DNA of 64,000 nt from Halomonas sp. TD01 (lineage in GTDB: Bacteria > Pseudomonadota > Gammaproteobacteria > Pseudomonadales > Halomonadaceae). The translations under genes and the position numbers were made by a program. Location of the stretch: positions 2,852,001-2,916,000 of the forward strand of contig NZ_OV350343.1 of NCBI RefSeq assembly GCF_923868895.1. The letters run 5' to 3'. Numbering within the stretch: the first letter of the stretch is position 1; the number at the start of each line of letters is the position of its first letter. Shown in pieces: positions 1-64,000 of the stretch. The notes under the pieces are model-generated. The model did no database searches. It was not told where the DNA came from and saw only the letters and a program-made list of their open reading frames with translations.

Positions 1-803
1 TGCGGGATGAAAACGTAGCAGAACGCTATGCCAAAGAGGCTGTTCGCCAAGCCTTGGTTAACCTAGAGGCAGTGGATGCACCTGCTGGTCAAATGCCCGT
101 CGTTCTCGGTGCAGGCTGGCCGGGTATTCTGCTTCATGAAGCAGTGGGCCACGGGCTAGAAGGCGATTTCAATCGCAAGGGTAGTTCAGCCTTTGCTGGG
201 CGTATGGGAAAACGCGTTGCGGCAAAAGGTGTGACGGTCGTTGATGACGCTACCGTTGCTGACTGCCGTGGTTCGTTAAGCGTGGACGATGAAGGTACGC
301 CGGGGCAGTACACGCCGCTGATTGAAGACGGTATTTTAACTGGCTATATGCAAGACAAGCTTAACGCACGGTTAATGAATATGGCGCCAACCGGCAATGC
401 GCGGCGTGAGTCTTTTGCCCATTTGCCGATGCCACGTATGACCAATACCGTAATGCTGGCAGGCCAAGATGAACCTGCTGACATTATCAAAAGCGTTAAG
501 CGAGGTATCTATGCGGTCAGTTTCGGTGGTGGTCAAGTCGATATTACATCAGGCAAGTTCGTGTTTTCAGCCAGCGAAGCCTACCTCATTGAAGATGGCA
601 AAATTACTGCGCCTGTCAAAGGCGCTACTTTGATTGGCAACGGCCCTGAGGCAATGGGGCGTGTTTCAATGATAGGCCACGATATGGAAATGGATACAGG
701 GATTGGTGTATGCGGCAAAGAGGGGCAGGGTGTGCCGGTAGGCGTCGGTCAGCCCACCCTTAAGCTGGATGAGCTGACCGTCGGCGGTACCCAGTCATCG
801 TGA
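1..803 (+). CDS. tldD: Metalloprotease TldD, C-terminal part (5' end outside window)
   Basis: The reading frame is open from the first bases of the window and ends at TGA 801-803, so about 266 C-terminal residues are visible. It carries the TldD zinc-binding signature His-Glu-Ala-Val-Gly-His (bases 135-152) followed by the family-typical Gly-Leu-Glu-Gly-Asp-Phe stretch and a Gly-rich C-terminal domain. TldD pairs with PmbA/TldE to form a cytosolic protease that degrades unfolded peptides and matures some modified peptides and antitoxins. Its partner pmbA lies 640 bases downstream, separated only by darP on the opposite strand, the same order as in Pseudomonas. The visible part is intact. Confidence 0.97.
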
Positions 804-827
804 CCGAGTCATTGAAACAAGCAGGGT

Positions 828-1349
828 TTAGAGTGCCAGCGTATCGCGTAAGTGTTTGAACAACTTGCGCGAGCTGGTAGGCGGTTTACTTTGCTCACGC
901 TCTTTACGTGCGTTCCGCACCAGTTGACGTATTGCCTGGCGGTCAGCGTTTGGGTATTCCGCCATAAATAAATCAACAGCGCTGTCACCTTCCTCAACTA
1001 ACCGATCGCGCCATTTTTCGAGTCGGTGAAAGGCATGATCGCGCTGTTCCTTTTCCTGTTCGATGGCATCGAAGACACCCTGGATAGCAGTAAGGTCCTC
1101 TTTGCGGATAAGCTTGCCCACATATTGCATATGGCGACGGCGACCTTCATGAGAGCGGATGCGCGAGGTCTCTTCTATGGCGCGCAACATATCGTCGGAA
1201 AGTGGAAATTTCGCGCGCTCCGCGGGTTTCATAGCGATAAGCGTTTCGCCAAGCGCCTGAAGGGCATGCATTTCTCGCTTGAGTTGAGACTTACTGGGGC
1301 GCTCTTCTTGTTCGTCAATATCGAAGGACTCGGGACGTTGCTTAGGCAT
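828..1349 (-). CDS. darP: DarP/YjgA family ribosome-associated protein (DUF615)
   Basis: A charged protein of about 173 residues matching the YjgA/DarP family over its whole length: an acidic N-terminus, Lys-Ser-Gln-Leu-Lys-Arg-Glu motif, then a helical region with Glu-Gly-Arg-Arg-Arg-His and the C-terminal Asp-Arg-Gln-Ala-Ile-Arg-Gln-Leu-Val-Arg-Asn segment. The family associates with late 50S assembly intermediates in E. coli. The ATG at 1349 is chosen; an in-frame GTG at 1361 would add four residues and neither has a strong ribosome-binding site. It is divergent from pmbA and sits between the two protease-partner genes, an arrangement shared with Pseudomonas. Confidence 0.93.
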   Translation of the reverse strand: MPKQRPESFDIDEQEERPSKSQLKREMHALQALGETLIAMKPAERAKFPLSDDMLRAIEETSRIRSHEGRRRHMQYVGKLIRKEDLTAIQGVFDAIEQEKEQRDHAFHRLEKWRDRLVEEGDSAVDLFMAEYPNADRQAIRQLVRNARKEREQSKPPTSSRKLFKHLRDTLAL

Positions 1350-1445
1350 ACTAGAACTCACTAATTAGTTTCGTTTGCAGCATTATATCAGGCTGCGACC
1401 ACAACATTGATTCGCCAATGCGATTCAGGCGAAAAGGAGGCCAAT

Positions 1446-2786
1446 ATGGCACAAGCATTTGATGCAGCGGCCCAGCAGGTACTGTTAACGCAGCGCGCCG
1501 AAGAGGCGCTGGCGCTGGCAAAAAAATTAGGCGCAGATGCTGCCGAAGTAGGCGCCAGTGTAGATCAGGGCCTTGGGGTTAGTGTTCGTCTTGGTGAAGT
1601 AGAAACTGTCGAGCTTTCACGTGACCAGGGAATTGCCATTACGCTTTATGTCGGTCAGCGCAAGGGTAGTGCCTCGTCTACCGATGCCAGCAGCGCGTCA
1701 ATTAAAGCGACCGTAGAGAAAGCCTTGGCGATTGCCCGTTATACGGGTGAGGATCCTGCTGCAGGATTAGCAGATGCGGCGCTAATGGCAACCGACCTAC
1801 CTGACCTCAAAGTGCATTATCCGTGGGCGTTGACGACTGACGAAGCAATCGATCTAGCATTGGCGTGTGAAAAAGCTGGGCGTGACGTGGCGGGGATTCA
1901 TCAGTCGGAAGGCGCTTCGCTCTCCAGTGGTGAGGGTGTGCGTGTTTACGCTAACAGCCACGGTTTCCTGGGCACTCAGAAAGGAAGTAGCCATTCGCTT
2001 TCCTGCATGCTGATTGCGCAAGATGAGAAGGGTATGCAGCGCGATTATGAGTATACCTCGGCACGTAATCCCGCCATGCTTCGGGATCCTGCGGATATTG
2101 GTCGCGAAGCGGCGTCACGCACTCTGCGTCGGTTGGGCGCTCAACGGCCGCCAACAGGTACCTTTCCTGTGCTGTTTGACCCGTCGCTTTCCAGTGGTTT
2201 GGTAGGTCACTTAATGGGGGCGTTGGCAGGCGGGGCGCTTTATCGCGAAGCCTCTTTCTTATGTGACCGCTTAGGTAGCCCGCTATTCCCAAGCTGGTTT
2301 GGGTTGGAAGAGCGGCCCATGGAAGTAGGAGCGACGGCTAGCTCGCCGTTTGATGCTGAGGGCGTTCAGACTCGCAATAATCGCTTTATCGAGCAGGGGA
2401 ATGTAGCCAGCTATATGCTGTCTGCTTACAGTGCACGTCGCCTGGGAATGCAATCGACAGGTAATGCAGGGGGCGCGCGCAATTTACGCTTGTTAGCACC
2501 GCTAACACCTCGAAATGAGTTGTTGAAGCAGATGGGGCGTGGCATTTGGGTGACTGAGCTGATGGGGCAGGGCGTTAACGGTGTTACGGGTGACTATTCG
2601 CGAGGCGCTGCAGGCTTCTGGGTGGAAAATGGTGAAGTACAGTACCCTATCGAAGAATTCACCATTGCCAGTAATTTGAATAGCATGTTTGCAGGCTTGG
2701 TGGCTGTCGGTGATGACATCGATACCCGTGGCAGTATTCACACGGGCAGCTGGCTAATTGACGCGATGACCGTCGCTGGTAGCTAA
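1446..2786 (+). CDS. pmbA: Metalloprotease-related protein PmbA (TldE)
   Basis: Protein of 446 residues of the TldD/PmbA family. PmbA/TldE lacks the zinc motif and acts as the non-catalytic partner of TldD, the pair processing unfolded peptides in the cytoplasm. Typical features are the C-terminal Gly-rich segment ending in Gly-Ser-Trp-Leu-Ile-Asp-Ala-Met-Thr-Val-Ala-Gly and the absence of HExxxH. The start at ATG 1446 follows a strong AAAAGGAGG at 1432-1440; an upstream GTG/ATG extension from 1407 would be non-homologous. Divergent from darP with a short intergenic region that must hold both promoters. Confidence 0.96.
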   Translation: MAQAFDAAAQQVLLTQRAEEALALAKKLGADAAEVGASVDQGLGVSVRLGEVETVELSRDQGIAITLYVGQRKGSASSTDASSASIKATVEKALAIARYTGEDPAAGLADAALMATDLPDLKVHYPWALTTDEAIDLALACEKAGRDVAGIHQSEGASLSSGEGVRVYANSHGFLGTQKGSSHSLSCMLIAQDEKGMQRDYEYTSARNPAMLRDPADIGREAASRTLRRLGAQRPPTGTFPVLFDPSLSSGLVGHLMGALAGGALYREASFLCDRLGSPLFPSWFGLEERPMEVGATASSPFDAEGVQTRNNRFIEQGNVASYMLSAYSARRLGMQSTGNAGGARNLRLLAPLTPRNELLKQMGRGIWVTELMGQGVNGVTGDYSRGAAGFWVENGEVQYPIEEFTIASNLNSMFAGLVAVGDDIDTRGSIHTGSWLIDAMTVAGS

Positions 2787-2849
2787 CAATCGAGCTAATA
2801 GCTCAGTTAGCAACTTTGCGTAATAACTTATGGCAGTTGCTGCCTAACG

Positions 2850-3119
2850 TTAGTGGTCTTCGTCAAATCGTGCGTCGAACAATGCTTCTATAGCCTCTAG
2901 TGCTTGTTCGGCGTCGTCTCCTTCGGCATGGACTCTCAGTTCAGTGCCACAGGGAGCGGCCAACATCAGTAGCGACATGATGTTGGCCGCATCTGCCATT
3001 TGCTGTTGTTTGTAAATGTGAATATTAGCCGAAAACTGTTGGCCACACTTGACGAGCTTAGTCGCTGCGCGGGCATGAAGGCCGCGCTTATTAGTGAGTG
3101 TTAACGTTCTTTCTGGCAC
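2850..3119 (-). CDS. ptsO: HPr-like phosphocarrier of the nitrogen PTS (NPr)
   Basis: An 89-residue HPr-fold protein with the phosphorylation site Gly-Leu-His-Ala-Arg-Ala-Ala at residues 13-19 (active His15). In the PTS-Ntr relay it takes phosphate from EI-Ntr (PtsP) and passes it to EIIA-Ntr (PtsN), which lies two genes upstream. GTG start at 3119 preceded by AAGGA. It is the last gene of the rpoN-hpf-ptsN-rapZ-ptsO block, 58 bases after rapZ, the conserved gammaproteobacterial order. Context distinguishes it from sugar-PTS HPr. Confidence 0.94.
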   Translation of the reverse strand: MPERTLTLTNKRGLHARAATKLVKCGQQFSANIHIYKQQQMADAANIMSLLMLAAPCGTELRVHAEGDDAEQALEAIEALFDARFDEDH

Positions 3120-3177
3120 TCTGGTTCCTTTTTGCCGAGTGGAGTCGTGAAGAAAAGGCGTTGGTTAGTCGCTGTGC

Positions 3178-4092
3178 TTATTTTGCGTTTGTTGAAGGCG
3201 AGGATGTGAATGGCTGCTGTTCACTGAGGGTGTAATGCAGGCCTAGCTCACGATGACGGAGTTGGATTTCTCCCGCTTGTTTAACCAGCATTTGCGCCAA
3301 TTGTTCCACCATATAGACAGAGCGGTGTTGTCCGCCGGTACAGCCGATCGCAATGGTCATATAACTGCGTTGGCTATTTTGGTAGGCAGGCAGCCACTTC
3401 TCCAACCATGTCTGGATATCATTGCTCATCTCTTCCACGACGGGATAGCCCTTCAGAAAAGTAATGATATTGGCGTCACGCCCAGTGTATTGGCGCAGCG
3501 TTGGATCCCAGTACGGGTTTGGCAGGCAGCGCACGTCAAAGACTAAATCAGCGTCAAGCGGGACACCGCGTTTATAGCCAAATGATTCTAGTGTTAGGGT
3601 TAATCTATCCTCACGCTTTTGGGCAACCTGGTCGGTTATCCGGCGGCGCAGATCGTGAACCGACAGGCGAGATGTGTCGATCATTAGGTCAGCGAGATCA
3701 CGGATGTCGAGCAGAGTTTCTTCTTCTTTATTAATGGCCTCTTCAAGCGTCATGTCGCTATCGCGCGTCAGCGGGTGACGTCGGCGCGTGGCAGAGTAGC
3801 GCTCAAGAAGAATTCGCGCATCGGTGGTTAGATAGATAACTTGAAAATGAATGCTTTTCTGACGCAACGATTCAAGCATTGCTGGCAGCTGCTTTAGTGC
3901 AGCTGGTAGATTGCGTGCATCGATACTAACCGCTAGTTGGGGGCGTTCCCCTTGCTCACGCAGTTCATCCACCAGCGAGCCGAGCAGCATAGCGGGCAAA
4001 TTATCGATGGCATAATAGCCAAGATCTTCTAACGCTTGTAAGGCGATAGATTTACCGGACCCTGAACGGCCGCTAATGATCACCAATTGCAT
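3178..4092 (-). CDS. rapZ: RNase adapter protein RapZ
   Basis: A 304-residue YvcJ/RapZ family protein with a P-loop Gly-Arg-Ser-Gly-Ser-Gly-Lys-Ser at residues 8-15 and the family C-terminal domain including Gly-Cys-Thr-Gly-Gly-Gln-His-Arg-Ser. In enterobacteria RapZ binds GlmZ/GlmY small RNAs and delivers GlmZ to RNase E, controlling glucosamine-6-phosphate synthase; whether the same sRNAs exist here is unknown. It lies between ptsN and ptsO in the rpoN operon. The length fits, apart from a slightly longer Ser/Thr-rich C-terminal tail. Confidence 0.96.
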   Translation of the reverse strand: MQLVIISGRSGSGKSIALQALEDLGYYAIDNLPAMLLGSLVDELREQGERPQLAVSIDARNLPAALKQLPAMLESLRQKSIHFQVIYLTTDARILLERYSATRRRHPLTRDSDMTLEEAINKEEETLLDIRDLADLMIDTSRLSVHDLRRRITDQVAQKREDRLTLTLESFGYKRGVPLDADLVFDVRCLPNPYWDPTLRQYTGRDANIITFLKGYPVVEEMSNDIQTWLEKWLPAYQNSQRSYMTIAIGCTGGQHRSVYMVEQLAQMLVKQAGEIQLRHRELGLHYTLSEQQPFTSSPSTNAK

Positions 4093-4166
4093 AGAGTTTC
4101 TCTTGGCATGCCAATAAAAATGGAGATAAACGTTGGGCTAACAAGCAGTGCTTAGCGGTGGACCAT

Positions 4167-4637
4167 TTAGGTAACAGGCTGTTCGCGAATTTTAGCTGTT
4201 ATAAGGTCCAAAAGTTCGCGTTGGCTAGCCGCTCTGCGAAGCTGCTGACGTGTGTCAACGCTGTTCATAATAGACGCCACTTGCCCCAATAAAGCTAAGT
4301 GAGTGTCATCCGCCTCTTCGGGTACTAAAAGGACAAATACAAGGTCGACGGGATCGCCATCAATAGCATCGAAATCCACAGGCTCAGTTAGCTTTAAAAA
4401 ACTAGCGATGGGTGAGCTGCAGTGAGGGCTGCGTGCGTGAGGAATGGCAACGCCGTTGCCTATTCCAGTGCTACCCAGGCGCTCACGACCAATGAGGCGG
4501 CTGAAGACTTCTTGGCTATCTAGGCTAGGCGTATTTTGCGCAATAAAGGTGCTGAAAAATTCCAGCACCCTTTTTTTGCTACCCCCGGGGACGTCATACA
4601 GCACGCGCTCCGGGGGAAGAATGGTTTCCAACGTCAT
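4167..4637 (-). CDS. ptsN: Nitrogen-regulatory PTS protein EIIA-Ntr
   Basis: A 156-residue PTS EIIA type-2 domain protein. The phosphorylated histidine is His67 in Gly-Asn-Gly-Val-Ala-Ile-Pro-His-Ala-Arg. It receives phosphate from NPr (ptsO, downstream) and in relatives modulates potassium transport, nitrogen metabolism and stress responses by protein contacts. It begins 4 bases after the hpf stop codon, so the two are almost certainly co-transcribed and translationally coupled. Confidence 0.95.
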   Translation of the reverse strand: MTLETILPPERVLYDVPGGSKKRVLEFFSTFIAQNTPSLDSQEVFSRLIGRERLGSTGIGNGVAIPHARSPHCSSPIASFLKLTEPVDFDAIDGDPVDLVFVLLVPEEADDTHLALLGQVASIMNSVDTRQQLRRAASQRELLDLITAKIREQPVT

Positions 4638-4641
4638 TGAG

Positions 4642-4950
4642 TTAACGCACGCCTGCGCCTTGGGCGCGAGCTTGTGCTTTTTCCTTATGTTTAACGAGTT
4701 GACGATCGATTTTATCCGCTAGTGCATCAATCGCAGCGTACATATCATTGTCTAATGCTTCTGCGTGTAAATCAGCACCTGCAGCATGCAGGGTGCAGGC
4801 AGCTTGCTGACGCTCCTTTTCAACAGATAAGGTCACTTGTACGGTGGTGATGTTGTCGTAATGGCGCTCAACGCGTTCCAGCTTCTCATTTACATAGTCA
4901 CGCAAGGCGTCAGTCAGATCTACGTGATGACCAGTGATATTTACTTGCAT
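4642..4950 (-). CDS. hpf: Ribosome hibernation promoting factor, short form
   Basis: A 102-residue protein beginning Met-Gln-Val-Asn-Ile-Thr-Gly-His-His-Val, the classic start of the sigma-54 modulation/S30EA family. The short length and lack of the C-terminal extension mark it as a short HPF that works with RMF to form 100S ribosomes in stationary phase. ATG at 4950 has GGAGCA-type Shine-Dalgarno sequence upstream. It follows rpoN, its conserved neighbour in gammaproteobacteria. Confidence 0.95.
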   Translation of the reverse strand: MQVNITGHHVDLTDALRDYVNEKLERVERHYDNITTVQVTLSVEKERQQAACTLHAAGADLHAEALDNDMYAAIDALADKIDRQLVKHKEKAQARAQGAGVR

Positions 4951-5047
4951 TGACGTGCTCCTTATCCATCGGACTGTTCTTCGATTGTAACCCTTTTTGC
5001 GCTATTGCAAAGCCCTTAGACAGACTTTGTTCGTTAGCACTGTTTTA

Positions 5048-6463
5048 TTAGCGTAAACGGCGGCGTTCGCTTGAAGAGGGTATACCCATTGACTCGCGAT
5101 ATTTGGCCACCGTTCGCCTTGCCACATTAATGCCACCCTCTTCCAATAGCGACACGAGGCGGCTGTCTGAAAGAGGTTTCCCGGGCGGTTCATCTTGCAC
5201 CAGTTTTTTGATTCGAGCCCGGATGGCGGTGCTGGAGTGACTGTCACCGCCGTCCTGGCCACTGACTTGGCTTGAAAAGAAGTATTTGAGTTCGAATACC
5301 CCGCGCGGGGTATGGATATATTTCTGTGTGGTGACCCTGGAAATAGTGGATTCATGCATTTCCACAGCGTCCGCGATATCGGCTAATATCAGCGGTTTCA
5401 TGGCTTCTTCGCCATGTTCCAGAAAGCCTATCTGGCGAGCTATGATTTCTCGACCAACCCGCAGTAGTGTATCGTTTCGGCTTGAAAGGCTCTTGATAAG
5501 CCAGCGTGCTTCCTGGAGATGCTCTTTTAAAAACTGGTTATCTTGGCTCTTGTCAGCCCGTTTAATGAGGCTTGCGTAGTCAGGTTGAATGCGCAGCCGT
5601 GGCAATGCCTCCGGATTTAGCTCCAGGTGCCATCCCTCGTTATCGTGTCGTACCACTAAGTCTGGTGTCACATAGCTGTCATCTGTATCGCCAAAGGCGC
5701 TTCCTGGCCGAGGATCAAGGCTGCGGATCAAGCGGATTACGTCATCGAGCTGATCATCATCCAGGCTTAAGCGTCGCTTTAACAAACGCACATCATCTTT
5801 ACCGAGCGCTTCAAGAAATTGACGTACTAGACGCTTGGCTGGCATAAGCAGCGGTGTATCTTCAGGCAGTGAAGCGAGCTGCAGCATTAAGCATTCCCGC
5901 AGGTCGCGAGCAAACACGCCGGTGGGCTCAAACTGTTGAAGACGAAGCAGGGTTGTTTCAACTTCACGCTGGCTAAGGCCTTCATGTCCTTGGGCTTTAA
6001 GTCCTTCGCGAATGTCGTTGAGAGGCTGGGTCAGATAGCCGTTGGCGTCCAGCGCATCGATGAGGCTTTCAGCGATGGCATGGTCGCGAGGTGAGAAGTC
6101 CGTCATGGCGAGTTGCCAAAGTAAGTGACCATGTAAGCTTTGGCCAGCGGCTTGACGCTCAAAGTCAGGCCCCTCGCTGCTGGTGCCATGGCTGCCTATA
6201 TCTTGGTAAGTGTCTGACCAGTCACTGTCAGTAGAGAGTTCGCTAGGAATGCTTTCGGACCACTCAGCTTCCTGGGGTTCACTAACGGCCTGTTCGCCGA
6301 ACTCATCTTCCTGTTCAAGCATTGGATTGGCATCAAGTGCTTGCTGAATTTCTTGACGAAGGTCCAGTGTTGATAGCTGTAGCAGGGCAATGGCCTGCTG
6401 CAGCTGAGGTGTCATGGTCAGCTGTGTACCGATACGCAATTGAAGAGAAGCTTTCATGACCAT
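5048..6463 (-). CDS. rpoN: RNA polymerase sigma-54 factor RpoN
   Basis: A 471-residue sigma-54. Region I is the Gln/Leu-rich N-terminus (residues 4-50) that contacts enhancer-binding ATPases; region II is acidic; the C-terminal RpoN box Ala-Arg-Arg-Thr-Val-Ala-Lys-Tyr-Arg lies at residues 448-456 and reads the -24 promoter element. Two in-frame ATGs (6463 and 6457) are possible; the longer is listed. It directs transcription of nitrogen, motility and other genes. First gene of the minus-strand hpf-ptsN-rapZ-ptsO run. Confidence 0.97.
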   Translation of the reverse strand: MVMKASLQLRIGTQLTMTPQLQQAIALLQLSTLDLRQEIQQALDANPMLEQEDEFGEQAVSEPQEAEWSESIPSELSTDSDWSDTYQDIGSHGTSSEGPDFERQAAGQSLHGHLLWQLAMTDFSPRDHAIAESLIDALDANGYLTQPLNDIREGLKAQGHEGLSQREVETTLLRLQQFEPTGVFARDLRECLMLQLASLPEDTPLLMPAKRLVRQFLEALGKDDVRLLKRRLSLDDDQLDDVIRLIRSLDPRPGSAFGDTDDSYVTPDLVVRHDNEGWHLELNPEALPRLRIQPDYASLIKRADKSQDNQFLKEHLQEARWLIKSLSSRNDTLLRVGREIIARQIGFLEHGEEAMKPLILADIADAVEMHESTISRVTTQKYIHTPRGVFELKYFFSSQVSGQDGGDSHSSTAIRARIKKLVQDEPPGKPLSDSRLVSLLEEGGINVARRTVAKYRESMGIPSSSERRRLR

Positions 6464-6568
6464 CTGAGAACCACTCGTTAATCAGAAAGCTCCACCCTAG
6501 TGCGAGTTATGGTTTGGTGCAAGTGCAATAAGTATGCCACTAGCACTATTTTTGCTGCAGGTGACTGT

Positions 6569-7363
6569 TTACAGGCGGAAATCAGCCCCCAAATAAACGT
6601 CTCTTACCCTTTGGTTATTGAGGATTTCCTGGGGAGGGCCGCTGGCGATGATATGGCCGTCACCTACAATGTAGGCAATATCGCAAATATCCAGTGTTTC
6701 CCGTACGTTGTGGTCAGTAATCAATACCCCGATATGGCGTTTTTTAAGTGCTCGGATTATCGTTTTAATATCGCCCACTGAGATCGGGTCAACGCCGGCA
6801 AACGGCTCATCAAGCAAGATAAAGGCAGGCTCTGTCGCAAGAGAGCGGGCAATCTCAACACGCCTACGCTCTCCGCCTGAAAGACTCATGCCTAAATTGT
6901 CACGGATGTGGGTGATGTGAAAATCTTCCAGTAGTGACTCAAGGCGCTGCTCCCTGGCGCTACGGTCGAGCTCTTTGCGGGTTTCCAGGATTGCCATAAT
7001 GTTGTCGGCGACGGAAAGTTTACGAAAAATAGAGGCTTCCTGGGGTAAGTACCCAATACCTGCCATCGCGCGTTCGTGCATGGGGGCATGTGTTAAATCA
7101 AGCCCATCAATGCCTACTTTTCCCGCATCAGATTTCACCAAACCGACAATCATATAAAACGATGTCGTTTTGCCTGCGCCGTTGGGGCCTAGCAGGCCTA
7201 CCACGCTGCCTTGAGAGATCTCTAGGTTAATATCCTTAACCACGCGGCGGCGCTTATAGCTTTTGGCTAAGTGATGGGCATAAAGTGTTTTTATCGGTGC
7301 TGCTTCTGATGTTGGTTCTGACGCTGTGGTTTGAGGTGCTGGCTCTGCGCTATTTGTCGGCAC
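6569..7363 (-). CDS. lptB: LPS export ABC transporter ATP-binding protein LptB
   Basis: A 264-residue ABC ATPase with Walker A Gly-Pro-Asn-Gly-Ala-Gly-Lys-Thr (residues 59-66), signature Leu-Ser-Gly-Gly-Glu-Arg-Arg-Arg and Walker B Phe-Ile-Leu-Leu-Asp-Glu-Pro. It powers LPS extraction from the inner membrane with LptF/LptG. The GTG start at 7363, 10 bases after lptA, gives an Ala/Pro/Thr-rich N-terminal extension of about 24 residues relative to E. coli LptB (241 residues); no closer in-frame Met precedes the ABC domain, so the extension is probably real. Downstream of lptC-lptA in a single operon. Confidence 0.96.
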
Positions 7364-7373
7364 TGGGCACTCC

Positions 7374-7877
7374 CTATTGTTCCGGCTGAAGAGTCATGCG
7401 GATACGCTGTGGTTCACCACCACTAACATCAGAGCGTGCCTGAACAACGCCTTGGTCGATAAAGTACTCTAACCGTCCGCCTTGAAAGCGGTCTGCCTGC
7501 TGGGTAAGTTCGGCTTGGTCAATCAGCTCTACTCGGCGCTCGGCAACATGATAAATAATCCGCTTTGCCCAGCCTTCCATCGGCCTTGCCTGGCCTTCGA
7601 GCTGGTTGCGTATATAGGCTCGCCCACCGGTTGCTACGGCGCGCGATAGTTCACCAGCATCGTTACGCTGAATTTCAACGCGATCGCCGCGCAGTTGCAT
7701 ATTGCCCTGTCGAATATCGACGTTACCGGAATATACGGCGGTGCCTGCTCGTTGATCGAGATCTAAACGGTCAGCCTCTACTTCTACGGGGGCTTGGCTT
7801 TGCGCCATGACCGGAAGCGCTGCCGCTGAGATGGGTAGCGCAATGGCGAAGAGTGCCGTGCGAATGAGAGCGTTCAT
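7374..7877 (-). CDS. lptA: LPS transport periplasmic protein LptA
   Basis: A 167-residue periplasmic protein with a cleavable signal peptide (about residues 1-25, ending Val-Met-Ala-Gln) followed by the OstA/LptA beta-jellyroll repeat region, e.g. Val-Glu-Ala-Asp-Arg-Leu-Asp. It forms the bridge carrying LPS from LptC to LptD across the periplasm. ATG at 7877 has AGGAGT upstream, 8 bases after the lptC stop. A small gene between lptC and lptB, as expected. Confidence 0.95.
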
Positions 7878-7885
7878 CGCGACTC

Positions 7886-8458
7886 CTACTGGGAACGAGT
7901 GGCCGGCGGATGAACGCCGCGCACGTTGTTGGTTAAGCGGATCTGGCTATCATCCAGCCATACATCCATGCGTGAAGCGTCAATGCGCTGGGGCGGCTGC
8001 TGAAGTACGGTCTCGGCATCGCTCCAGGCATGACGGGTGATGCCATCATAGTGCAATAACTCTGTATTCAGCTGCCAGCCCTCATCAGGAGCAAGTAGTT
8101 GAGCGGAACCAGCCAGCGTGAGTAACTGCGTGTCAGTATTAAGGGTGCCGGTCTCAGCCGTGGCCCGCCATTGGCGCTCTTCACTATCAAAGAGTATTAC
8201 CCTGGGCTGGGTGACGTCGGTCATCGCCGCTTGTGGGGTATGCACTAAGCGGGGCGTCGTCAACGACTGCTGGATGGCGCCGGTTTCACCAAACAGCGTA
8301 ATTTCTGCGTTTTCTAATACATGGCCAGGCTCTTGGGCGCGCGCTTCAGGGTCAATTGCTTGGTCTTGAGGGCCGCGTGGATCTAGCCATACAAGCACTC
8401 CACCTAAGATAAGTACCATGGCGGTTACCCAAACGCGTTTTTTAACCCAAAAGCGCAT
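7886..8458 (-). CDS. lptC: LPS export inner-membrane protein LptC
   Basis: About 190 residues from ATG 8458, which overlaps the kdsC stop by one base (TAATG). The N-terminus is a single membrane anchor (Val-Thr-Ala-Met-Val-Leu-Ile-Leu-Gly-Gly-Val-Leu-Val), followed by a periplasmic LptA-like beta fold. It receives LPS from LptBFG and hands it to LptA. A longer frame reaching 8500 would run into kdsC and is not supported by homology. The length agrees with E. coli LptC (191). Confidence 0.93.
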   Translation of the reverse strand: MRFWVKKRVWVTAMVLILGGVLVWLDPRGPQDQAIDPEARAQEPGHVLENAEITLFGETGAIQQSLTTPRLVHTPQAAMTDVTQPRVILFDSEERQWRATAETGTLNTDTQLLTLAGSAQLLAPDEGWQLNTELLHYDGITRHAWSDAETVLQQPPQRIDASRMDVWLDDSQIRLTNNVRGVHPPATRSQ

Positions 8459-9000
8459 TACGATTGGCCGTGTAGATACGTGTCTAAAACAGCGTCCCAA
8501 TGGCCTTGAGACATCAGTAAGGTGTCACAGATTTCACGTACAGCACCGTGACCGCCAAGACGATCAGTGATCCAGTCAGCGTGAGTGTGCATGTAGTCAG
8601 GTGCATTCGGTACAGTGATGCCGACGCCAGAACGCTTGATAGGGGCAAGGTCTGGTAAGTCATCACCACAGTAAGCAACTTGCTCTAGCGTAATATCGAG
8701 GCGTTGGCAAAGCGCGCGTAGCGTGGTGAGTTTATCCTCACATCCTTGATACACATGGGTTATGCCCAAAGACGCAGCACGCTGGCTGACCATGGGAGAG
8801 TCACGCCCGGTAATTAAGGCAACATGAATACCGACGCGCTTTAATAGTTTAAGGCCATGGCCATCTTGGGTATGGAACGCTTTGATTTCGATACCGTCAG
8901 CTTGGAAGTAGAGGCGGCCATCGGTAAGTACGCCGTCGACATCAATGGCAAGCAATTTTACGCGGCGAATCCGGTCTTGTAGAGCGTCAGGTAGGGACAT
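8458..9000 (-). CDS. kdsC: 3-deoxy-D-manno-octulosonate 8-phosphate phosphatase KdsC
   Basis: A 180-residue HAD-superfamily phosphatase with the nucleophile motif Asp20-Val-Asp22-Gly-Val-Leu-Thr-Asp-Gly and later Ile-Thr-Gly-Arg and Gly-Asp-Asp-Leu-Pro-Asp motifs. It removes phosphate from Kdo-8-phosphate to give Kdo for lipid A core synthesis. ATG 9000 is preceded by GGAGG. Between kdsD and lptC, the usual kdsD-kdsC-lptC-lptA-lptB order. Confidence 0.96.
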   Translation of the reverse strand: MSLPDALQDRIRRVKLLAIDVDGVLTDGRLYFQADGIEIKAFHTQDGHGLKLLKRVGIHVALITGRDSPMVSQRAASLGITHVYQGCEDKLTTLRALCQRLDITLEQVAYCGDDLPDLAPIKRSGVGITVPNAPDYMHTHADWITDRLGGHGAVREICDTLLMSQGHWDAVLDTYLHGQS

Positions 9001-9035
9001 GAAGCCTCCGTATTATTAATGTTTAAAAGGAACGA

Positions 9036-10022
9036 TTAAATGACACCGCTGGCAAGTAAATCATGCATATGCAACGCACCAATAGGGCGCTGCTGATCAT
9101 CCACAACCGCCAATGCGGTGATTCGACTATCTTCCATAATGCGTACCGCTTCAGCCGCTAATACATCTGGTCCGATACGTTTTCCTGGGCGCGTCATGAC
9201 GTCATCAACTAGGACATCGCGTAGGTCATGAAACTGATCCAGTGTTCGGCGTAAATCACCGTCGGTGTAAACGCCAGCAAGGCGACCTTCGCTATCAACT
9301 ACGCAGGTAAAGCCCAGCCCTTGGCGAGTAATTTCCAAGAGTGCGTCCCTTAGCGGGCTGCCTAATGCCACTTGGGGAAGACGTGATCCGTTGTGCATTA
9401 GGTCTTTTACACGCAAAAGTAGGCGTTTGCCGAGGCTTCCACCGGGGTGTGAAAGCGCAAAGTCTTCAGCAGTGAAGCCTCGTGCTTCCAACAATGCCAC
9501 AGCTAAGGCATCGCCTAAGGCAAGTGCCGCAGTGGTTGAGCTAGTCGGCGCTAAGTCGAGTGGGCAGGCTTCGCGCTCAACCCCGCTATTAAGATGAGCA
9601 TCGGCGTGTTTGGCCAACGTGGAACCAGGGCGTCCGGTCATGCTTACAAGAGGGGTGCCTAAGCGTTTCAGCAGTGGAAGCAGTGCTGTGACCTCTGCTG
9701 TTTCACCAGAGTTCGAAAGTGCTAGTACGACATCTGCGCGGGTGATCATGCCGAGGTCGCCATGGCTGGCTTCACCTGGATGCACAAAAAAAGCAGGTGT
9801 GCCGGTGCTTGCCAGCGTTGCGGCTAGCTTGCCCGCAATATGTCCTGACTTGCCCATGCCGGTTACAACCACGCGGCCGTGGCAGGCGAGAATAAGTTCA
9901 CAGGCATGGTCAAAGCTTTCATCAAGCTTTGCCTGAAGTCCGCCAATAGCGGCCTGCTCAATTTGCAACGTGCGCAGCGCACTTTCACGCATTGGGCTAG
10001 GTGTCGATAGTGGCTGGCGCAT
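9036..10022 (-). CDS. kdsD: D-arabinose 5-phosphate isomerase KdsD
   Basis: About 328 residues: an N-terminal SIS sugar isomerase domain (Gly-Met-Gly-Lys-Ser-Gly-His-Ile and Ser-Asn-Ser-Gly-Glu-Thr) followed by two CBS domains, the second ending in His-Met-His-Asp-Leu-Leu. It interconverts ribulose-5-phosphate and arabinose-5-phosphate, the first step to Kdo. The start is ambiguous between ATG 10040 and 10022; 10022 has a purine-rich AAAAGAGA upstream. Context with kdsC and lpt genes fixes the role against catabolic GutQ-type isozymes. Confidence 0.95.
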   Translation of the reverse strand: MRQPLSTPSPMRESALRTLQIEQAAIGGLQAKLDESFDHACELILACHGRVVVTGMGKSGHIAGKLAATLASTGTPAFFVHPGEASHGDLGMITRADVVLALSNSGETAEVTALLPLLKRLGTPLVSMTGRPGSTLAKHADAHLNSGVEREACPLDLAPTSSTTAALALGDALAVALLEARGFTAEDFALSHPGGSLGKRLLLRVKDLMHNGSRLPQVALGSPLRDALLEITRQGLGFTCVVDSEGRLAGVYTDGDLRRTLDQFHDLRDVLVDDVMTRPGKRIGPDVLAAEAVRIMEDSRITALAVVDDQQRPIGALHMHDLLASGVI

Positions 10023-10186
10023 GGGGAAGTCTCTTTTCATAAGCGGTCAAAGGTAGATCGGTAAGAATAACATCTTGGCGCGGTTTGTAGGTAAAGCGCG
10101 TACCTTGCTCTTAAGGCGGTCACAACGAGCGCAGCTGTTACTGTGAGTAGCGTTAAGTTACGATGTTCGATAATATTTCGAAAACA

Positions 10187-10228
10187 CTGTTTTTTAAACT
10201 GTCTGTTTTTAAGCTATCTGTTTTTTAA
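10187..10228 (+). repeat. Three direct repeats upstream of mlaF
   Basis: In the 256-base divergent region between kdsD and mlaF the motif CTGTTTTTTAA occurs at 10187-10197, as CTGTTTTTAA at 10203-10212, and again at 10218-10228, with spacings of 16 and 15 bases. The rest of this region is AT-rich with a possible GATAATAT -10 near 10169-10176. Function unknown; the repeats could be operator half-sites or simple slippage products. Confidence 0.6.
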
Positions 10229-10296
10229 CTAACTCGTGCGTAGCCAGCATATAGTAATGCGGTTGCGGCAAGACGACCATCAAGGCCAGCCAGCCC

Positions 10297-11118
10297 ATGA
10301 CAGATGTTCCCTTCATCGAAATTGAAGATTTGTACTTCTCGCGGGGTGATCATGATATTTTTCGCGGAATCAATATGACGATTTCGCGTGGCCAGGTGAC
10401 GGCTATCATGGGGCCAAGCGGTACCGGCAAGACAACCCTTTTAAAACTAATCGGTGGACAATTAACACCTGATCGGGGACGAGTGCTAATCGACGGGCAA
10501 GATGTACATCGCCTGTCTCGTAAAGCGCTGTTTACACTGCGTAAACGCATGGGTATGTTGTTTCAGAGCGGTGCGTTGTTTTCAGATCTCGATGTTTTTG
10601 AAAACGTGGCGTTTCCGCTTCGGGTGCATACTGACTTGCCGGATCCTATGATACGCGATCTTGTGCTTCTTAAGTTGCAGGCAGTGGGTTTGCGAGGGGC
10701 AAGGCATTTATCGCCCGCCGAGCTTTCAGGGGGCATGGCAAGGCGTGTGGCATTGGCACGGGCGGTAGCACTTGACCCAGAGTTGATCCTCTATGATGAG
10801 CCTTTTGTTGGGCAAGACCCCATTTCAATGGGGGTGCTTGTACAGCTAATTAAACGGCTTAATCAGGCACTGTCACTTACGTCAGTGATCGTTTCACACG
10901 ATATCAAGGAAACCCTTAGTATTGCGGATTATCTATACCTCATTGCCGATGGGCAAGTGGTAGCTTCTGGTACGCCACGTACTTTAGACACGAACCAAGA
11001 TCCCCGGGTGAGCCAGTTCATTCATGGAGAGCCAGACGGGCCGGTGCCGTTTCACTATCCCGCTGAGACACTTTACTGCGATATTCTGGGCCAAGCCTCT
11101 TCAGGGAAGGTGCGTTAA
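10297..11118 (+). CDS. mlaF: Phospholipid ABC transporter ATP-binding protein MlaF
   Basis: A 273-residue ABC ATPase: Walker A Gly-Pro-Ser-Gly-Thr-Gly-Lys-Thr at residues 39-46, signature Leu-Ser-Gly-Gly-Met-Ala-Arg-Arg (the Met-Ala form typical of MlaF) and Walker B Leu-Ile-Leu-Tyr-Asp-Glu-Pro-Phe. With MlaE, MlaD and MlaB it forms the inner-membrane complex that moves phospholipids between inner and outer membrane. First gene of mlaFEDCB; the mlaE ATG directly follows its stop. Confidence 0.97.
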   Translation: MTDVPFIEIEDLYFSRGDHDIFRGINMTISRGQVTAIMGPSGTGKTTLLKLIGGQLTPDRGRVLIDGQDVHRLSRKALFTLRKRMGMLFQSGALFSDLDVFENVAFPLRVHTDLPDPMIRDLVLLKLQAVGLRGARHLSPAELSGGMARRVALARAVALDPELILYDEPFVGQDPISMGVLVQLIKRLNQALSLTSVIVSHDIKETLSIADYLYLIADGQVVASGTPRTLDTNQDPRVSQFIHGEPDGPVPFHYPAETLYCDILGQASSGKVR

Positions 11119-11919
11119 ATGCAATCAAACATTAAACATGCTATCTCGCATGTTGCTAGGCTGGGCCGAAAAGGCTGTGATGCCTTAGAGTCATTGGGGC
11201 GTGCAGGTGTCTTTCTAGCTCAGTCAGCGGTAGGGGTGCCTTCAAGGGAAGGGTGGTCGTTGTGGCTGCGCCAAGTGCATTTCGTTGGTGTTCTGTCTCT
11301 GGCTATTGTGCTGGTGTCAGGGCTGTTCATTGGCATGGTGCTTGCGCTGCAGGGGTATACCATCCTGGTTGATTTTGGTGCAGAGCAGGCGCTAGGCCAG
11401 ATGGTAGCTCTTTCACTTCTTCGAGAGCTGGCGCCGGTTGTCGCTGCGCTGTTGTTTGCTGGGCGCGCGGGCTCTGCGTTAACGGCAGAAATTGGTCTTA
11501 TGAAGGCGACCGAGCAGCTGACAAGCATGGAAATGATTGGTGTTGACCCACTGCGCCGGGTTGTGGCCCCAAGGCTTTGGGCAGGCTTTGTTGCACTACC
11601 CATTCTTACTATTGGTTTCAGCGTGGTGGGGATTTGGGGTGGCTATTTGGTTGGTGTGGAATGGCTAGGGGTTTTTGAAGGCTCTTACTGGAGCAATATG
11701 CAGGCTAGCGTTTCGTTTGTTGATGATATTGGTAACGGGATCATCAAAAGCCTTGTATTTGCTGTGGTGGTCACCTGGATTGCAGTGTTCCAAGGGTATG
11801 ACTTAGTGCCTACATCTGAAGGTATTTCACGTGCGACAACACGCACGGTGGTGTATTCATCGCTTGCTGTTTTGGGGCTGGATTTTGTGTTGACTGCCGT
11901 GATGTTTGGCGGTCTTTAA
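11119..11919 (+). CDS. mlaE: Phospholipid ABC transporter permease MlaE
   Basis: A 266-residue MlaE/YrbE permease with several hydrophobic segments (about residues 55-80, 95-115, 145-175, 195-225, 240-265) and the family core Leu-Arg-Glu-Leu-Ala-Pro-Val, Gly-Arg-Ala-Gly-Ser-Ala and Glu-Ile-Gly-Leu-Met-Lys. It forms the transmembrane dimer that binds MlaF and MlaD. The ATG is immediately adjacent to the mlaF TAA (TAAATG). Confidence 0.97.
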
Positions 11920-11935
11920 TGGGTGGAGCAATAAC

Positions 11936-12400
11936 ATGAAGCGCAGTAAAACCATGGAGTTTGGCGTTGGCCTGTTTATGCTTGCGGGCATTCTAGGGCT
12001 TGTTTTTTTGGGCTTGCGCGTCAGTGGAATGACGCTTTCAGCGCCTTCTGATACGTTTCGTCTTGAGGCAAGCTTTTCCAATATCGGCAGCCTGAAGCCG
12101 CGTGCGCGCGTAACAATGGCTGGCGTTACTGTGGGTCGGGTAGAGGCCATTGAACTTGATACCGAGTGGTATGATGCGCGGGTGGTGTTGAGCCTCAACA
12201 GCGAACTTCAAGGCCAGCTTTCGCAAGATACTACTGCGGCTATTTTGACGGCTGGCCTGCTCGGAGAGCAGTACATTGGTCTAAGTGTTGGTGGTGCTCC
12301 AGAAGTGCTTGAAGAGGGTGATGTTATTCGAGATACCCAATCTGCTTTGGTGCTCGAAGAACTTATCCAGCAATTTGTATCCAATATGGTTACTAACTAA
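11936..12400 (+). CDS. mlaD: Phospholipid transporter substrate-binding protein MlaD
   Basis: About 154 residues from ATG 11936, which begins with the MlaD-typical Lys-Thr-Met-Glu-Phe-Gly-Val-Gly-Leu-Phe and a single N-terminal membrane anchor (about residues 8-27), then an MCE domain. The hexameric MCE ring holds lipid in a central pore. It starts 16 bases after mlaE with GGGTGGAG as ribosome-binding site; the longer frame opening at 11906 inside mlaE lacks homology. Confidence 0.96.
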   Translation: MKRSKTMEFGVGLFMLAGILGLVFLGLRVSGMTLSAPSDTFRLEASFSNIGSLKPRARVTMAGVTVGRVEAIELDTEWYDARVVLSLNSELQGQLSQDTTAAILTAGLLGEQYIGLSVGGAPEVLEEGDVIRDTQSALVLEELIQQFVSNMVTN

Positions 12401-12438
12401 GCACCTTGGGTGCTGCCAGTTGTTAAGAGGTGACTTTA

Positions 12439-13098
12439 ATGAAAGAAAATAGCGTAATGTTGGCCCGCCGTGTGCTTTTTTTGTTGGCGCTAGCGGTTGC
12501 CCTGCTGCCTTTTGTTGCTCAGGCTCAGTCGAAATCGCCAGAAGCGATAGTTCGTGAAAACGTCAATGAATTCATGGAGAAAATTAACGGTAGAGAAGAT
12601 TACTACTCCAATAATCTTGATGAGCTTAAAGCGCTAGTCAACGACAGCCTGAATGATGTGGCGGATTTTCGTTATATTGGCGCTAGTGTGATGGGAAGTT
12701 ACTTTCGCAATGCAACGCCAGAACAGCGTAGTCGGTTCGCTGACGTCTTTCGCCAAACCCTGATTGACACTTACACGCGTGGGCTGGTGACGTTTGACTA
12801 TGATGAGCTGAGAGTGCTGACCGACCAGCGCGGCCAGCGCTATGAAGACCAAGCCAGCGTTGATATGGAAGTTGTTGCCAATAATGGCCAAGTTTACCCC
12901 GTTAGCTATAGCCTGCGGCTTTCGGACGGTGAGTGGAAAGTGGTCAATGTTATTGTTAATGGCATTAATTTAGGGCTGACGTTCCGCAATCAGTTTGATC
13001 AGTCAATGCGCGAAAATAACCGTGACTATGATGCGGTAATTCGTAGCTGGTCACCCGAAATTGGCGTCGACGAGCTTGAGCAAGGGGGCAGCGCGTGA
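12439..13098 (+). CDS. mlaC: Periplasmic phospholipid-binding protein MlaC
   Basis: About 219 residues with an N-terminal signal peptide (hydrophobic Val-Leu-Phe-Leu-Leu-Ala-Leu-Ala-Val-Ala-Leu, cleavage after Ala-Gln-Ala) and a Tol_Tol_Ttg2/MlaC domain. It ferries phospholipid across the periplasm between MlaA and the MlaFEDB complex. ATG 12439 follows AAGAGG; an in-frame GTG at 12430 overlaps that site and is unlikely. The stop overlaps the mlaB GTG start. Confidence 0.95.
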   Translation: MKENSVMLARRVLFLLALAVALLPFVAQAQSKSPEAIVRENVNEFMEKINGREDYYSNNLDELKALVNDSLNDVADFRYIGASVMGSYFRNATPEQRSRFADVFRQTLIDTYTRGLVTFDYDELRVLTDQRGQRYEDQASVDMEVVANNGQVYPVSYSLRLSDGEWKVVNVIVNGINLGLTFRNQFDQSMRENNRDYDAVIRSWSPEIGVDELEQGGSA

Positions 13099-13427
13099 CG
13101 ACGTTGCTATCTACGCCCCATGTTTCGCTGATTGCGCAGTCTTGCACGTTGGCGGTTCAGGGGGATCTCAATGTCAATGCAGCGGCCGAAGTGGCCGCTG
13201 TAGGCGTTAAATGGCTTGAGAGTGCTCAGTTAACAGGTGTTGTTCTTGATTTTTCAGAAGTTTCAAAGGCAAGTAGCGCGGCAATTAGCGTGCTTTTTGA
13301 ATGGCTGCGTGCTTGTCACTCGCTGGGAGTTGTCGTCACGTCGATTGCGTTGTCTACTCCGCTTGAGCGTTTAACATCGCTTGCCGAGCTTGATGCGCTA
13401 ATAGGTTCGCCCAACGCTGAGGCGTGA
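13095..13427 (+). CDS. mlaB: STAS-domain protein MlaB
   Basis: A 110-residue cytosolic STAS-domain protein (Val-Gln-Gly-Asp-Leu-Asn-Val-Asn-Ala-Ala; Leu-Asp-Phe-Ser-Glu-Val-Ser-Lys-Ala-Ser-Ser-Ala-Ala). It stabilises MlaF in the MlaFEDB complex. Its GTG start overlaps the mlaC TGA (GTGA), showing tight coupling. The sequence is divergent but position as last mla gene and fold motifs support the call. Confidence 0.9.
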   Translation: MTTLLSTPHVSLIAQSCTLAVQGDLNVNAAAEVAAVGVKWLESAQLTGVVLDFSEVSKASSAAISVLFEWLRACHSLGVVVTSIALSTPLERLTSLAELDALIGSPNAEA

Positions 13428-13551
13428 GTGGATCGTCCAGCATCGCCAAGCGTGCCGCTTTTCTTTATCATGTTCCCCTGTTCCTCACTTATTCAACGTC
13501 CCCAGCTATCTCAATTACCTAATTCAATGACCCAAAGGAGTTTCCTGTCTT

Positions 13552-15076
<1,525 letters not shown>

Positions 15077-15104
15077 GCCATGTTATTAACCATTGGCCTA
15101 AACA

Positions 15105-15758
15105 ATGAGTAAGCAACTGATTTTAGCCCTTTCAAAAGGGCGTATTTTAGAAGAAACGCTGCCACTGTTGGCAGATGCGGGGATTACCCCAGCTGAAGAT
15201 TTGGGTAAAAGTCGTAAGCTGTTGTTTGACACCAATTTGCCAGATGTAAAGTTGGTTATTATCCGTGCAACCGATGTGCCGACCTACGTGCAGCTGGGTG
15301 CTGCAGATGTGGGAATTGCGGGTAAGGATGTTCTTCTTGAACATGGCGCTGAGGGTCTATATGAGCCTTTGGACTTGGATATTGCTCGTTGCAAGCTAAT
15401 GACAGCGGGTGTGACAGGTCAGCCGCCTGCCAAAGCACGCCGCCGTGTGGCCACCAAGTTTGTTAACGTGGCGAGGCGTTACTACGCAGAGCAGGGCATT
15501 CAAGCCGAGGTGATCAAGCTATACGGGGCGATGGAGCTCGCGCCTCTGATGAACTTGGCCGATGAAATTGTCGATATCGTGGATACTGGTAATACGCTAC
15601 GCGCCAATGGCATGGAACCTCGTGAGCTAATTGCTCATATCAGCACCCGTCTAGTGGTTAATAAAGCGGCCATGACCATGAAGCATGACCGTATTAAACC
15701 ATTGTTAGCCCGCCTGGAAAGTGCGGTTAAAAAGCGCCAGACTCAGCCTATTGAATGA
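15105..15758 (+). CDS. hisG: ATP phosphoribosyltransferase, short form HisG
   Basis: A 217-residue HisG beginning [10 protein letters not shown], with the PRPP-binding loop [12 protein letters not shown]. It condenses ATP and PRPP in the first step of histidine synthesis. The length is that of the short (HisG-S) form, which needs the regulatory subunit HisZ, encoded elsewhere. It follows murA by 28 bases and is followed by hisD, the Pseudomonas order. Confidence 0.96.
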
Positions 15759-15771
15759 CGCGAGGTTTACC

Positions 15772-17088
15772 ATGAGCGATAAGTCCACAGCCACCATTGC
15801 CCGTCTCTCGACTGTTGATGGGGCATTTCATCAGCATTTAGATACGCTGCTGGATTGGGAAGGGGTGTCTGATAAGGCAGTGCAGGCTCGTGTTGAAGAG
15901 ATATTGGCAGATGTAAAGCAGCGAGGTGACAGTGCTGTGGTCGAGGCGACAAATCGTTTTGACCGCCTGTCAGTCGAAGGTATGGAGCAGCTACGCCTAT
16001 CTCCTGAGCAACTGAAAAAGGCCTTTGACAGTCTGTCTGCTGAGCAGCGTAATGCGCTGTCCGCCGCCGCTGAGCGCATTAAGCGTTATCATGAGCGTCA
16101 GAAGCCAAACTCGTGGCAATACGAAGAGGCTGATGGAACGGTGCTTGGTCAAAAGGTAACGCCCTTGGATCGTGCGGGTATTTATGTACCAGGTGGAAAA
16201 GCGGCTTATCCCTCATCGGTACTGATGAATGCAATCCCTGCCCATGTGGCTGGCGTGCGCGAGATAGTGATGGTTGTGCCGACCCCGGATGGTGTGCTGA
16301 ACGACCTTGTGCTGGCGGCCGCGCATCTGGCGGGCGTCGATTATGTGTTCACGATTGGTGGGGCTCAGGCGGTTGCGGCGCTTGCCTATGGTACTGAAAG
16401 CGTTCCGCGGGTAGATAAAATTGTAGGGCCTGGAAATATCTACGTGGCGACTGCAAAGCGTGCGGTGTTTGGTCAGGTCGGTATTGATATGATTGCAGGC
16501 CCTTCTGAAATCATGGTGGTATCCGACGGTCAAACAGACCCGGATTGGCTGGCGATGGATCTGTTTTCCCAGGCTGAGCACGATGAGGATGCCCAGGCGA
16601 TTTTGGTTAGCTGGAACGCTGCCCATCTGGATGCTGTAGAGGCTTCTATTGAGCGGTTACTGCCGACACTTGAGCGGGAAGAAATTGCCCGTGCTTCGCT
16701 GCAGCGCCGCGGAGCATTAATTCTATGCCAAGATCAAGCTGAAGCTATTGAATTGATCAACCGCATTGCGCCCGAACACCTTGAGCTTTCTGTCGAGGCA
16801 CCAAACGATTGGCTTGATCAAATACGCCACGCTGGGGCTATCTTTATGGGGCGGCATACTTCTGAAGCTCTGGGCGACTATTGTGCGGGGCCGAATCATG
16901 TGCTGCCCACGTCTGGAACGGCCCGATTCTCATCGCCACTGGGAGTTTATGATTTCCAGAAGCGCTCATCCATTATTCACTGTTCGCCTGATGGTGCGTC
17001 TGAGCTTGGTAAAATAGCGTCTGTACTTGCCCGGGGCGAATCACTGACGGCCCATGCGCGCTCAGCTGAGTATCGTATTAACGATTGA
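15772..17088 (+). CDS. hisD: Histidinol dehydrogenase HisD
   Basis: A 438-residue HisD catalysing the final two NAD-dependent oxidations of L-histidinol to histidine. Motifs include [22 protein letters not shown] and Gly-Pro-Asn-His-Val-Leu-Pro-Thr with zinc ligands. ATG 15772 follows GAGG, 13 bases after hisG. Unlike Pseudomonas, no hisC follows; the next gene is convergent. Confidence 0.97.
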
Positions 17089-17142
17089 GCAGTGTTTGAA
17101 AAAGCGCCGTCTGAAAAAACCTGTCTGAACAAGCGTAGATAT

Positions 17143-17174
17143 GCATCAGAGCGACTTACGAGTCGCTCTGATGC
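17143..17174. terminator. Perfect hairpin at the convergent hisD/algW ends
   Basis: GCATCAGAGCGACT (17143-17156) pairs perfectly with AGTCGCTCTGATGC (17161-17174) around a TACG loop: 14 base pairs. It overlaps the last codons and stop of the minus-strand protease gene. No clear T-run follows on either side, so it may be a convergent transcript-end or RNA-stabilising structure instead of a classic terminator. Confidence 0.55.
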
Positions 17175-18400
17175 TCTCCTAAAGTAGCATTCGTTGGCAC
17201 CGGCCGTTCTCCTACCTCAAGTGTCATGTCCATGCGCTCACCGCCTCTTACAATCGTCAGCGGTAGTTCTGTGCCTGGTGGAATGGACGCGATAGCACTC
17301 ATTGTGGCCCGAGCATCTAAGATCACCTGACCATCAATGGACAGTAGGACATCGCCGGGCTGTAGCCCTGCTTTAGCGGCAGGCCCATCTTTGACGACGC
17401 CAGCGACGATCACGCCCTGAGGTGTTCTTAACCCAAACGATGCGGCCAGCTCACGGGAAAGTGCTTGTGCCTCTATGCCTAGCCAGCCGCGTATAACGCG
17501 ACCGCGGGTAACAAGCTCATTCAAAATGCTGTGGGCAAGGTTGGCTGGAATAGCGAAGCCAATTCCTTGTGATCCCCCTGATCGAGAGAAAATAGCCGTA
17601 TTAATGCCCACTAAAGCACCATCAGGATTGATTAATGCACCCCCGGAATTGCCTGGGTTGATCGCTGCATCAGTCTGAATGAAGTCTTCGTAAGCATTTA
17701 AGCCTAAGTGACTGCGCCCCGTCGCGCTGATAATGCCCATGGTAACTGTTTGCCCAACACCGAAAGGGTTGCCGATAGCGAGTGCTACATCACCCACGGC
17801 TACCTGTTCTGAGTCAGCAAGCTCAATCGCTGGCAAATCATCAAGGGTAATACGTAAAACGGCGAGGTCGCTTTCTGGGTCGGTGCCAATGACCTCTGCA
17901 AGTGTTTCTCGGCCATCGCGAAGTGCTACCTGTATCTGGTCAGCGCCATTAATAACATGGTGATTGGTCAGCACGTAACCATCATGGCTGACGATAACGC
18001 CAGAGCCCAAGCTCGACAGCATGCGCTGGTGAGTGGTGGCATCGTCACCGCTGAAGAACTGTTGGAAAAAAGGATCGGACATTAATGGATGTTGATCGCG
18101 TTCAACAATGCGTGACGAATAGATATTGACGACCGCTGGCGCCGCTTGATTAACAGCGTTGGAGTAGCTTGCAGGCCCTTGATTGCGGTTGAGTGGTTCT
18201 GCTTGTCGGATTTCAGGGGCGGGTCGATTTGCTGCTGGCTCGCCGCTGGTAGCTACTAGCGAGGAGGGGGGTTCGACGGTTGCTGGTGGCGTTTGCCGAA
18301 ATGGATTAGGCAAATACTCTGGGAAGGCAAGTAGCACCAAGGCGGCGAGCAATAGCCCGGTAATGATCGGCCATATATAGGGCAGCACAAAGCGGTGCAT
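17156..18400 (-). CDS. algW: AlgW/DegS-type periplasmic serine protease
   Basis: About 414 residues from ATG 18400 (GAGGAA upstream). One N-terminal transmembrane anchor (about residues 5-27), a Pro-rich linker, a trypsin-like HtrA protease domain with His148, Asp178 and Ser252 (Gly-Asn-Ser-Gly-Gly-Ala), and a single C-terminal PDZ domain (about residues 305-400). A membrane anchor plus one PDZ marks the DegS/AlgW class that cleaves the anti-sigma factor RseA/MucA when outer-membrane proteins misfold. In Pseudomonas algW also lies next to the his genes. A GTG extension to 18508 is possible but lacks support. Confidence 0.93.
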   Translation of the reverse strand: MHRFVLPYIWPIITGLLLAALVLLAFPEYLPNPFRQTPPATVEPPSSLVATSGEPAANRPAPEIRQAEPLNRNQGPASYSNAVNQAAPAVVNIYSSRIVERDQHPLMSDPFFQQFFSGDDATTHQRMLSSLGSGVIVSHDGYVLTNHHVINGADQIQVALRDGRETLAEVIGTDPESDLAVLRITLDDLPAIELADSEQVAVGDVALAIGNPFGVGQTVTMGIISATGRSHLGLNAYEDFIQTDAAINPGNSGGALINPDGALVGINTAIFSRSGGSQGIGFAIPANLAHSILNELVTRGRVIRGWLGIEAQALSRELAASFGLRTPQGVIVAGVVKDGPAAKAGLQPGDVLLSIDGQVILDARATMSAIASIPPGTELPLTIVRGGERMDMTLEVGERPVPTNATLGEHQSDS

Positions 18401-18538
18401 GCGAAATTTCCTCAGCGGATGATAGTCTAAATGGTCGCGAGGTTCGCGATAACGCGAAGCGAGATTTACAATAGTTCCATCGTAACACTTTATTGAGATG
18501 TTCCTCACGATAGCCTGTTAATCGGTTAAGGAGTCAGT

Positions 18539-19300
18539 GTGATCAATCGCGACCAACTAGTCGCTGCTTGCGACCATCAATTGCGGTCATCGCAATTTAA
18601 AGATTTTACCGTTAACGGCCTTCAGGTGGAGGGGCGTGACAACGTAACGCGGGTGATGTCAGGCGTGACGGCATGTCAGGCATTACTGGAGGAAGCGGTC
18701 GCTTGGCGAGCGGACATGGTGTTAGTGCATCATGGTTATTTCTGGAAAAATGAACCGGTAACCATTACCGGAATGAAGAAAAAGCGAATTAAAACACTGC
18801 TTGATAACGAAATGAGCTTACTTGCCTACCACTTACCATTAGATGCGCATGCAGAGTTTGGCAATAATGCCGAGCTGGCAAAACGTCTGGGTTGGAAGGT
18901 AGAGGGATGCATTGATGGTGAGCTTGGTGAAGGTTTGTTGTGGTCCGGTCGATTGTCTGAGCCGCTAAGCGTAGGTGAGCTGGGGGCCCAATTAGCCGCC
19001 GTACTTCAGCGAGCACCTTTAGTGGTCGAGTCGCCTTTAGTTGGCCCTGTAGAAAGGGTCGCCTGGTGTACTGGAGGCGCCCAGGATATGATCACGGCGG
19101 CTTATGACGCAGGGGCGCAAGTTTTCGTGTCTGGGGAAATATCAGAGCGCACTACGCATTTGGCTAGAGAGATGGGCATTCATTACATTGCTGCGGGCCA
19201 TCACGCTACCGAGCGCTTTGGTGTTCAGGCGCTTGGCGAGTGGTTAGCAAGTGAGTATGGCGTAGAGCATCGATTTGTAGATATTGATAATCCAGCCTAG
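18539..19300 (+). CDS. Nif3-like dinuclear metal centre protein (YbgI family)
   Basis: A 253-residue Nif3/YbgI family protein. Metal-binding segments are visible: His-His-Gly-Tyr-Phe-Trp, Tyr-His-Leu-Pro-Leu-Asp-Ala-His and the C-terminal Ala-Ala-Gly-His-His-Ala-Thr-Glu. Members form toroidal hexamers with a dinuclear metal site; YbgI/GTP cyclohydrolase-like activity has been discussed but the function is not settled. GTG start at 18539 is preceded by AAGGAG at 18528-18533. Divergent from algW. Confidence 0.94.
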   Translation: MINRDQLVAACDHQLRSSQFKDFTVNGLQVEGRDNVTRVMSGVTACQALLEEAVAWRADMVLVHHGYFWKNEPVTITGMKKKRIKTLLDNEMSLLAYHLPLDAHAEFGNNAELAKRLGWKVEGCIDGELGEGLLWSGRLSEPLSVGELGAQLAAVLQRAPLVVESPLVGPVERVAWCTGGAQDMITAAYDAGAQVFVSGEISERTTHLAREMGIHYIAAGHHATERFGVQALGEWLASEYGVEHRFVDIDNPA

Positions 19301-19314
19301 TGCTGCTGGCTTTG

Positions 19315-19349
19315 AAAGCATCCGCATCGGTTTGCTATGCGGATGCTTT
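19315..19349 (+). terminator. Hairpin after the Nif3-family gene
   Basis: AAAGCATCCGCAT (19315-19327) and ATGCGGATGCTTT (19337-19349) form a 13-bp perfect stem with a 9-base loop, 15 bases after the stop codon. The T-tail is limited to the TTT of the stem, so termination efficiency is uncertain. Confidence 0.6.
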
Positions 19350-19360
19350 AGAGGCATTAG

Positions 19361-19384
19361 CCTCGTTATTTATTAATAACGAGG
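19361..19384 (-). terminator. Hairpin at the 3' end of yhcB
   Basis: CCTCGTTAT (19361-19369) pairs with ATAACGAGG (19376-19384) around a TTATTA loop that includes the yhcB stop codon (19373-19375). With the preceding hairpin it separates two convergent genes. No strong U-run is visible on the minus strand. Confidence 0.4.
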
Positions 19385-19822
19385 TGGTTGCTGAGGTCTA
19401 GCCACATCATGCTCTTTTAAACTGTCCTTTAAGCCAAAGTCTTCAGATAGCGTGCCGCTTTTGCCATCAGCATAATCACGCGGGGTGTTAACATCGCTTT
19501 CACCCTCAGTGCTAGGCGCGGGCTCATTCGCGGTAGAGGGTTTGGTTGTTTCCAGCTTCCATTCTGCAGCTTCGCGCTCTATTTGCTGCTCTAGCTGATC
19601 AGCTTCATGGCGAATATTAATTAAGTGCTGCTGAATGCCAGAGAGGTGGCTTCCCATGCCTTTCTTTAGCTCGGCTATTTGATGCTCACGCTCAAGCAAT
19701 GCCTGTTTTAATGTGGCGTGGTCACGTTGGCCTTTGCTAAACAGGCGATAACACGCTAAGCCGATAGCAAATCCAATAACGAGACCAATAATCGCAAAAG
19801 TGAATGGCGAGCTTGCTTCCAC
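19373..19822 (-). CDS. yhcB: YhcB/ZapG family inner-membrane protein (DUF1043)
   Basis: About 149 residues. GTG start at 19822 follows AGGGAGA closely, and the product opens with one transmembrane helix (Phe-Thr-Phe-Ala-Ile-Ile-Gly-Leu-Val-Ile-Gly-Phe-Ala-Ile-Gly) followed by a coiled coil (about residues 35-95) and a polar, low-complexity tail. This is the YhcB layout; the E. coli protein links cell elongation, division and envelope synthesis. A frame extension to 19900 has no support. It is divergent from zapE, also the order in E. coli relatives. Confidence 0.88.
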   Translation of the reverse strand: MEASSPFTFAIIGLVIGFAIGLACYRLFSKGQRDHATLKQALLEREHQIAELKKGMGSHLSGIQQHLINIRHEADQLEQQIEREAAEWKLETTKPSTANEPAPSTEGESDVNTPRDYADGKSGTLSEDFGLKDSLKEHDVARPQQPPRY

Positions 19823-20054
19823 AGTATTCTCCCTAGAGGTGATGCACGCCACCAAGCGCATGGCGGGGTTTGACAAATAGTTTAACAAACAGCTTAACAA
19901 AGCTTGACCATTATAGGCGCGTATCCGTTGGTTGGGTCAATCCACTCATGCGCTCAGTCATTATGCAGCGTATAATATCTCTTTTTTATTTGAGCAGGCT
20001 GTGTCCTTACCACGTCACAGTTTCGTTCACGATGTGCGCTGCGGGAGCGAGTTG

Positions 20055-21236
20055 ATGTCATCATTATCTGCACGTCAAGACAGTGAGCAGGCGAGCCGAC
20101 TAACGCCTTTTGCGCGGTATCAAGAAGACTTAAAGCGTGACGACTTCCAGTATGATCCTGCTCAAGAGCAGGCGGTTAAGCATCTTCAGCGCCTTTATGA
20201 TGAGTTGTTAGCCACGCCTGCTAGCGCTCCTAAAGCCGTTGTTGCTAGCAAAGGGTTAAAAGCAAAGGTTGCCGGGCTGCTTGGTAAAAAGGCTAGTACA
20301 GATGAGCCAGCGCTGCCCGACGTAAAAGGGCTCTATTTTTGGGGGGGCGTGGGGCGCGGCAAAACGTATCTAGTTGATACCTTCTACGAGGCTCTACCGT
20401 TCCCTGAAAAGATGCGCACCCACTTTCATCGCTTTATGCAGCGCGTCCACAATGAGTTGACGCACTACAAGGGTGAAAAGAATCCTCTGACGCTGATTGC
20501 TGGCAAGTTCGCAGCCGAAACGCGTGTTATCTGCTTTGATGAGTTTTTTGTCAAAGATATTACCGATGCGATGATCTTGGCCAATTTGCTTGAGGCGCTG
20601 TTTGAGCGCGGAGTGGTATTGGTTGCTACATCGAATATAGTGCCTAACGACCTTTATAAAGATGGGTTGCAGCGCGCGCGGTTTGTTCCCGCCATTGAGC
20701 TAGTGAATCGTCACTGCGAGGTCGTTAACGTCGATTCTGGTATTGACTACCGTTTGCGTGCCCTGGAGCGAGCCGAAATTTTTCATGCGCCGCTTGATGA
20801 AGCGGCGGAGCGGGAGCTAAGCAGAAGCTTTAGAGAAATAGCGGGACATGAGGGCGAGGAGGGTGCGCCCTTAGAGATTAATCATCGTGTTTTAAAGACG
20901 CGCCGTCTCCATGAAGATGTGGCGTGGTTTGAGTTTGTTGAGCTATGTGATGGGCCGCGTAGCCAGAATGACTACATCGAGCTTGCTAGAGAATTCCATA
21001 CGGTTTTGGTATCTAACGTTATCCAGATGAATGCAAAGACAGACGACCAGGCTCGCCGTTTTATTAATATGGTTGATGAGTTTTATGATCGTGGGGTTAA
21101 GTTGTTGATGTCGGCAGAGGTGCCGGTTGAGGCGCTGTACAGCGATGGGAAGCTGACATTTGAATTTCAGCGGACGTTGTCGCGTCTGCAGGAGATGCAG
21201 TCTAAAGATTATTTGGCGTTACCCCATAAGCCATAA
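20055..21236 (+). CDS. zapE: Cell division ATPase ZapE (AFG1 family)
   Basis: About 393 residues of an AFG1-like P-loop ATPase: Walker A Gly-Gly-Val-Gly-Arg-Gly-Lys-Thr and Walker B Ile-Cys-Phe-Asp-Glu-Phe, then Ala-Thr-Ser-Asn. E. coli ZapE binds FtsZ and supports division under stress and low oxygen. The ATG at 20055 with GGGAG upstream begins Met-Ser-Ser-Leu; the frame is open upstream to 19932 but that part looks like leader. A TATAAT sequence at 19971-19976 could be its -10 element. Confidence 0.94.
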   Translation: MSSLSARQDSEQASRLTPFARYQEDLKRDDFQYDPAQEQAVKHLQRLYDELLATPASAPKAVVASKGLKAKVAGLLGKKASTDEPALPDVKGLYFWGGVGRGKTYLVDTFYEALPFPEKMRTHFHRFMQRVHNELTHYKGEKNPLTLIAGKFAAETRVICFDEFFVKDITDAMILANLLEALFERGVVLVATSNIVPNDLYKDGLQRARFVPAIELVNRHCEVVNVDSGIDYRLRALERAEIFHAPLDEAAERELSRSFREIAGHEGEEGAPLEINHRVLKTRRLHEDVAWFEFVELCDGPRSQNDYIELAREFHTVLVSNVIQMNAKTDDQARRFINMVDEFYDRGVKLLMSAEVPVEALYSDGKLTFEFQRTLSRLQEMQSKDYLALPHKP

Positions 21237-21324
21237 CGACGGATGTTAGTGGCTGAGTTCCGGGCGTGGCACTAATAAATGCAGTGCAAGTAAAAACGAT
21301 GCCAATAAAAAACAGTGGCGGCAC

Positions 21325-21353
21325 TTAACTTACTTCTGCGCTTGCTGTAGAAT
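21325..21353 (+). promoter_or_regulatory. Putative sigma-70 promoter of rplM-rpsI
   Basis: TTAACT (21325-21330) and TAGAAT (21348-21353) are separated by 17 bases, a good match to the sigma-70 consensus, about 120 bases before the rplM start. The leader between them and the gene contains T8 (21377-21384) and A8 (21394-21401) runs and the pair GTTGC/GCAAC (21369-21373/21388-21392), which could form alternative hairpins. The promoter call is from sequence only. Confidence 0.5.
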
Positions 21354-21471
21354 GCCGCCTCGCTGCATGTTGCTGGTTTTTTTTCTGGCAACCAAAAAAA
21401 ATAGGGATGGTGCTTCATCGCTTATCTAGCGGTGTGAGCTACCCAATACACTTAATCTGGTGATTTTATCC

Positions 21472-21900
21472 ATGAAGACGTTCAGTGCTAAGCCGCAGTC
21501 CGTCCAGCGCGACTGGTATGTAGTCGACGCTACGGACAAAACGCTCGGTCGTCTGGCAACCGAGATTGCTCGCCGCCTGCGTGGCAAGCATAAGCCCGAA
21601 TTTACTCCTCACGTTGATACTGGCGACTACATCGTTGTTATCAATGCTGAAAAAGTCCACGTAACCGGAAACAAGGCGAAGGCTAAAACCTATTATCGCC
21701 ACACTGGTTACCCGGGCGGTCTGCGCTCTATGACATTCGACAAAATGCTTGATCATGCCCCTGAGCGCATTATTGAGTCTGCCGTTAAAGGCATGTTGCC
21801 GAAAGGTCCTTTGGGTCGCGCTATGTACTCCAAGTTAAAAGTGTACGCCGGTGCCGAGCATCCGCATGCTGCCCAACAGCCGCTTGAACTGAACATCTGA
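21472..21900 (+). CDS. rplM: 50S ribosomal protein L13
   Basis: A 142-residue L13, the same length as in E. coli and nearly collinear from Met-Lys-Thr-Phe to the end, with Arg-Asp-Trp-Tyr-Val-Val-Asp-Ala and [11 protein letters not shown]. It binds 23S rRNA early in 50S assembly. The homologous start is ATG 21472; an ATT/ATG at 21460 would add four residues. Operon with rpsI, 13 bases downstream. Confidence 0.98.
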
Positions 21901-21913
21901 GGAAATCTTCGCC

Positions 21914-22303
21914 ATGACACAGCAGTATTACGGTACCGGGCGCCGCAAGACTTCCACCGCTCGCGTGTTTATGAAGCCGGGCTCTGGCAAAATTACTGTC
22001 AACAACCAAGACCTAGACCTGTATTTCGGTCGTGTTACCGGTCGTATGGTTGTTCGTCAACCGCTTGAGTTGACTGAAACGCTGAATCAGTTTGACGTGT
22101 TTGTCACTGTTGCTGGCGGCGGTGGCTCCTCTCAAGCAGGTGCCATTCGTCACGGTATCACTCGCGCCCTGATGAACTACAATGAAGATCTGCGCCCAAC
22201 GTTGCGCGCCGCCGGTTATGTAACCCGCGATGCCCGTCAGGTTGAGCGTAAGAAAGTCGGTCTGCGTAAAGCACGTCGTCGTCCGCAGTTCTCTAAGCGT
22301 TAA
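21914..22303 (+). CDS. rpsI: 30S ribosomal protein S9
   Basis: A 129-residue S9 beginning Gln-Tyr-Tyr-Gly-Thr-Gly-Arg-Arg-Lys and ending in the basic tail Pro-Gln-Phe-Ser-Lys-Arg, whose last residues contact P-site tRNA. Second gene of the rplM-rpsI operon, with GAGGAA before the ATG and a strong terminator after it. Confidence 0.98.
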
Positions 22304-22325
22304 TTTCACGCTATGCGGCAAAAAA

Positions 22326-22355
22326 GCGCCCAGGTCAAAGACCTGGGCGCTTTTT
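22326..22355 (+). terminator. Rho-independent terminator after rpsI
   Basis: GCGCCCAGGTC (22326-22336) and GACCTGGGCGC (22340-22350) form an 11-bp perfect stem with an AAA loop, followed by TTTTT and preceded by an A-run. Textbook intrinsic terminator for the ribosomal protein operon. Confidence 0.95.
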
Positions 22356-22513
22356 ATTGGAATATCAAAAAATTATAACGCTTATACCACCATGGTCACG
22401 GGCGGTTGTTCTTGTGCAGAGCGCTTTGTTTTTTTAACATAGAGCGTATTTGATATTCGTCGTCGCAAGACGCCTTTGCGGCGGAACGGGTAAGCTGATG
22501 GGAGAAACCAGAA

Positions 22514-23113
22514 ATGGCAGATAACGGCGTAAACAAAGGTCGGCGCCGTTTCCTCGTAGGCGCCACCTCCGTTGTGGGGGCGGTGGGCGCGGTCGGGGTT
22601 GCGGTTCCCTTTGTGGCTTCTTGGCAGCCTAGTGCCAGGGCAAGAGCGGCAGGTGCTCCTGTTCAAGCTGATATATCGAAGCTAGAACCTGGGCAGCGTA
22701 TGACCGTTGAGTGGCGCGGTCGGCCGATTTGGATTATTAATCGTACGTCCGAAATGATCGAGCGAACTGAAGCGTTGGGTGCTGACACCTTAGCGGATCC
22801 TGATTCGGAAGTGCCGCAGCAGCCAGCCTATATCCAAGGTGGTTTGCGCTCTATCAAGCCAGAAATAGGCGTGCTGATTGGTATCTGTACACATTTGGGT
22901 TGTTCGCCGCTGTTTCGGCCTGAGCCCAATGCCGAAGGCGTAGGGGTGGACAACTGGCCGGGTGGTTTCTTCTGCCCATGTCATGGCTCCCGCTTTGACT
23001 TAGCCGGTCGCGTGTTCAGTAACGTACCTGCGCCGACCAATCTTGAGGTTCCACCCTACCGCTTTGAAAATGATGACATCATTGTCGTCGGCGAAGATGA
23101 GGAGACTGCCTAA
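22514..23113 (+). CDS. petA: Ubiquinol-cytochrome c reductase Rieske iron-sulfur subunit
   Basis: A 199-residue Rieske protein. A twin-arginine style N-terminus (Gly-Arg-Arg-Arg-Phe-Leu) precedes the membrane anchor (about residues 14-36). The [2Fe-2S] ligands are in Cys125-Thr-His-Leu-Gly-Cys130 and Cys154-Pro-Cys-His-Gly-Ser159. It passes electrons from quinol to cytochrome c1 in the bc1 complex. First gene of petABC; the petB ATG shares a base with its stop (TAATG). Confidence 0.97.
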   Translation: MADNGVNKGRRRFLVGATSVVGAVGAVGVAVPFVASWQPSARARAAGAPVQADISKLEPGQRMTVEWRGRPIWIINRTSEMIERTEALGADTLADPDSEVPQQPAYIQGGLRSIKPEIGVLIGICTHLGCSPLFRPEPNAEGVGVDNWPGGFFCPCHGSRFDLAGRVFSNVPAPTNLEVPPYRFENDDIIVVGEDEETA

Positions 23114-24372
23114 TGGGTAATCCGAATAAAGCCAAGGCGGAAAAAGGCATCATGCGGTGGGTAGATGATCGCTTCCCTGCTACTCAAATGTGGCAAGAGC
23201 ATCTTTCCAAATACTACGCGCCGAAAAACTTCAACTTTTGGTATTTCTTTGGCTCGTTAGCGCTTCTGGCGTTGGTTAACCAAATCCTGACCGGGGTTTG
23301 GCTTACCATGAGCTTTAACCCCTCTGCTGAAGGTGCATTCGATTCTGTCGAATACATAATGCGTGATGTGGAGTGGGGGTGGTTGATTCGCTATATGCAC
23401 ACCACGGGCGCCTCTGCCTTCTTTCTTGTCGTCTATCTGCATATGTTTCGTGGCCTTTTGTATGGTTCCTACAAGGCGCCTCGCGAGCTAGTGTGGGTTT
23501 TTGGTATGACTATTTACCTGGTGCTAATGGCGGAAGCCTTTATGGGCTACCTGTTGCCATGGGGCCAGATGTCTTACTGGGGCGCCCAGGTTATTATTTC
23601 GCTGTTTTCAGCGATTCCTGGTATTGGTCCTGACTTGGCACAGTGGGTTCGTGGTGACTTCCTGATTTCAGGTATTACCCTAAACCGTTTCTTTGCGCTG
23701 CATGTGGTTGCTCTGCCAATCGTCATTTTAGCGCTTGTTGTGCTGCACATCATTGCGCTACACGAAGTGGGTTCTAACAACCCAGATGGCATTGATATCA
23801 AGCAGAAGAAAGATGAGGCCGGTGTGCCGCTGGACGGAATTCCTTTCCATCCTTACTACACGGTAAAAGACTTGGTGGGTATTGCGGTCTTCCTGTTTGT
23901 TTTCTGTGTGGTGGTGTTCTACTTCCCAGAGGGCGGCGGCTACTTTATTGAAAGGCCAAACTTTGACCCAGCAAACCCGCTGCAGACGCCTGATCATATT
24001 GCGCCCGTTTGGTATATGACGCCTTTCTACGCCATTCTCCGCGCGATCACTTTCTCGGTGTTTGGCTTAGACGCTAAGTTCCTCGGCGTTATATTCATGG
24101 GGGCCGCGATCGCGATCTTGTTTGTTCTACCCTGGCTGGATCGTAGTCCGGTGCGCTCTATGCGTTATAAAGGCTGGATGTCGAAAGTTATGCTGCTGCT
24201 ATTTGCGATCAGCTTCGTTATTCTCGGTGTTTTAGGTGTGTTGCCATCAACCGAGGGGCGAACCATTCTGGCACAAGTATGCACCGTCATTTATTTCGCC
24301 TTCTTCGTCTTGATGCCGTTCTACACCAAGCTGGAGAAGACTAAACCCGTTCCGGAAAGGGTGACTGGCTAA
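23113..24372 (+). CDS. petB: Cytochrome b of the bc1 complex
   Basis: A 419-residue cytochrome b with eight or so transmembrane helices. Haem-ligand histidines appear in helices B and D (Arg-Tyr-Met-His-Thr-Thr-Gly-Ala and Leu-His-Met-Phe-Arg; later Phe-Ala-Leu-His-Val-Val and Leu-His-Ile-Ile-Ala-Leu-His). The Qo-site motif Pro-Glu-Trp/Tyr appears in a variant environment (Ala-Pro-Val-Trp-Tyr). The gene overlaps both petA and petC stops by single bases, indicating coupling. Confidence 0.97.
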   Translation: MGNPNKAKAEKGIMRWVDDRFPATQMWQEHLSKYYAPKNFNFWYFFGSLALLALVNQILTGVWLTMSFNPSAEGAFDSVEYIMRDVEWGWLIRYMHTTGASAFFLVVYLHMFRGLLYGSYKAPRELVWVFGMTIYLVLMAEAFMGYLLPWGQMSYWGAQVIISLFSAIPGIGPDLAQWVRGDFLISGITLNRFFALHVVALPIVILALVVLHIIALHEVGSNNPDGIDIKQKKDEAGVPLDGIPFHPYYTVKDLVGIAVFLFVFCVVVFYFPEGGGYFIERPNFDPANPLQTPDHIAPVWYMTPFYAILRAITFSVFGLDAKFLGVIFMGAAIAILFVLPWLDRSPVRSMRYKGWMSKVMLLLFAISFVILGVLGVLPSTEGRTILAQVCTVIYFAFFVLMPFYTKLEKTKPVPERVTG

Positions 24373-25139
24373 TGAAAAAGTATCTATTTGGACTCCTTTT
24401 CGCGTTAGTGCCAGTAACGGCGATGGCAGCACCAGCTGCAAGCGTCCCTCATTCGATGGATCCTGATCTGCACGATCAAGCCTCGCTGCAAAATGGCATG
24501 AAGCTCTATGTTAACTACTGCATGGGCTGTCACTCGCTCCAGTATCAGCGCTTTGCTCGTGCGGCTGATGATTTGGGGATGCCTCAGGATTTGGTTGAAG
24601 AGAACCTGATTTTCTCCTCTGATCTGGCGTTTAATGATCAGATGCACATTGCGATGGACAGTGGTAATGCTGAATCCTGGTTTGGCGCGCCGCCGCCCGA
24701 CCTATCGCTAAAAACGCGTGTGCGTGGAACAGATTGGATCTACTCTTATCTGCTTGGCTTCTACAGGGATCCGAGTCGCCCCACAGGTGTTAACAACACC
24801 GTGTTCGACTTAGTTGCGATGCCTAACGTGTTGGAGCCTCTGCAGGGTGTTCAAGAGCTGGTGTGCTCGGAAACGGATCAGCCGGTGGCGGGTCAGTCGC
24901 CAGATCCTTTGTCGGGTAAGTATCAGTCTTGTGATGTGCTGCAAGTGACCCAGCCCGGTGAGCTCGAACCTGCTGAGTTTGAGGAAGCGATGTATGACCT
25001 TACTAACTTCTTAGCTTATGTAGGTGAGCCCTCCAAGCTTCAGGCCCAGGCATTGGCGCCTAAAGTGCTGATCTTCATTTTCATTTTTGGTGTGATTGCT
25101 TACCTGCTCAAGCGTGAGTACTGGCGAGACATTCACTAG
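24372..25139 (+). CDS. petC: Cytochrome c1
   Basis: A 255-residue cytochrome c1 with signal peptide (about residues 1-20), haem-binding Cys50-Met-Gly-Cys53-His54, and a C-terminal membrane anchor (about residues 230-248) ending Lys-Arg-Glu-Tyr-Trp-Arg-Asp. It transfers electrons from the Rieske centre to soluble or membrane cytochrome c. Last gene of petABC, followed by an intrinsic terminator. Confidence 0.97.
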   Translation: MKKYLFGLLFALVPVTAMAAPAASVPHSMDPDLHDQASLQNGMKLYVNYCMGCHSLQYQRFARAADDLGMPQDLVEENLIFSSDLAFNDQMHIAMDSGNAESWFGAPPPDLSLKTRVRGTDWIYSYLLGFYRDPSRPTGVNNTVFDLVAMPNVLEPLQGVQELVCSETDQPVAGQSPDPLSGKYQSCDVLQVTQPGELEPAEFEEAMYDLTNFLAYVGEPSKLQAQALAPKVLIFIFIFGVIAYLLKREYWRDIH

Positions 25140-25164
25140 CCATTAAGTGATGACAGGCATGTCG

Positions 25165-25196
25165 GGCGCACGGCGGAAGCCGTGCGCCTTTTGTTT
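25165..25196 (+). terminator. Rho-independent terminator after petC
   Basis: GGCGCACGGC (25165-25174) and GCCGTGCGCC (25179-25188) form a 10-bp stem with a GGAA loop, followed by TTTTGTTT. Confidence 0.93.
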
Positions 25197-25289
25197 ATCT
25201 AGCCAGTCGTAATGCAAAGCGGGTTACCTTCCCATAAGCTAGCGCTGGCGTGTTATTATCAAAGATTGTTTTGATGCGAGGATGCTTTC

Positions 25290-25916
25290 ATGGGTGTTGT
25301 GGCCAAGCGGTCGTCGATGATCTTTTACTCTGGTAATGATGATCATTTTAGTCATCGTGTGCGCATTGTTCTGGCTGAAAAGGGGGTGGCAGTTGATATC
25401 GTAGATGTCAGCGATGAGCGTCCACCTGAAGAGTTAGCAGACCTCAACCCGTACAACAGCGTGCCTACGCTGCTGGATCGTGATCTAGTGCTTTATGAAT
25501 CTAAGGTCATGATGGAATATTTGGATGAGCGTTTCCCACATCCGCCTCTGTTGCCCGTTTATCCGGTAGCGCGGGCGCAAAGCCGTTTGTGGATGCATCG
25601 TATTGAGCGCGAGTGGTGCCCGATGCTGGAGCAAATACGTACCGGTGGTAAAAAAGAAGCGGAAAAGGCACGCAAAGAGCTGCGCGAAAGCCTCATCGGG
25701 ATTTCGCCTATCTTTGAAGACATGCCTTACTTTATGAGTGAAGAGTTTACACTTGTAGACTGCTGCCTAGCGCCGATTTTGTGGCGTTTGCCTGAGCTAA
25801 ATATTGAGTTGCCTGAAAAACAGGTGAAGCCTCTACTGAGCTATATGTCGCGGGTGTTCGAACGTGAAGCGTTTAAGGCATCTTTAAACGAGCGTGAAAA
25901 AGAGATGCGCGCTTGA
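25290..25916 (+). CDS. sspA: Stringent starvation protein A
   Basis: A 208-residue GST-fold protein, collinear with E. coli SspA: [27 protein letters not shown] and the RNA polymerase-binding Pro-His-Pro surface. SspA binds RNA polymerase and alters promoter use in starvation. It lies between the petABC terminator and sspB. Confidence 0.96.
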
Positions 25917-25979
25917 ATTCATACTGCCTCTTTTCCTTAATCAGGCAAGGAGGCATATTTGTCAGGAGGAGGGAGTCTT

Positions 25980-26468
25980 ATGAAATCGAGCCGTCCCTAT
26001 CTCGCCCGAGCTCTCTATGAGTGGTTGTTAGATAATGAGTTAACGCCTTATGTGGTGGTTGATGCTACCCAGCCTGGCGTGGAAGTGCCACGTCAGTTTG
26101 TTCAAAATGGGCAAATTGTGTTGAATGTAGCGCCGACCGCTGTGCGTGACCTGTTCATGGAAAATCAGGCCATGGGTTTTAACGCTCGCTTTGGCGGCCA
26201 GCCTATGCAAGTAATGATTCCAACACCGGCGCTTATTGCGATATACGCTCGTGAAAATGGTGCTGGTATGGTATTTGGGCATGAGCCAGAGCTGGATGCG
26301 GCAGAGTTTGATGATGCAGAACTAGACGATAATTTTTCAGACTCTTTTGATGAATCGTCTAAGCCCGAATTAACGGTGACAGAGCCAGTCCCGGAAAAAG
26401 AGGGCGACGTGTCTGATCAGTCGTCTAAAAAGGCTAAGAAAAAGCCGACTCTGCGCGTAGTTAAGTAG
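25980..26468 (+). CDS. sspB: ClpXP adaptor SspB
   Basis: About 162 residues. The N-terminal domain (residues 1-110; Ser-Ser-Arg-Pro-Tyr-Leu, Pro-Arg-Gln-Phe-Val, Phe-Asn-Ala-Arg-Phe-Gly-Gly) binds the SsrA tag; an acidic, flexible linker follows; and the C-terminal Leu-Arg-Val-Val-Lys is the ClpX-binding tail. It delivers tmRNA-tagged proteins to ClpXP. The ATG at 25980 is preceded by GGAGGAGGGAG; an upstream TTG at 25959 lies within that site. Confidence 0.96.
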   Translation: MKSSRPYLARALYEWLLDNELTPYVVVDATQPGVEVPRQFVQNGQIVLNVAPTAVRDLFMENQAMGFNARFGGQPMQVMIPTPALIAIYARENGAGMVFGHEPELDAAEFDDAELDDNFSDSFDESSKPELTVTEPVPEKEGDVSDQSSKKAKKKPTLRVVK

Positions 26469-26511
26469 AGTGGTTTTTTAACAATCTTACAGAAAGCAGT
26501 TGGTGAATAAA

Positions 26512-26550
26512 AACCTCGTCTCGGCACAATGCCGACGACGAGGTTTTTTT
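26512..26550. terminator. Bidirectional terminator between sspB and dolP
   Basis: AACCTCGTC-TCGGCA (26512-26526) pairs with TGCCGA-C-GACGAGGTT (26530-26545) with one bulged base and a CAA loop. A T-run follows on the plus strand and an A-run precedes it, so it can serve both convergent genes. Confidence 0.92.
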
Positions 26551-26565
26551 ATAGTTCTGCGTTAA

Positions 26566-27138
26566 TCAATCAATATAGTCAAAGACTTTAACGATTCGCT
26601 GAATGCCGCCAACCGATGATACTGCGTTAGCAATCCGGTCGCCTTCATCTCTTGTCACCATGCCCATCAAATACACATTCGCGTTTTCTGTGGTGATTTT
26701 CAGTTTTGATGAATCGATGCGGTCATTGGTGGCGAGGTGGCTCATAACATTGGTGGTTAGCCAAGTGTCGTTTAGGCGCTGGCTAGCGGGTAAATTCGCA
26801 GCAATACTGAGCTCGTTGTGTACTTGGTTAACGCCTCGTAGGGAGCCTGCGACTTCACCTGCTTTAGTGCGCAGTTCTTCGCTGGGTACTTGTCCTACTA
26901 AAAGTAATGAGCCGTTATAGCTGTGTGCCCTTATGCGTGAATCTCTCAATCGGGCGTCTGAGCGCTCCAGTGCTCGTGAGGCTTCGCGCTCAATAGTTGT
27001 GTCAATGGCTTCAACATCACTGCTGCGCTGACCATAATTGGAAGGGTTAGATGCCGCGTTATTAGCACATCCGGCGAGTAAAATAACGCTAAGTGCCGCA
27101 ACGGCAATTAGTTTGTGTGAAGAATAACGCAGGGCCAT
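26566..27138 (-). CDS. dolP: BON-domain outer-membrane lipoprotein DolP (YraP)
   Basis: About 190 residues from ATG 27138. A lipoprotein signal ends in Ile-Leu-Leu-Ala-Gly-Cys, and two BON domains follow (about residues 40-110 and 120-190). DolP supports outer-membrane integrity and BAM function, localising to division sites in E. coli. The order dolP-diaA-yraN-lpoA with divergent rsmI is the same as in E. coli, which fixes the call over OsmY-type BON proteins. Confidence 0.93.
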   Translation of the reverse strand: MALRYSSHKLIAVAALSVILLAGCANNAASNPSNYGQRSSDVEAIDTTIEREASRALERSDARLRDSRIRAHSYNGSLLLVGQVPSEELRTKAGEVAGSLRGVNQVHNELSIAANLPASQRLNDTWLTTNVMSHLATNDRIDSSKLKITTENANVYLMGMVTRDEGDRIANAVSSVGGIQRIVKVFDYID

Positions 27139-27244
27139 AGCGATGACTCCTTTCAAAATGTTAAGTAAGCAGGTATTAATCTACCTGTTTGATTGTATCT
27201 GTTCAGTTTAATCTTCTCGGTTTAATTTGTTTAGTGCTGTCTAT

Positions 27245-27847
<603 letters not shown>

Positions 27848-27860
27848 CTAGTTAAAAGTA

Positions 27861-28250
27861 TCAGTAAGCATCAAAGGCCGCTTTTTCCCATTGGAATTCA
27901 AGCGTGGGGGGCGTGCCCGTGATTGCTAGAATATCAAAGCGACACGGACTTGAAACAGCATGTCGCGCGATATAGAGCTTAGCCGCTCGTATCAGGCGAT
28001 GTCGCTTCTGAGCAGTGACGGTCTCTAAAGGGTGACCGTAGCGGGTAGTGGTGCGATGTTTGACCTCGATAAAGACCAGGGTGTCCTGGTCTTGCATCAC
28101 AAGATCTAGCTCGCCGCCTTTGACATGATGATTGCTAGCGATAAGCGTTAAACCATGTTGCTGCAGCCATTGAGCGGCTAATTGCTCAATGGCTGCTCCC
28201 CGTGTTCGTGCTGTTTGCGGTGTATTGGACTTTTGATGATTATTGGTCAT
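27861..28250 (-). CDS. yraN: YraN family endonuclease-like protein (UPF0102)
   Basis: A 129-residue protein with the UPF0102 endonuclease-fold core: Arg-Gly-Ala-Ala-Ile-Glu, Gly-Gly-Glu-Leu-Asp-Leu-Val-Met and Phe-Ile-Glu-Val-Lys-His-Arg, the Asp and Glu-x-Lys residues of a restriction-like site. Biochemical role is not established. Its ATG lies inside the last codons of lpoA (11-base overlap). Confidence 0.93.
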   Translation of the reverse strand: MTNNHQKSNTPQTARTRGAAIEQLAAQWLQQHGLTLIASNHHVKGGELDLVMQDQDTLVFIEVKHRTTTRYGHPLETVTAQKRHRLIRAAKLYIARHAVSSPCRFDILAITGTPPTLEFQWEKAAFDAY

Positions 28251-29745
28251 CGTTCAGCAGGCCGGGAATCAAAATGGGCGAAGGCACGCCATTTTGGAAT
28301 TTAGCCCACGGTAATTCTCGATAAACCCTGCCATCACCTGAAAGGCGAAGTGTTCCAGTGCTTCCATTCAGGCCATCAAGGGCGGACAGATCTGATAGGC
28401 GAATGCCAAGTTCGTAGGCATCCACGCCCATTGCCATCAGGCGAAACATAGAGGCGTCAGATTCATTGCGGAGCTCTGCATACGTAGAGTAAAAGGGCAG
28501 TGCCTCTTCACCACCTACCGCTGCGTCAGGAATTTGCCAAGGAATATCGATGAACATCACGTCATTTAGATCTTGATCTAAGCGTGCTTGTAGACGCCCT
28601 TCATGAAGGTGAGAGGTAGCATAAATAGGAAGGTTGGGGGCGTAATAGTAGTCCATGGTGGGCGGTACTTGGCGTGCGTACTCGGGGAGTGCCAGCAGGA
28701 ATAAGGCATCAATGTTGTTAAGGCGGGCGCGCTCGCCGCTGACATTGAGAGCCGTTTTTACTGCATTAGCCACGGCGCTGCTAGGATCATAGCGTACGGC
28801 GTTTGTGATCTCACCACCTTGGCCTTGCCATTCGTTCCAGAAAGCTTCGCCTACGCGTCGTCCCCAGGCGTTGTCGGGCACCATGATAGACATTTGACGA
28901 TGGCCGTCCTGAAAGGCTCGGCGAGCTGCTTGGCGAGCTTCATCTTCAGCAGATAAACCATACTGGAGGAGTTGGGGCGCTTGATTGCTTGCACTGTTGC
29001 CATAGTTTAGAGCCAGTGTGGGTAGCGGTACATTATTTCGCTGCTCTAGTTGGGTGACTTGCTCTTTATCAATCGGGCCAATCAAAAGCTGAGCATTCAT
29101 TTGCTCTGCACGTTGATAAATCTCGTCTAGTGAATATTGAGACGCATCGATGAAGCTCAGCTGTACATTATCTCCACGTAAGCCGTGATGGCTGCGCATG
29201 GCGGAAGTAATGGCATTAGCCACGCTACTTAATGGACCAGACTCTGGTAATGCCACTGCAATGCGGCGTATGTCGACACCCTCTAGTTCAGGTATAGATA
29301 CTTTTGCTGGCTCTGCTTGATCCAAGGCTTGGCGTGCCCACTGCTGGCGTTCCGCAAGGGTTTTTTGTTGGTTTGCTTGCATGGGAAGTTCGTCATCAAG
29401 CACTTGGGTTGCGCGCAAGACGGCGCGGGGGTTTTCGAGGCCTCGGGCAAGTTCTGAGAAAAGCATTGCCCAGCGCACCCGATCCGATTCTGAGAGCATG
29501 TTTTCATCAACCGCATCGGCTGCGTCAAAAGCGTTGTCGCGTTGCCCTTGTCTAGCGAGGATATTTGCCGCTTCCAGTCGAGTCTTGGCTGCTTGCTCTG
29601 GCGCTTGCTGCTCTGCTTGACTGAGCAGTCGACTGGCATCCTGGTCAGGGACGCGGTCAACCACGCTTGGGGGTTGCATAGCGCACCCTGTGATTAGAAG
29701 CGCCATGAAGGCAGTGGCTAATAATCCACGTATTGACTGTTTCAT
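28240..29745 (-). CDS. lpoA: Penicillin-binding protein activator LpoA
   Basis: About 501 residues. Lipoprotein signal with Leu-Ile-Thr-Gly-Cys, an N-terminal TPR-like helical domain (to about residue 140) and a C-terminal periplasmic-binding-protein-like domain. LpoA is anchored in the outer membrane and activates PBP1A. ATG 29745 follows AAGGAAGG; the frame extends seven codons further but that part precedes the binding site. Divergent from rsmI. Confidence 0.94.
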   Translation of the reverse strand: MKQSIRGLLATAFMALLITGCAMQPPSVVDRVPDQDASRLLSQAEQQAPEQAAKTRLEAANILARQGQRDNAFDAADAVDENMLSESDRVRWAMLFSELARGLENPRAVLRATQVLDDELPMQANQQKTLAERQQWARQALDQAEPAKVSIPELEGVDIRRIAVALPESGPLSSVANAITSAMRSHHGLRGDNVQLSFIDASQYSLDEIYQRAEQMNAQLLIGPIDKEQVTQLEQRNNVPLPTLALNYGNSASNQAPQLLQYGLSAEDEARQAARRAFQDGHRQMSIMVPDNAWGRRVGEAFWNEWQGQGGEITNAVRYDPSSAVANAVKTALNVSGERARLNNIDALFLLALPEYARQVPPTMDYYYAPNLPIYATSHLHEGRLQARLDQDLNDVMFIDIPWQIPDAAVGGEEALPFYSTYAELRNESDASMFRLMAMGVDAYELGIRLSDLSALDGLNGSTGTLRLSGDGRVYRELPWAKFQNGVPSPILIPGLLNDDQ

Positions 29746-29858
29746 GTATCCTTCCTTAGTTTCCATTTGCGCTGCCGCCGCTCAACGAGCAGATAAATTT
29801 ACCATTGCACAAGCATAGCGCACCGTCAGTGCAGGCTATTAACAAATCGGGAGTCACG

Positions 29859-30716
29859 ATGACACACCAACATCCGGGTATATTGTACGTGGTTGCCACG
29901 CCAATTGGGAATTTGGAAGACTTATCGCCACGCGCTGCTCGGGTATTAGCAGAAGTATCACGTATTGCTGCTGAGGATACACGTCACAGCGGCCGCTTGT
30001 TAGCGCATTTAGGCGTTAATACGCCGATGCTTTCATTACATGAACATAATGAAGCGCGGCGAGTCGATACGCTAGATAGTTACTTAATGGCGGGGGAAAA
30101 TATTGCCCTTATCAGTGATGCTGGGACGCCGCTTATATGCGACCCAGGTTTCTTATTGGTCAGAGAGTTACGGTTGCGGGGCAGGCAGGTCGTCCCGCTT
30201 CCAGGGCCTTGTGCACTGGTCAGCGCGCTTTCAGCAGCTGGGTTGCCGACTGATAGGTTTACATTCGGGGGGTTTTTACCATCCAAGCCAAGTGCGCGAC
30301 GGCAAGCGCTTGAAAAATGGCAGACCCGTGAGGAAACCTTGGTGTTCTATGAGTCGCCACACCGGATTGTGCATACTCTGGAAGCTTTGTGCGAGCAAAT
30401 GCCGGATAGAGCAGTTGTGTTGGCAAGGGAGCTAACCAAGACATACGAAACCTTTCTGCAAGGTTTTCCCCAGGCATTACTTGAACAATTGTTACAAGAT
30501 CCTAACCAGAGCCGAGGGGAGTTTGTAGTGATGATTGCAGGTGCGCCGCCAGTTGTGCGCGGTGACGAGCAATCGATTGTCGCTGATGAGCTGCTTAAAG
30601 CAATGCTGGTAGAGGGAGTTGGCGTTAAGCAGGGGGCCGCTGTCGCTGCAAAAATGCTAGGTGGCCGAAAGCAAGAATGGTACGCAAGATTGCAAGCATT
30701 GAAAGGTGAGCATTGA
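29859..30716 (+). CDS. rsmI: 16S rRNA (cytidine(1402)-2'-O)-methyltransferase RsmI
   Basis: A 285-residue tetrapyrrole-methylase-fold enzyme: Tyr-Val-Val-Ala-Thr-Pro-Ile-Gly-Asn-Leu-Glu-Asp at the start, Ala-Glu-Asp-Thr-Arg-His and Asp-Ala-Gly-Thr-Pro-Leu-Ile-Cys-Asp-Pro-Gly. With RsmH (encoded 445 bases downstream) it makes N4,2'-O-dimethylcytidine at C1402 of the decoding centre. ATG 29859 follows GGGAGT; upstream frame to 29805 is not homologous. Confidence 0.96.
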   Translation: MTHQHPGILYVVATPIGNLEDLSPRAARVLAEVSRIAAEDTRHSGRLLAHLGVNTPMLSLHEHNEARRVDTLDSYLMAGENIALISDAGTPLICDPGFLLVRELRLRGRQVVPLPGPCALVSALSAAGLPTDRFTFGGFLPSKPSARRQALEKWQTREETLVFYESPHRIVHTLEALCEQMPDRAVVLARELTKTYETFLQGFPQALLEQLLQDPNQSRGEFVVMIAGAPPVVRGDEQSIVADELLKAMLVEGVGVKQGAAVAAKMLGGRKQEWYARLQALKGEH

Positions 30717-30748
30717 GGCGGCGGCGGGGCGCTGGTATGCTTGCCGCC

Positions 30749-31107
<359 letters not shown>

Positions 31108-31161
31108 ATTTCCATAAAAGGTGCGCCGTTCGCATCTTTCTTAACATTGTGTGAGATTAAC

Positions 31162-32118
31162 ATGCCTTCTCCTGACGCTGACCAGGTTACTTCCCATTTT
31201 CGCCACACCAGCGTTTTACTAGAAGGGGCGGTAGATACACTTGTTCATAATCCCAGCGGTATTTATTTAGATGGCACGTTTGGGCGAGGTGGGCATTCCC
31301 GCGTTATTCTTTCGCGCTTGAGTGAGCAGGGTCGTTTAATGGCTATGGACCGTGACCCCCAAGCAATCGCAGCCGCTGAAGATATCGATGATCCTCGCTT
31401 CGACATTACGCAGCGGGAGTTCGCGCGGTTAGCCGAATATGCGCAAGAGCAGGGGGTTTACGGAAAGCTATCAGGCGTATTGTTAGATATCGGCGTTTCT
31501 TCTCCGCAATTAGATGATCCAGAGCGTGGCTTCAGTTTTATGCGCAATGGGCCTCTTGATATGCGTATGGATCCAACGCAAGGAGAGAGTGCTGCCGCGT
31601 TTTTAGCCCGTGCTAGCGAAAGTGATATTGCCAATGTGTTTAAAACCTATGGTGAAGAGCGTTACGCAAAGCGATTAGCGCGTGCCGTTGTTACGCGACG
31701 TGTAGAGAAACCTTTTACTCATACCGTCGATTTGGCAGAAGTATTAAAAGTGGCTCATCCTGCCTGGGAAAAGGGTCGTCACCCAGCGACTAAAGCATTT
31801 CAGGGGCTGCGTATTTATTTAAATGGTGAGCTTGATCAACTGGATGCAGCGCTTGAAGGGGCGTTGGAAGCGTTGGCGCCAGGCGGACACCTAGTTGTGA
31901 TTAGCTTCCACTCTCTTGAAGATCGTCGTGTAAAACGCTTTATTCGCCACCACGTGCGTGGTGACACGCACTTGCCACGGGGCGTGCCCATTCGCGATGA
32001 TCAGCTAAATCGCCGTCTTGAAGCCTTGGGTAAAGGAATGCGCCCAAGTGATGAAGAGGTAGATGCTAACCCCCGGGCGCGCAGTGCCGTCATGCGAGCC
32101 GCCCGTAAACGAGTGTGA
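31162..32118 (+). CDS. rsmH: 16S rRNA (cytosine(1402)-N4)-methyltransferase RsmH
   Basis: A 318-residue methyltransferase (formerly MraW): His-Thr-Ser-Val-Leu-Leu-Glu, the SAM motif [20 protein letters not shown] and Ile-Ser-Phe-His-Ser-Leu-Glu-Asp-Arg. ATG 31162 is used; an open frame extending back to 31000 runs into rnpB. First gene of the dcw cluster here, only 54 bases after rnpB, with no mraZ in between. Confidence 0.97.
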
Positions 32119-32120
32119 TC

Positions 32121-32456
32121 ATGAGCATGGATCGGATTGAGCGTTGGGCGTCAACGTTGCGCACCGAATGGCCTTTCAAGCTACGTTTTCGCGCGTGGCC
32201 GGTTATTCTTATGGTGCTGTTTTTAGCGTGTGTTGTTACCGGTGGTTTAGTGGTTGCCACTACACATATGACGCGGGTGCAGTATGCGCAACTACAGCAA
32301 TTAGAGCAGGAAAAAAATCAGCTGCAGACAGAATGGGGGCAGCTGCTATTGGAAGAGGGAGCGTGGTCTACTCCGGCCCGTATAGAGCAAATTGCTACGG
32401 AACGGCTTGAAATGCGCATCCCCGATGTGAATGACGTCGAGGTGATTCGGCCATGA
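32121..32456 (+). CDS. ftsL: Cell division protein FtsL
   Basis: About 111 residues, a bitopic membrane protein with one hydrophobic helix (about residues 28-50) and a periplasmic leucine-zipper-like coiled coil (Leu-Gln-Gln-Leu-Glu-Gln-Glu-Lys-Asn-Gln-Leu) ending Arg-Ile-Pro-Asp-Val. FtsL with FtsB and FtsQ activates FtsWI. The start may be ATG 32121 or the GTG at 32115 that overlaps the rsmH stop. The ftsI ATG overlaps its stop (ATGA). Confidence 0.93.
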   Translation: MSMDRIERWASTLRTEWPFKLRFRAWPVILMVLFLACVVTGGLVVATTHMTRVQYAQLQQLEQEKNQLQTEWGQLLLEEGAWSTPARIEQIATERLEMRIPDVNDVEVIRP

Positions 32457-34159
32457 AGCGCGAAAGTCGGGGAGGGATATCCCGTCAAATGCCTATCGCG
32501 CCGCCATTAGCTGGCGGACGTTTTTTATTTATTCTTATCATTGTAATGGTAGCGTCGGCCATCTTAGTTGGCAGGATTACGCTGCTTCAGGTAATTGATC
32601 GCCCTTTTTTACAAAGTCAAGGCGATGCCCGTACGCTTCGCCATGAAGCAATACCCGCACACCGCGGTATGATCACCGATCGAAACGGTGAGCCGCTGGC
32701 CATTTCTACGCCCGTTGTGACGCTTTGGGCAAACCCCCAAGAGCTACCTGCAGATGCCATTCAGCGAGTAATGTTGGCTCAAGCCTTAGGCATGTCGTTA
32801 GACGACTTTGAGTCGCGTGTTTCTCGGTATAGCAGTCGCGAGTTTATGTATCTTCGTCGTCAAATGACACCAGAAGCGGCTCAGCGAATACTAAACCTAC
32901 GTACGCCAGGTGTTTATCCTCAGCGTGAATATAAGCGTTACTACCCAGCAGGTGAAGTGGCGGCCCAGTTACTCGGTGTTACAAATGTGGATGATGTGGG
33001 TCAAGAGGGGCTGGAGCTTTCTTATCAGCCTTATCTGGCGGGCCACCCTGGTCAGCGCCGCGTCATTAAAGATCGACGAGGGCGCTTGGTGCGTGAGCTT
33101 GGTGTTATTCGTGAAGCGCAGCCTGGGGGTGAGTTAACGTTGGCAATTGATCAGCGTATTCAGTACATGGCCTATCGAGAATTGCGCGCTGCCGTATCCG
33201 AACATGAAGCGGACGGGGGCGTATTAGTGATGCTCGATGCGCGTACTGGGGAGGTGTTGGCTATGGCTAACTTGCCTTCTTACAACCCGAATAACCGAGC
33301 TGGGTTGGATCCACGAGGTTTGCGCAATCAGGCACTAGTTGATGTGTTTGAGCCCGGGTCTGTTATGAAGCCTCTGGCAATGGCTGCAATACTAGAAAGT
33401 GGCGTTGTAAATCGCGATGCTGTGGTGGATACCTCGCCTGGCTGGATGCGCTTGGATCAGTTCACTATTCGTGATTTCCGTAATTATGGTGAGTTAGATT
33501 TGGCGGGGATTCTAGAAAAATCTTCGAATGTAGGCATGTCTCGCTTAGCGCTGCAGCTAAGCGATACTGCCATTTGGGAAAAATACAATCAATTAGGGCT
33601 TGGGCAGGCACCAGGAACCGGCTTTCCTGGTGAGGCAACAGGCAGTTTGCCGGCGCCAGTGCGTTGGTCTCGAAGCGAGCGAGCGACGCTTTCCTATGGC
33701 TACGGTCTCTCTGTTTCAGCAGTTCAATTAGCCAGTGCTTACACAGCGCTTGCAAATAACGGCGATCGCTTACCTCCTTCGCTGTTAAGGCTTTCTGAAC
33801 CTCCCCAAGGCATTCCCGCCATATCGCCTACGGTTGCCAATGATTTGCTGAATATTTTAGAAACGTCGGTCGCAGCTTATACAGGTGGACGGCGAGCTCG
33901 CGTTGAGGGCTATCGTGTGGGGGGGAAAACGGGCACGGTGCGTAAAATAGGGCAGCAAGGCTATACCACAGATGCTTATCGCAGTGTTTTTGCGGGGATT
34001 GCACCTATTTCTGACCCGCGTATTGTTACCGTCGTTATGATTGATCACCCTCGCGCCGGCGAGTTTTATGGCGGAGCGGTGGCTGCCCCGGTGTTCTCTA
34101 GCGTTACAGGTAATGCCCTACGTTTGCTGGACGTGCCGCCCGATCATGAGGTCGAGTAG
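32453..34159 (+). CDS. ftsI: Peptidoglycan D,D-transpeptidase FtsI (PBP3)
   Basis: A 568-residue class B penicillin-binding protein: N-terminal membrane anchor (about residues 22-45), dimerisation domain (Arg-Gly-Met-Ile-Thr-Asp-Arg-Asn-Gly), and transpeptidase domain with Ser-Val-Met-Lys (active serine), Ser-Ser-Asn and Lys-Thr-Gly-Thr motifs. It crosslinks septal peptidoglycan with FtsW. Coupled to ftsL by a 4-base overlap. Confidence 0.97.
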   Translation: MKRESRGGISRQMPIAPPLAGGRFLFILIIVMVASAILVGRITLLQVIDRPFLQSQGDARTLRHEAIPAHRGMITDRNGEPLAISTPVVTLWANPQELPADAIQRVMLAQALGMSLDDFESRVSRYSSREFMYLRRQMTPEAAQRILNLRTPGVYPQREYKRYYPAGEVAAQLLGVTNVDDVGQEGLELSYQPYLAGHPGQRRVIKDRRGRLVRELGVIREAQPGGELTLAIDQRIQYMAYRELRAAVSEHEADGGVLVMLDARTGEVLAMANLPSYNPNNRAGLDPRGLRNQALVDVFEPGSVMKPLAMAAILESGVVNRDAVVDTSPGWMRLDQFTIRDFRNYGELDLAGILEKSSNVGMSRLALQLSDTAIWEKYNQLGLGQAPGTGFPGEATGSLPAPVRWSRSERATLSYGYGLSVSAVQLASAYTALANNGDRLPPSLLRLSEPPQGIPAISPTVANDLLNILETSVAAYTGGRRARVEGYRVGGKTGTVRKIGQQGYTTDAYRSVFAGIAPISDPRIVTVVMIDHPRAGEFYGGAVAAPVFSSVTGNALRLLDVPPDHEVE

Positions 34160-34175
34160 CATTTAAGGAGATTGC

Positions 34176-35669
34176 ATGAGGTTGTCCCCAGAAAGTCTAT
34201 GGGTAGCGTTAAAGCAGATTTGGCCTAACGCCGTGTTGCCTGAAGCGCTGCCTATATTGCCGGAGCAGCTTCGCTTAGTGACTGATACGCGTAAGTTGGC
34301 GATGGGCGATGTATTTGTGGCGGTTCCAGGTAGTCAGCGTGATGGTTATGACTTTGTTGACCAAGCGTTGGCGGCAGGCGCATCACTCGTTTTGGCGCAC
34401 ACTAAAGAAGGCAGCGTCACCTTGGACGGGAGCATTCTTTATTTGCCTCACCTGTCTATGCGGCTTGGTGAATTGGGCCGTGCCCTGTTTTCTGTTCCCA
34501 GTGACCTTCAGGTGATTGGGGTGACCGGTACTAATGGAAAAAGCTCTGTTACTCATTACATCGCGGCGTTAAGCGAATTACTTGGCAAGCCAGCAGGAGT
34601 GATAGGAACATTAGGTGTTGGTCGCCTTGGTCAACTGGCCGACACAGGCCTTACCACGCCTGGTTCATTAACAATGCAAGAAACCTTGGCTGATTTAGCT
34701 AGTCAAGGGGTGAAGCGTGTGGCACTTGAAGCTTCTTCACATGCCCTTGAGCAGCGCCGACTAGATGCAGTGAACGTCACCGCAGGGGTGTTTACCAACC
34801 TGACACGAGATCACCTTGATTACCATGGCAGTATGGCGGCATACGCCGCTGCAAAAGCAAAACTGTTCCGGCGTTCTGAGCTTGTGCTTGCGGTAGTCAA
34901 TGCGGATGATCCGCTTGCGCGGCTGATGTTGGCGGGTAGTGATAGCAGTGTGCGTGTTTTGGCGATTGGTGGTGACGAAGCAGTGACGCTTCGCGTGCTT
35001 GGCTGGCATCCCCATGAGCATGGTCAGCAGGCCCTTATTGCTACGCCGGAAGGTGAGAAAACGCTTGATCTTGGTTTGATGGGGCGATTTAACCTAGACA
35101 ATGTGCTGCTAGCTATTAGCGTGCTTTATGGGTTGGGCGAGCCATTAGACCGACTGTTTGAGTTGGCGGCGGAGTTAGACCCAGTGCCTGGACGTATGGC
35201 GCTGTACCGCGAGGCAGATTCGCCCAGCGTTGTTATTGATTATGCGCACACGCCTGATGCATTAGCCAATGCCCTCGAAGCGCTGAAAGAGCATTTAGGG
35301 AGCGCTGGCAAGCTATGGTGCTTGTTCGGTTGTGGAGGTGAGCGTGATACTGGTAAGCGAGCTGAAATGGCCGCTGTAGCGGAGCAACGGGCTGATCATG
35401 TGATTGTTACTGACGATAATCCGCGTAATGAGTCTGCCGAGAAAATTCGCCAGCAAATTATCTCGGGTTTTTCTGCTGCGGCTGCATTTACGGAAGTAGG
35501 TGATCGTTGTCAGGCGATTTGTCACGCGATTCAGCATGCCGATACCCAGGACGTTATCTTAGTGGCTGGAAAAGGTCATGAAGACTATCAGCACATCGGT
35601 AACGTGCGTCACGACTACCGAGATAGCGAACAAGTGTTAAAAGCCTTCAAACTTAGGGCTGCCATGTGA
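34176..35669 (+). CDS. murE: UDP-MurNAc-L-Ala-D-Glu:meso-DAP ligase MurE
   Basis: A 497-residue Mur ligase with the ATP loop Gly-Val-Thr-Gly-Thr-Asn-Gly-Lys-Ser-Ser and the substrate motif Asp-Asp-Asn-Pro-Arg-Asn that selects meso-diaminopimelate over lysine. It adds the third stem residue. ATG 34176 follows AAGGAG; the stop overlaps murF. Confidence 0.97.
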   Translation: MRLSPESLWVALKQIWPNAVLPEALPILPEQLRLVTDTRKLAMGDVFVAVPGSQRDGYDFVDQALAAGASLVLAHTKEGSVTLDGSILYLPHLSMRLGELGRALFSVPSDLQVIGVTGTNGKSSVTHYIAALSELLGKPAGVIGTLGVGRLGQLADTGLTTPGSLTMQETLADLASQGVKRVALEASSHALEQRRLDAVNVTAGVFTNLTRDHLDYHGSMAAYAAAKAKLFRRSELVLAVVNADDPLARLMLAGSDSSVRVLAIGGDEAVTLRVLGWHPHEHGQQALIATPEGEKTLDLGLMGRFNLDNVLLAISVLYGLGEPLDRLFELAAELDPVPGRMALYREADSPSVVIDYAHTPDALANALEALKEHLGSAGKLWCLFGCGGERDTGKRAEMAAVAEQRADHVIVTDDNPRNESAEKIRQQIISGFSAAAAFTEVGDRCQAICHAIQHADTQDVILVAGKGHEDYQHIGNVRHDYRDSEQVLKAFKLRAAM

Positions 35670-37027
35670 TGAACTGGTCGTTAGCTAGCATTGCCTCTGC
35701 GCTAAAGCTTTCTGTTCCAAAAGCCTTATGCGAGTTATCGGTAACGGCGGTAATCACAGATACGCGCCACATTGTGTCTGGGTGTCTGTTTGTTGCTTTA
35801 AAGGGGCCGCGTTTTGATGGCCATGATTTTATTGAGCAGGCGCTTGAGAAAGGTGCTGTAGCTGCTCTGGTTGAGCGTCCGGTTAGCAGTTTGCTCCCTC
35901 AGTTGGTATGTACAGATACTCGATTGGGTCTTGGCCTGCTGGCGCGGGCTTGGCGTCAGCAGTGCGAATTATCGCTGGTGGCTGTCACCGGCAACAGCGG
36001 TAAAACAACCGTGAAAGAGATGACCGCCGCGCTACTTTCTCCATTAGGCGGTGTGCTTGCTACAGAGGGCAACTTAAACAACGACATTGGTGCGCCGCTG
36101 ACGTTGTTGCGTTTAGCAACGCATCATCAGGTGGGCGTGATTGAGCTAGGGGCTAACCATCTGGGCGAAATTGCCTGGACCAGCCAGCTGACCTCCCCAA
36201 ATGTCGCCATCATTACCAATGTGACCGGCGCGCATGTCGGAGAATTTGGTGGTATGGGGCAAATTGCCCAAGCCAAAAGCGAAATATTAGCCGGCCTCAG
36301 TGAAGATGGTATTGCGGTGCTAAATCGTGATGATCGCTACTTTGAGTTTTGGTCAGCCTGTGCGGGGAGCAAGAAAATTGTAAGCTACGGCTTACATGGT
36401 GATGCGGACGTTCACGCGTCGGCACTTTCCTGCGACTCTTTGGGGCGGTATGCTTTTACGCTTGTTAAATGTGGCCAAGTACTGGGTGACGTACAATTAC
36501 CCTTGATCGGTAAGCATAATGTGAGTAATGCCTTGGCTGCCGCTGCAGCGGCTCTCGCGTTAGGCGTTACCTCCGAGCAAGTGGTGGTGGGGCTGTCCGA
36601 ACTGTCCTCGTTATCTGGTCGGTTAAGCATAGTGCCCGGCATACGCAATACAACGCTGTTGGACGATACTTACAACGCGAATCCTGGTGCTGTAAAAGCA
36701 GCGTTGGATGCGTTAGCAAACTTTCCTACACCACGGTGGTGTGCGCTTGGCGCAATGGGGGAGTTGGGCAGCGAGTCTCATGCCTTACATGCTGAGATTG
36801 GTCATTACGCCGCGTCACTGGGTATCGACACATTGCTGACCTTTGGTGATGCCGCCCGTTCAGCAAGTGAAGCCTTTGGTCGCGGGCTGCATTTTGACGA
36901 CCACGAGACGCTAGTGCGTCATGTTATTAATACTCTGCCGCCTAACACCACGCTACTGGTGAAAGGGTCTCGTAGTGCAGGCATGGAAAATGTCATTGCT
37001 GCGCTACGTGCGGATGAAACAAGGTAA
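35669..37027 (+). CDS. murF: UDP-MurNAc-tripeptide D-Ala-D-Ala ligase MurF
   Basis: About 452 residues; Mur ligase with Gly-Asn-Ser-Gly-Lys-Thr-Thr loop, Thr-Glu-Gly-Asn-Leu-Asn-Asn-Asp-Ile-Gly and Tyr-Asn-Ala-Asn-Pro. It adds D-Ala-D-Ala to complete the pentapeptide. The ATG overlaps the murE TGA by one base; a GTG immediately before is the alternative start. Confidence 0.97.
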   Translation: MNWSLASIASALKLSVPKALCELSVTAVITDTRHIVSGCLFVALKGPRFDGHDFIEQALEKGAVAALVERPVSSLLPQLVCTDTRLGLGLLARAWRQQCELSLVAVTGNSGKTTVKEMTAALLSPLGGVLATEGNLNNDIGAPLTLLRLATHHQVGVIELGANHLGEIAWTSQLTSPNVAIITNVTGAHVGEFGGMGQIAQAKSEILAGLSEDGIAVLNRDDRYFEFWSACAGSKKIVSYGLHGDADVHASALSCDSLGRYAFTLVKCGQVLGDVQLPLIGKHNVSNALAAAAAALALGVTSEQVVVGLSELSSLSGRLSIVPGIRNTTLLDDTYNANPGAVKAALDALANFPTPRWCALGAMGELGSESHALHAEIGHYAASLGIDTLLTFGDAARSASEAFGRGLHFDDHETLVRHVINTLPPNTTLLVKGSRSAGMENVIAALRADETR

Positions 37028-37036
37028 GCGCCGTTC

Positions 37037-38119
37037 ATGTTACTTCACCTGGCGAATTTTCTAGCCCAATATCAGTCAGCTTTCCAAGTTTTTAACTATT
37101 TAACCTTACGTGTCATTCTCGCAGCGCTAACGGCCCTCATGCTATGCCTGTGGCTTGGCCCCTGGGTGATACGCCGGTTAGTAGAAGGCCAGATTGGCCA
37201 AGCGATTCGTGATGATGGCCCTCAGTCCCACTTGTCCAAAGCAGGCACGCCAACCATGGGCGGTGCAATGATTTTGCTGGCTATTGCTATCAGTACTTTG
37301 GTCTGGGGCGATTTAACTAACCATTATGTTTGGATAGTGCTACTGGTCACATTGGGCTTCGGGGCTGTTGGCTGGGTCGATGATTATCGTAAGGTGGTTG
37401 AAAAGAACCCGCGTGGACTGCCCGCTCGCTGGAAGTATTTCTGGCAGTCAGTGGTGGGTATTGGCGCTGCCGTCGTGCTTTATCTCACAGCCGCTACACC
37501 GGCTGAAACTAGCTTATTGATCCCAATGTTTAAAGATGTCGCGCTGCCCCTTGGCGTGTTCTACATCGTGTTAACCTATTTTGTGATCGTAGGCAGCTCT
37601 AACGCAGTCAATCTCACGGATGGTCTTGATGGCTTGGCGATCATGCCCACCGTGCTGGTGGCAATGGGCTTGTCCGTATTTGCCTATGCAAGCGGGAACG
37701 CCGTGTTTGCTAACTATTTACATATTCCTTTTATTCATGGCACCGGCGAGTTAGCCGTTTTTTGTGCCACTATTGCTGGTGCTGGCCTGGGCTTCTTGTG
37801 GTTTAACACTTATCCAGCTCAGGTGTTTATGGGGGATGTGGGCGCGTTGGCACTAGGTGCAGCGCTAGGCGTTGTCGCCGTTATTGTGCGCCAAGAAATT
37901 GTGCTGTTTATTATGGGCGGTATCTTTGTACTTGAAACGGTCTCGGTGATTCTTCAAGTTGGCTCTTATAAGCTCACCGGTCGGCGTATTTTCCGCATGG
38001 CACCTTTGCATCACCACTACGAGTTGAAAGGTTGGCCAGAGCCGCGGGTAATTGTTCGTTTCTGGATTATTACCGTTGTGCTGGTGCTGCTAGGGCTGGC
38101 CACGCTGAAAGTTCGATGA
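37037..38119 (+). CDS. mraY: Phospho-MurNAc-pentapeptide translocase MraY
   Basis: A 360-residue integral membrane enzyme with about ten helices, making lipid I from UDP-MurNAc-pentapeptide and undecaprenyl phosphate. Motifs: [21 protein letters not shown] and His-His-His-Tyr-Glu. The same length as in E. coli. Confidence 0.98.
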
Positions 38120-38181
38120 TTAGCAGAGTAATAGTGGCAGTGTTGCCGCTATTAGCGTGATGCACACAGGAGCCGGTCATC

Positions 38182-39573
38182 GTGCGAGTCGCAAATGGAG
38201 TCACCGTTGTTATTGGCCTTGGGATATCCGGGCAAGCTATCTGCCGGCATCTGGCACGCCAAGGTACGCCCTTTATGGTGGCAGATACGCGAGCAGAACC
38301 TCCGGGGTTGCTTACTTTTAAAAACGAAAACCCCGGTGTTGAGGTTTATTGTGGCCCGCTGACGGCGCTTGATCTTACGAATGCCTACGAAGTTGTTGTA
38401 AGCCCTGGCGTAGACCCTCATTCGCCAGGGCTTGAAGGTTTGCTAGAGCGTTATAATCCAGCAACGGGTGAACCTATGCTGGTAGGCGAAATTGCTTTGT
38501 TTGTTCGCGCTGTGAATGCGCCGGTCGCTGCTATTACCGGCTCTAATGCCAAGTCAACGGTTACAACATTACTCGGTGAGATGGCTAGAGCTGCTGGTGT
38601 TAAAGCGGCAGTGGGTGGCAATTTAGGCACGCCTGCATTGGATTTATTAGCTGAATGCCCAGATGCCGAGCTTTACATCCTTGAACTCTCAAGTTTTCAG
38701 CTGGAAACAACGCCTTATTTGGGGGCTAAAGCGGCTGCTTTTTTAAATCTCTGTGAAGATCATTTAGACCGTCATGGAGATATAATGGGTTACCGCTGCG
38801 CTAAACAGCGTATTTTTCTTGGTGCGCAATCAGCCATTGTCAGCGCGGATGACGCGCTCACTTGGCCAGAGGCGCCTGTGGATCATGTAGAGCGTTTCAC
38901 GGCCTTTGCGCCCAAAGGCAATGACTGGGGGTTAGCTGAAAAAGACGGCGAGCTAATGTTGTTCCATGGTGATGCTGCATGGCTTAGCACAGAAGGACTT
39001 GCTATTGCGGGTCGGCATAACTACGCCAATGCACTAGCAGCGTTGGCAATGGGCAAGGCGTTGGGCTTCGCAAAAGCGCCGATGTGTCAGGCGTTAGCTG
39101 CTTTTAAGGGGTTGCCTCATCGTAGTGAAGTAATTGTTCGAATGAATGGCGTTATGTGGGTGAATGATTCAAAAGGTACTAACGTCGGCGCTACGCTGGC
39201 GGCGATTCAAGGCATTAGCGCGTCGCTAAAAGGGAAAGTTATATTATTGGCCGGCGGCGTCGGTAAAGGTGCTGATTTTTCACCCCTGGCGACGCCATTA
39301 GCCAAGTGCGCCAAAGCCGCGCTGCTGTTTGGCGCTGATGCGCACCGTCTTGAGGCGGCGTTGTCATCATCTGTGCCAGTGCATTTAGTAGATGATTTAA
39401 TTCAAGCAATGGAAGTAGCCTGGGAAAAAGCAGAACCTGGCGACTGTGTATTGCTGTCACCCGCCTGCGCAAGCTTAGATCAATTTGTAAATTACCAAGC
39501 GAGAGGCGATGCCTTTCGGTATTGGGTTGAGCAAAAGTATAAACAGCATAATCACTCAGGAGAGAGGTTATGA
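38182..39573 (+). CDS. murD: UDP-MurNAc-L-alanine:D-glutamate ligase MurD
   Basis: A 463-residue Mur ligase. The ATP loop reads Gly-Ser-Asn-Ala-Lys-Ser-Thr, with Ala where E. coli has Gly; similar variants occur in related bacteria to my recollection and it need not impair function. Other marks are Glu-Leu-Ser-Ser-Phe-Gln-Leu and Asn-Asp-Ser-Lys-Gly-Thr-Asn. GTG start 38182 with AGGAG upstream, 62 bases after mraY. Confidence 0.96.
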   Translation: MRVANGVTVVIGLGISGQAICRHLARQGTPFMVADTRAEPPGLLTFKNENPGVEVYCGPLTALDLTNAYEVVVSPGVDPHSPGLEGLLERYNPATGEPMLVGEIALFVRAVNAPVAAITGSNAKSTVTTLLGEMARAAGVKAAVGGNLGTPALDLLAECPDAELYILELSSFQLETTPYLGAKAAAFLNLCEDHLDRHGDIMGYRCAKQRIFLGAQSAIVSADDALTWPEAPVDHVERFTAFAPKGNDWGLAEKDGELMLFHGDAAWLSTEGLAIAGRHNYANALAALAMGKALGFAKAPMCQALAAFKGLPHRSEVIVRMNGVMWVNDSKGTNVGATLAAIQGISASLKGKVILLAGGVGKGADFSPLATPLAKCAKAALLFGADAHRLEAALSSSVPVHLVDDLIQAMEVAWEKAEPGDCVLLSPACASLDQFVNYQARGDAFRYWVEQKYKQHNHSGERL

Positions 39574-40751
39574 GTCGAGTGCAGCGTATTCGTGATGCTT
39601 TGACAACGCGTCATTTACCCTCCGATGTGTGGTTAATCGTCGCCGCTGTAGCGTTAGCTGGATTGGGCTGGGTGATGGTAAGTTCAGCATCTGTAGGGCT
39701 GCTTGAAAATAGTTATCACTATGCTCGCCAGCATGGGATTTTTCTATTCCTAGCAATACTGGCTTGTTTTTTTATGCTGTGTGTTCCGATGGAGGCGTGG
39801 CGTCAAAACGCAGCATTAATCTTGCTAGTTAGTATTTTTATGCTTGCGCTAGTGCTATTGATTGGGCAAGAGGTGAATGGCAGTAAGCGCTGGATTTCTC
39901 TACCTGGCCCGTTACCCAGTCTGCAGGTTTCCGAGCTTGGAAAAATCGGTCTGATTTTTTACATGGCAGCGTTCATGTCTCGCTTTACCTATGACCTGCG
40001 CCGTCGAGCGTTAAGTATGTGGCGACCTTTAGCAGTGCTTGCCGTTCCGGCGGGACTGCTCTTTCTGGCCCCTGATTTTGGCGGCATGGTGGTTTATACC
40101 GTGTGCGTTATTGGTATGTTAATGATGAGCGGCGCTTCACTTACCTTACTATTTGGAAGTGGCGGCGTATTGGCAGCTGGTGCCGTGATGATGGTCGTTA
40201 TGGAGCCTTATCGATTAGCGCGCTGGACAAGCTTCTTGGACCCATGGGCTGATCAGTTTGCTACTGGTTATCAGCTTACTCAGGCGCTGATTGCATTCGG
40301 TCGAGGGCATGTGACCGGTACCGGATTAGGTAATAGCGTTCAGAAACTTCACTACTTGCCTGAAGCTCACACGGACTTTATTTTTGCTGTGATCGCGGAA
40401 GAGCTTGGCATGATTGGTGCCATCCTCGTTGTACTGCTGTTCACGTTGCTAATTACTAGGGCGATGTTGATTGGTCGTCGTGCGGAATTGGCAGGCCATC
40501 TTTTCGGTGCCTATGTCAGCTATGGCATAGGTTTCGTTATTGCAGCCCAGGCATTCATCAATATGGCGGTAAGCTCAGGCCTGTTGCCAACGAAAGGGCT
40601 AACATTGCCTCTTATTAGCTATGGCGGTTCAAGTTTATTGGTAACCGGTATCATGATTGGCCTGTTGTTGCGTGTAGATGCAGAAACGCGTCACCGGCCA
40701 CGTCGCGTATCGACACCCTACAAATCACGCCATGAACCTCGGTTATCGTAA
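39570..40751 (+). CDS. ftsW: Septal peptidoglycan glycosyltransferase FtsW
   Basis: A 393-residue SEDS-family polytopic membrane protein with about ten helices. Typical segments: Gly-Ser-Lys-Arg-Trp-Ile, Pro-Asp-Phe-Gly-Gly, Glu-Ala-His-Thr-Asp-Phe-Ile-Phe and Pro-Leu-Ile-Ser-Tyr-Gly-Gly-Ser-Ser. It polymerises lipid II at the septum with FtsI. ATG overlaps the murD stop by 4 bases. Confidence 0.97.
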   Translation: MSRVQRIRDALTTRHLPSDVWLIVAAVALAGLGWVMVSSASVGLLENSYHYARQHGIFLFLAILACFFMLCVPMEAWRQNAALILLVSIFMLALVLLIGQEVNGSKRWISLPGPLPSLQVSELGKIGLIFYMAAFMSRFTYDLRRRALSMWRPLAVLAVPAGLLFLAPDFGGMVVYTVCVIGMLMMSGASLTLLFGSGGVLAAGAVMMVVMEPYRLARWTSFLDPWADQFATGYQLTQALIAFGRGHVTGTGLGNSVQKLHYLPEAHTDFIFAVIAEELGMIGAILVVLLFTLLITRAMLIGRRAELAGHLFGAYVSYGIGFVIAAQAFINMAVSSGLLPTKGLTLPLISYGGSSLLVTGIMIGLLLRVDAETRHRPRRVSTPYKSRHEPRLS

Positions 40752-40769
40752 CTATTCAAGGAGTTGTTT

Positions 40770-41867
40770 GTGACGACGAACGCACGTCGACGCATCTTAA
40801 TTATGGCGGGAGGTACCGGAGGTCATGTTATTCCGGCGCTTTCACTAGCACGTTCGCTCAAAGCTCACAATGTCGACGTTGAATGGCTAGGAAGCCCAAG
40901 AGGAATCGAGAACCGCCTAGTGCCAGAAGCTGGTATTACGCTTCATACCATCGAGATAAGCGGTCTGCGTGGCAAAGGGGTAGCTGGCTGGCTGAAGGCA
41001 CCGCTGAACCTTTCCCAAGCAGTGCTCCAAGCGCGAAAGGTAATTCGTCGCTTTAACCCTGATGTGGTGGTTGGACTAGGTGGCTTTGCCAGTGGCCCTG
41101 GTGGGTTGGCGGCGTGGCTTTCCAGAGTGCCATTGGTGATTCATGAGCAAAATGCCATCGCTGGACTGACCAATAAGGTGCTCTCGAAATTAGCGACACG
41201 CACTTACGCGGCGTTTGCTGAGGCTTTTGGTGACAAGGCTGAGGTGATTGGCAACCCGGTACGAGAAGATATTGCTGCATTGGGTGAGCATCCCAGGAAT
41301 GCTTCTGAACTTGCCGCTCGTCCGCTGCGGCTATTAGTTGTTGGTGGCTCGCTAGGGGCGGTCGCGTTGAATGAGCGCTTACCGCCAGGGTTAGCCGGTT
41401 TGCCTCCAGAGCGGCGCCCTGATGTCCGTCACCAAGCTGGCAAAGAGCGCGATGTGGCGACGGCAAACGCCTACGTTGAGCATGGGATCGTGGCAGATGT
41501 TAGTCCTTTTATTGACGATATGGCCGCTGCTTATGAGTGGGCAGATTTAGTCGTTTGCCGAGCCGGAGCGTTAACGGTGGCAGAGCTTGCCGCAGCAGCG
41601 AAGCCCGCTTTGCTAGTACCGTTTCCATTTGCTGTTGATGATCATCAGCGGGTCAATGCTGACGTTTTAGTAAAGGCAGGAGCGGCGCTTTGTGTGACAC
41701 AGTCTGAGCTTACCCCCGAGCGATTAACACACTATTTAGATGAGCTATTAGTCCCAAGCGTATTGTCAGATATGGCTTCTAAAGCCCGTCAGGCTGCCTA
41801 TTTAGAGGCGACTGAACGGCTTACTAAGGGATGTTTAGCGCTAGTTAAACAAGGAGAGACTGCGTGA
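40770..41867 (+). CDS. murG: UDP-GlcNAc:lipid I glycosyltransferase MurG
   Basis: About 365 residues of a GT-B fold enzyme producing lipid II: [18 protein letters not shown] and His-Glu-Gln-Asn-Ala. GTG at 40770 has AAGGAG six bases upstream; an earlier TTG at 40764 directly abuts that site and is unlikely. Confidence 0.97.
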
Positions 41868-43333
41868 CCGATTCTATTAATAACGCGTTGCACTCAGGTG
41901 TCCGTCCAAGTGGCCCTGGTATGCGCCGTATTAAGCGTTTGCATTTTGTTGGCATCGGTGGCGCAGGTATGTGTGGAATCGCTGAGGTGCTCGCTAATCA
42001 GGGTTATAGCGTTAGCGGCAGCGATATGAAGGCCTCGAATGTTGTTGAGCGCCTTCGTCAGTGTGGTGTTCAGGTTGCGATCGGCCATGCTGAAGAAAAT
42101 GTAGTGGGAGCTGACGTCGTCGTTGTTTCCAGCGCTATTGATGCAACAAATCCTGAAATCCGCTGGGCTCATGAGCATCGTGTGCCAGTGGTCAGACGTG
42201 CTGAAATGCTGGCCGAGCTAATGCGTTTTCGCCATGGTATCGCTGTCGCGGGAACCCATGGGAAGACGACCACAACCAGTTTGACTGCCACGCTTCTTGC
42301 AGAAGGCGGGTTGGACCCCACTTTTGTGATTGGTGGAAAACTCACTAGTGCTGGCGCTAACGCGCGGTTGGGGGAGGGTGACTATTTAGTTGCTGAGGCT
42401 GATGAGTCGGATGCGTCGTTCCTTCATCTTCAGCCAATGGTTTCTATTGTGACGAACATAGATGCAGACCATATGGCCACTTATGGTGGTGATTTTGAGC
42501 GTCTAAAAAGTACATTTATCGAGTTTCTTCATAATCTGCCGTTCTATGGGCTGGCGGTATTGTGTATTGACGATGCTAACATTCGGTCGCTGCGTGATCA
42601 GGTGAAGCGCCAGTTTGTGACCTACGGTTTCGATGAAGATGCTGACTACCGCATTGTGGATTTTACTCAGCAAGGTGGTGAGGTCTCGTTTACCGCAGTG
42701 CGCCCTGGGGAAGCTGCTCCATTGGCTATTCGGCTAGCAATGCCTGGTCGCCACAATGCGTTAAACGCTATGGCGGCTATTGTTGTAGCAACAGATGCCG
42801 GGGTAAGTGACGATGCTATTCTCCGTGGACTGGCAAGTTTTGCCGGTGTGGGGCGTCGCTTTCAAGTGCATGGCTATTTCAGTGCCCCTAATGCTGATGG
42901 CGAGATCATGTTAGTGGATGATTACGGACACCACCCCCGTGAAGTTGATATGGTTATTCAGGCGGTTCGTGCAGGTTGGCCGGAACGTCGACTGGTCATG
43001 TTGTATCAGCCGCATCGCTATAGTCGCACCCGGGATCTTTATGAGGATTTCGTTCGTGTGCTTTCTCAAGTGGATACGCTCGTTCTACTGGATGTCTACA
43101 GCGCTGGGGAAGCCGTGATTCCTGGCGCGGAAGGTCGAACCCTTGCCGGGTCTATTCGTCAGCGAGGAGAAGTCGATCCATTGTTCGTTGAGCATAAGCA
43201 GGAGCTACCTGCACTGTTAAGCAAGCTTCTGCGTCCTGGGGATATTTTTATTACTCAAGGCGCTGGTGATGTGGGTGGTATTTCGCTTCGTTTCGCGCAA
43301 GCCAAGTTATCGCTAGATAAGGTAGAGCTATGA
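41864..43333 (+). CDS. murC: UDP-N-acetylmuramate:L-alanine ligase MurC
   Basis: A 489-residue Mur ligase: N-terminal [14 protein letters not shown], ATP loop [16 protein letters not shown] and Asp-Asp-Tyr-Gly-His-His-Pro. It adds L-Ala to UDP-MurNAc. GTG start overlaps the murG stop (GTGA). Confidence 0.97.
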
Positions 43334-44271
43334 GTGCAGCAATGTCACTGAATGACCCCTTGGCACGCGTCGTCGTTGTTTACGGTGGTACTTCAGCAGA
43401 GCGCGAGGTGTCTCTTAAAAGCGGTGCTGCTGTGCTTGGTGCGTTAAAGCGTCAAGGTATCGATGCTATTGGCTACGATCCAAAAGAAGAGGGATTGGTA
43501 GGGCTAGAACGCCTTGCTCCAACGGCTGTTTTTGTGGCTCTTCATGGTCGTGGTGGCGAAGATGGCACGTTACAGGGAGCGCTAGAGCTGTTAGGGCTGC
43601 CTTATACCGGCAGTGGTGTGCTGGCGTCAGCCTTAGGAATGGATAAGCAGCGCACGAAGCAGGTTTGGCAAGCCGTTGGCTTGCCCACGCCTGAAAGCAT
43701 TATGCTCAGCGAGACATCTGATTGGTCCATGGTGGTGTCACAATTAGGTTTGCCCATGATGGTGAAGCCTGTTCACGAGGGCTCCACGCTGGGTATTAGT
43801 ATCGTTAAAAGCCGGGAAGCGTTAGAGGCTGCCTATCATGAGGCGGCGAACTATGATGCCCGTGTTATGGCTGAGCGTTTCGTTGTGGGTGAAGAGTATA
43901 CCGTTGCGCTGTTAGATAATGATGTATTGCCTGCTATTCGTGTTGAAGTCCCCGGTGGCTTTTATGATTACGAAGCGAAATACATTGCTAACACTACCCA
44001 ATACCACCTTCCTAGCGGCTTATCATCTGTTGATGAACAGTCCTTGGCTAACCTATGCAAGGAAGCGTTTGATGCTGTAGGTGGCGAAGGGTGGGGGCGT
44101 GTCGATGTGATGCGCGACGCGATGGGCAAGTTTTGGCTTATTGAGGTTAATACGGTACCAGGGATGACTGATCACAGTTTAGTGCCTCAAGCGGCAGCAC
44201 ATGCGGGCATTGATTTTGATCAGTTGGTGTTGCGAATATTGAATACTGCGGTTCAGCGCAGCTGCTCATGA
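43330..44271 (+). CDS. ddlB: D-alanine:D-alanine ligase DdlB
   Basis: A 313-residue ATP-grasp ligase: [18 protein letters not shown], and Glu-Val-Asn-Thr-Val-Pro-Gly-Met-Thr near the C-terminus. It supplies D-Ala-D-Ala for MurF. Four-base overlaps with murC and ftsQ. Confidence 0.97.
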
Positions 44272-44981
44272 AAAAGCGTAATGCGTGGTTGGGGCTCATC
44301 TTGCTGGTACTGTTGCTAGGTGCTGGTGGGCGAGCGCTATGGCTATGGTTAGATAGGCCTATTGAGCGTGTGTCTATTCGTGGCGAGTGGGAGTATGTGA
44401 GTGCTGATTACCTCCGTACTCAGTTAGCCCCGCTCGTTCAAGAGGCAACTTGGCTCTCTGCAGATTTAGGCGAGTTGCGTCAGCGTGCGCTGAGAATTGG
44501 TTGGCTGAATGAAGTCAGAATTTCTCGTGAGTGGCCGAATGCGCTTGTTTTTGAGCTGGTAGAACAAACGCCAGTGGCCCGTTGGAACGATGATTTTCTG
44601 CTTAACCCTCAAGGTGAGTCGTTTGCATTTGCGCCACTAAGCGTTCCTAAGGGGCTTCCCGATTTAGCAGGGCCGACAGGCAGCGGAGAAGAGGTGCTTA
44701 CTTATTATCGTCGCTTAACACCTCATTTCCAGGGTTTGTCGCTGTCACTTTCCCAATTGCGTCTAGAGCCACGCGGTGCATGGCGGCTTCAGTTAAGTAA
44801 TGGTGCTTGGGTAATGTTAGGAAGACGCCAACACGAAATCCGACTAGCTCGACTCTCAGCGTCGTGGCAGCGTGAACTTGCCCAGCTTGGCGATCATATT
44901 CGCTATATCGACTTGCGTTATCCCAATGGTGTTGCCGTTGCTTGGCACGGAGAAAGTGATTTTGCAGAAGAAAATGAGTAA
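44268..44981 (+). CDS. ftsQ: Cell division protein FtsQ
   Basis: A 237-residue bitopic protein: short cytoplasmic basic N-terminus, one membrane helix (about residues 8-27), POTRA domain (Val-Ser-Ile-Arg-Gly-Glu-Trp) and beta domain with Arg-Leu-Glu-Pro-Arg-Gly-Ala-Trp-Arg-Leu and a C-terminal Tyr-Ile-Asp-Leu-Arg-Tyr-Pro-Asn-Gly. It recruits FtsBL. Coupled to ddlB; unusually not coupled to ftsA. Confidence 0.96.
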   Translation: MKKRNAWLGLILLVLLLGAGGRALWLWLDRPIERVSIRGEWEYVSADYLRTQLAPLVQEATWLSADLGELRQRALRIGWLNEVRISREWPNALVFELVEQTPVARWNDDFLLNPQGESFAFAPLSVPKGLPDLAGPTGSGEEVLTYYRRLTPHFQGLSLSLSQLRLEPRGAWRLQLSNGAWVMLGRRQHEIRLARLSASWQRELAQLGDHIRYIDLRYPNGVAVAWHGESDFAEENE

Positions 44982-45298
44982 TAAGCGACTTACAATGTGC
45001 AAGAAGTAGGTAAATGTAAGTGGTTGCCAACACCGAAAAGCCATGAATAGGGTTTAAATTGCCCACAAAGACGATTATCGTAGGCCTGCGCTAGTCGTAT
45101 TGTGGGTATTGTTTCTATACTATGTTATAGCTGATGTTTTTTTATAGGCTTTTTTATTTAATAGCTGTCAGCATTTGGCTTGATGTTACGGTAAGCGTCA
45201 ATGTTATTTCGCGTGATTTTGTATCTCCGTTTTAACAATTCAGCGCAGTTGCAACTAACAAGTTTCTTTTTAAATTTTTCTAGGAGATTATCCGACTC
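44982..45298 (+). other. 317-base intergenic region between ftsQ and ftsA
   Basis: No gene is visible. The region is AT-rich compared with its flanks. It holds an inverted repeat (45062-45106), a TATACT at 45116-45121, T-rich tracts near 45136-45160, and a weak promoter-like pair TTGATG (45180-45185) and TGTTAT (45202-45207). The last bases hold the ftsA ribosome-binding site AGGAGA near 45281-45286. It probably contains promoters and leader structures for ftsA-ftsZ, but no element is proven. Confidence 0.6.
45062..45106. repeat. Inverted repeat in the ftsQ-ftsA gap
   Basis: CCCACAA (45062-45068) with ACGA (45071-45074) can pair with TCGT (45095-45098) and TTGTGGG (45100-45106), 11 base pairs around a 20-base loop with a small internal asymmetry. 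The loop side also contains the 11-base palindrome ACGATTATCGT (45071-45081). Could be a weak terminator for ftsQ transcripts or an operator. Confidence 0.5.
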
Positions 45299-46588
45299 AT
45301 GGCAGGCTCACCCAACGCATCCAATATGGTTGTCGGGCTGGACATTGGAACGTCCAAAGTCGTCGCGATAGTCGGTCAACCCACCGATGATGGTGGAATT
45401 GAGATAGCGGGTATCGGCTCTCATCCATCACGCGGCATGAAGCGCGGTGTTGTCATTAATATCGAATCAACCGTGCAATCTATTCAGCGCGCCGTTGAAG
45501 AAGCAGAATTAATGGCCGGTTGTGATATTCACTCTGTCTATGTCGGAGTTGCTGGCAGTCATATCAGTTCAATGAACTCAGATGGTGTGGTTGCCATTAA
45601 AGAAAGGGAAGTCACACCATCCGATATTGAACGTGTCATCGATTCTGCTCGCGCACGTGCGGTTTCTGAGGGGCAGCGTGTACTTCATGTATTGCCCCAA
45701 GAGTTCTCAATCGACGCTCAAGGCGGTATCCGTGAACCTCTAGGGATGTCAGGTGTACGCTTAGAGGCGCAGGTCCACTTGGTGACAGCGGCATTGAACG
45801 CCGTTCAAAATATTGAAAAATGTGTGCGGCGCTGTGGTTTAGACGTTGACGCTATTATTCTTGAACAGCTAGCTTCTAGTATGGCGGTGCTCACCGAAGA
45901 CGAGCGTGAATTAGGCGTTTGCATGGTGGATATTGGTGGGGGTACCACTGATATGGCCATTTTCAGCGAAGGAGCCATTCGTCATACAGCCGTTATCCCT
46001 ATCGCGGGTGACCAAGTAACTAACGACATAGCGATGGCACTGCGTACGCCCACGCAGCACGCTGAAGAGATTAAAGTTAAATACGCTTGTGCACTTACAC
46101 AACTGGCTGCAAGCGATGAAATGATTAAAGTTCCCAGCGTAGGGGATCGTCCGGCTCGTGATTTATCGCGACAGGCACTTGCTGAAGTGGTTGAGCCGCG
46201 TTACGAGGAACTATTTACGTTGGTGAGGGACGAATTACGCCGTAGTGGCTATGAAGATATGGTGGCTGCTGGTGTTGTGCTCACTGGTGGCACCTCGCGT
46301 ATGGAAGGGGTTAGCGAATTGGCAGAAGAGATTTTTCATATGCCTGTTCGTATTGCTTGTCCGCAAAATGTCAAAGGTTTGGCTGACGTGGTACGCAATC
46401 CTATTTATGCAACAGGTGTGGGTTTACTGCATTATGCATTGCAAGAAGCGCGACATGGGCAAGGCCTAGAAAGCCACGGGGGAGTCGTTGCTGCGCATAA
46501 AGGGCGCAACGAGGTCGCCCGGCGTGATATCAAGGAAGGTCAATCGGCGCTGGCAAGAATCAAAGGCTGGTTCAAAGGAAATTTCTGA
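45299..46588 (+). CDS. ftsA: Cell division protein FtsA
   Basis: A 429-residue actin-fold ATPase: [10 protein letters not shown] (phosphate 1), Val-Asp-Ile-Gly-Gly-Gly-Thr-Thr-Asp (phosphate 2) and Leu-Thr-Gly-Gly-Thr-Ser-Arg. The C-terminal [11 protein letters not shown] is the amphipathic membrane-targeting helix that tethers FtsZ. ATG 45299 with AGGAGA upstream; ftsZ starts 34 bases after its stop. Confidence 0.97.
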
Positions 46589-46622
46589 CAGGGCCGCAAG
46601 CGCGGTTCAGGAGACGGGGCTT

Positions 46623-47801
46623 ATGTTCGAATTGGTAGATAACGCACCCTCGAGCAGTGCGGTCATCAAAGTGGTCGGTGTTGGCGGCGGCGGTGGCAAC
46701 GCAGTTAACCACATGGTCGAAAGTAATATCGAAGGCGTTGAATTTATCTGCGCTAACACCGACGCTCAAGCACTTAAACGGGTGTCTGCAAAAACTGTCT
46801 TGCAGCTTGGTAGCGAAATCACCAAAGGGCTCGGAGCAGGTGCCAACCCTGAAGTAGGCCGCCAGGCAGCCATGGAAGACCGTGATCGCATCGCTGAGTT
46901 ATTAACCGGTGCAGACATGGTGTTCATTACGGCTGGAATGGGGGGGGGCACAGGAACCGGCGGTGCGCCTGTTGTTGCTCAGGTTGCCAAAGAGCTGGGT
47001 ATTCTGACAGTTGCCGTGGTAACTCGTCCCTTCCCGTTTGAAGGGCCGAAGCGCATGCGCGCAGCTGAAGAAGGCATGAAAGAGCTTTCAGAGCATGTTG
47101 ATTCGCTGATCACTATTCCAAACGAAAAACTGCTTTCTGTACTTGGAAAGAACGCCACGCTGTTAACTGCTTTTAGCGCTGCTAACGATGTGTTGTTGGG
47201 AGCCGTTCAGGGCATTGCAGAGCTTATTACCAGCCCAGGCATTATTAACGTCGATTTTGCTGATGTACGCACCGTTATGTCAGAAATGGGCATGGCGATG
47301 ATGGGGACCGGTGGGGCTACTGGCGAGAATCGTGCTCGTGAAGCGGCTGAGAAAGCCATTCGTAGCCCGCTGCTTGAAGACATTGATCTACACGGTGCTC
47401 GCGGTATTCTGGTCAATATTACTGCTGGCCCTGACTTGTCGATTGGTGAATTCAACGACGTAGGTGCCACTGTTCAAGAGTTTGCCTCTCAGGAAGCAAC
47501 GATCGTGGTGGGCACTTCTATCGACATGGAAATGTCCGATGAGCTACGTGTGACCGTGGTGGCTGCTGGTTTGGATAACAACAAAGGTAAAGTTGCCTCA
47601 CGCGAGCCAGCGCGTAGGTCTGCTGCGGAAGCATCCTCAGATTATCGTAAGCTGCAGCAACCCACTGTTATGCGTCAGCAAGCAACGGCACGTGCAGAAG
47701 CCCCTGAGCCAGCTGCGAAACCTCGTCCTGATAAGCGTCGAGCCCCAGACGCCGATGACTATTTGGACATTCCCGCATTTTTACGTCGTCAGGCAGATTA
47801 A
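46623..47801 (+). CDS. ftsZ: Cell division GTPase FtsZ
   Basis: A 392-residue tubulin homologue beginning Met-Phe-Glu-Leu-Val-Asp, with the GTP motif Gly-Gly-Gly-Thr-Gly-Thr-Gly, T7-loop Asn-Val-Asp-Phe-Ala-Asp-Val, a disordered linker (about residues 320-375) and the C-terminal [10 protein letters not shown] that binds FtsA and ZipA. ATG 46623 is chosen by homology; the frame is open further upstream into ftsA. Confidence 0.98.
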
Positions 47802-47815
47802 TCGGCGCCATCAGC

Positions 47816-47878
47816 GTTCACTAAAGCAGCAAACGAGAGTTTTATTGGTTAAAACGCTCGTTTGCTGTTAAAGTGAAC
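47816..47878 (+). repeat. 63-base imperfect inverted repeat between ftsZ and lpxC
   Basis: Three nested stems: GTTCACT (47816-47822) with AGTGAAC (47872-47878), CAGCAAACGAG (47827-47837) with CTCGTTTGCTG (47857-47867), and GTTTT (47839-47843) with AAAAC (47851-47855), 23 base pairs around an ATTGGTT loop, with one mismatch and one AAAG/TTAA internal loop. No T-run follows. It could stabilise or process the ftsZ mRNA, or attenuate read-through into lpxC. Confidence 0.75.
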
Positions 47879-47962
47879 ACTGTTTCTTTACTTTCTTTCC
47901 CCTAGCGGTACTTGTCGGCGCTTCTGCCGGTGACCGCCGTCATTAGAGTTCGACCACTGCCC

Positions 47963-48874
47963 ATGATCAGACAACGCACATTACAAAACGTCATTCGCGC
48001 CACCGGAGTGGGTCTGCACTCTGGCAAAAAAGTCCACTTGGCTTTGCGCCCGGCGCCGGCTAATACCGGAATTGTGTTTATCCGGACCGATTTGGAGCCT
48101 GTGGCTCACGTACCTGCTCGTGCCGAATTGGTGGAAGACACCACATTATGCACTGCGCTTTCTTACAAGGGCGTGAAAGTCGCTACGGTCGAGCATTTAA
48201 TGTCGGCATTTGCCGGATTGGGCATTGATAACGCCTATGTCGATGTAAGTGCACCTGAAGTGCCTATCATGGACGGTAGTGCCAGCCCTTTTGTATTCTT
48301 AATTCAGTCGGCGGGCATTTTAGAGCAAGATGCGCCTAAGAAATTCATTCGAATTAAGCGCCGCGTTGCCGTCAGTGATGGCGATAAAGAAGCCGTTTTT
48401 TTGCCGCATCAAGGCTTTAAAGTTTCTTTTGCAATTGACTTTGATCACCCTGTGTTTGAGCAGCAAAAACAAACTGCGTTGATCGATTTTTCAACGACGT
48501 CGTTTGTTAAAGAGGTTTCTCGTGCACGTACCTTCGGGTTTATGCGCGATCTCGAATTTTTACGATCCAATAATCTTGCGCTTGGTGGTAGCTTAGATAA
48601 TGCTATTGTTGTGGATGACTACCGCATCGTGAACGAAGGTGGTCTGCGTTACGACGATGAGTTCGTCAAGCATAAGGTGCTTGATGCTATTGGTGATTTG
48701 TACCAGCTGGGCCACAGTTTGATTGGCGAGTTCCAGGGTGTTAAATCGGGACACGCGCTCAACAACCAGTTGTGCCGCGAGCTATTGGCGCAGCCCGACG
48801 CCTATGAAATCGTCACATTTGAAGAAGATAAAGCGGTTGCGCCTATCTCTTACTCGGCACCTGCAATGGCATAG
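47963..48874 (+). CDS. lpxC: UDP-3-O-acyl-N-acetylglucosamine deacetylase LpxC
   Basis: A 303-residue zinc deacetylase, first committed step of lipid A synthesis. The start Met-Ile-Arg-Gln-Arg-Thr-Leu is typical; zinc ligands are His in Glu-His-Leu-Met-Ser-Ala and His/Asp in His-Lys-Val-Leu-Asp. Length as in E. coli (305). Last gene of the dcw cluster, 161 bases after ftsZ. Confidence 0.97.
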
Positions 48875-48922
48875 GTTAAACACCTGTCAGATTTTTGGGT
48901 AGTACGATCGCAACAGTAAAAA

Positions 48923-48944
48923 GCACCGCTCTGGCGGTGCTTTT
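48923..48944 (+). terminator. Rho-independent terminator after lpxC
   Basis: GCACCGC (48923-48929) and GCGGTGC (48934-48940) with a TCTG loop, flanked by AAAAA before and TTTT after; the A/T flanks extend the stem. It ends the dcw transcript before the convergent dciA gene and may act in both directions. Confidence 0.93.
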
Positions 48945-48980
48945 GCATTTTAACGCTGGGATTAACATGGCGATTAATGT

Positions 48981-49448
48981 TTATTCATCTGAATGCTTAG
49001 GTGCATGAGCCGCTAAGCGCTCCAAGGCGTTTTTAAGGGAGGGGTTGTCGGTATCTTTTGCGCACTCGGCTAGCGTTTTGCCTGCATTCTCAGAGAGGGT
49101 GCGAGTGTAGCGCTTCGGGCTCTCAATTGGCCGTACAGGTCGCACTTTAAGTGTAAAGCCGGTGACACTCTCAAATCCTGGTAGCTGATGCAGTAGCACA
49201 AGCAGTCGCGGTTGTTCATAGCGTAACCATGTTAGCCAGCTTGCCTGGCCGCTTATTAGCGTCAATCGCCCCTCTCGAAAGCCTCCGACGAAAATATGTT
49301 CGCGCATTGCTTCAGGAAGGTGAGCACGTAAATGACGCTGAGCCTGATCAATTAAGCGGGACTGTCGCATAAGCTGTCCCGCGCTGCCAGACTTGGTCAG
49401 CAGTTGGGTAATGGGCTGTGCGCGAGATCGCTTAACCTTTATACTCAT
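48981..49448 (-). CDS. dciA: DUF721 family protein, DciA-like
   Basis: A 155-residue DUF721 protein. The conserved N-terminal domain (about residues 20-105) includes Trp-Leu-Thr-Trp-Leu-Arg-Tyr and Phe-Lys/Thr-Leu-Lys-Val-Arg-Pro, the region that resembles a KH-like fold. DciA is the replicative-helicase operator/loader in bacteria lacking DnaC. Between lpxC and secA, where Pseudomonas also has a DUF721 gene. Divergent from the small ORF upstream of secA. The DciA role is inferred from family and place. Confidence 0.85.
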   Translation of the reverse strand: MSIKVKRSRAQPITQLLTKSGSAGQLMRQSRLIDQAQRHLRAHLPEAMREHIFVGGFREGRLTLISGQASWLTWLRYEQPRLLVLLHQLPGFESVTGFTLKVRPVRPIESPKRYTRTLSENAGKTLAECAKDTDNPSLKNALERLAAHAPKHSDE

Positions 49449-49484
49449 AAGCTTGAATCCTGGAACGTTGTTGGCTGAGTCGCA

Positions 49485-49512
49485 TTAACGGTTGCCACCA
49501 ACGTCTTATATT
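49485..49512 (+). promoter_or_regulatory. Possible promoter before the secA-upstream ORF
   Basis: TTAACG (49485-49490) and TATATT (49507-49512) with a 16-base spacer lie in the 111-base gap between dciA and the 122-codon ORF at 49560. The -10 match is good, the -35 moderate. A second TTTAAT lies at 49517-49522. Confidence 0.35.
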
Positions 49513-49559
49513 GTCTTTTAATTGATAGAGCCTAACACGCTCAGGAGCCAGTCCACAGC

Positions 49560-49928
49560 ATGTCATCAACGCCAGATGTATTATCTGCTTCGCCGCGGCG
49601 GCAACGCCGAAATGGCCTAGCGCGTTGGTGGCTGGCGGGCCTCTTAGTGAGCTGTTTGTTACCTGCTAGTTTACATCCTTCAGATGCATTGCGTAGCGGT
49701 GAGCGCGGTGTGATTATCTGTTTTTGGGTGCCAGCGATGCTGCGTGCTCAATCCGAATGGATAGCTAAGAAGCGTTGCGCGCTGCGCCGCTGGGTACGAA
49801 AACAGGCGTGTGTCTATCCTGCTGTCTCGCACTGTTCCCGCTACTTTCTTCATATTCCACATCGATTGGTCGCCGCTATTGATGTGCTGATCCCGCGTGG
49901 CCCGCCGGCTCGACTGTTCGCTTATTAA
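49560..49928 (+). CDS. Unrecognised secA-upstream protein, candidate SecM-like arrest peptide
   Basis: A 122-residue ORF I do not recognise as a named family. It has a basic N-terminus (Arg-Arg-Gln-Arg-Arg, residues 13-17), a hydrophobic segment (about residues 23-38) that looks like a signal or anchor, a Trp/Cys/Arg-rich middle and a C-terminus Arg113-Gly-Pro-Pro-Ala-Arg-Leu-Phe-Ala-Tyr122. The end resembles E. coli SecM (Arg-Ala-Gly-Pro-Gln-Arg-Leu-Thr): R-x-x-P-x-R-L is shared, and Arg-Gly-Pro-Pro resembles RAPP-type arrest motifs. The SecM residues Phe150 and Trp155 are not matched. It lies directly upstream of secA (69-base gap), the position of secM. AGGAG at 49543-49547 gives a long 12-base spacer. 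A regulatory role is inferred; a plain hypothetical membrane protein is the alternative. Confidence 0.7.
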   Translation: MSSTPDVLSASPRRQRRNGLARWWLAGLLVSCLLPASLHPSDALRSGERGVIICFWVPAMLRAQSEWIAKKRCALRRWVRKQACVYPAVSHCSRYFLHIPHRLVAAIDVLIPRGPPARLFAY

Positions 49929-49997
49929 ATCTACCCTTATTTGCCTTATATAAAAGGGCGCACCTGAATGGGACGCTCGTGAAGATTTGGAACTTTC

Positions 49998-52730
49998 ATG
50001 ATTAATAATTTGTTACGTAAAGTCGTCGGCTCTAAAAATGATCGCGACGTTAAGCGCATGCAAAAAAGTGTGCTCAGTATTAACGTTTTAGAGCAAGCGC
50101 TTGAAGGGTTAAGTGATGCTGATTTGCAGGCAAAAACAGGGCTGTTGCGTCAAAAGTTAGCAGAAGGCGCATCTATTGATAGTTTATTACCCGAGGCATT
50201 TGCCGTCGTGCGCGAGGCCAGTAAGCGGGTAATGAATATGCGCCACTTTGACGTCCAGATGGTCGGTGGTATGACATTGCATCGTGGCCGCATTGCGGAA
50301 ATGAAAACCGGGGAAGGTAAAACCCTGGTGGCGACGCTTGCCGTATATTTAAATGCGCTACCAAGCAAAGGCGTGCATGTTGTCACCGTTAATGACTACC
50401 TTGCTCGCCGTGATGCTGAGTGGATGCGCCCTTTGTATGAGTTTTTAGGGCTCTCGGTGGGCGTTATCTTCGCTGGCCAAACCGGCGAAGAGAAACGCCA
50501 CGCCTATCAGTGTGATATCACTTACGGCACTAACAATGAGTTTGGTTTCGATTATCTGCGCGACAATATGGCGTTCTCGCTTGAGGATAAAGTGCAGCGT
50601 GGTCTGCATTACGCCATCGTCGACGAAGTCGACTCTATTTTAATTGATGAGGCCCGTACGCCATTAATTATCTCGGGCGCAGTGGATGAAAACACTGATT
50701 TGTATGGCATTGTCAATCGACTGGCTCAGCAGTTAGAGCAAGGGGAGGCCTCTGAAGATAGTGATGTGCCGGTCACGGGAGACTTCCTGCTAGATGAAAA
50801 ACAAAAGCAGGTAGAGCTCACCGAGCAGGGACATAACAAAGTTGAAGAGCTAATGCGTGCTGAAGGGCTGTTGGGCGAGGGTGAATCGCTCTATGCCGCA
50901 CAAAACCTTAACTTGCTTCAGCATATGCACTCCGCGCTGCGCGCACGTCATCTTTATCATTTAGACGTTGACTACATCGTTTCTGAAGGCCAAGTCGTCA
51001 TCGTTGATGAGCATACTGGGCGTTCTATGCCGGGGCGCCGTTGGTCAGAAGGGCTGCACCAAGCGGTTGAAGCGAAAGAGGGAGTGACGGTTCAGCGAGA
51101 GAGCCAGACACTGGCATCGACTACTTTCCAGAACTACTTCCGTTTGTATGAAAAGCTCGCTGGCATGACTGGTACCGCTGATACTGAAGCATTTGAATTC
51201 CGGCAAATCTATGGCCTGGATGTGGTCGTCATTCCAACGAATCGCCCGCTTTCCCGTAAAGATCTGAATGATTTGGTCTATCTGAGTGCGGAAGAGAAAT
51301 ACGAAGCGATTATTAAAGATGTGAAGACCGAAACTGAAGCAGGACGTCCTGTTCTAGTCGGTACGGCGTCGATTGAAACCTCAGAGTATCTCGCTCGCCT
51401 TATGCGTGAGGCTGGCCTAACGTTTAATGTGTTGAACGCTAAGCAGCACCAGAGCGAAGCGGAAATCATCTCTCAAGCCGGTCGCCCTGGCGCCATTACT
51501 ATCGCAACGAATATGGCGGGTCGTGGCACCGATATTGTCCTAGGGGGCAACTGGGAGGCTGAAGCAGCTAAGCTGCAAGATCCCACCCAAGAACAGGTAG
51601 ATGCTCTAAAGGCAGAGTGGCAGAAGCGCCATGACGGTGTTTTAGAAGCGGGTGGCTTGCATGTGGTTGGCTCTGAGCGCCATGAGTCGCGTCGTATCGA
51701 CAATCAGTTGCGTGGCCGTGCGGGACGTCAAGGTGATCCAGGCTCTACACGTTTCTTCCTCTCGCTAGAAGACAGTCTGATGCGTCTGTTCGGCTCTGAC
51801 CGTGTGAAGCGCCTAATGCTGGCTCTCGGGTTAGAGCGAGGTGAGGCAATTGAGCACAAGATGGTGTCTAACGCTGTCGAACGCGCCCAGAAAAAGGTAG
51901 AGGGACGCAACTTTGATATCCGTAAGCAACTGCTGGAATACGACGATGTCGCTAACGATCAGCGTCGTGTTATCTATGAGCAGCGGAATGAAATTCTTTC
52001 CGCTGATGATGTTTCCGATGCCGTTATTGGTATTCGTGAAGAAGTCATGGAAGATGCCATTAGTGATTTCGTGCCGCCCCAGAGTCTTGCTGAGCAGTGG
52101 GATCTACCCGGGTTAGAAGCGCATCTTAAAACTGAATTCAATCTTGATGCTCCTGTTACGCAGTGGGCGGCAGAGGACGAGCGCTTCAGTGAGGAGAAGC
52201 TGCGTGAGCGTTTACAAGCGATGCACCGTGATGCGTATCAAGCCAAAATTGAGGCTGCTGGAGCCGAGTTGATTCGCCGTTTTGAGAAACAGGTAATGCT
52301 TCAGGTGTTGGACACACGTTGGAAAGAGCATCTTCAGTCGATGGATCATCTGCGTCGTGGCATTCATTTGCGTGGCTACGCCCAGAAGAATCCTAAGCAA
52401 GAATACAAGCGTGAATCTTTCGAGTTGTTCCAGCATCTACTAACGAACATTAAAGCTGACGTCACGCGTATCTTAAGCCACGTACAGGTTCGCCAGCCTG
52501 AAGAGGTTGATGCACTAGAGCAGAAGCGCCGTGAAGAGTCAGTGCGTGAACGAGCGACTGCGGCAAGCCGCCACGATGATCCTAACGCCCAGCAGGAAGA
52601 TATTTCACAGGAAGCGCCAGGGGCTGATGGCCGCCCGTTGCGTCGTGAAGGGCCAAAAGTAGGGCGCAATGACCCGTGTTCATGCGGGTCGGGTAAAAAA
52701 TATAAGCAGTGCTGCGGAAAACTAAGCTAA
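49998..52730 (+). CDS. secA: Preprotein translocase ATPase SecA
   Basis: A 910-residue SecA: Walker A [13 protein letters not shown] (DEAD-like), [15 protein letters not shown] and the C-terminal zinc site [13 protein letters not shown] that binds SecB. It drives secretion through SecYEG. Its ribosome-binding site is weak (GGAA at 49989-49992), which leaves room for upstream translational control. Confidence 0.98.
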
Positions 52731-52766
52731 TCACGCGTGGCGAAATTGAGCGCAAAGGAGAAAAAC

Positions 52767-53996
52767 ATGGCGGTGGGAAATCTTCCTTTTCCGGAATTGC
52801 CACCCCTTAACGGGGTGCGCCTGGGCAGTGCAATGGCGGGTATTAAGAAGCCGGATCGTCGTGATGTAGTGGTGATTGAGCTGCCTGAAACTGCCACGGT
52901 AGCTGGGGTTTTTACTCGTAATGCGTTTTGTGCCGCCCCAGTGGCCGTGGCGAAAGCGCACCTTGAAGAGTGTTCAAGCGCTGGGCGAGTGCCTCGCTAC
53001 TGGCTAGTTAATACTGGCAATGCCAATGCAGGTACTGGCGCATCAGGCCTGCAGGATGCTTATGCCAGCTGTGAAGCGCTTGCTGAGCAAATGAGCGTTG
53101 ATATAAGCCAGGTTTTGCCCTTTTCAACCGGCGTGATCGGCGAGCCTCTACCCATGGAGCGTTTGCTTGCAGGTATACCGAGTGCGCTGAATTCTTTGGC
53201 GGATGCTAGTCTCGCTTGGCAGCAGGCAGGCGAGGGAATTCTGACGACCGATACCCGAGCCAAAGGCGCTACGGTAACCGTTCCAGTTGGTGACCAGCAG
53301 GTCACAATCAACGGTATTACAAAGGGTTCTGGCATGATTAAGCCCAATATGGCTACCATGCTGGGTTTCGTAGTGACAGATGCAGCGATTGAGCAGCCTT
53401 TGTTAGCGAGTTTGCTGCGTGAAACGGTGGATCGCTCCTTTAATTGCATCACTGTTGATAGCGATACCTCAACCAACGATGCGTGCATGCTGGCGGCGAC
53501 AGGCACAGGCGTTCGTATTGAAAGCGAGGAACAGGTAGCCATTTTCCGTAATGCGCTGCAACGCGTCATGACCGAGCTTGCGCAAGCGATTATTCGCGAT
53601 GGCGAAGGGGCGACTAAGTTTGTGACGCTCCAGGTGAATGAAGCGACTACTCGTCAGGAAGCGTTGGATGTTGCCTTCACCGTTGCTCACTCGCCGCTGG
53701 TGAAGACCGCGCTCTACGCTTCTGATGCTAACTGGGGGCGTATTTTAGCTGCCGTTGGGCGCGCACCGGTTGAGGCGTTCGATGTCAATCAAGTTGTCAT
53801 TGATTTGGGTGACGTCCGCTTGGTCGAAAAGGGCGGCCGCGCCGACAGTTATACAGAAGCGGCGGGCAGTGCTGTTATGGCGCAAGAGGAGATCATCATT
53901 CGCATTAATTTGGGTCGTGGGGAAGAGAGTGCCACTGTGTGGACCTCGGATCTGTCCCATGACTATGTGACTATCAACGCGGATTACCGTAGCTGA
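52767..53996 (+). CDS. argJ: Bifunctional ornithine acetyltransferase/N-acetylglutamate synthase ArgJ
   Basis: A 409-residue ArgJ that recycles acetyl from N-acetylornithine to glutamate. The autocleavage site is Lys166-Gly-Ala-Thr169, giving the nucleophilic Thr of the beta chain; Asn-Thr-Gly-Asn-Ala-Asn-Ala and Lys-Gly-Ser-Gly-Met-Ile are further marks. ATG 52767 follows AAAGGAG at 52754-52760; an upstream GTG-initiated extension is not needed. Downstream of secA as in Pseudomonas. Confidence 0.96.
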   Translation: MAVGNLPFPELPPLNGVRLGSAMAGIKKPDRRDVVVIELPETATVAGVFTRNAFCAAPVAVAKAHLEECSSAGRVPRYWLVNTGNANAGTGASGLQDAYASCEALAEQMSVDISQVLPFSTGVIGEPLPMERLLAGIPSALNSLADASLAWQQAGEGILTTDTRAKGATVTVPVGDQQVTINGITKGSGMIKPNMATMLGFVVTDAAIEQPLLASLLRETVDRSFNCITVDSDTSTNDACMLAATGTGVRIESEEQVAIFRNALQRVMTELAQAIIRDGEGATKFVTLQVNEATTRQEALDVAFTVAHSPLVKTALYASDANWGRILAAVGRAPVEAFDVNQVVIDLGDVRLVEKGGRADSYTEAAGSAVMAQEEIIIRINLGRGEESATVWTSDLSHDYVTINADYRS

Positions 53997-54099
53997 AGAG
54001 CGCTGAAAAGTAGCTAAAAACAGTTGCAGTGACGTGCTAATGCAGCGAGATAGCGTCGTCTTTGGTTAGGGCGGCGCGCAAAAAGTGGGTAAAGACGTA

Positions 54100-55056
54100 A
54101 TGAGTGTAATGGTAAAACGACGAGTTCATGTCGCGGCGGCTGCAATGATCAGCGCCGATCAAAAGCGGGTTCTGATTGCGCGTCGGCCCTCTAATGTCGA
54201 TCAAGGCGGTCTATGGGAGTTTCCTGGTGGCAAGCTGGCGCCTTATGAAACAGGGCTGGAAGGTCTCAAGCGCGAGCTTCACGAAGAGCTAGGCGTCGAG
54301 ATTGTACGTGCCCGGCCACTTATCCGCGTTCATCATGAGTATCCAGATAAACACATCTTACTGGATGTTTGGCAGGTACAAGAGTTTGCAGGCGAGCCGT
54401 TTGGTCGCGAGGGGCAGGCCGTGCGCTGGGTGCCCATGGAAGAATTGGTAAATTACCCTTTCCCTGCTGCTAACTTGCCTATTCTGCGTGCGGTGATGTT
54501 GCCCACAGATTATCTGATTACTGGCGAGGAAGCTGACGAAGAACGTTTCGATAGCTTGTTGGAAAGAGCGCTCAGTGAAGACGGTGTAAGACTCGTACAG
54601 CTGCGGGCAAAAAATCTTGATGAAGCGGCATACATTGCCCGTGCTGAGCGCGCCCTGCGCCTTTGTCGTCAGTACGATGCAAAGCTATTGCTGAACGGAG
54701 AACCTGCATTGCTTGATGCTGTTGATGCTGACGGTATTCATTTAACGAGCGCACGGTTAATGGATCTTGAGCGTCGCCCGATTGCTGAAAATAAATGGCT
54801 CTCGGCGTCTACTCACGATCAAAAGCAGCTTTCTCAGGCAGCGGTCCTAGGCTGTGATTTTGTGACGCTGTCGCCGCTGCGTACCACGCCTTCTCATCCT
54901 GAGGTAGCACCGCTGGGATGGCATGACTTCCAGCAACTAGTGGAACGTGCTGGTATGCCGGTATTTGCACTGGGCGGTATGACACGCTTTGATGCTAGCC
55001 ATGCACGCGCTGTTGGTGCTCAGGGAATTGCGTCTATCCGCGATTTTTGGAAGTGA
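54100..55056 (+). CDS. MutT Nudix hydrolase fused to a ThiE/TenI-like domain
   Basis: About 318 residues in two domains. The N-terminal half (residues 1-135) is a MutT-type Nudix hydrolase: the box runs from Gly-Gly-Lys-Leu-Ala-Pro-Tyr-Glu to Arg-Glu-Leu-His-Glu-Glu-Leu-Gly. MutT removes 8-oxo-dGTP. The C-terminal half (about 150-318) is a thiamine-phosphate-synthase/TenI-like barrel, with Gln-Leu-Arg-Ala-Lys, His-Leu-Thr-Ser and Phe-Ala-Leu-Gly-Gly-Met. The same fusion follows argJ in Pseudomonas. GTG 54085 and ATG 54109 are alternative starts. The role of the second domain is unknown. Confidence 0.92.
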   Translation: MSVMVKRRVHVAAAAMISADQKRVLIARRPSNVDQGGLWEFPGGKLAPYETGLEGLKRELHEELGVEIVRARPLIRVHHEYPDKHILLDVWQVQEFAGEPFGREGQAVRWVPMEELVNYPFPAANLPILRAVMLPTDYLITGEEADEERFDSLLERALSEDGVRLVQLRAKNLDEAAYIARAERALRLCRQYDAKLLLNGEPALLDAVDADGIHLTSARLMDLERRPIAENKWLSASTHDQKQLSQAAVLGCDFVTLSPLRTTPSHPEVAPLGWHDFQQLVERAGMPVFALGGMTRFDASHARAVGAQGIASIRDFWK

Positions 55057-55087
55057 AGCCAACCGCTACATTGTTAATGTTTTAAAT

Positions 55088-55120
55088 ACGGCGCCTGCTC
55101 TTTATGGGAGCAGGCGCCGT
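55088..55120. terminator. Bidirectional terminator between the MutT-ThiE gene and aguB
   Basis: ACGGCGCCTGCTC (55088-55100) and GAGCAGGCGCCGT (55108-55120) form a 13-bp perfect stem with a 7-base loop. On the minus strand it is followed by a T-rich ATTTAAAAC; on the plus strand by GTTTG. It separates two convergent genes. Confidence 0.85.
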
Positions 55121-55144
55121 GTTTGCTATCAACCACGTTTGCCA

Positions 55145-56047
55145 TCAATCGCGATAGCGACGTGTTAGATCACCGTAGGCATCAATACGCCGGTCGCGCA
55201 AATAAGGCCAAATGCGCCGGGTGTTCTCACTACGTGCCATATCGATGTTGACTACCAGCTGTTGCGTCTCTTCTCCTGCGTGCGCCAGCATCTCTCCTTG
55301 CGGGCCGCACACAAAGCTACCGCCCCAAAACGCAATGCCGCCGCCAACGCCGGAGTGATCGGGTTCGAAGCCGACACGGTTAGCTACCAGGACGGGGAGC
55401 CCGTTAGCGACGCCATGGGAGCGCTGTATAATGGTCCAAGCATCTTTCTGACGGGCTTTTTCAGCGTCATCATCATTTGGATCCCAGCCGATGGCAGTGG
55501 GATAGAGAAGGAGCTCCGCACCACTGAGTGCCATTAAACGTGCCGCTTCCGGGTACCATTGATCCCAGCAAACTAAGACACCTAGCCGCCCAACAGAGGT
55601 GTCAATGGGCGTGAAGCCTTGGCCGCGTTCGTCATCAGCATCGCCTGGGGTAAAGTAAAACTTTTCGTAAAAGGCCGGATCATCAGGGATGTGCATTTTG
55701 CGGTATTGCCCAACACGCCCTTTTGCGCGGTCATAAACGACGGCTGTGTTGTGGTAAAGCCCCGCGGCACGTTTTTCAAACAGCGACCCCACCAGCACAA
55801 TATTCAGTTCCTTAGCTAGTTCAGCTAGGCGTTGGCCAGTGGGGCCGTCTAGCGGTTCAGCCAAATCAAACAGTGCAGGGTCTTCGTACTGACAAAAGTA
55901 GTGAGTGGCATGCAGCTCCTGAAGCAAAACTAACTGTGCCCCTTGGCTAACGGCAGCGCGTATGCCTGCTTCGCTGGCAGCAAGACTACGTGCTTTATCT
56001 GGCCACGCAGGCTGTTGAACAACACCGACGGTTAAGCTGTTAGACAT
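55145..56047 (-). CDS. aguB: N-carbamoylputrescine amidase
   Basis: A 300-residue carbon-nitrogen hydrolase of the nitrilase superfamily. The catalytic triad is visible as Glu in Leu-Gln-Glu-Leu-His, Lys in Tyr-Arg-Lys-Met-His-Ile-Pro, and Cys in Val-Cys-Trp-Asp-Gln-Trp-Tyr-Pro-Glu. It hydrolyses N-carbamoylputrescine to putrescine, CO2 and ammonia. The aguA stop lies 9 bases upstream, so the pair forms the agmatine route to putrescine. Confidence 0.96.
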   Translation of the reverse strand: MSNSLTVGVVQQPAWPDKARSLAASEAGIRAAVSQGAQLVLLQELHATHYFCQYEDPALFDLAEPLDGPTGQRLAELAKELNIVLVGSLFEKRAAGLYHNTAVVYDRAKGRVGQYRKMHIPDDPAFYEKFYFTPGDADDERGQGFTPIDTSVGRLGVLVCWDQWYPEAARLMALSGAELLLYPTAIGWDPNDDDAEKARQKDAWTIIQRSHGVANGLPVLVANRVGFEPDHSGVGGGIAFWGGSFVCGPQGEMLAHAGEETQQLVVNIDMARSENTRRIWPYLRDRRIDAYGDLTRRYRD

Positions 56048-56056
56048 GATGGCTCC

Positions 56057-57127
56057 TTAGGATTCAGTTAGCACTGGGGCAAGCGTGCCTTTCGGTAACT
56101 GCATGGTTAAACAGTGAAGGCTGCCATGCTGACGAATGACGCTAGCACACTCAATCGGAATCAACGCGTGTTCTGGGAAGGCGACACGCAGCGCTTGCAG
56201 CGCGACAACATCAGCAGGGTCGCCGTAGGTGGGCACTAGTACGGCATTGTTGATAATCAAAAAATTAGCGTAGGTGGCTGGGAGGCGATGGCCATCTTCA
56301 GGGTCAAAGCAGGCCTGTGGCCAAGGCAGGGCAATTAATTGGTAGGGCTCACCGTTGCGCTGACGAAACGCCATGAGCTCTTGCTCCATCGCGTTTAGCG
56401 CAGGGTAGTGCGGATCGGTCGGGTCGTCGCAGCGGACATACGCAATGGTAGAGGCATTGCAAAAGCGCGCGAGCGTATCAATATGGCTATCGGTATCGTC
56501 ACCCTCAAGATGCCCATTTGCCAGCCAAAGGACACGGTCGACGCCAAAATCTTCCGCTAACTGAGCTTCAACATCCGTACGCGCAAGTGACGGATTGCGA
56601 TTTGGATTCAGCAAGCAGGCTTCGGTGGTTAGCAGCGTGCCCTCTCCGTCGGTTTCAATAGCACCGCCTTCTAGTACCATATTCCGTGGAGCGGTGGGGC
56701 AGGCCCATACGCCTGCATCGGCCAGCCACTGGGTAAGCCGATTGTCATGCTCGGCGGGAAATTTACCGCCCCAGCCGGTAAACGTGTAATCCAGCATTAG
56801 TGGCTGCTGAGTTTCATCCACCACGGTGATTGGCCCATGGTCTCTGGCCCAGGTGTCATCGGTTGGAGCGACAATAAGTGTCAGCTGTTGTTGGGAAATG
56901 CCATAGGACTTAAACGTCGCAGCCAGACGGCGGTGGATGGTGTCATCAGAAACGCTGATCAACACGTGCTGATAGTGTGTCGTTGCAATCACGATACGTT
57001 CAAGTGTTGCTTCGATGCGCGATAACAGTGGTGCCCAGTCGCCGTCTGGACGTGGCCAAGTCAGTTGCAGGCCGTCTTGGGGGGACCACTCGGGCAATAA
57101 ACGGTAAGTCTTGTTAGCCAACGTCAC
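56057..57127 (-). CDS. aguA: Agmatine deiminase
   Basis: A 356-residue peptidyl-arginine-deiminase-family enzyme that converts agmatine to N-carbamoylputrescine. Landmarks: Trp-Ala-Arg-Asp-His-Gly-Pro, Glu-Gly-Gly-Ala-Ile-Glu-Thr-Asp-Gly, His-Ile-Asp, and the catalytic cysteine in Gly-Ser-Leu-His-Cys-Leu-Thr. GTG start at 57127. First gene of aguA-aguB. Confidence 0.96.
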   Translation of the reverse strand: MTLANKTYRLLPEWSPQDGLQLTWPRPDGDWAPLLSRIEATLERIVIATTHYQHVLISVSDDTIHRRLAATFKSYGISQQQLTLIVAPTDDTWARDHGPITVVDETQQPLMLDYTFTGWGGKFPAEHDNRLTQWLADAGVWACPTAPRNMVLEGGAIETDGEGTLLTTEACLLNPNRNPSLARTDVEAQLAEDFGVDRVLWLANGHLEGDDTDSHIDTLARFCNASTIAYVRCDDPTDPHYPALNAMEQELMAFRQRNGEPYQLIALPWPQACFDPEDGHRLPATYANFLIINNAVLVPTYGDPADVVALQALRVAFPEHALIPIECASVIRQHGSLHCLTMQLPKGTLAPVLTES

Positions 57128-57134
57128 AGGTGCT

Positions 57135-57165
57135 CTTAATAGTCGAAAAATTAATAGCCGAAAAA
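57135..57165 (+). repeat. Tandem 15-base repeat upstream of the lol operon
   Basis: TTAATAGTCGAAAAA and TTAATAGCCGAAAAA lie head to tail (57136-57150 and 57151-57165) just upstream of aguA. One base differs. It is next to a second, unrelated tandem repeat. Confidence 0.7.
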
Positions 57166-57170
57166 ATGCT

Positions 57171-57206
57171 TGCCCTAAAGACCTGCCCTAAAGGCCTGCC
57201 CTCAAG
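57171..57206 (+). repeat. Three 13-base tandem repeats between aguA and the lol operon
   Basis: TGCCCTAAAG at 57171-57180 and 57184-57193 and TGCCCTCAAG at 57197-57206, a unit of TGCCCTAAAGACC with period 13. The remaining intergenic bases to 57367 hold nothing I can assign beyond likely promoters. Confidence 0.75.
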
Positions 57207-57367
57207 ACAATGAGAATGGGCGCAATTTAGGGGCTTGTTTGCCAACATGCAAGCGTTACCGTGCTTAAGGGAACGGTGAGCATACTTGTTACTCTAACGC
57301 AGCGTTCTTACATGCACCCATGCTAAAAAAACCGTACCATGGACGCTTATTACTAAGGAATGATGCC

Positions 57368-58609
57368 ATGCTTGATCGTTTGCCTTTCCTGGTGGGGCTG
57401 CGCTACGTGCGCGCTAAACGCCGGAACCACTTTATTTCGTTTATCTCGTTAACTTCAATGCTGGGATTAATGCTTGGCGTGGCAGTACTAATCCTTGTGC
57501 TGTCGGTGATGAATGGTTTTGATCACGAGCTTCGTACCCGCATCTTAGGAATGGTGCCTCACACTAAAATTGAATCGCAAGAAGGGTTGGTCGAGTGGCA
57601 AGCGCTAGCAGATCAGCTCGTTGAGCGTGAGCGAGTCATCGGTGCAGCGCCTTATGTTGAACAGCAGGGTATGTTTTCGGCAGGCGGTAGAAATCAAGGC
57701 GCCATGGTGAATGGCATTCATCCAGACTGGGAAGATCAAGTGTCGATTATTGGCGAGCATATGCGCCAAGGCCAGCTTTCCGATCTGGTGCCTGGCGAGT
57801 GGAATGTGGTTCTGGGATCTATGCTGGCACGTCGCTTGGGTGTGGGGGTAGGTGACCGAGTTACGCTACTTGTCCCGGAAGCATCGATTACACCCGCTGG
57901 GGTTTTCCCAAGGCTAAAGCGGTTTACCGTTAGCGGTATCTTTAGTGTGGGCGCTGATTTAGACGCTAATCTGGCTTATGCCAATATTGAAGATATGCAA
58001 ACCTTAGCGCGCTTGGGCGATGCAGTGGGTGGTCTGCGGCTGGAGCTGGATGACCTGTTTGTAGCTGGCAGTGAAACTCAAGCGATCGTTAATGAACTGG
58101 GCTCAGGGTACCGCGGCACGGATTGGACTGCTTCCCATGGGAGCCTATTTCAAGCGATTCAGATGGAAAAGCGCATGATTGCATTACTGCTTACTGTCAT
58201 TATTGCCGTTGCCGCATTTAATATAGTGTCTACGCTAGTGATGGTGGTTACTGATAAGCGAGCGGATATCGCCATTTTACGTACCATAGGCGCCACCCCA
58301 CGTTCGATTATGGGTATTTTTATCGTGCAAGGGCTAACCATCGGTCTGATCGGTATTGCGATTGGCGTAGCTGCGGGTGTTCTCCTGGCACTGACTATCT
58401 CTGATTTGATCAGTTGGTTTGAAACAACTTTCGGTATTCAGTTCTTAGATGCCGGAGTTTACTTTATTAGTGACTTGCCCTCTCAGCTGCAGTGGGGCGA
58501 TGTGCGCGATATTGTCATCGCTGCCTTTGGTCTGACCTTCCTCTCGACGCTTTATCCCGCTTGGCGGGCCGCTCGGGTTCAGCCTGCCGACGTACTGCGT
58601 TATGAATAA
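57368..58609 (+). CDS. lolC: Lipoprotein-releasing ABC transporter permease, LolC/LolE family
   Basis: A 413-residue permease: one helix near residues 20-45, a large periplasmic MacB-like domain, then three C-terminal helices of an FtsX domain. Starts Leu-Asp-Arg-Leu-Pro-Phe-Leu-Val-Gly-Leu-Arg-Tyr, characteristic of LolC/E. It extracts mature lipoproteins from the inner membrane for LolA. ATG 57368 follows AAGGAATG. Only one such gene flanks lolD, so it may be a LolF-type homodimeric permease; lolE could also be elsewhere. Confidence 0.94.
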   Translation: MLDRLPFLVGLRYVRAKRRNHFISFISLTSMLGLMLGVAVLILVLSVMNGFDHELRTRILGMVPHTKIESQEGLVEWQALADQLVERERVIGAAPYVEQQGMFSAGGRNQGAMVNGIHPDWEDQVSIIGEHMRQGQLSDLVPGEWNVVLGSMLARRLGVGVGDRVTLLVPEASITPAGVFPRLKRFTVSGIFSVGADLDANLAYANIEDMQTLARLGDAVGGLRLELDDLFVAGSETQAIVNELGSGYRGTDWTASHGSLFQAIQMEKRMIALLLTVIIAVAAFNIVSTLVMVVTDKRADIAILRTIGATPRSIMGIFIVQGLTIGLIGIAIGVAAGVLLALTISDLISWFETTFGIQFLDAGVYFISDLPSQLQWGDVRDIVIAAFGLTFLSTLYPAWRAARVQPADVLRYE

Positions 58610-58621
58610 GGAAGCAAAACG

Positions 58622-59332
58622 ATGACCTCAAGTACACAGCACTCCGCAGCAGTTATGCTGGAATGTAACAGCCTGACACGGGTTTATAGTGAAGGCCCCC
58701 AAGATCTCACCGTATTAGATCAGCTTGAGCTTAAGGTGCATGCTGGAGAGCGTGTTGCCATTGTGGGGAGCTCAGGCTCGGGTAAAACGACGCTGCTAAA
58801 CCTGTTGGGTGGTCTTGATCGGCCCAGCGCTGGCAGCGTAGTGATTGCTGGCGAGCCATTATCCGGGCTTAACGAAGCGGCATTAGGTCGTTTTCGGAAT
58901 CGTTATATTGGCTTTGTTTATCAGTTTCACCACTTGCTGGCTGAGTTCACTGCGGTCGAGAATGCCGCACTTCCGTTAATTATTCGCGGCCAGTCTAAAA
59001 AGATGGCTGAGCAGCGCGCTATGCAGCTGCTTGAACGGGTGGGCATGAAGGCTCGGGCTGATCATAAACCTGGCGAGCTTTCGGGAGGGGAGCGTCAGCG
59101 TGTGGCCATCGCCCGTGCATTAGTGACAGATCCCAGTCTTGTATTGATGGATGAGCCAACCGGAAACCTAGACCAAACCACGGCAAGTACCATTTTAGCG
59201 CTTATGGACGAGTTGGCTAAAGAGAGCGCCTGCGCGTTTGTGATTGTAACTCATGATGTCAGCTTGGCTGCTCATCAGGATCGTGTGATGAAGTTGGATA
59301 GTGGGCAGTTAATTGAGCAGAAAAACGACTAG
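58622..59332 (+). CDS. lolD: Lipoprotein-releasing system ATP-binding protein LolD
   Basis: A 236-residue ABC ATPase: Walker A Gly-Ser-Ser-Gly-Ser-Gly-Lys-Thr, signature Leu-Ser-Gly-Gly-Glu-Arg-Gln-Arg, Walker B Leu-Val-Leu-Met-Asp-Glu-Pro-Thr, and the LolD-specific Tyr-Gln-Phe-His-His-Leu-Leu-Ala-Glu-Phe. It powers lipoprotein release. 12 bases after the permease gene with AAGGAAG upstream. Confidence 0.96.
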   Translation: MTSSTQHSAAVMLECNSLTRVYSEGPQDLTVLDQLELKVHAGERVAIVGSSGSGKTTLLNLLGGLDRPSAGSVVIAGEPLSGLNEAALGRFRNRYIGFVYQFHHLLAEFTAVENAALPLIIRGQSKKMAEQRAMQLLERVGMKARADHKPGELSGGERQRVAIARALVTDPSLVLMDEPTGNLDQTTASTILALMDELAKESACAFVIVTHDVSLAAHQDRVMKLDSGQLIEQKND

Positions 59333-59344
59333 TAGCTGGGAGGG

Positions 59345-59896
59345 CTAGTCGTCGAATTCTGACTCAATGCGGGCCCGGCGCTGCCGTCTCTTCAGGCGGC
59401 GGCGCTTCCAATGATGGGAAACATGCCAGCGCCAAATTAGCCGTATGACAATATTGGCAACAATGGCTAATAGTACGGCGGAAATTAACGATCCAAGCAT
59501 CAGCGGCGGCATGATGTCGTGCATTTGTTCTGCAATCCAGCGTGTTGATATGCGCGATGGCGCCTCTCTCACTGGTGCTTCTAAAAGAAACGTGCCAATT
59601 CGATAATTAAAATAAAAAATAACCGGCATGGTGAGTGGGTTCGTAATCCACACCAACCCTACTGAAAGTGCCAAGTTACAACGGCTAAACCTTGCCCCTA
59701 GTGCTGCAACTACCATTTGAAACGGTATGGGCAGCATGGCGCAAAAAAGCCCCACGCTGAACGCGTTTGCAACGCTTCGACGTGTTAAAAGCCATAACCC
59801 AGGGTCTGCAATTAATGGCGCAATAAAGCGTAGTGAGCGCTGTCGCCTTAATGTGTCGGGTTTTGGCATGTAGCGCTGCAGGAAACGGCGCGGCAT
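59345..59896 (-). CDS. DUF2062 membrane protein
   Basis: A 183-residue DUF2062 protein with a basic N-terminus (Pro-Arg-Arg-Phe-Leu-Gln-Arg), the family Asp-Pro-Gly-Leu-Trp and Phe-Cys-Ala-Met-Leu-Pro-Ile-Pro-Phe-Gln-Met motifs, about three hydrophobic segments and a very basic C-terminal tail. No biochemical function is established. Convergent with lolD (12-base gap) and divergent from comEC, as in Pseudomonas. Confidence 0.93.
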   Translation of the reverse strand: MPRRFLQRYMPKPDTLRRQRSLRFIAPLIADPGLWLLTRRSVANAFSVGLFCAMLPIPFQMVVAALGARFSRCNLALSVGLVWITNPLTMPVIFYFNYRIGTFLLEAPVREAPSRISTRWIAEQMHDIMPPLMLGSLISAVLLAIVANIVIRLIWRWHVSHHWKRRRLKRRQRRARIESEFDD

Positions 59897-59992
59897 GTCA
59901 GGTACTCTTGCAATTGGTGCATCCTATTATCCATATAGCGGCGTGCTTCGGCTATGGCGTGGGTATGAATGATCTAGTTCCACGGAGGGAAT

Positions 59993-62260
59993 ATGCAACT
60001 AGGTGTTGCACTACCTGCTGCCTTGGCAGTATTGCTGGGTGCGCTAGCGGCGTGGTTAAGCGGCCCCGAGGGGCACCTGCAGGTTCTGCTACCAAGCGTG
60101 CTTGTGGTGGTGCTTTGCTTGGTTGTGCTTCGGCGTAGCTTATTAATTTGGTTGGTTATTTCAAGCTGGGTTTTTGTCAGCGTGCAGCAAGAGTGGGGGC
60201 ATCGTTTGCCAAGTGGGCTCAGTGGGAAAGATGTCACCCTGCAGGCTCGAGTAATCAATGTTCAAACGGAAACGGGGTCGTCACGCTTACGCCTGACAGT
60301 TGAAACCTGTCTCTCTCCTGAGGGGCTTCCAAGCTGTAGCGCACTGCGCAGTGTGCGAGTAAGTGCTTACGGTGATCAACGCTTCCTCGTTGGCGAGCGC
60401 TGGAAAATGACACTTCGGCTTCGTCCTCCCAGTGGCTTTTCTAACCCAAATACGTTTAATTTTCAGCAGTGGTTATGGCGCGAAGGCATACACGCGACCG
60501 GTTATGTGCGCCAGGAGCCTAAGCCTGAACGCCTGTCGGAGGCTAAGCTGACACTTCGTCAGAGAGCAGTCGAAACGTTGTCTAGCCAACCGTTGCAAGA
60601 GCGAACCCAGCGCTGGCTTGCGGCGCTAACGCTGGGTGATAGTGAGCAGTTGACCCAAGATGATTGGACCTTGCTCAATGCAACGGGTACAACACATTTA
60701 GTGGTTATTTCAGGATTACACGTTGGGCTCGTCGCGTCATTTGTACTGCTGTTGGCTCGTTTTACTGCCAGGCTAGTAACGCCTATCCATTGGCGTCTGC
60801 GTGCTTGGCCCTGGTGGCTAGCAGGAGCGGCGGCGGTGGGTTACGCCATGTTAGCTGGACTAGCCCCTCCTGCCATGCGAGCCATGATCATGACGCTGTT
60901 AGGCCTGTGGGTGCTTAGCGGACGTCATGCACCAGGTGCTTGGCAAGCTTGGTGGCTTGCGCTCGGAATGGTGTTAGTCGTTGATCCGCTTGCACTGTGG
61001 CGGCCTGGTCTATGGCTTTCGTTTATTGCGGTAGGCTGGTTGATTATTATTTGGCAAGGTCGTCCCCGACCACAAGGGCTGAAGGGGTGGTGTTGGGCAT
61101 TACTGCGTTCTCAACTCCTCATCGCACCGCTAATGGCGGCAGCGGTGCTGGTGGCGTTTGGGAGAGTCGCCCCTGCGGCACCTTTGGTGAATCTTGTTGC
61201 TGTACCTTGGGTCAGCTCCGTTATGGTGCCTAGTGCGTTATTGGGATGGGTGCTGTCGCCACTGCCTGGGATAGGGCTTTTTGTATGGTGGTGTTTTGAG
61301 CAGGCATTGCAGGTTTTCCATCAGCTATTAGTCATTACCGTACAATGGGCACCACTTTTGCAGCCACCATCGGTACTGGTGTTTCCGCTGGTAGGCGCGC
61401 TGTTATTACTGTCGCTATGCTGGGGGCTTCCCAACGTTCCTGGGTGGTTACGTGTTGGCGCAACATTGCTACTGTTAAGCTTTCCGTGGTGGTCTCCGGA
61501 CGAACAGCTTAACCAGGGCGAGCTACGTGTCATTGTTTATGACGTCGGGCAAGGTCAACTGATTGAGTTGCGTAGCGCCAACTACCGATTGCTGTATGAC
61601 ACTGGGCCTCGCTTTCGCAGTGGTTTTATGCCGCTGCAAACCCTTTGGTCTCCAGGCCAATCGTTCGATCACGTTATCGTCAGTCATGCCGATAACGATC
61701 ATGCTGGGGGTGTCAGTGCTCTTTTAAAAGACCATCGGGTAACGCAATGGTGGGCTCCCCGTGGAGAGCTTCTTCCCGTTGCTAGTAAAGAGTGTGTTCA
61801 AGGTCAGCAGTGGCGGCGTGATGGCATTCACTATCAGATACTTTGGCCACCAAAGGGGGATAACGAGCTCACCTCTAATGATCGCTCCTGTGTTCTTCAA
61901 GTAAGAGTGGGAGAGCAGCGTTTGCTGATCACGGGAGACGTTGGCAAGGACATTGAGAGGAGAGTCTTAGCCAATGTTATTACGCCGATTAGCGTGTTAG
62001 TGGCTGGGCATCATGGAAGCAATACAAGTTCGGGTGTTCAGTTCGTTCAAGTAAGCCGTCCTCGGCATGTCATTTTTAGTGCGGGGAAAGATAATCCCTT
62101 TAATCATCCGGTCGACGCGGTAGTACGCCGCTTTCGACAACAGCAGAGCTGTTTATGGAGTACCGCCCAGGATGGCGCTCTCGAATTTAGCCTCACAGCC
62201 ACTCAACCGATGCAGATCATTCCCATGCGAAAACAACCGGGCGCTCGTAAGCGGTGTTGA
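59993..62260 (+). CDS. comEC: DNA internalisation competence protein ComEC/Rec2
   Basis: A 755-residue protein: an N-terminal membrane and OB-like region, the competence domain (about residues 200-480) with many helices and Leu-Val-Val-Ile-Ser-Gly-Leu-His-Val-Gly-Leu, and a C-terminal metallo-beta-lactamase domain (about 515-740) with Ser-His-Ala-Asp-Asn-Asp-His-Ala-Gly-Gly and Gly-His-His-Gly-Ser. It forms the channel for single-stranded DNA uptake in transformation. ATG 59993 follows GGAGGG. Confidence 0.95.
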   Translation: MQLGVALPAALAVLLGALAAWLSGPEGHLQVLLPSVLVVVLCLVVLRRSLLIWLVISSWVFVSVQQEWGHRLPSGLSGKDVTLQARVINVQTETGSSRLRLTVETCLSPEGLPSCSALRSVRVSAYGDQRFLVGERWKMTLRLRPPSGFSNPNTFNFQQWLWREGIHATGYVRQEPKPERLSEAKLTLRQRAVETLSSQPLQERTQRWLAALTLGDSEQLTQDDWTLLNATGTTHLVVISGLHVGLVASFVLLLARFTARLVTPIHWRLRAWPWWLAGAAAVGYAMLAGLAPPAMRAMIMTLLGLWVLSGRHAPGAWQAWWLALGMVLVVDPLALWRPGLWLSFIAVGWLIIIWQGRPRPQGLKGWCWALLRSQLLIAPLMAAAVLVAFGRVAPAAPLVNLVAVPWVSSVMVPSALLGWVLSPLPGIGLFVWWCFEQALQVFHQLLVITVQWAPLLQPPSVLVFPLVGALLLLSLCWGLPNVPGWLRVGATLLLLSFPWWSPDEQLNQGELRVIVYDVGQGQLIELRSANYRLLYDTGPRFRSGFMPLQTLWSPGQSFDHVIVSHADNDHAGGVSALLKDHRVTQWWAPRGELLPVASKECVQGQQWRRDGIHYQILWPPKGDNELTSNDRSCVLQVRVGEQRLLITGDVGKDIERRVLANVITPISVLVAGHHGSNTSSGVQFVQVSRPRHVIFSAGKDNPFNHPVDAVVRRFRQQQSCLWSTAQDGALEFSLTATQPMQIIPMRKQPGARKRC

Positions 62261-62316
62261 TGCGCGTCACCATAAGGTAGAATTCTGGCAACTGCACACT
62301 AAGGCCGGGAGCGCGT

Positions 62317-64000
62317 GTGACTGATTCAGGTTGGGTTCTCTACAAGCGATTATTAACTTACGTCAAACCTCACTGGCGCGCGTTCGCGTTAGCGATAGTA
62401 GGTTTTATCATTTATGCCGCCTCCAGTACGGCACTAGCTGAAATGATGAAACGGCTTATTGATGGCATCCAGAATCCTGATGCCACCTTTCGTTTACTGC
62501 TCCCCATGTTCGTTGTAATTATGTTCGCCTCGCGCGGGCTGGGGACATTTTTAAGCACCTACTTTATGTCCTACGTCGGACGTTATGTGATTCACACGCT
62601 GCGCTGTGATGTATTTGCGCACTTACTGCATTTGCCCGGGCGGTTCTTCGATCATCACTCAAGTGGTCATTTGGTATCTCGGGTAACGTATCACGTAGAA
62701 CAGGTTGCAGGTGCTGCCACGAAAGCCGTCACCATTATCCTGCGTGAAGGTTTATTTGTTATCGGACTGATCGGTTATCTGTTCTGGACCAACTGGATGC
62801 TAACGCTGCTGTTTCTTGGCGTAACACCGGTGATTGCTGTTGTGGTGAGTTACGCCAGCAAACGTTTCAGGCGTATCTCCAAACGTATTCAGCACTCCAT
62901 GGGAGATGTTACTCACGTCGCTTCTGAAGCGCTCTCTGGTTATCGCGTTGTGCGTACGCATGGCGCTGAAGAGTATGAAAAACAGCGCTTTGAGCGGGTA
63001 AGCGAAGAAAATCGTCGTCAAAGTATGAAAGAGGCGATGACGCGTGCTGTTAGCTCACCAGTGATTTTGATGCTGGTAGCTATTTCCATGGCAATTCTGG
63101 TCTGGTTAGCCATGGCGCCTGCGCTTATGGCAAACATGACCCCGGGTGAGTTTGTTGCCTTTATTACCGCAGCAGCGCTAATGATCAAGCCCGTGCGCCA
63201 GCTCACAGAAGTGAATAGCGAGATTCAAAAAGGTATTGCGGCGGCTTCGGAGCTATTTGGCTTGCTTGATCTGACACCTGAACAGGATGAAGGCAAGAAA
63301 ATACCTCGTCAGCTAACAGGCAACGTGGTGATCGACAACGTCAGTTTTCGTTACGCTGATGATCAGCCTAACGTATTGCGCGATATTAATATTAATGTTG
63401 CCCCTGGAGAGCTAGTGGCAATTGTTGGCCGCTCTGGCAGCGGCAAATCAACCTTAGTCAGCCTGCTACCGCGTTTTTATCGGCCTAGCGAAGGGCGCAT
63501 TTTGATTGATGGTGTGAACGCAGATGATTATGCATTAGGTCCTTTGCGCCAACATATTGCATTGGTATCGCAACAAGTCACGCTATTTAATGCGACCATC
63601 GCTGATAATATCGGCTATGGCGTTACCAACCCGGACCCAGCCGCCATTGAAGCGGCCGCCCAGGCGGCTTACGCCAGTGAATTTATTGAGAAGCTGCCCC
63701 AGGAGTATGCCACGGTGGTGGGTGAAAACGGCGTGATGCTATCCGGTGGGCAGCGACAGCGATTGGCAATCGCCCGGGCGATTTTTAAAGATGCGCCTAT
63801 TCTTATATTGGACGAAGCGACATCGGCACTGGATACCGAATCTGAGCGCTATATCCAGAAAGCGTTGGAGCATGTATGTAAAGGGCGTACTACGCTGGTC
63901 ATTGCCCACCGCCTGTCCACTATTGAACGCGCTGACCGTATTTTGGTGATGGATCAAGGGCGTATTATTGAGCAGGGGACTCACCAGGCGTTGCTAGAGG
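62317..64000 (+). CDS. msbA: Lipid A flippase MsbA, 3' end outside window
   Basis: About 561 codons are visible with no stop before the window end. GTG start at 62317 follows GGGAG; an overlapping GTG at 62315 is followed at once by TGA. The N-terminal half holds six membrane helices of an ABC exporter; the C-terminal half has Walker A Gly-Arg-Ser-Gly-Ser-Gly-Lys-Ser, signature Leu-Ser-Gly-Gly-Gln-Arg-Gln-Arg and Walker B Ile-Leu-Ile-Leu-Asp-Glu-Ala. It flips lipid A-core across the inner membrane. Follows comEC as in many gammaproteobacteria; some 20-40 residues are probably missing. Confidence 0.95.
   Translation, partial: MTDSGWVLYKRLLTYVKPHWRAFALAIVGFIIYAASSTALAEMMKRLIDGIQNPDATFRLLLPMFVVIMFASRGLGTFLSTYFMSYVGRYVIHTLRCDVFAHLLHLPGRFFDHHSSGHLVSRVTYHVEQVAGAATKAVTIILREGLFVIGLIGYLFWTNWMLTLLFLGVTPVIAVVVSYASKRFRRISKRIQHSMGDVTHVASEALSGYRVVRTHGAEEYEKQRFERVSEENRRQSMKEAMTRAVSSPVILMLVAISMAILVWLAMAPALMANMTPGEFVAFITAAALMIKPVRQLTEVNSEIQKGIAAASELFGLLDLTPEQDEGKKIPRQLTGNVVIDNVSFRYADDQPNVLRDININVAPGELVAIVGRSGSGKSTLVSLLPRFYRPSEGRILIDGVNADDYALGPLRQHIALVSQQVTLFNATIADNIGYGVTNPDPAAIEAAAQAAYASEFIEKLPQEYATVVGENGVMLSGGQRQRLAIARAIFKDAPILILDEATSALDTESERYIQKALEHVCKGRTTLVIAHRLSTIERADRILVMDQGRIIEQGTHQALLE

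Follow-up and report, generated by a model that had tools for sequence, protein, structure and literature searches.

A 122-residue open reading frame (ORF) directly upstream of secA in Halomonas sp. TD01 is, with good confidence, a Sec-monitoring arrest peptide of the RAPP-like (RQH) class, SecM-like in its action but not a detectable homologue of SecM. Judged from the sequence of the window (the whole stretch of 64,000 nucleotides that was analysed), it very likely represents a known kind of arrest peptide, with a type of sensor that has already been described. If arrest occurs, the most likely role of the ORF is to let the cell sense how well protein export works. Less expected are a near-invariant signal block with an invariant cysteine, a spacing of 77–84 residues that is held, and a clean swap with a peptidase gene.

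The ORF upstream of secA and its proposed arrest motif

The host genome is a single contig of 4.14 Mb, in which the gene order around the ORF is lpxC, dciA (minus strand), ORF and secA. The features of this region are as follows.

47912..48874, plus strand: lpxC (PF03331, E 2.5e-111)
48981..49448, minus strand: dciA, the divergent neighbour (PF05258, E 3.4e-8)
49485..49512, plus strand: promoter-like site in the dciA–ORF interval, at chance level (one such site in the stretch scanned, with 1.1 expected)
49543..49547, plus strand: candidate Shine-Dalgarno sequence AGGAG, read from the sequence, 12 bases 5' of the ORF's ATG
49560..49928, plus strand: small ORF of 122 aa, proposed Sec-monitoring arrest peptide (ATG start, relatives, dN/dS well below 1 except in the tail)
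49626..49673, plus strand: signal sequence WWLAGLLVSCLLPASL, codons 23–38, near-invariant (dN/dS 0.03)
49713..49766, plus strand: conserved middle block, codons 52–69, consensus QICxxAPxxIRAxSRRxA (dN/dS 0.07)
49767..49868, plus strand: variable basic spacer, codons 70–103 (dN/dS 0.42)
49872..49907, plus strand: arrest block, codons 105–116, from the alignment and dN/dS (0.12)
49896..49907, plus strand: R113-G114-P115-P116 core, with synonymous codons varying at all four places
49908..49925, plus strand: tail after the stall site, codons 117–122, nearly unconstrained (dN/dS 0.80)
49956..49978, plus strand: leader hairpin GGGCG...CGCTC, just 5' of the secA ribosome-binding site, from a count of standard pairs
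49979..49999, plus strand: possible hairpin holding the secA start codon, GUGAA/UUUCAU, from the minimum-energy fold, with SD-like TTTGGA in the loop
49998..52730, plus strand: secA, the presumed regulatory target, an ORF of 910 aa (PF07517, E 4.2e-131)

As originally predicted, the ORF has 122 codons, begins with a basic and then hydrophobic N-terminus, and ends 69 bases 5' of secA, which starts at 49998. The basic stretch (RRQRR...R) precedes hydrophobic WWLAGLLVSCLLPASL, which by its sequence would serve as an N-terminal secretion signal or transmembrane segment, and the C-terminal end reads DVLIPRGPPARLFAY. The short gap suggests that the ORF is co-transcribed with secA (the promoter-like site is no better than chance).

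Database searches gave the ORF no Pfam family at E<=1 and a single weak NCBIfam match (E 0.15), far under the family cut-off. Members of the ORF family hit six Pfam families with one weak match apiece (best E 0.012), which was read as chance. Rfam returned no match at E<=1 over 49400–50100, and PDB sequences none to the ORF family at E<=10. The original statement tied the ORF to no known family; the ORF does fit the RQH class of PMC10987492. Its closest named relative among the records compared, from which very near ones may be missing, is in Vreelandella venusta (92% identity), which makes the source genome a Vreelandella or a close relative.

In the arrest block, the family consensus is A-(A/G)-x-D-V-L-(S/T)-R-R-G-P-P, and the window reads A-A-I-D-V-L-I-P-R-G-P-P. 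Of 134 sequences aligned on the motif, 120 have D at -5, 105 have V at -4 and 106 have R at -1. Synonymous codons drift freely at all four core residues, with six Arg codons and four Pro codons in use, and selection therefore acts on the protein. The Ile-Pro that precedes RGPP in the window, where most relatives have Ser/Thr-Arg, was counted against the arrest explanation.

Stalling, and its site, have been published for members of the class, and by analogy the window ORF is predicted to stall with the P115 codon (49902–49904) in the P site and that of P116 (49905–49907) in the A site. This placement follows the toeprints of RQH peptides, whose third motif residue occupies the P site at the stall (Fujiwara et al. 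2024, PMC10987492). PMC10951233 explains how peptide-bond formation is blocked when RAP occupies the P site and Pro the A site. RGPP is described as the most robust core in PMC12992588, with the strongest arrest in ApcA and SecM contexts.

The ORF shares sequence features by which RQH peptides are recognised in PMC10987492. It is an unannotated small ORF directly upstream of secA in the same orientation (secA, secDF or yidC being the genes considered there). A C-terminal RAPP-like motif occurs in more than two ORFs of one order (RGPP in 126 and RAPP in 8 of the 134 aligned sequences; the ORF of genome G018, outside the alignment, has RGPP). The spacer between signal and conserved end exceeds 30 residues, at 77–84 from signal Cys to P-site Pro. 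The original proposal, a candidate arrest peptide with a RAPP/RGPP-class motif encoded where secM would lie, is therewith supported as likely on sequence grounds.

Within this class, the ORF very probably belongs to the group uA_RQH_Pseudomonadales, an identity that we infer because such an ORF is lacking at 106 loci from the order's other families and GTDB Pseudomonadales covers these families. In a 2020 paper, Pseudomonadales was enlarged to take in Halomonadaceae and 16 further families, a step described as 'consistent with' GTDB (PMC7498684). The group as described in PMC10987492 shares with the ORF the location upstream of secA, the N-terminal localisation signal, the C-terminal RGPP and the GTDB order. 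With its R109GPP peptide, encoded upstream of secA in Pseudomonadales, the arrested fraction exceeded 0.9 on both E. coli and B. subtilis ribosomes. That protein has Arg at 109, as do 15 of the 134 ORF relatives (by the starts chosen), whereas the Arg of the window is at 113, with Pro before it. In the searched literature, the group name was not met beyond PMC10987492, and nothing joined an arrest peptide, or SecM and secA, with Halomonas.

ApdP and ApdA, which are encoded upstream of secDF2, also have the RAPP/RGPP core and a short arrest sequence near the peptidyl-transferase centre, but differ in downstream gene and in phylum or class (PMC7897499 and PMC10951233). The residues before the core are LALGD in ApdA, QSKCI in ApdP, D-V-L-S/T-R in the ORF family and D-V-L-I-P in the window. 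In ApdA/ApdP chimeras, the five residues before RAPP affect stalling on E. coli ribosomes (PMC10951233).

Distribution in Halomonadaceae and the rest of the order

A protein search matched relatives of the ORF in 131 of 151 Halomonadaceae genomes, covering 18 of 24 genera. In all 131, and in four of the 20 non-matching genomes (loci L043, L045, L047 and L048), secA is preceded by a small ORF that carries R[AG]PP close to its C-terminus. The Arg113-Gly-Pro-Pro motif of the original prediction is thus confirmed in the window and has R[AG]PP counterparts in 135/151 genomes and 20/24 genera. For the 131 genomes, 127 of these ORFs were found by script and three by frame reading (L067, L099 and L116), in addition to that of G018.

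The 134 aligned sequences were picked by motif, hence its invariance among them is no independent evidence. Independent of this choice, every matching genome has R[AG]PP, and no ORF-bearing locus was found without the motif. As a control, stop-to-stop frames of >=60 residues were taken from the same loci, off-frame or on the opposite strand; only 2 of these 631 carry R[AG]PP in their last 40 residues. The combined pattern of signal and R[AG]PP is passed by 78 of 80 named loci (L200 and L242 fail). These 135 genomes form a large natural collection for the study of a proposed secretion monitor of the RAPP class: they show which residues preceding RGPP are kept, that constraint stops at the predicted stall site, that spacing persists while sequence drifts, and that the ORF is swapped for an M23-peptidase gene.

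The swap is seen in the remaining 16 of the 151 genomes, where an M23-peptidase gene lies upstream of secA instead of the ORF. All five peptidases checked among the 16 match PF01551, and at locus L039 the peptidase gene ends 543 bases before secA. Where over 1000 bases were available upstream of secA (50 loci), the ORF was present at 34 and the peptidase gene at 16, with none carrying both and none neither; the exclusion refers to these 50, the flank at other ORF-bearing loci being too short to show a peptidase. Regulation by the ORF is dispensable, given the 16 family genomes that lack it, which was counted against the arrest-peptide explanation.

Outside the family, 111 genomes from the rest of the order yielded 107 secA loci, 106 of them usable. 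At 0 of these 106 did a small upstream ORF end in or near R[AG]PP, although three gave weaker hits (HSPG twice, RSPG once), while 70 have an M23-like gene before secA, as judged by sequence pattern. An order-wide profile search found the ORF family in 4 of 115 genomes, which were the four Halomonadaceae in the set. This absence from the other families sampled, together with the exclusion of the M23 gene, indicates that the ORF probably originated within or early in Halomonadaceae, at the place of the peptidase gene. Derivation from the N-terminus of the peptidase was considered and rejected, as the family profile finds nothing in 15 such proteins (best E 0.41).

At locus L099 (genome G071, positions 247–717), the small ORF has no stop and runs in frame into secA. 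Read-through there would yield SecA with a signal sequence, which may be real or a sequencing error.

A proposed path from a stalled ribosome to secA

In the proposed mechanism, the N-terminal signal would steer the nascent chain to SecA/SecYEG. When export is slow, the chain would stay in the tunnel and Arg113-Gly-Pro would hold the ribosome at a point where no peptide bond forms between Pro115-tRNA (P site) and Pro116-tRNA (A site). A ribosome stalled on the mRNA shared with secA would then raise secA translation. Under brisk export, pulling by the translocon would free the chain and secA would return to its basal level, the exported peptide itself being disposable. Release by export and induction of secA are expected because SecM offers a parallel, as does uDF_RQH_Enterobacterales, an arrest peptide that on stalling induces secDF2 (PMC10987492). 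Such an ORF could offer a native Sec-export reporter for Halomonas/Vreelandella.

To model a SecM-like switch, the energy needed to open the secA start (-18 to +3) was calculated for free mRNA and for mRNA on which a ribosome has stopped at RGPP. The stall-dependent gain averaged 2.74 kcal/mol across 134 loci vs 0.70 kcal/mol for shuffled sequences (20 shuffles of the covered part per locus), with a median of 1.48. The gain exceeded 2 kcal/mol at 58 of the 134 loci, and all 20 shuffles were beaten at only 34. Genus means lay above the shuffles in 16 of 19 cases, some barely, and three were negative (p 0.004 by sign test, p 0.0004 by Wilcoxon test). For E. coli secM, run as a control, the figures were 2.62 vs 0.67 kcal/mol, and 13 of 200 shuffles reached that gain. 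The 25 loci of the window's genus gained 0.52 vs 0.37 kcal/mol, and the window itself 0.83 vs 0.77 kcal/mol, a value reached by 5 of its 20 shuffles. Over the family, the model thus favours a SecM-like mRNA switch, but not in the window's genus, where gains hardly exceed those of shuffles.

It is accordingly possible, if only tentatively held, that the ORF is an arrest peptide whose stall reaches secA by a route other than a SecM-like stem-loop exposing the start, for example mRNA protection, termination-reinitiation or the conserved leader hairpin beside the secA start. The scant stall-dependent opening in the window's genus speaks for such a route, as does the hairpin at 49956–49978, in which 238 of 295 pair cells are standard, compared with 117–158 when partners are slid by 1–3 (59 distinct leaders of 77 given, from the window's genus and close named relatives). 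Against it, the same model favours the SecM-like route in those 16 of 19 genus means; the model, however, assumes one ribosome edge and ignores tertiary contacts and proteins.

RNAalifold also found this hairpin in 20 leaders, at a weak consensus energy of -2.57 kcal/mol, and some two-sided changes in it preserve pairing. The possible hairpin at 49979–49999 is weak, with 226 of 295 cells paired vs 55–171 when slid and hardly any two-sided change. As a whole, the window's leader folds no better than its shuffles (z 0.45; an equally good fold in 140 of 200).

Descent, selection and the signal sequence

Returning to the proposed Sec-monitoring arrest peptide, its likeness to SecM (PF06558) extends to the site before secA, the signal sequence and a core of R-x-x-P with Pro in the A site. 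The ORF could in principle be a SecM orthologue that drifted past recognition, and the distance from P-site codon to secA start (96 bases in the window, 82 in E. coli secM-secA) and the strong conservation of the signal sequence in both (ten enterobacterial SecM compared) would agree with this. Such descent is nonetheless very unlikely. The PF06558 profile has 0 matches at E<=10 in the host genome, while the E. coli control matches, and profile-profile comparison of the ORF family with SecM (hhalign) indicates no homology (probability 0.1%, E 0.71–0.76, 19 columns). The core is RAGP in SecM and RGPP in the window, and the tunnel contacts of SecM are absent: with R113 placed on SecM R163, the F, W, I, G and I of FxxxxWIxxxxGIRAGP are replaced by P100, A105, A106, I111 and P112. 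Furthermore, the M23-like gene before secA at 70 of 106 loci in the rest of the order means that an unbroken line of secM is not evident. The separate lineage that had been originally predicted is upheld by these results. The proposed sharing of R-x-x-P-x-R-L with SecM is not, since the 'R-L' is unconserved (entropy 3.64 and 3.45 bits at positions +5 and +6) and falls in the tail.

The selection pattern was derived from 477 within-genus pairs at 55–97% identity, which are not independent of one another, among 133 sequences (L099 left out). Beside the values listed above, dN/dS was 0.35 in the n-region and 0.16 in codons 39–51; alignment is difficult in spacer and tail and may inflate their values. 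The loss of constraint after RGPP fits a nascent-chain function, with the stalled chain doing the work, and the clearest indication that the chain would act before the tail is made is the jump in dN/dS at this point. Conservation concentrated at the C-terminus with a diverging middle had been proposed as a check. The C-terminal block is indeed conserved and codons 70–103 diverge, but the signal and codons 52–69 are conserved even more, which a simple arrest model does not require.

Constraint is tightest in the signal and middle blocks, which would suit an ordinary small exported or membrane protein, functional as a finished product and with an incidental RGPP. Such a protein is highly improbable given the RGPP/RAPP in every family ORF examined with an unconstrained tail behind it, the linkage to secA and the variable spacer sequence; RGPP is, moreover, reported as more strongly depleted than any other tetrapeptide across 10 major bacterial groups (PMC12992588). 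The chance that the ORF is spurious and untranslated is close to nil: its named database relatives (among the best 120 of 229) are hypothetical or uncharacterised with one exception, but dN/dS is far below 1 in the signal, middle and arrest blocks where synonymous divergence is high, and an ATG start lies at a similar place in 134/134, though start choice favoured ATG. The exception, a relative from Chromohalobacter sarecensis (P0123), has the UniRef name 'ESPR domain-containing', pointing to an extended signal-peptide region.

For the proposed arrest peptide, a further reading is one in which the signal is a sequence-specific part of the sensor, and signal, middle block and spacing together set when the translocon can pull. 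This joint reading is speculative and rather doubtful. Its parts would be WWLAGLLV[GS]CLLP with the invariant Cys, IRAxSRR, and the 77–84-residue spacing; the IRAxSRR block would sit just outside the stalled ribosome, and the Cys could act in lipidation or another thiol-dependent check. The ORF family offers a test case for whether the signal sequences of monitoring substrates are tuned.

The hydrophobic block comprises 16 residues after the basic n-region, and its pattern is found in 133 of 134 sequences, with a one-residue variant in L084. Cys32 (49653–49655) is invariant, in 133 of 133 alignment rows with a letter there and 134 of 134 by pattern, and is encoded by TGC in 68 and TGT in 65. 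Its context, L-V-(G/S)-C, is lipobox-like. The PROSITE lipoprotein pattern keeps one stretch free of charges; a lipoprotein signal is not claimed here, as the context fits a lipobox but Arg22 lies inside the charge-free stretch. In the middle block, R62 is kept in 129 of 134 sequences. The distance from signal Cys to P-site Pro stays within its range in all 134 despite the drift of the spacer sequence, whose net charge averages +10.4 (+9 in the window), compared with 0 for the counterpart in E. coli SecM.
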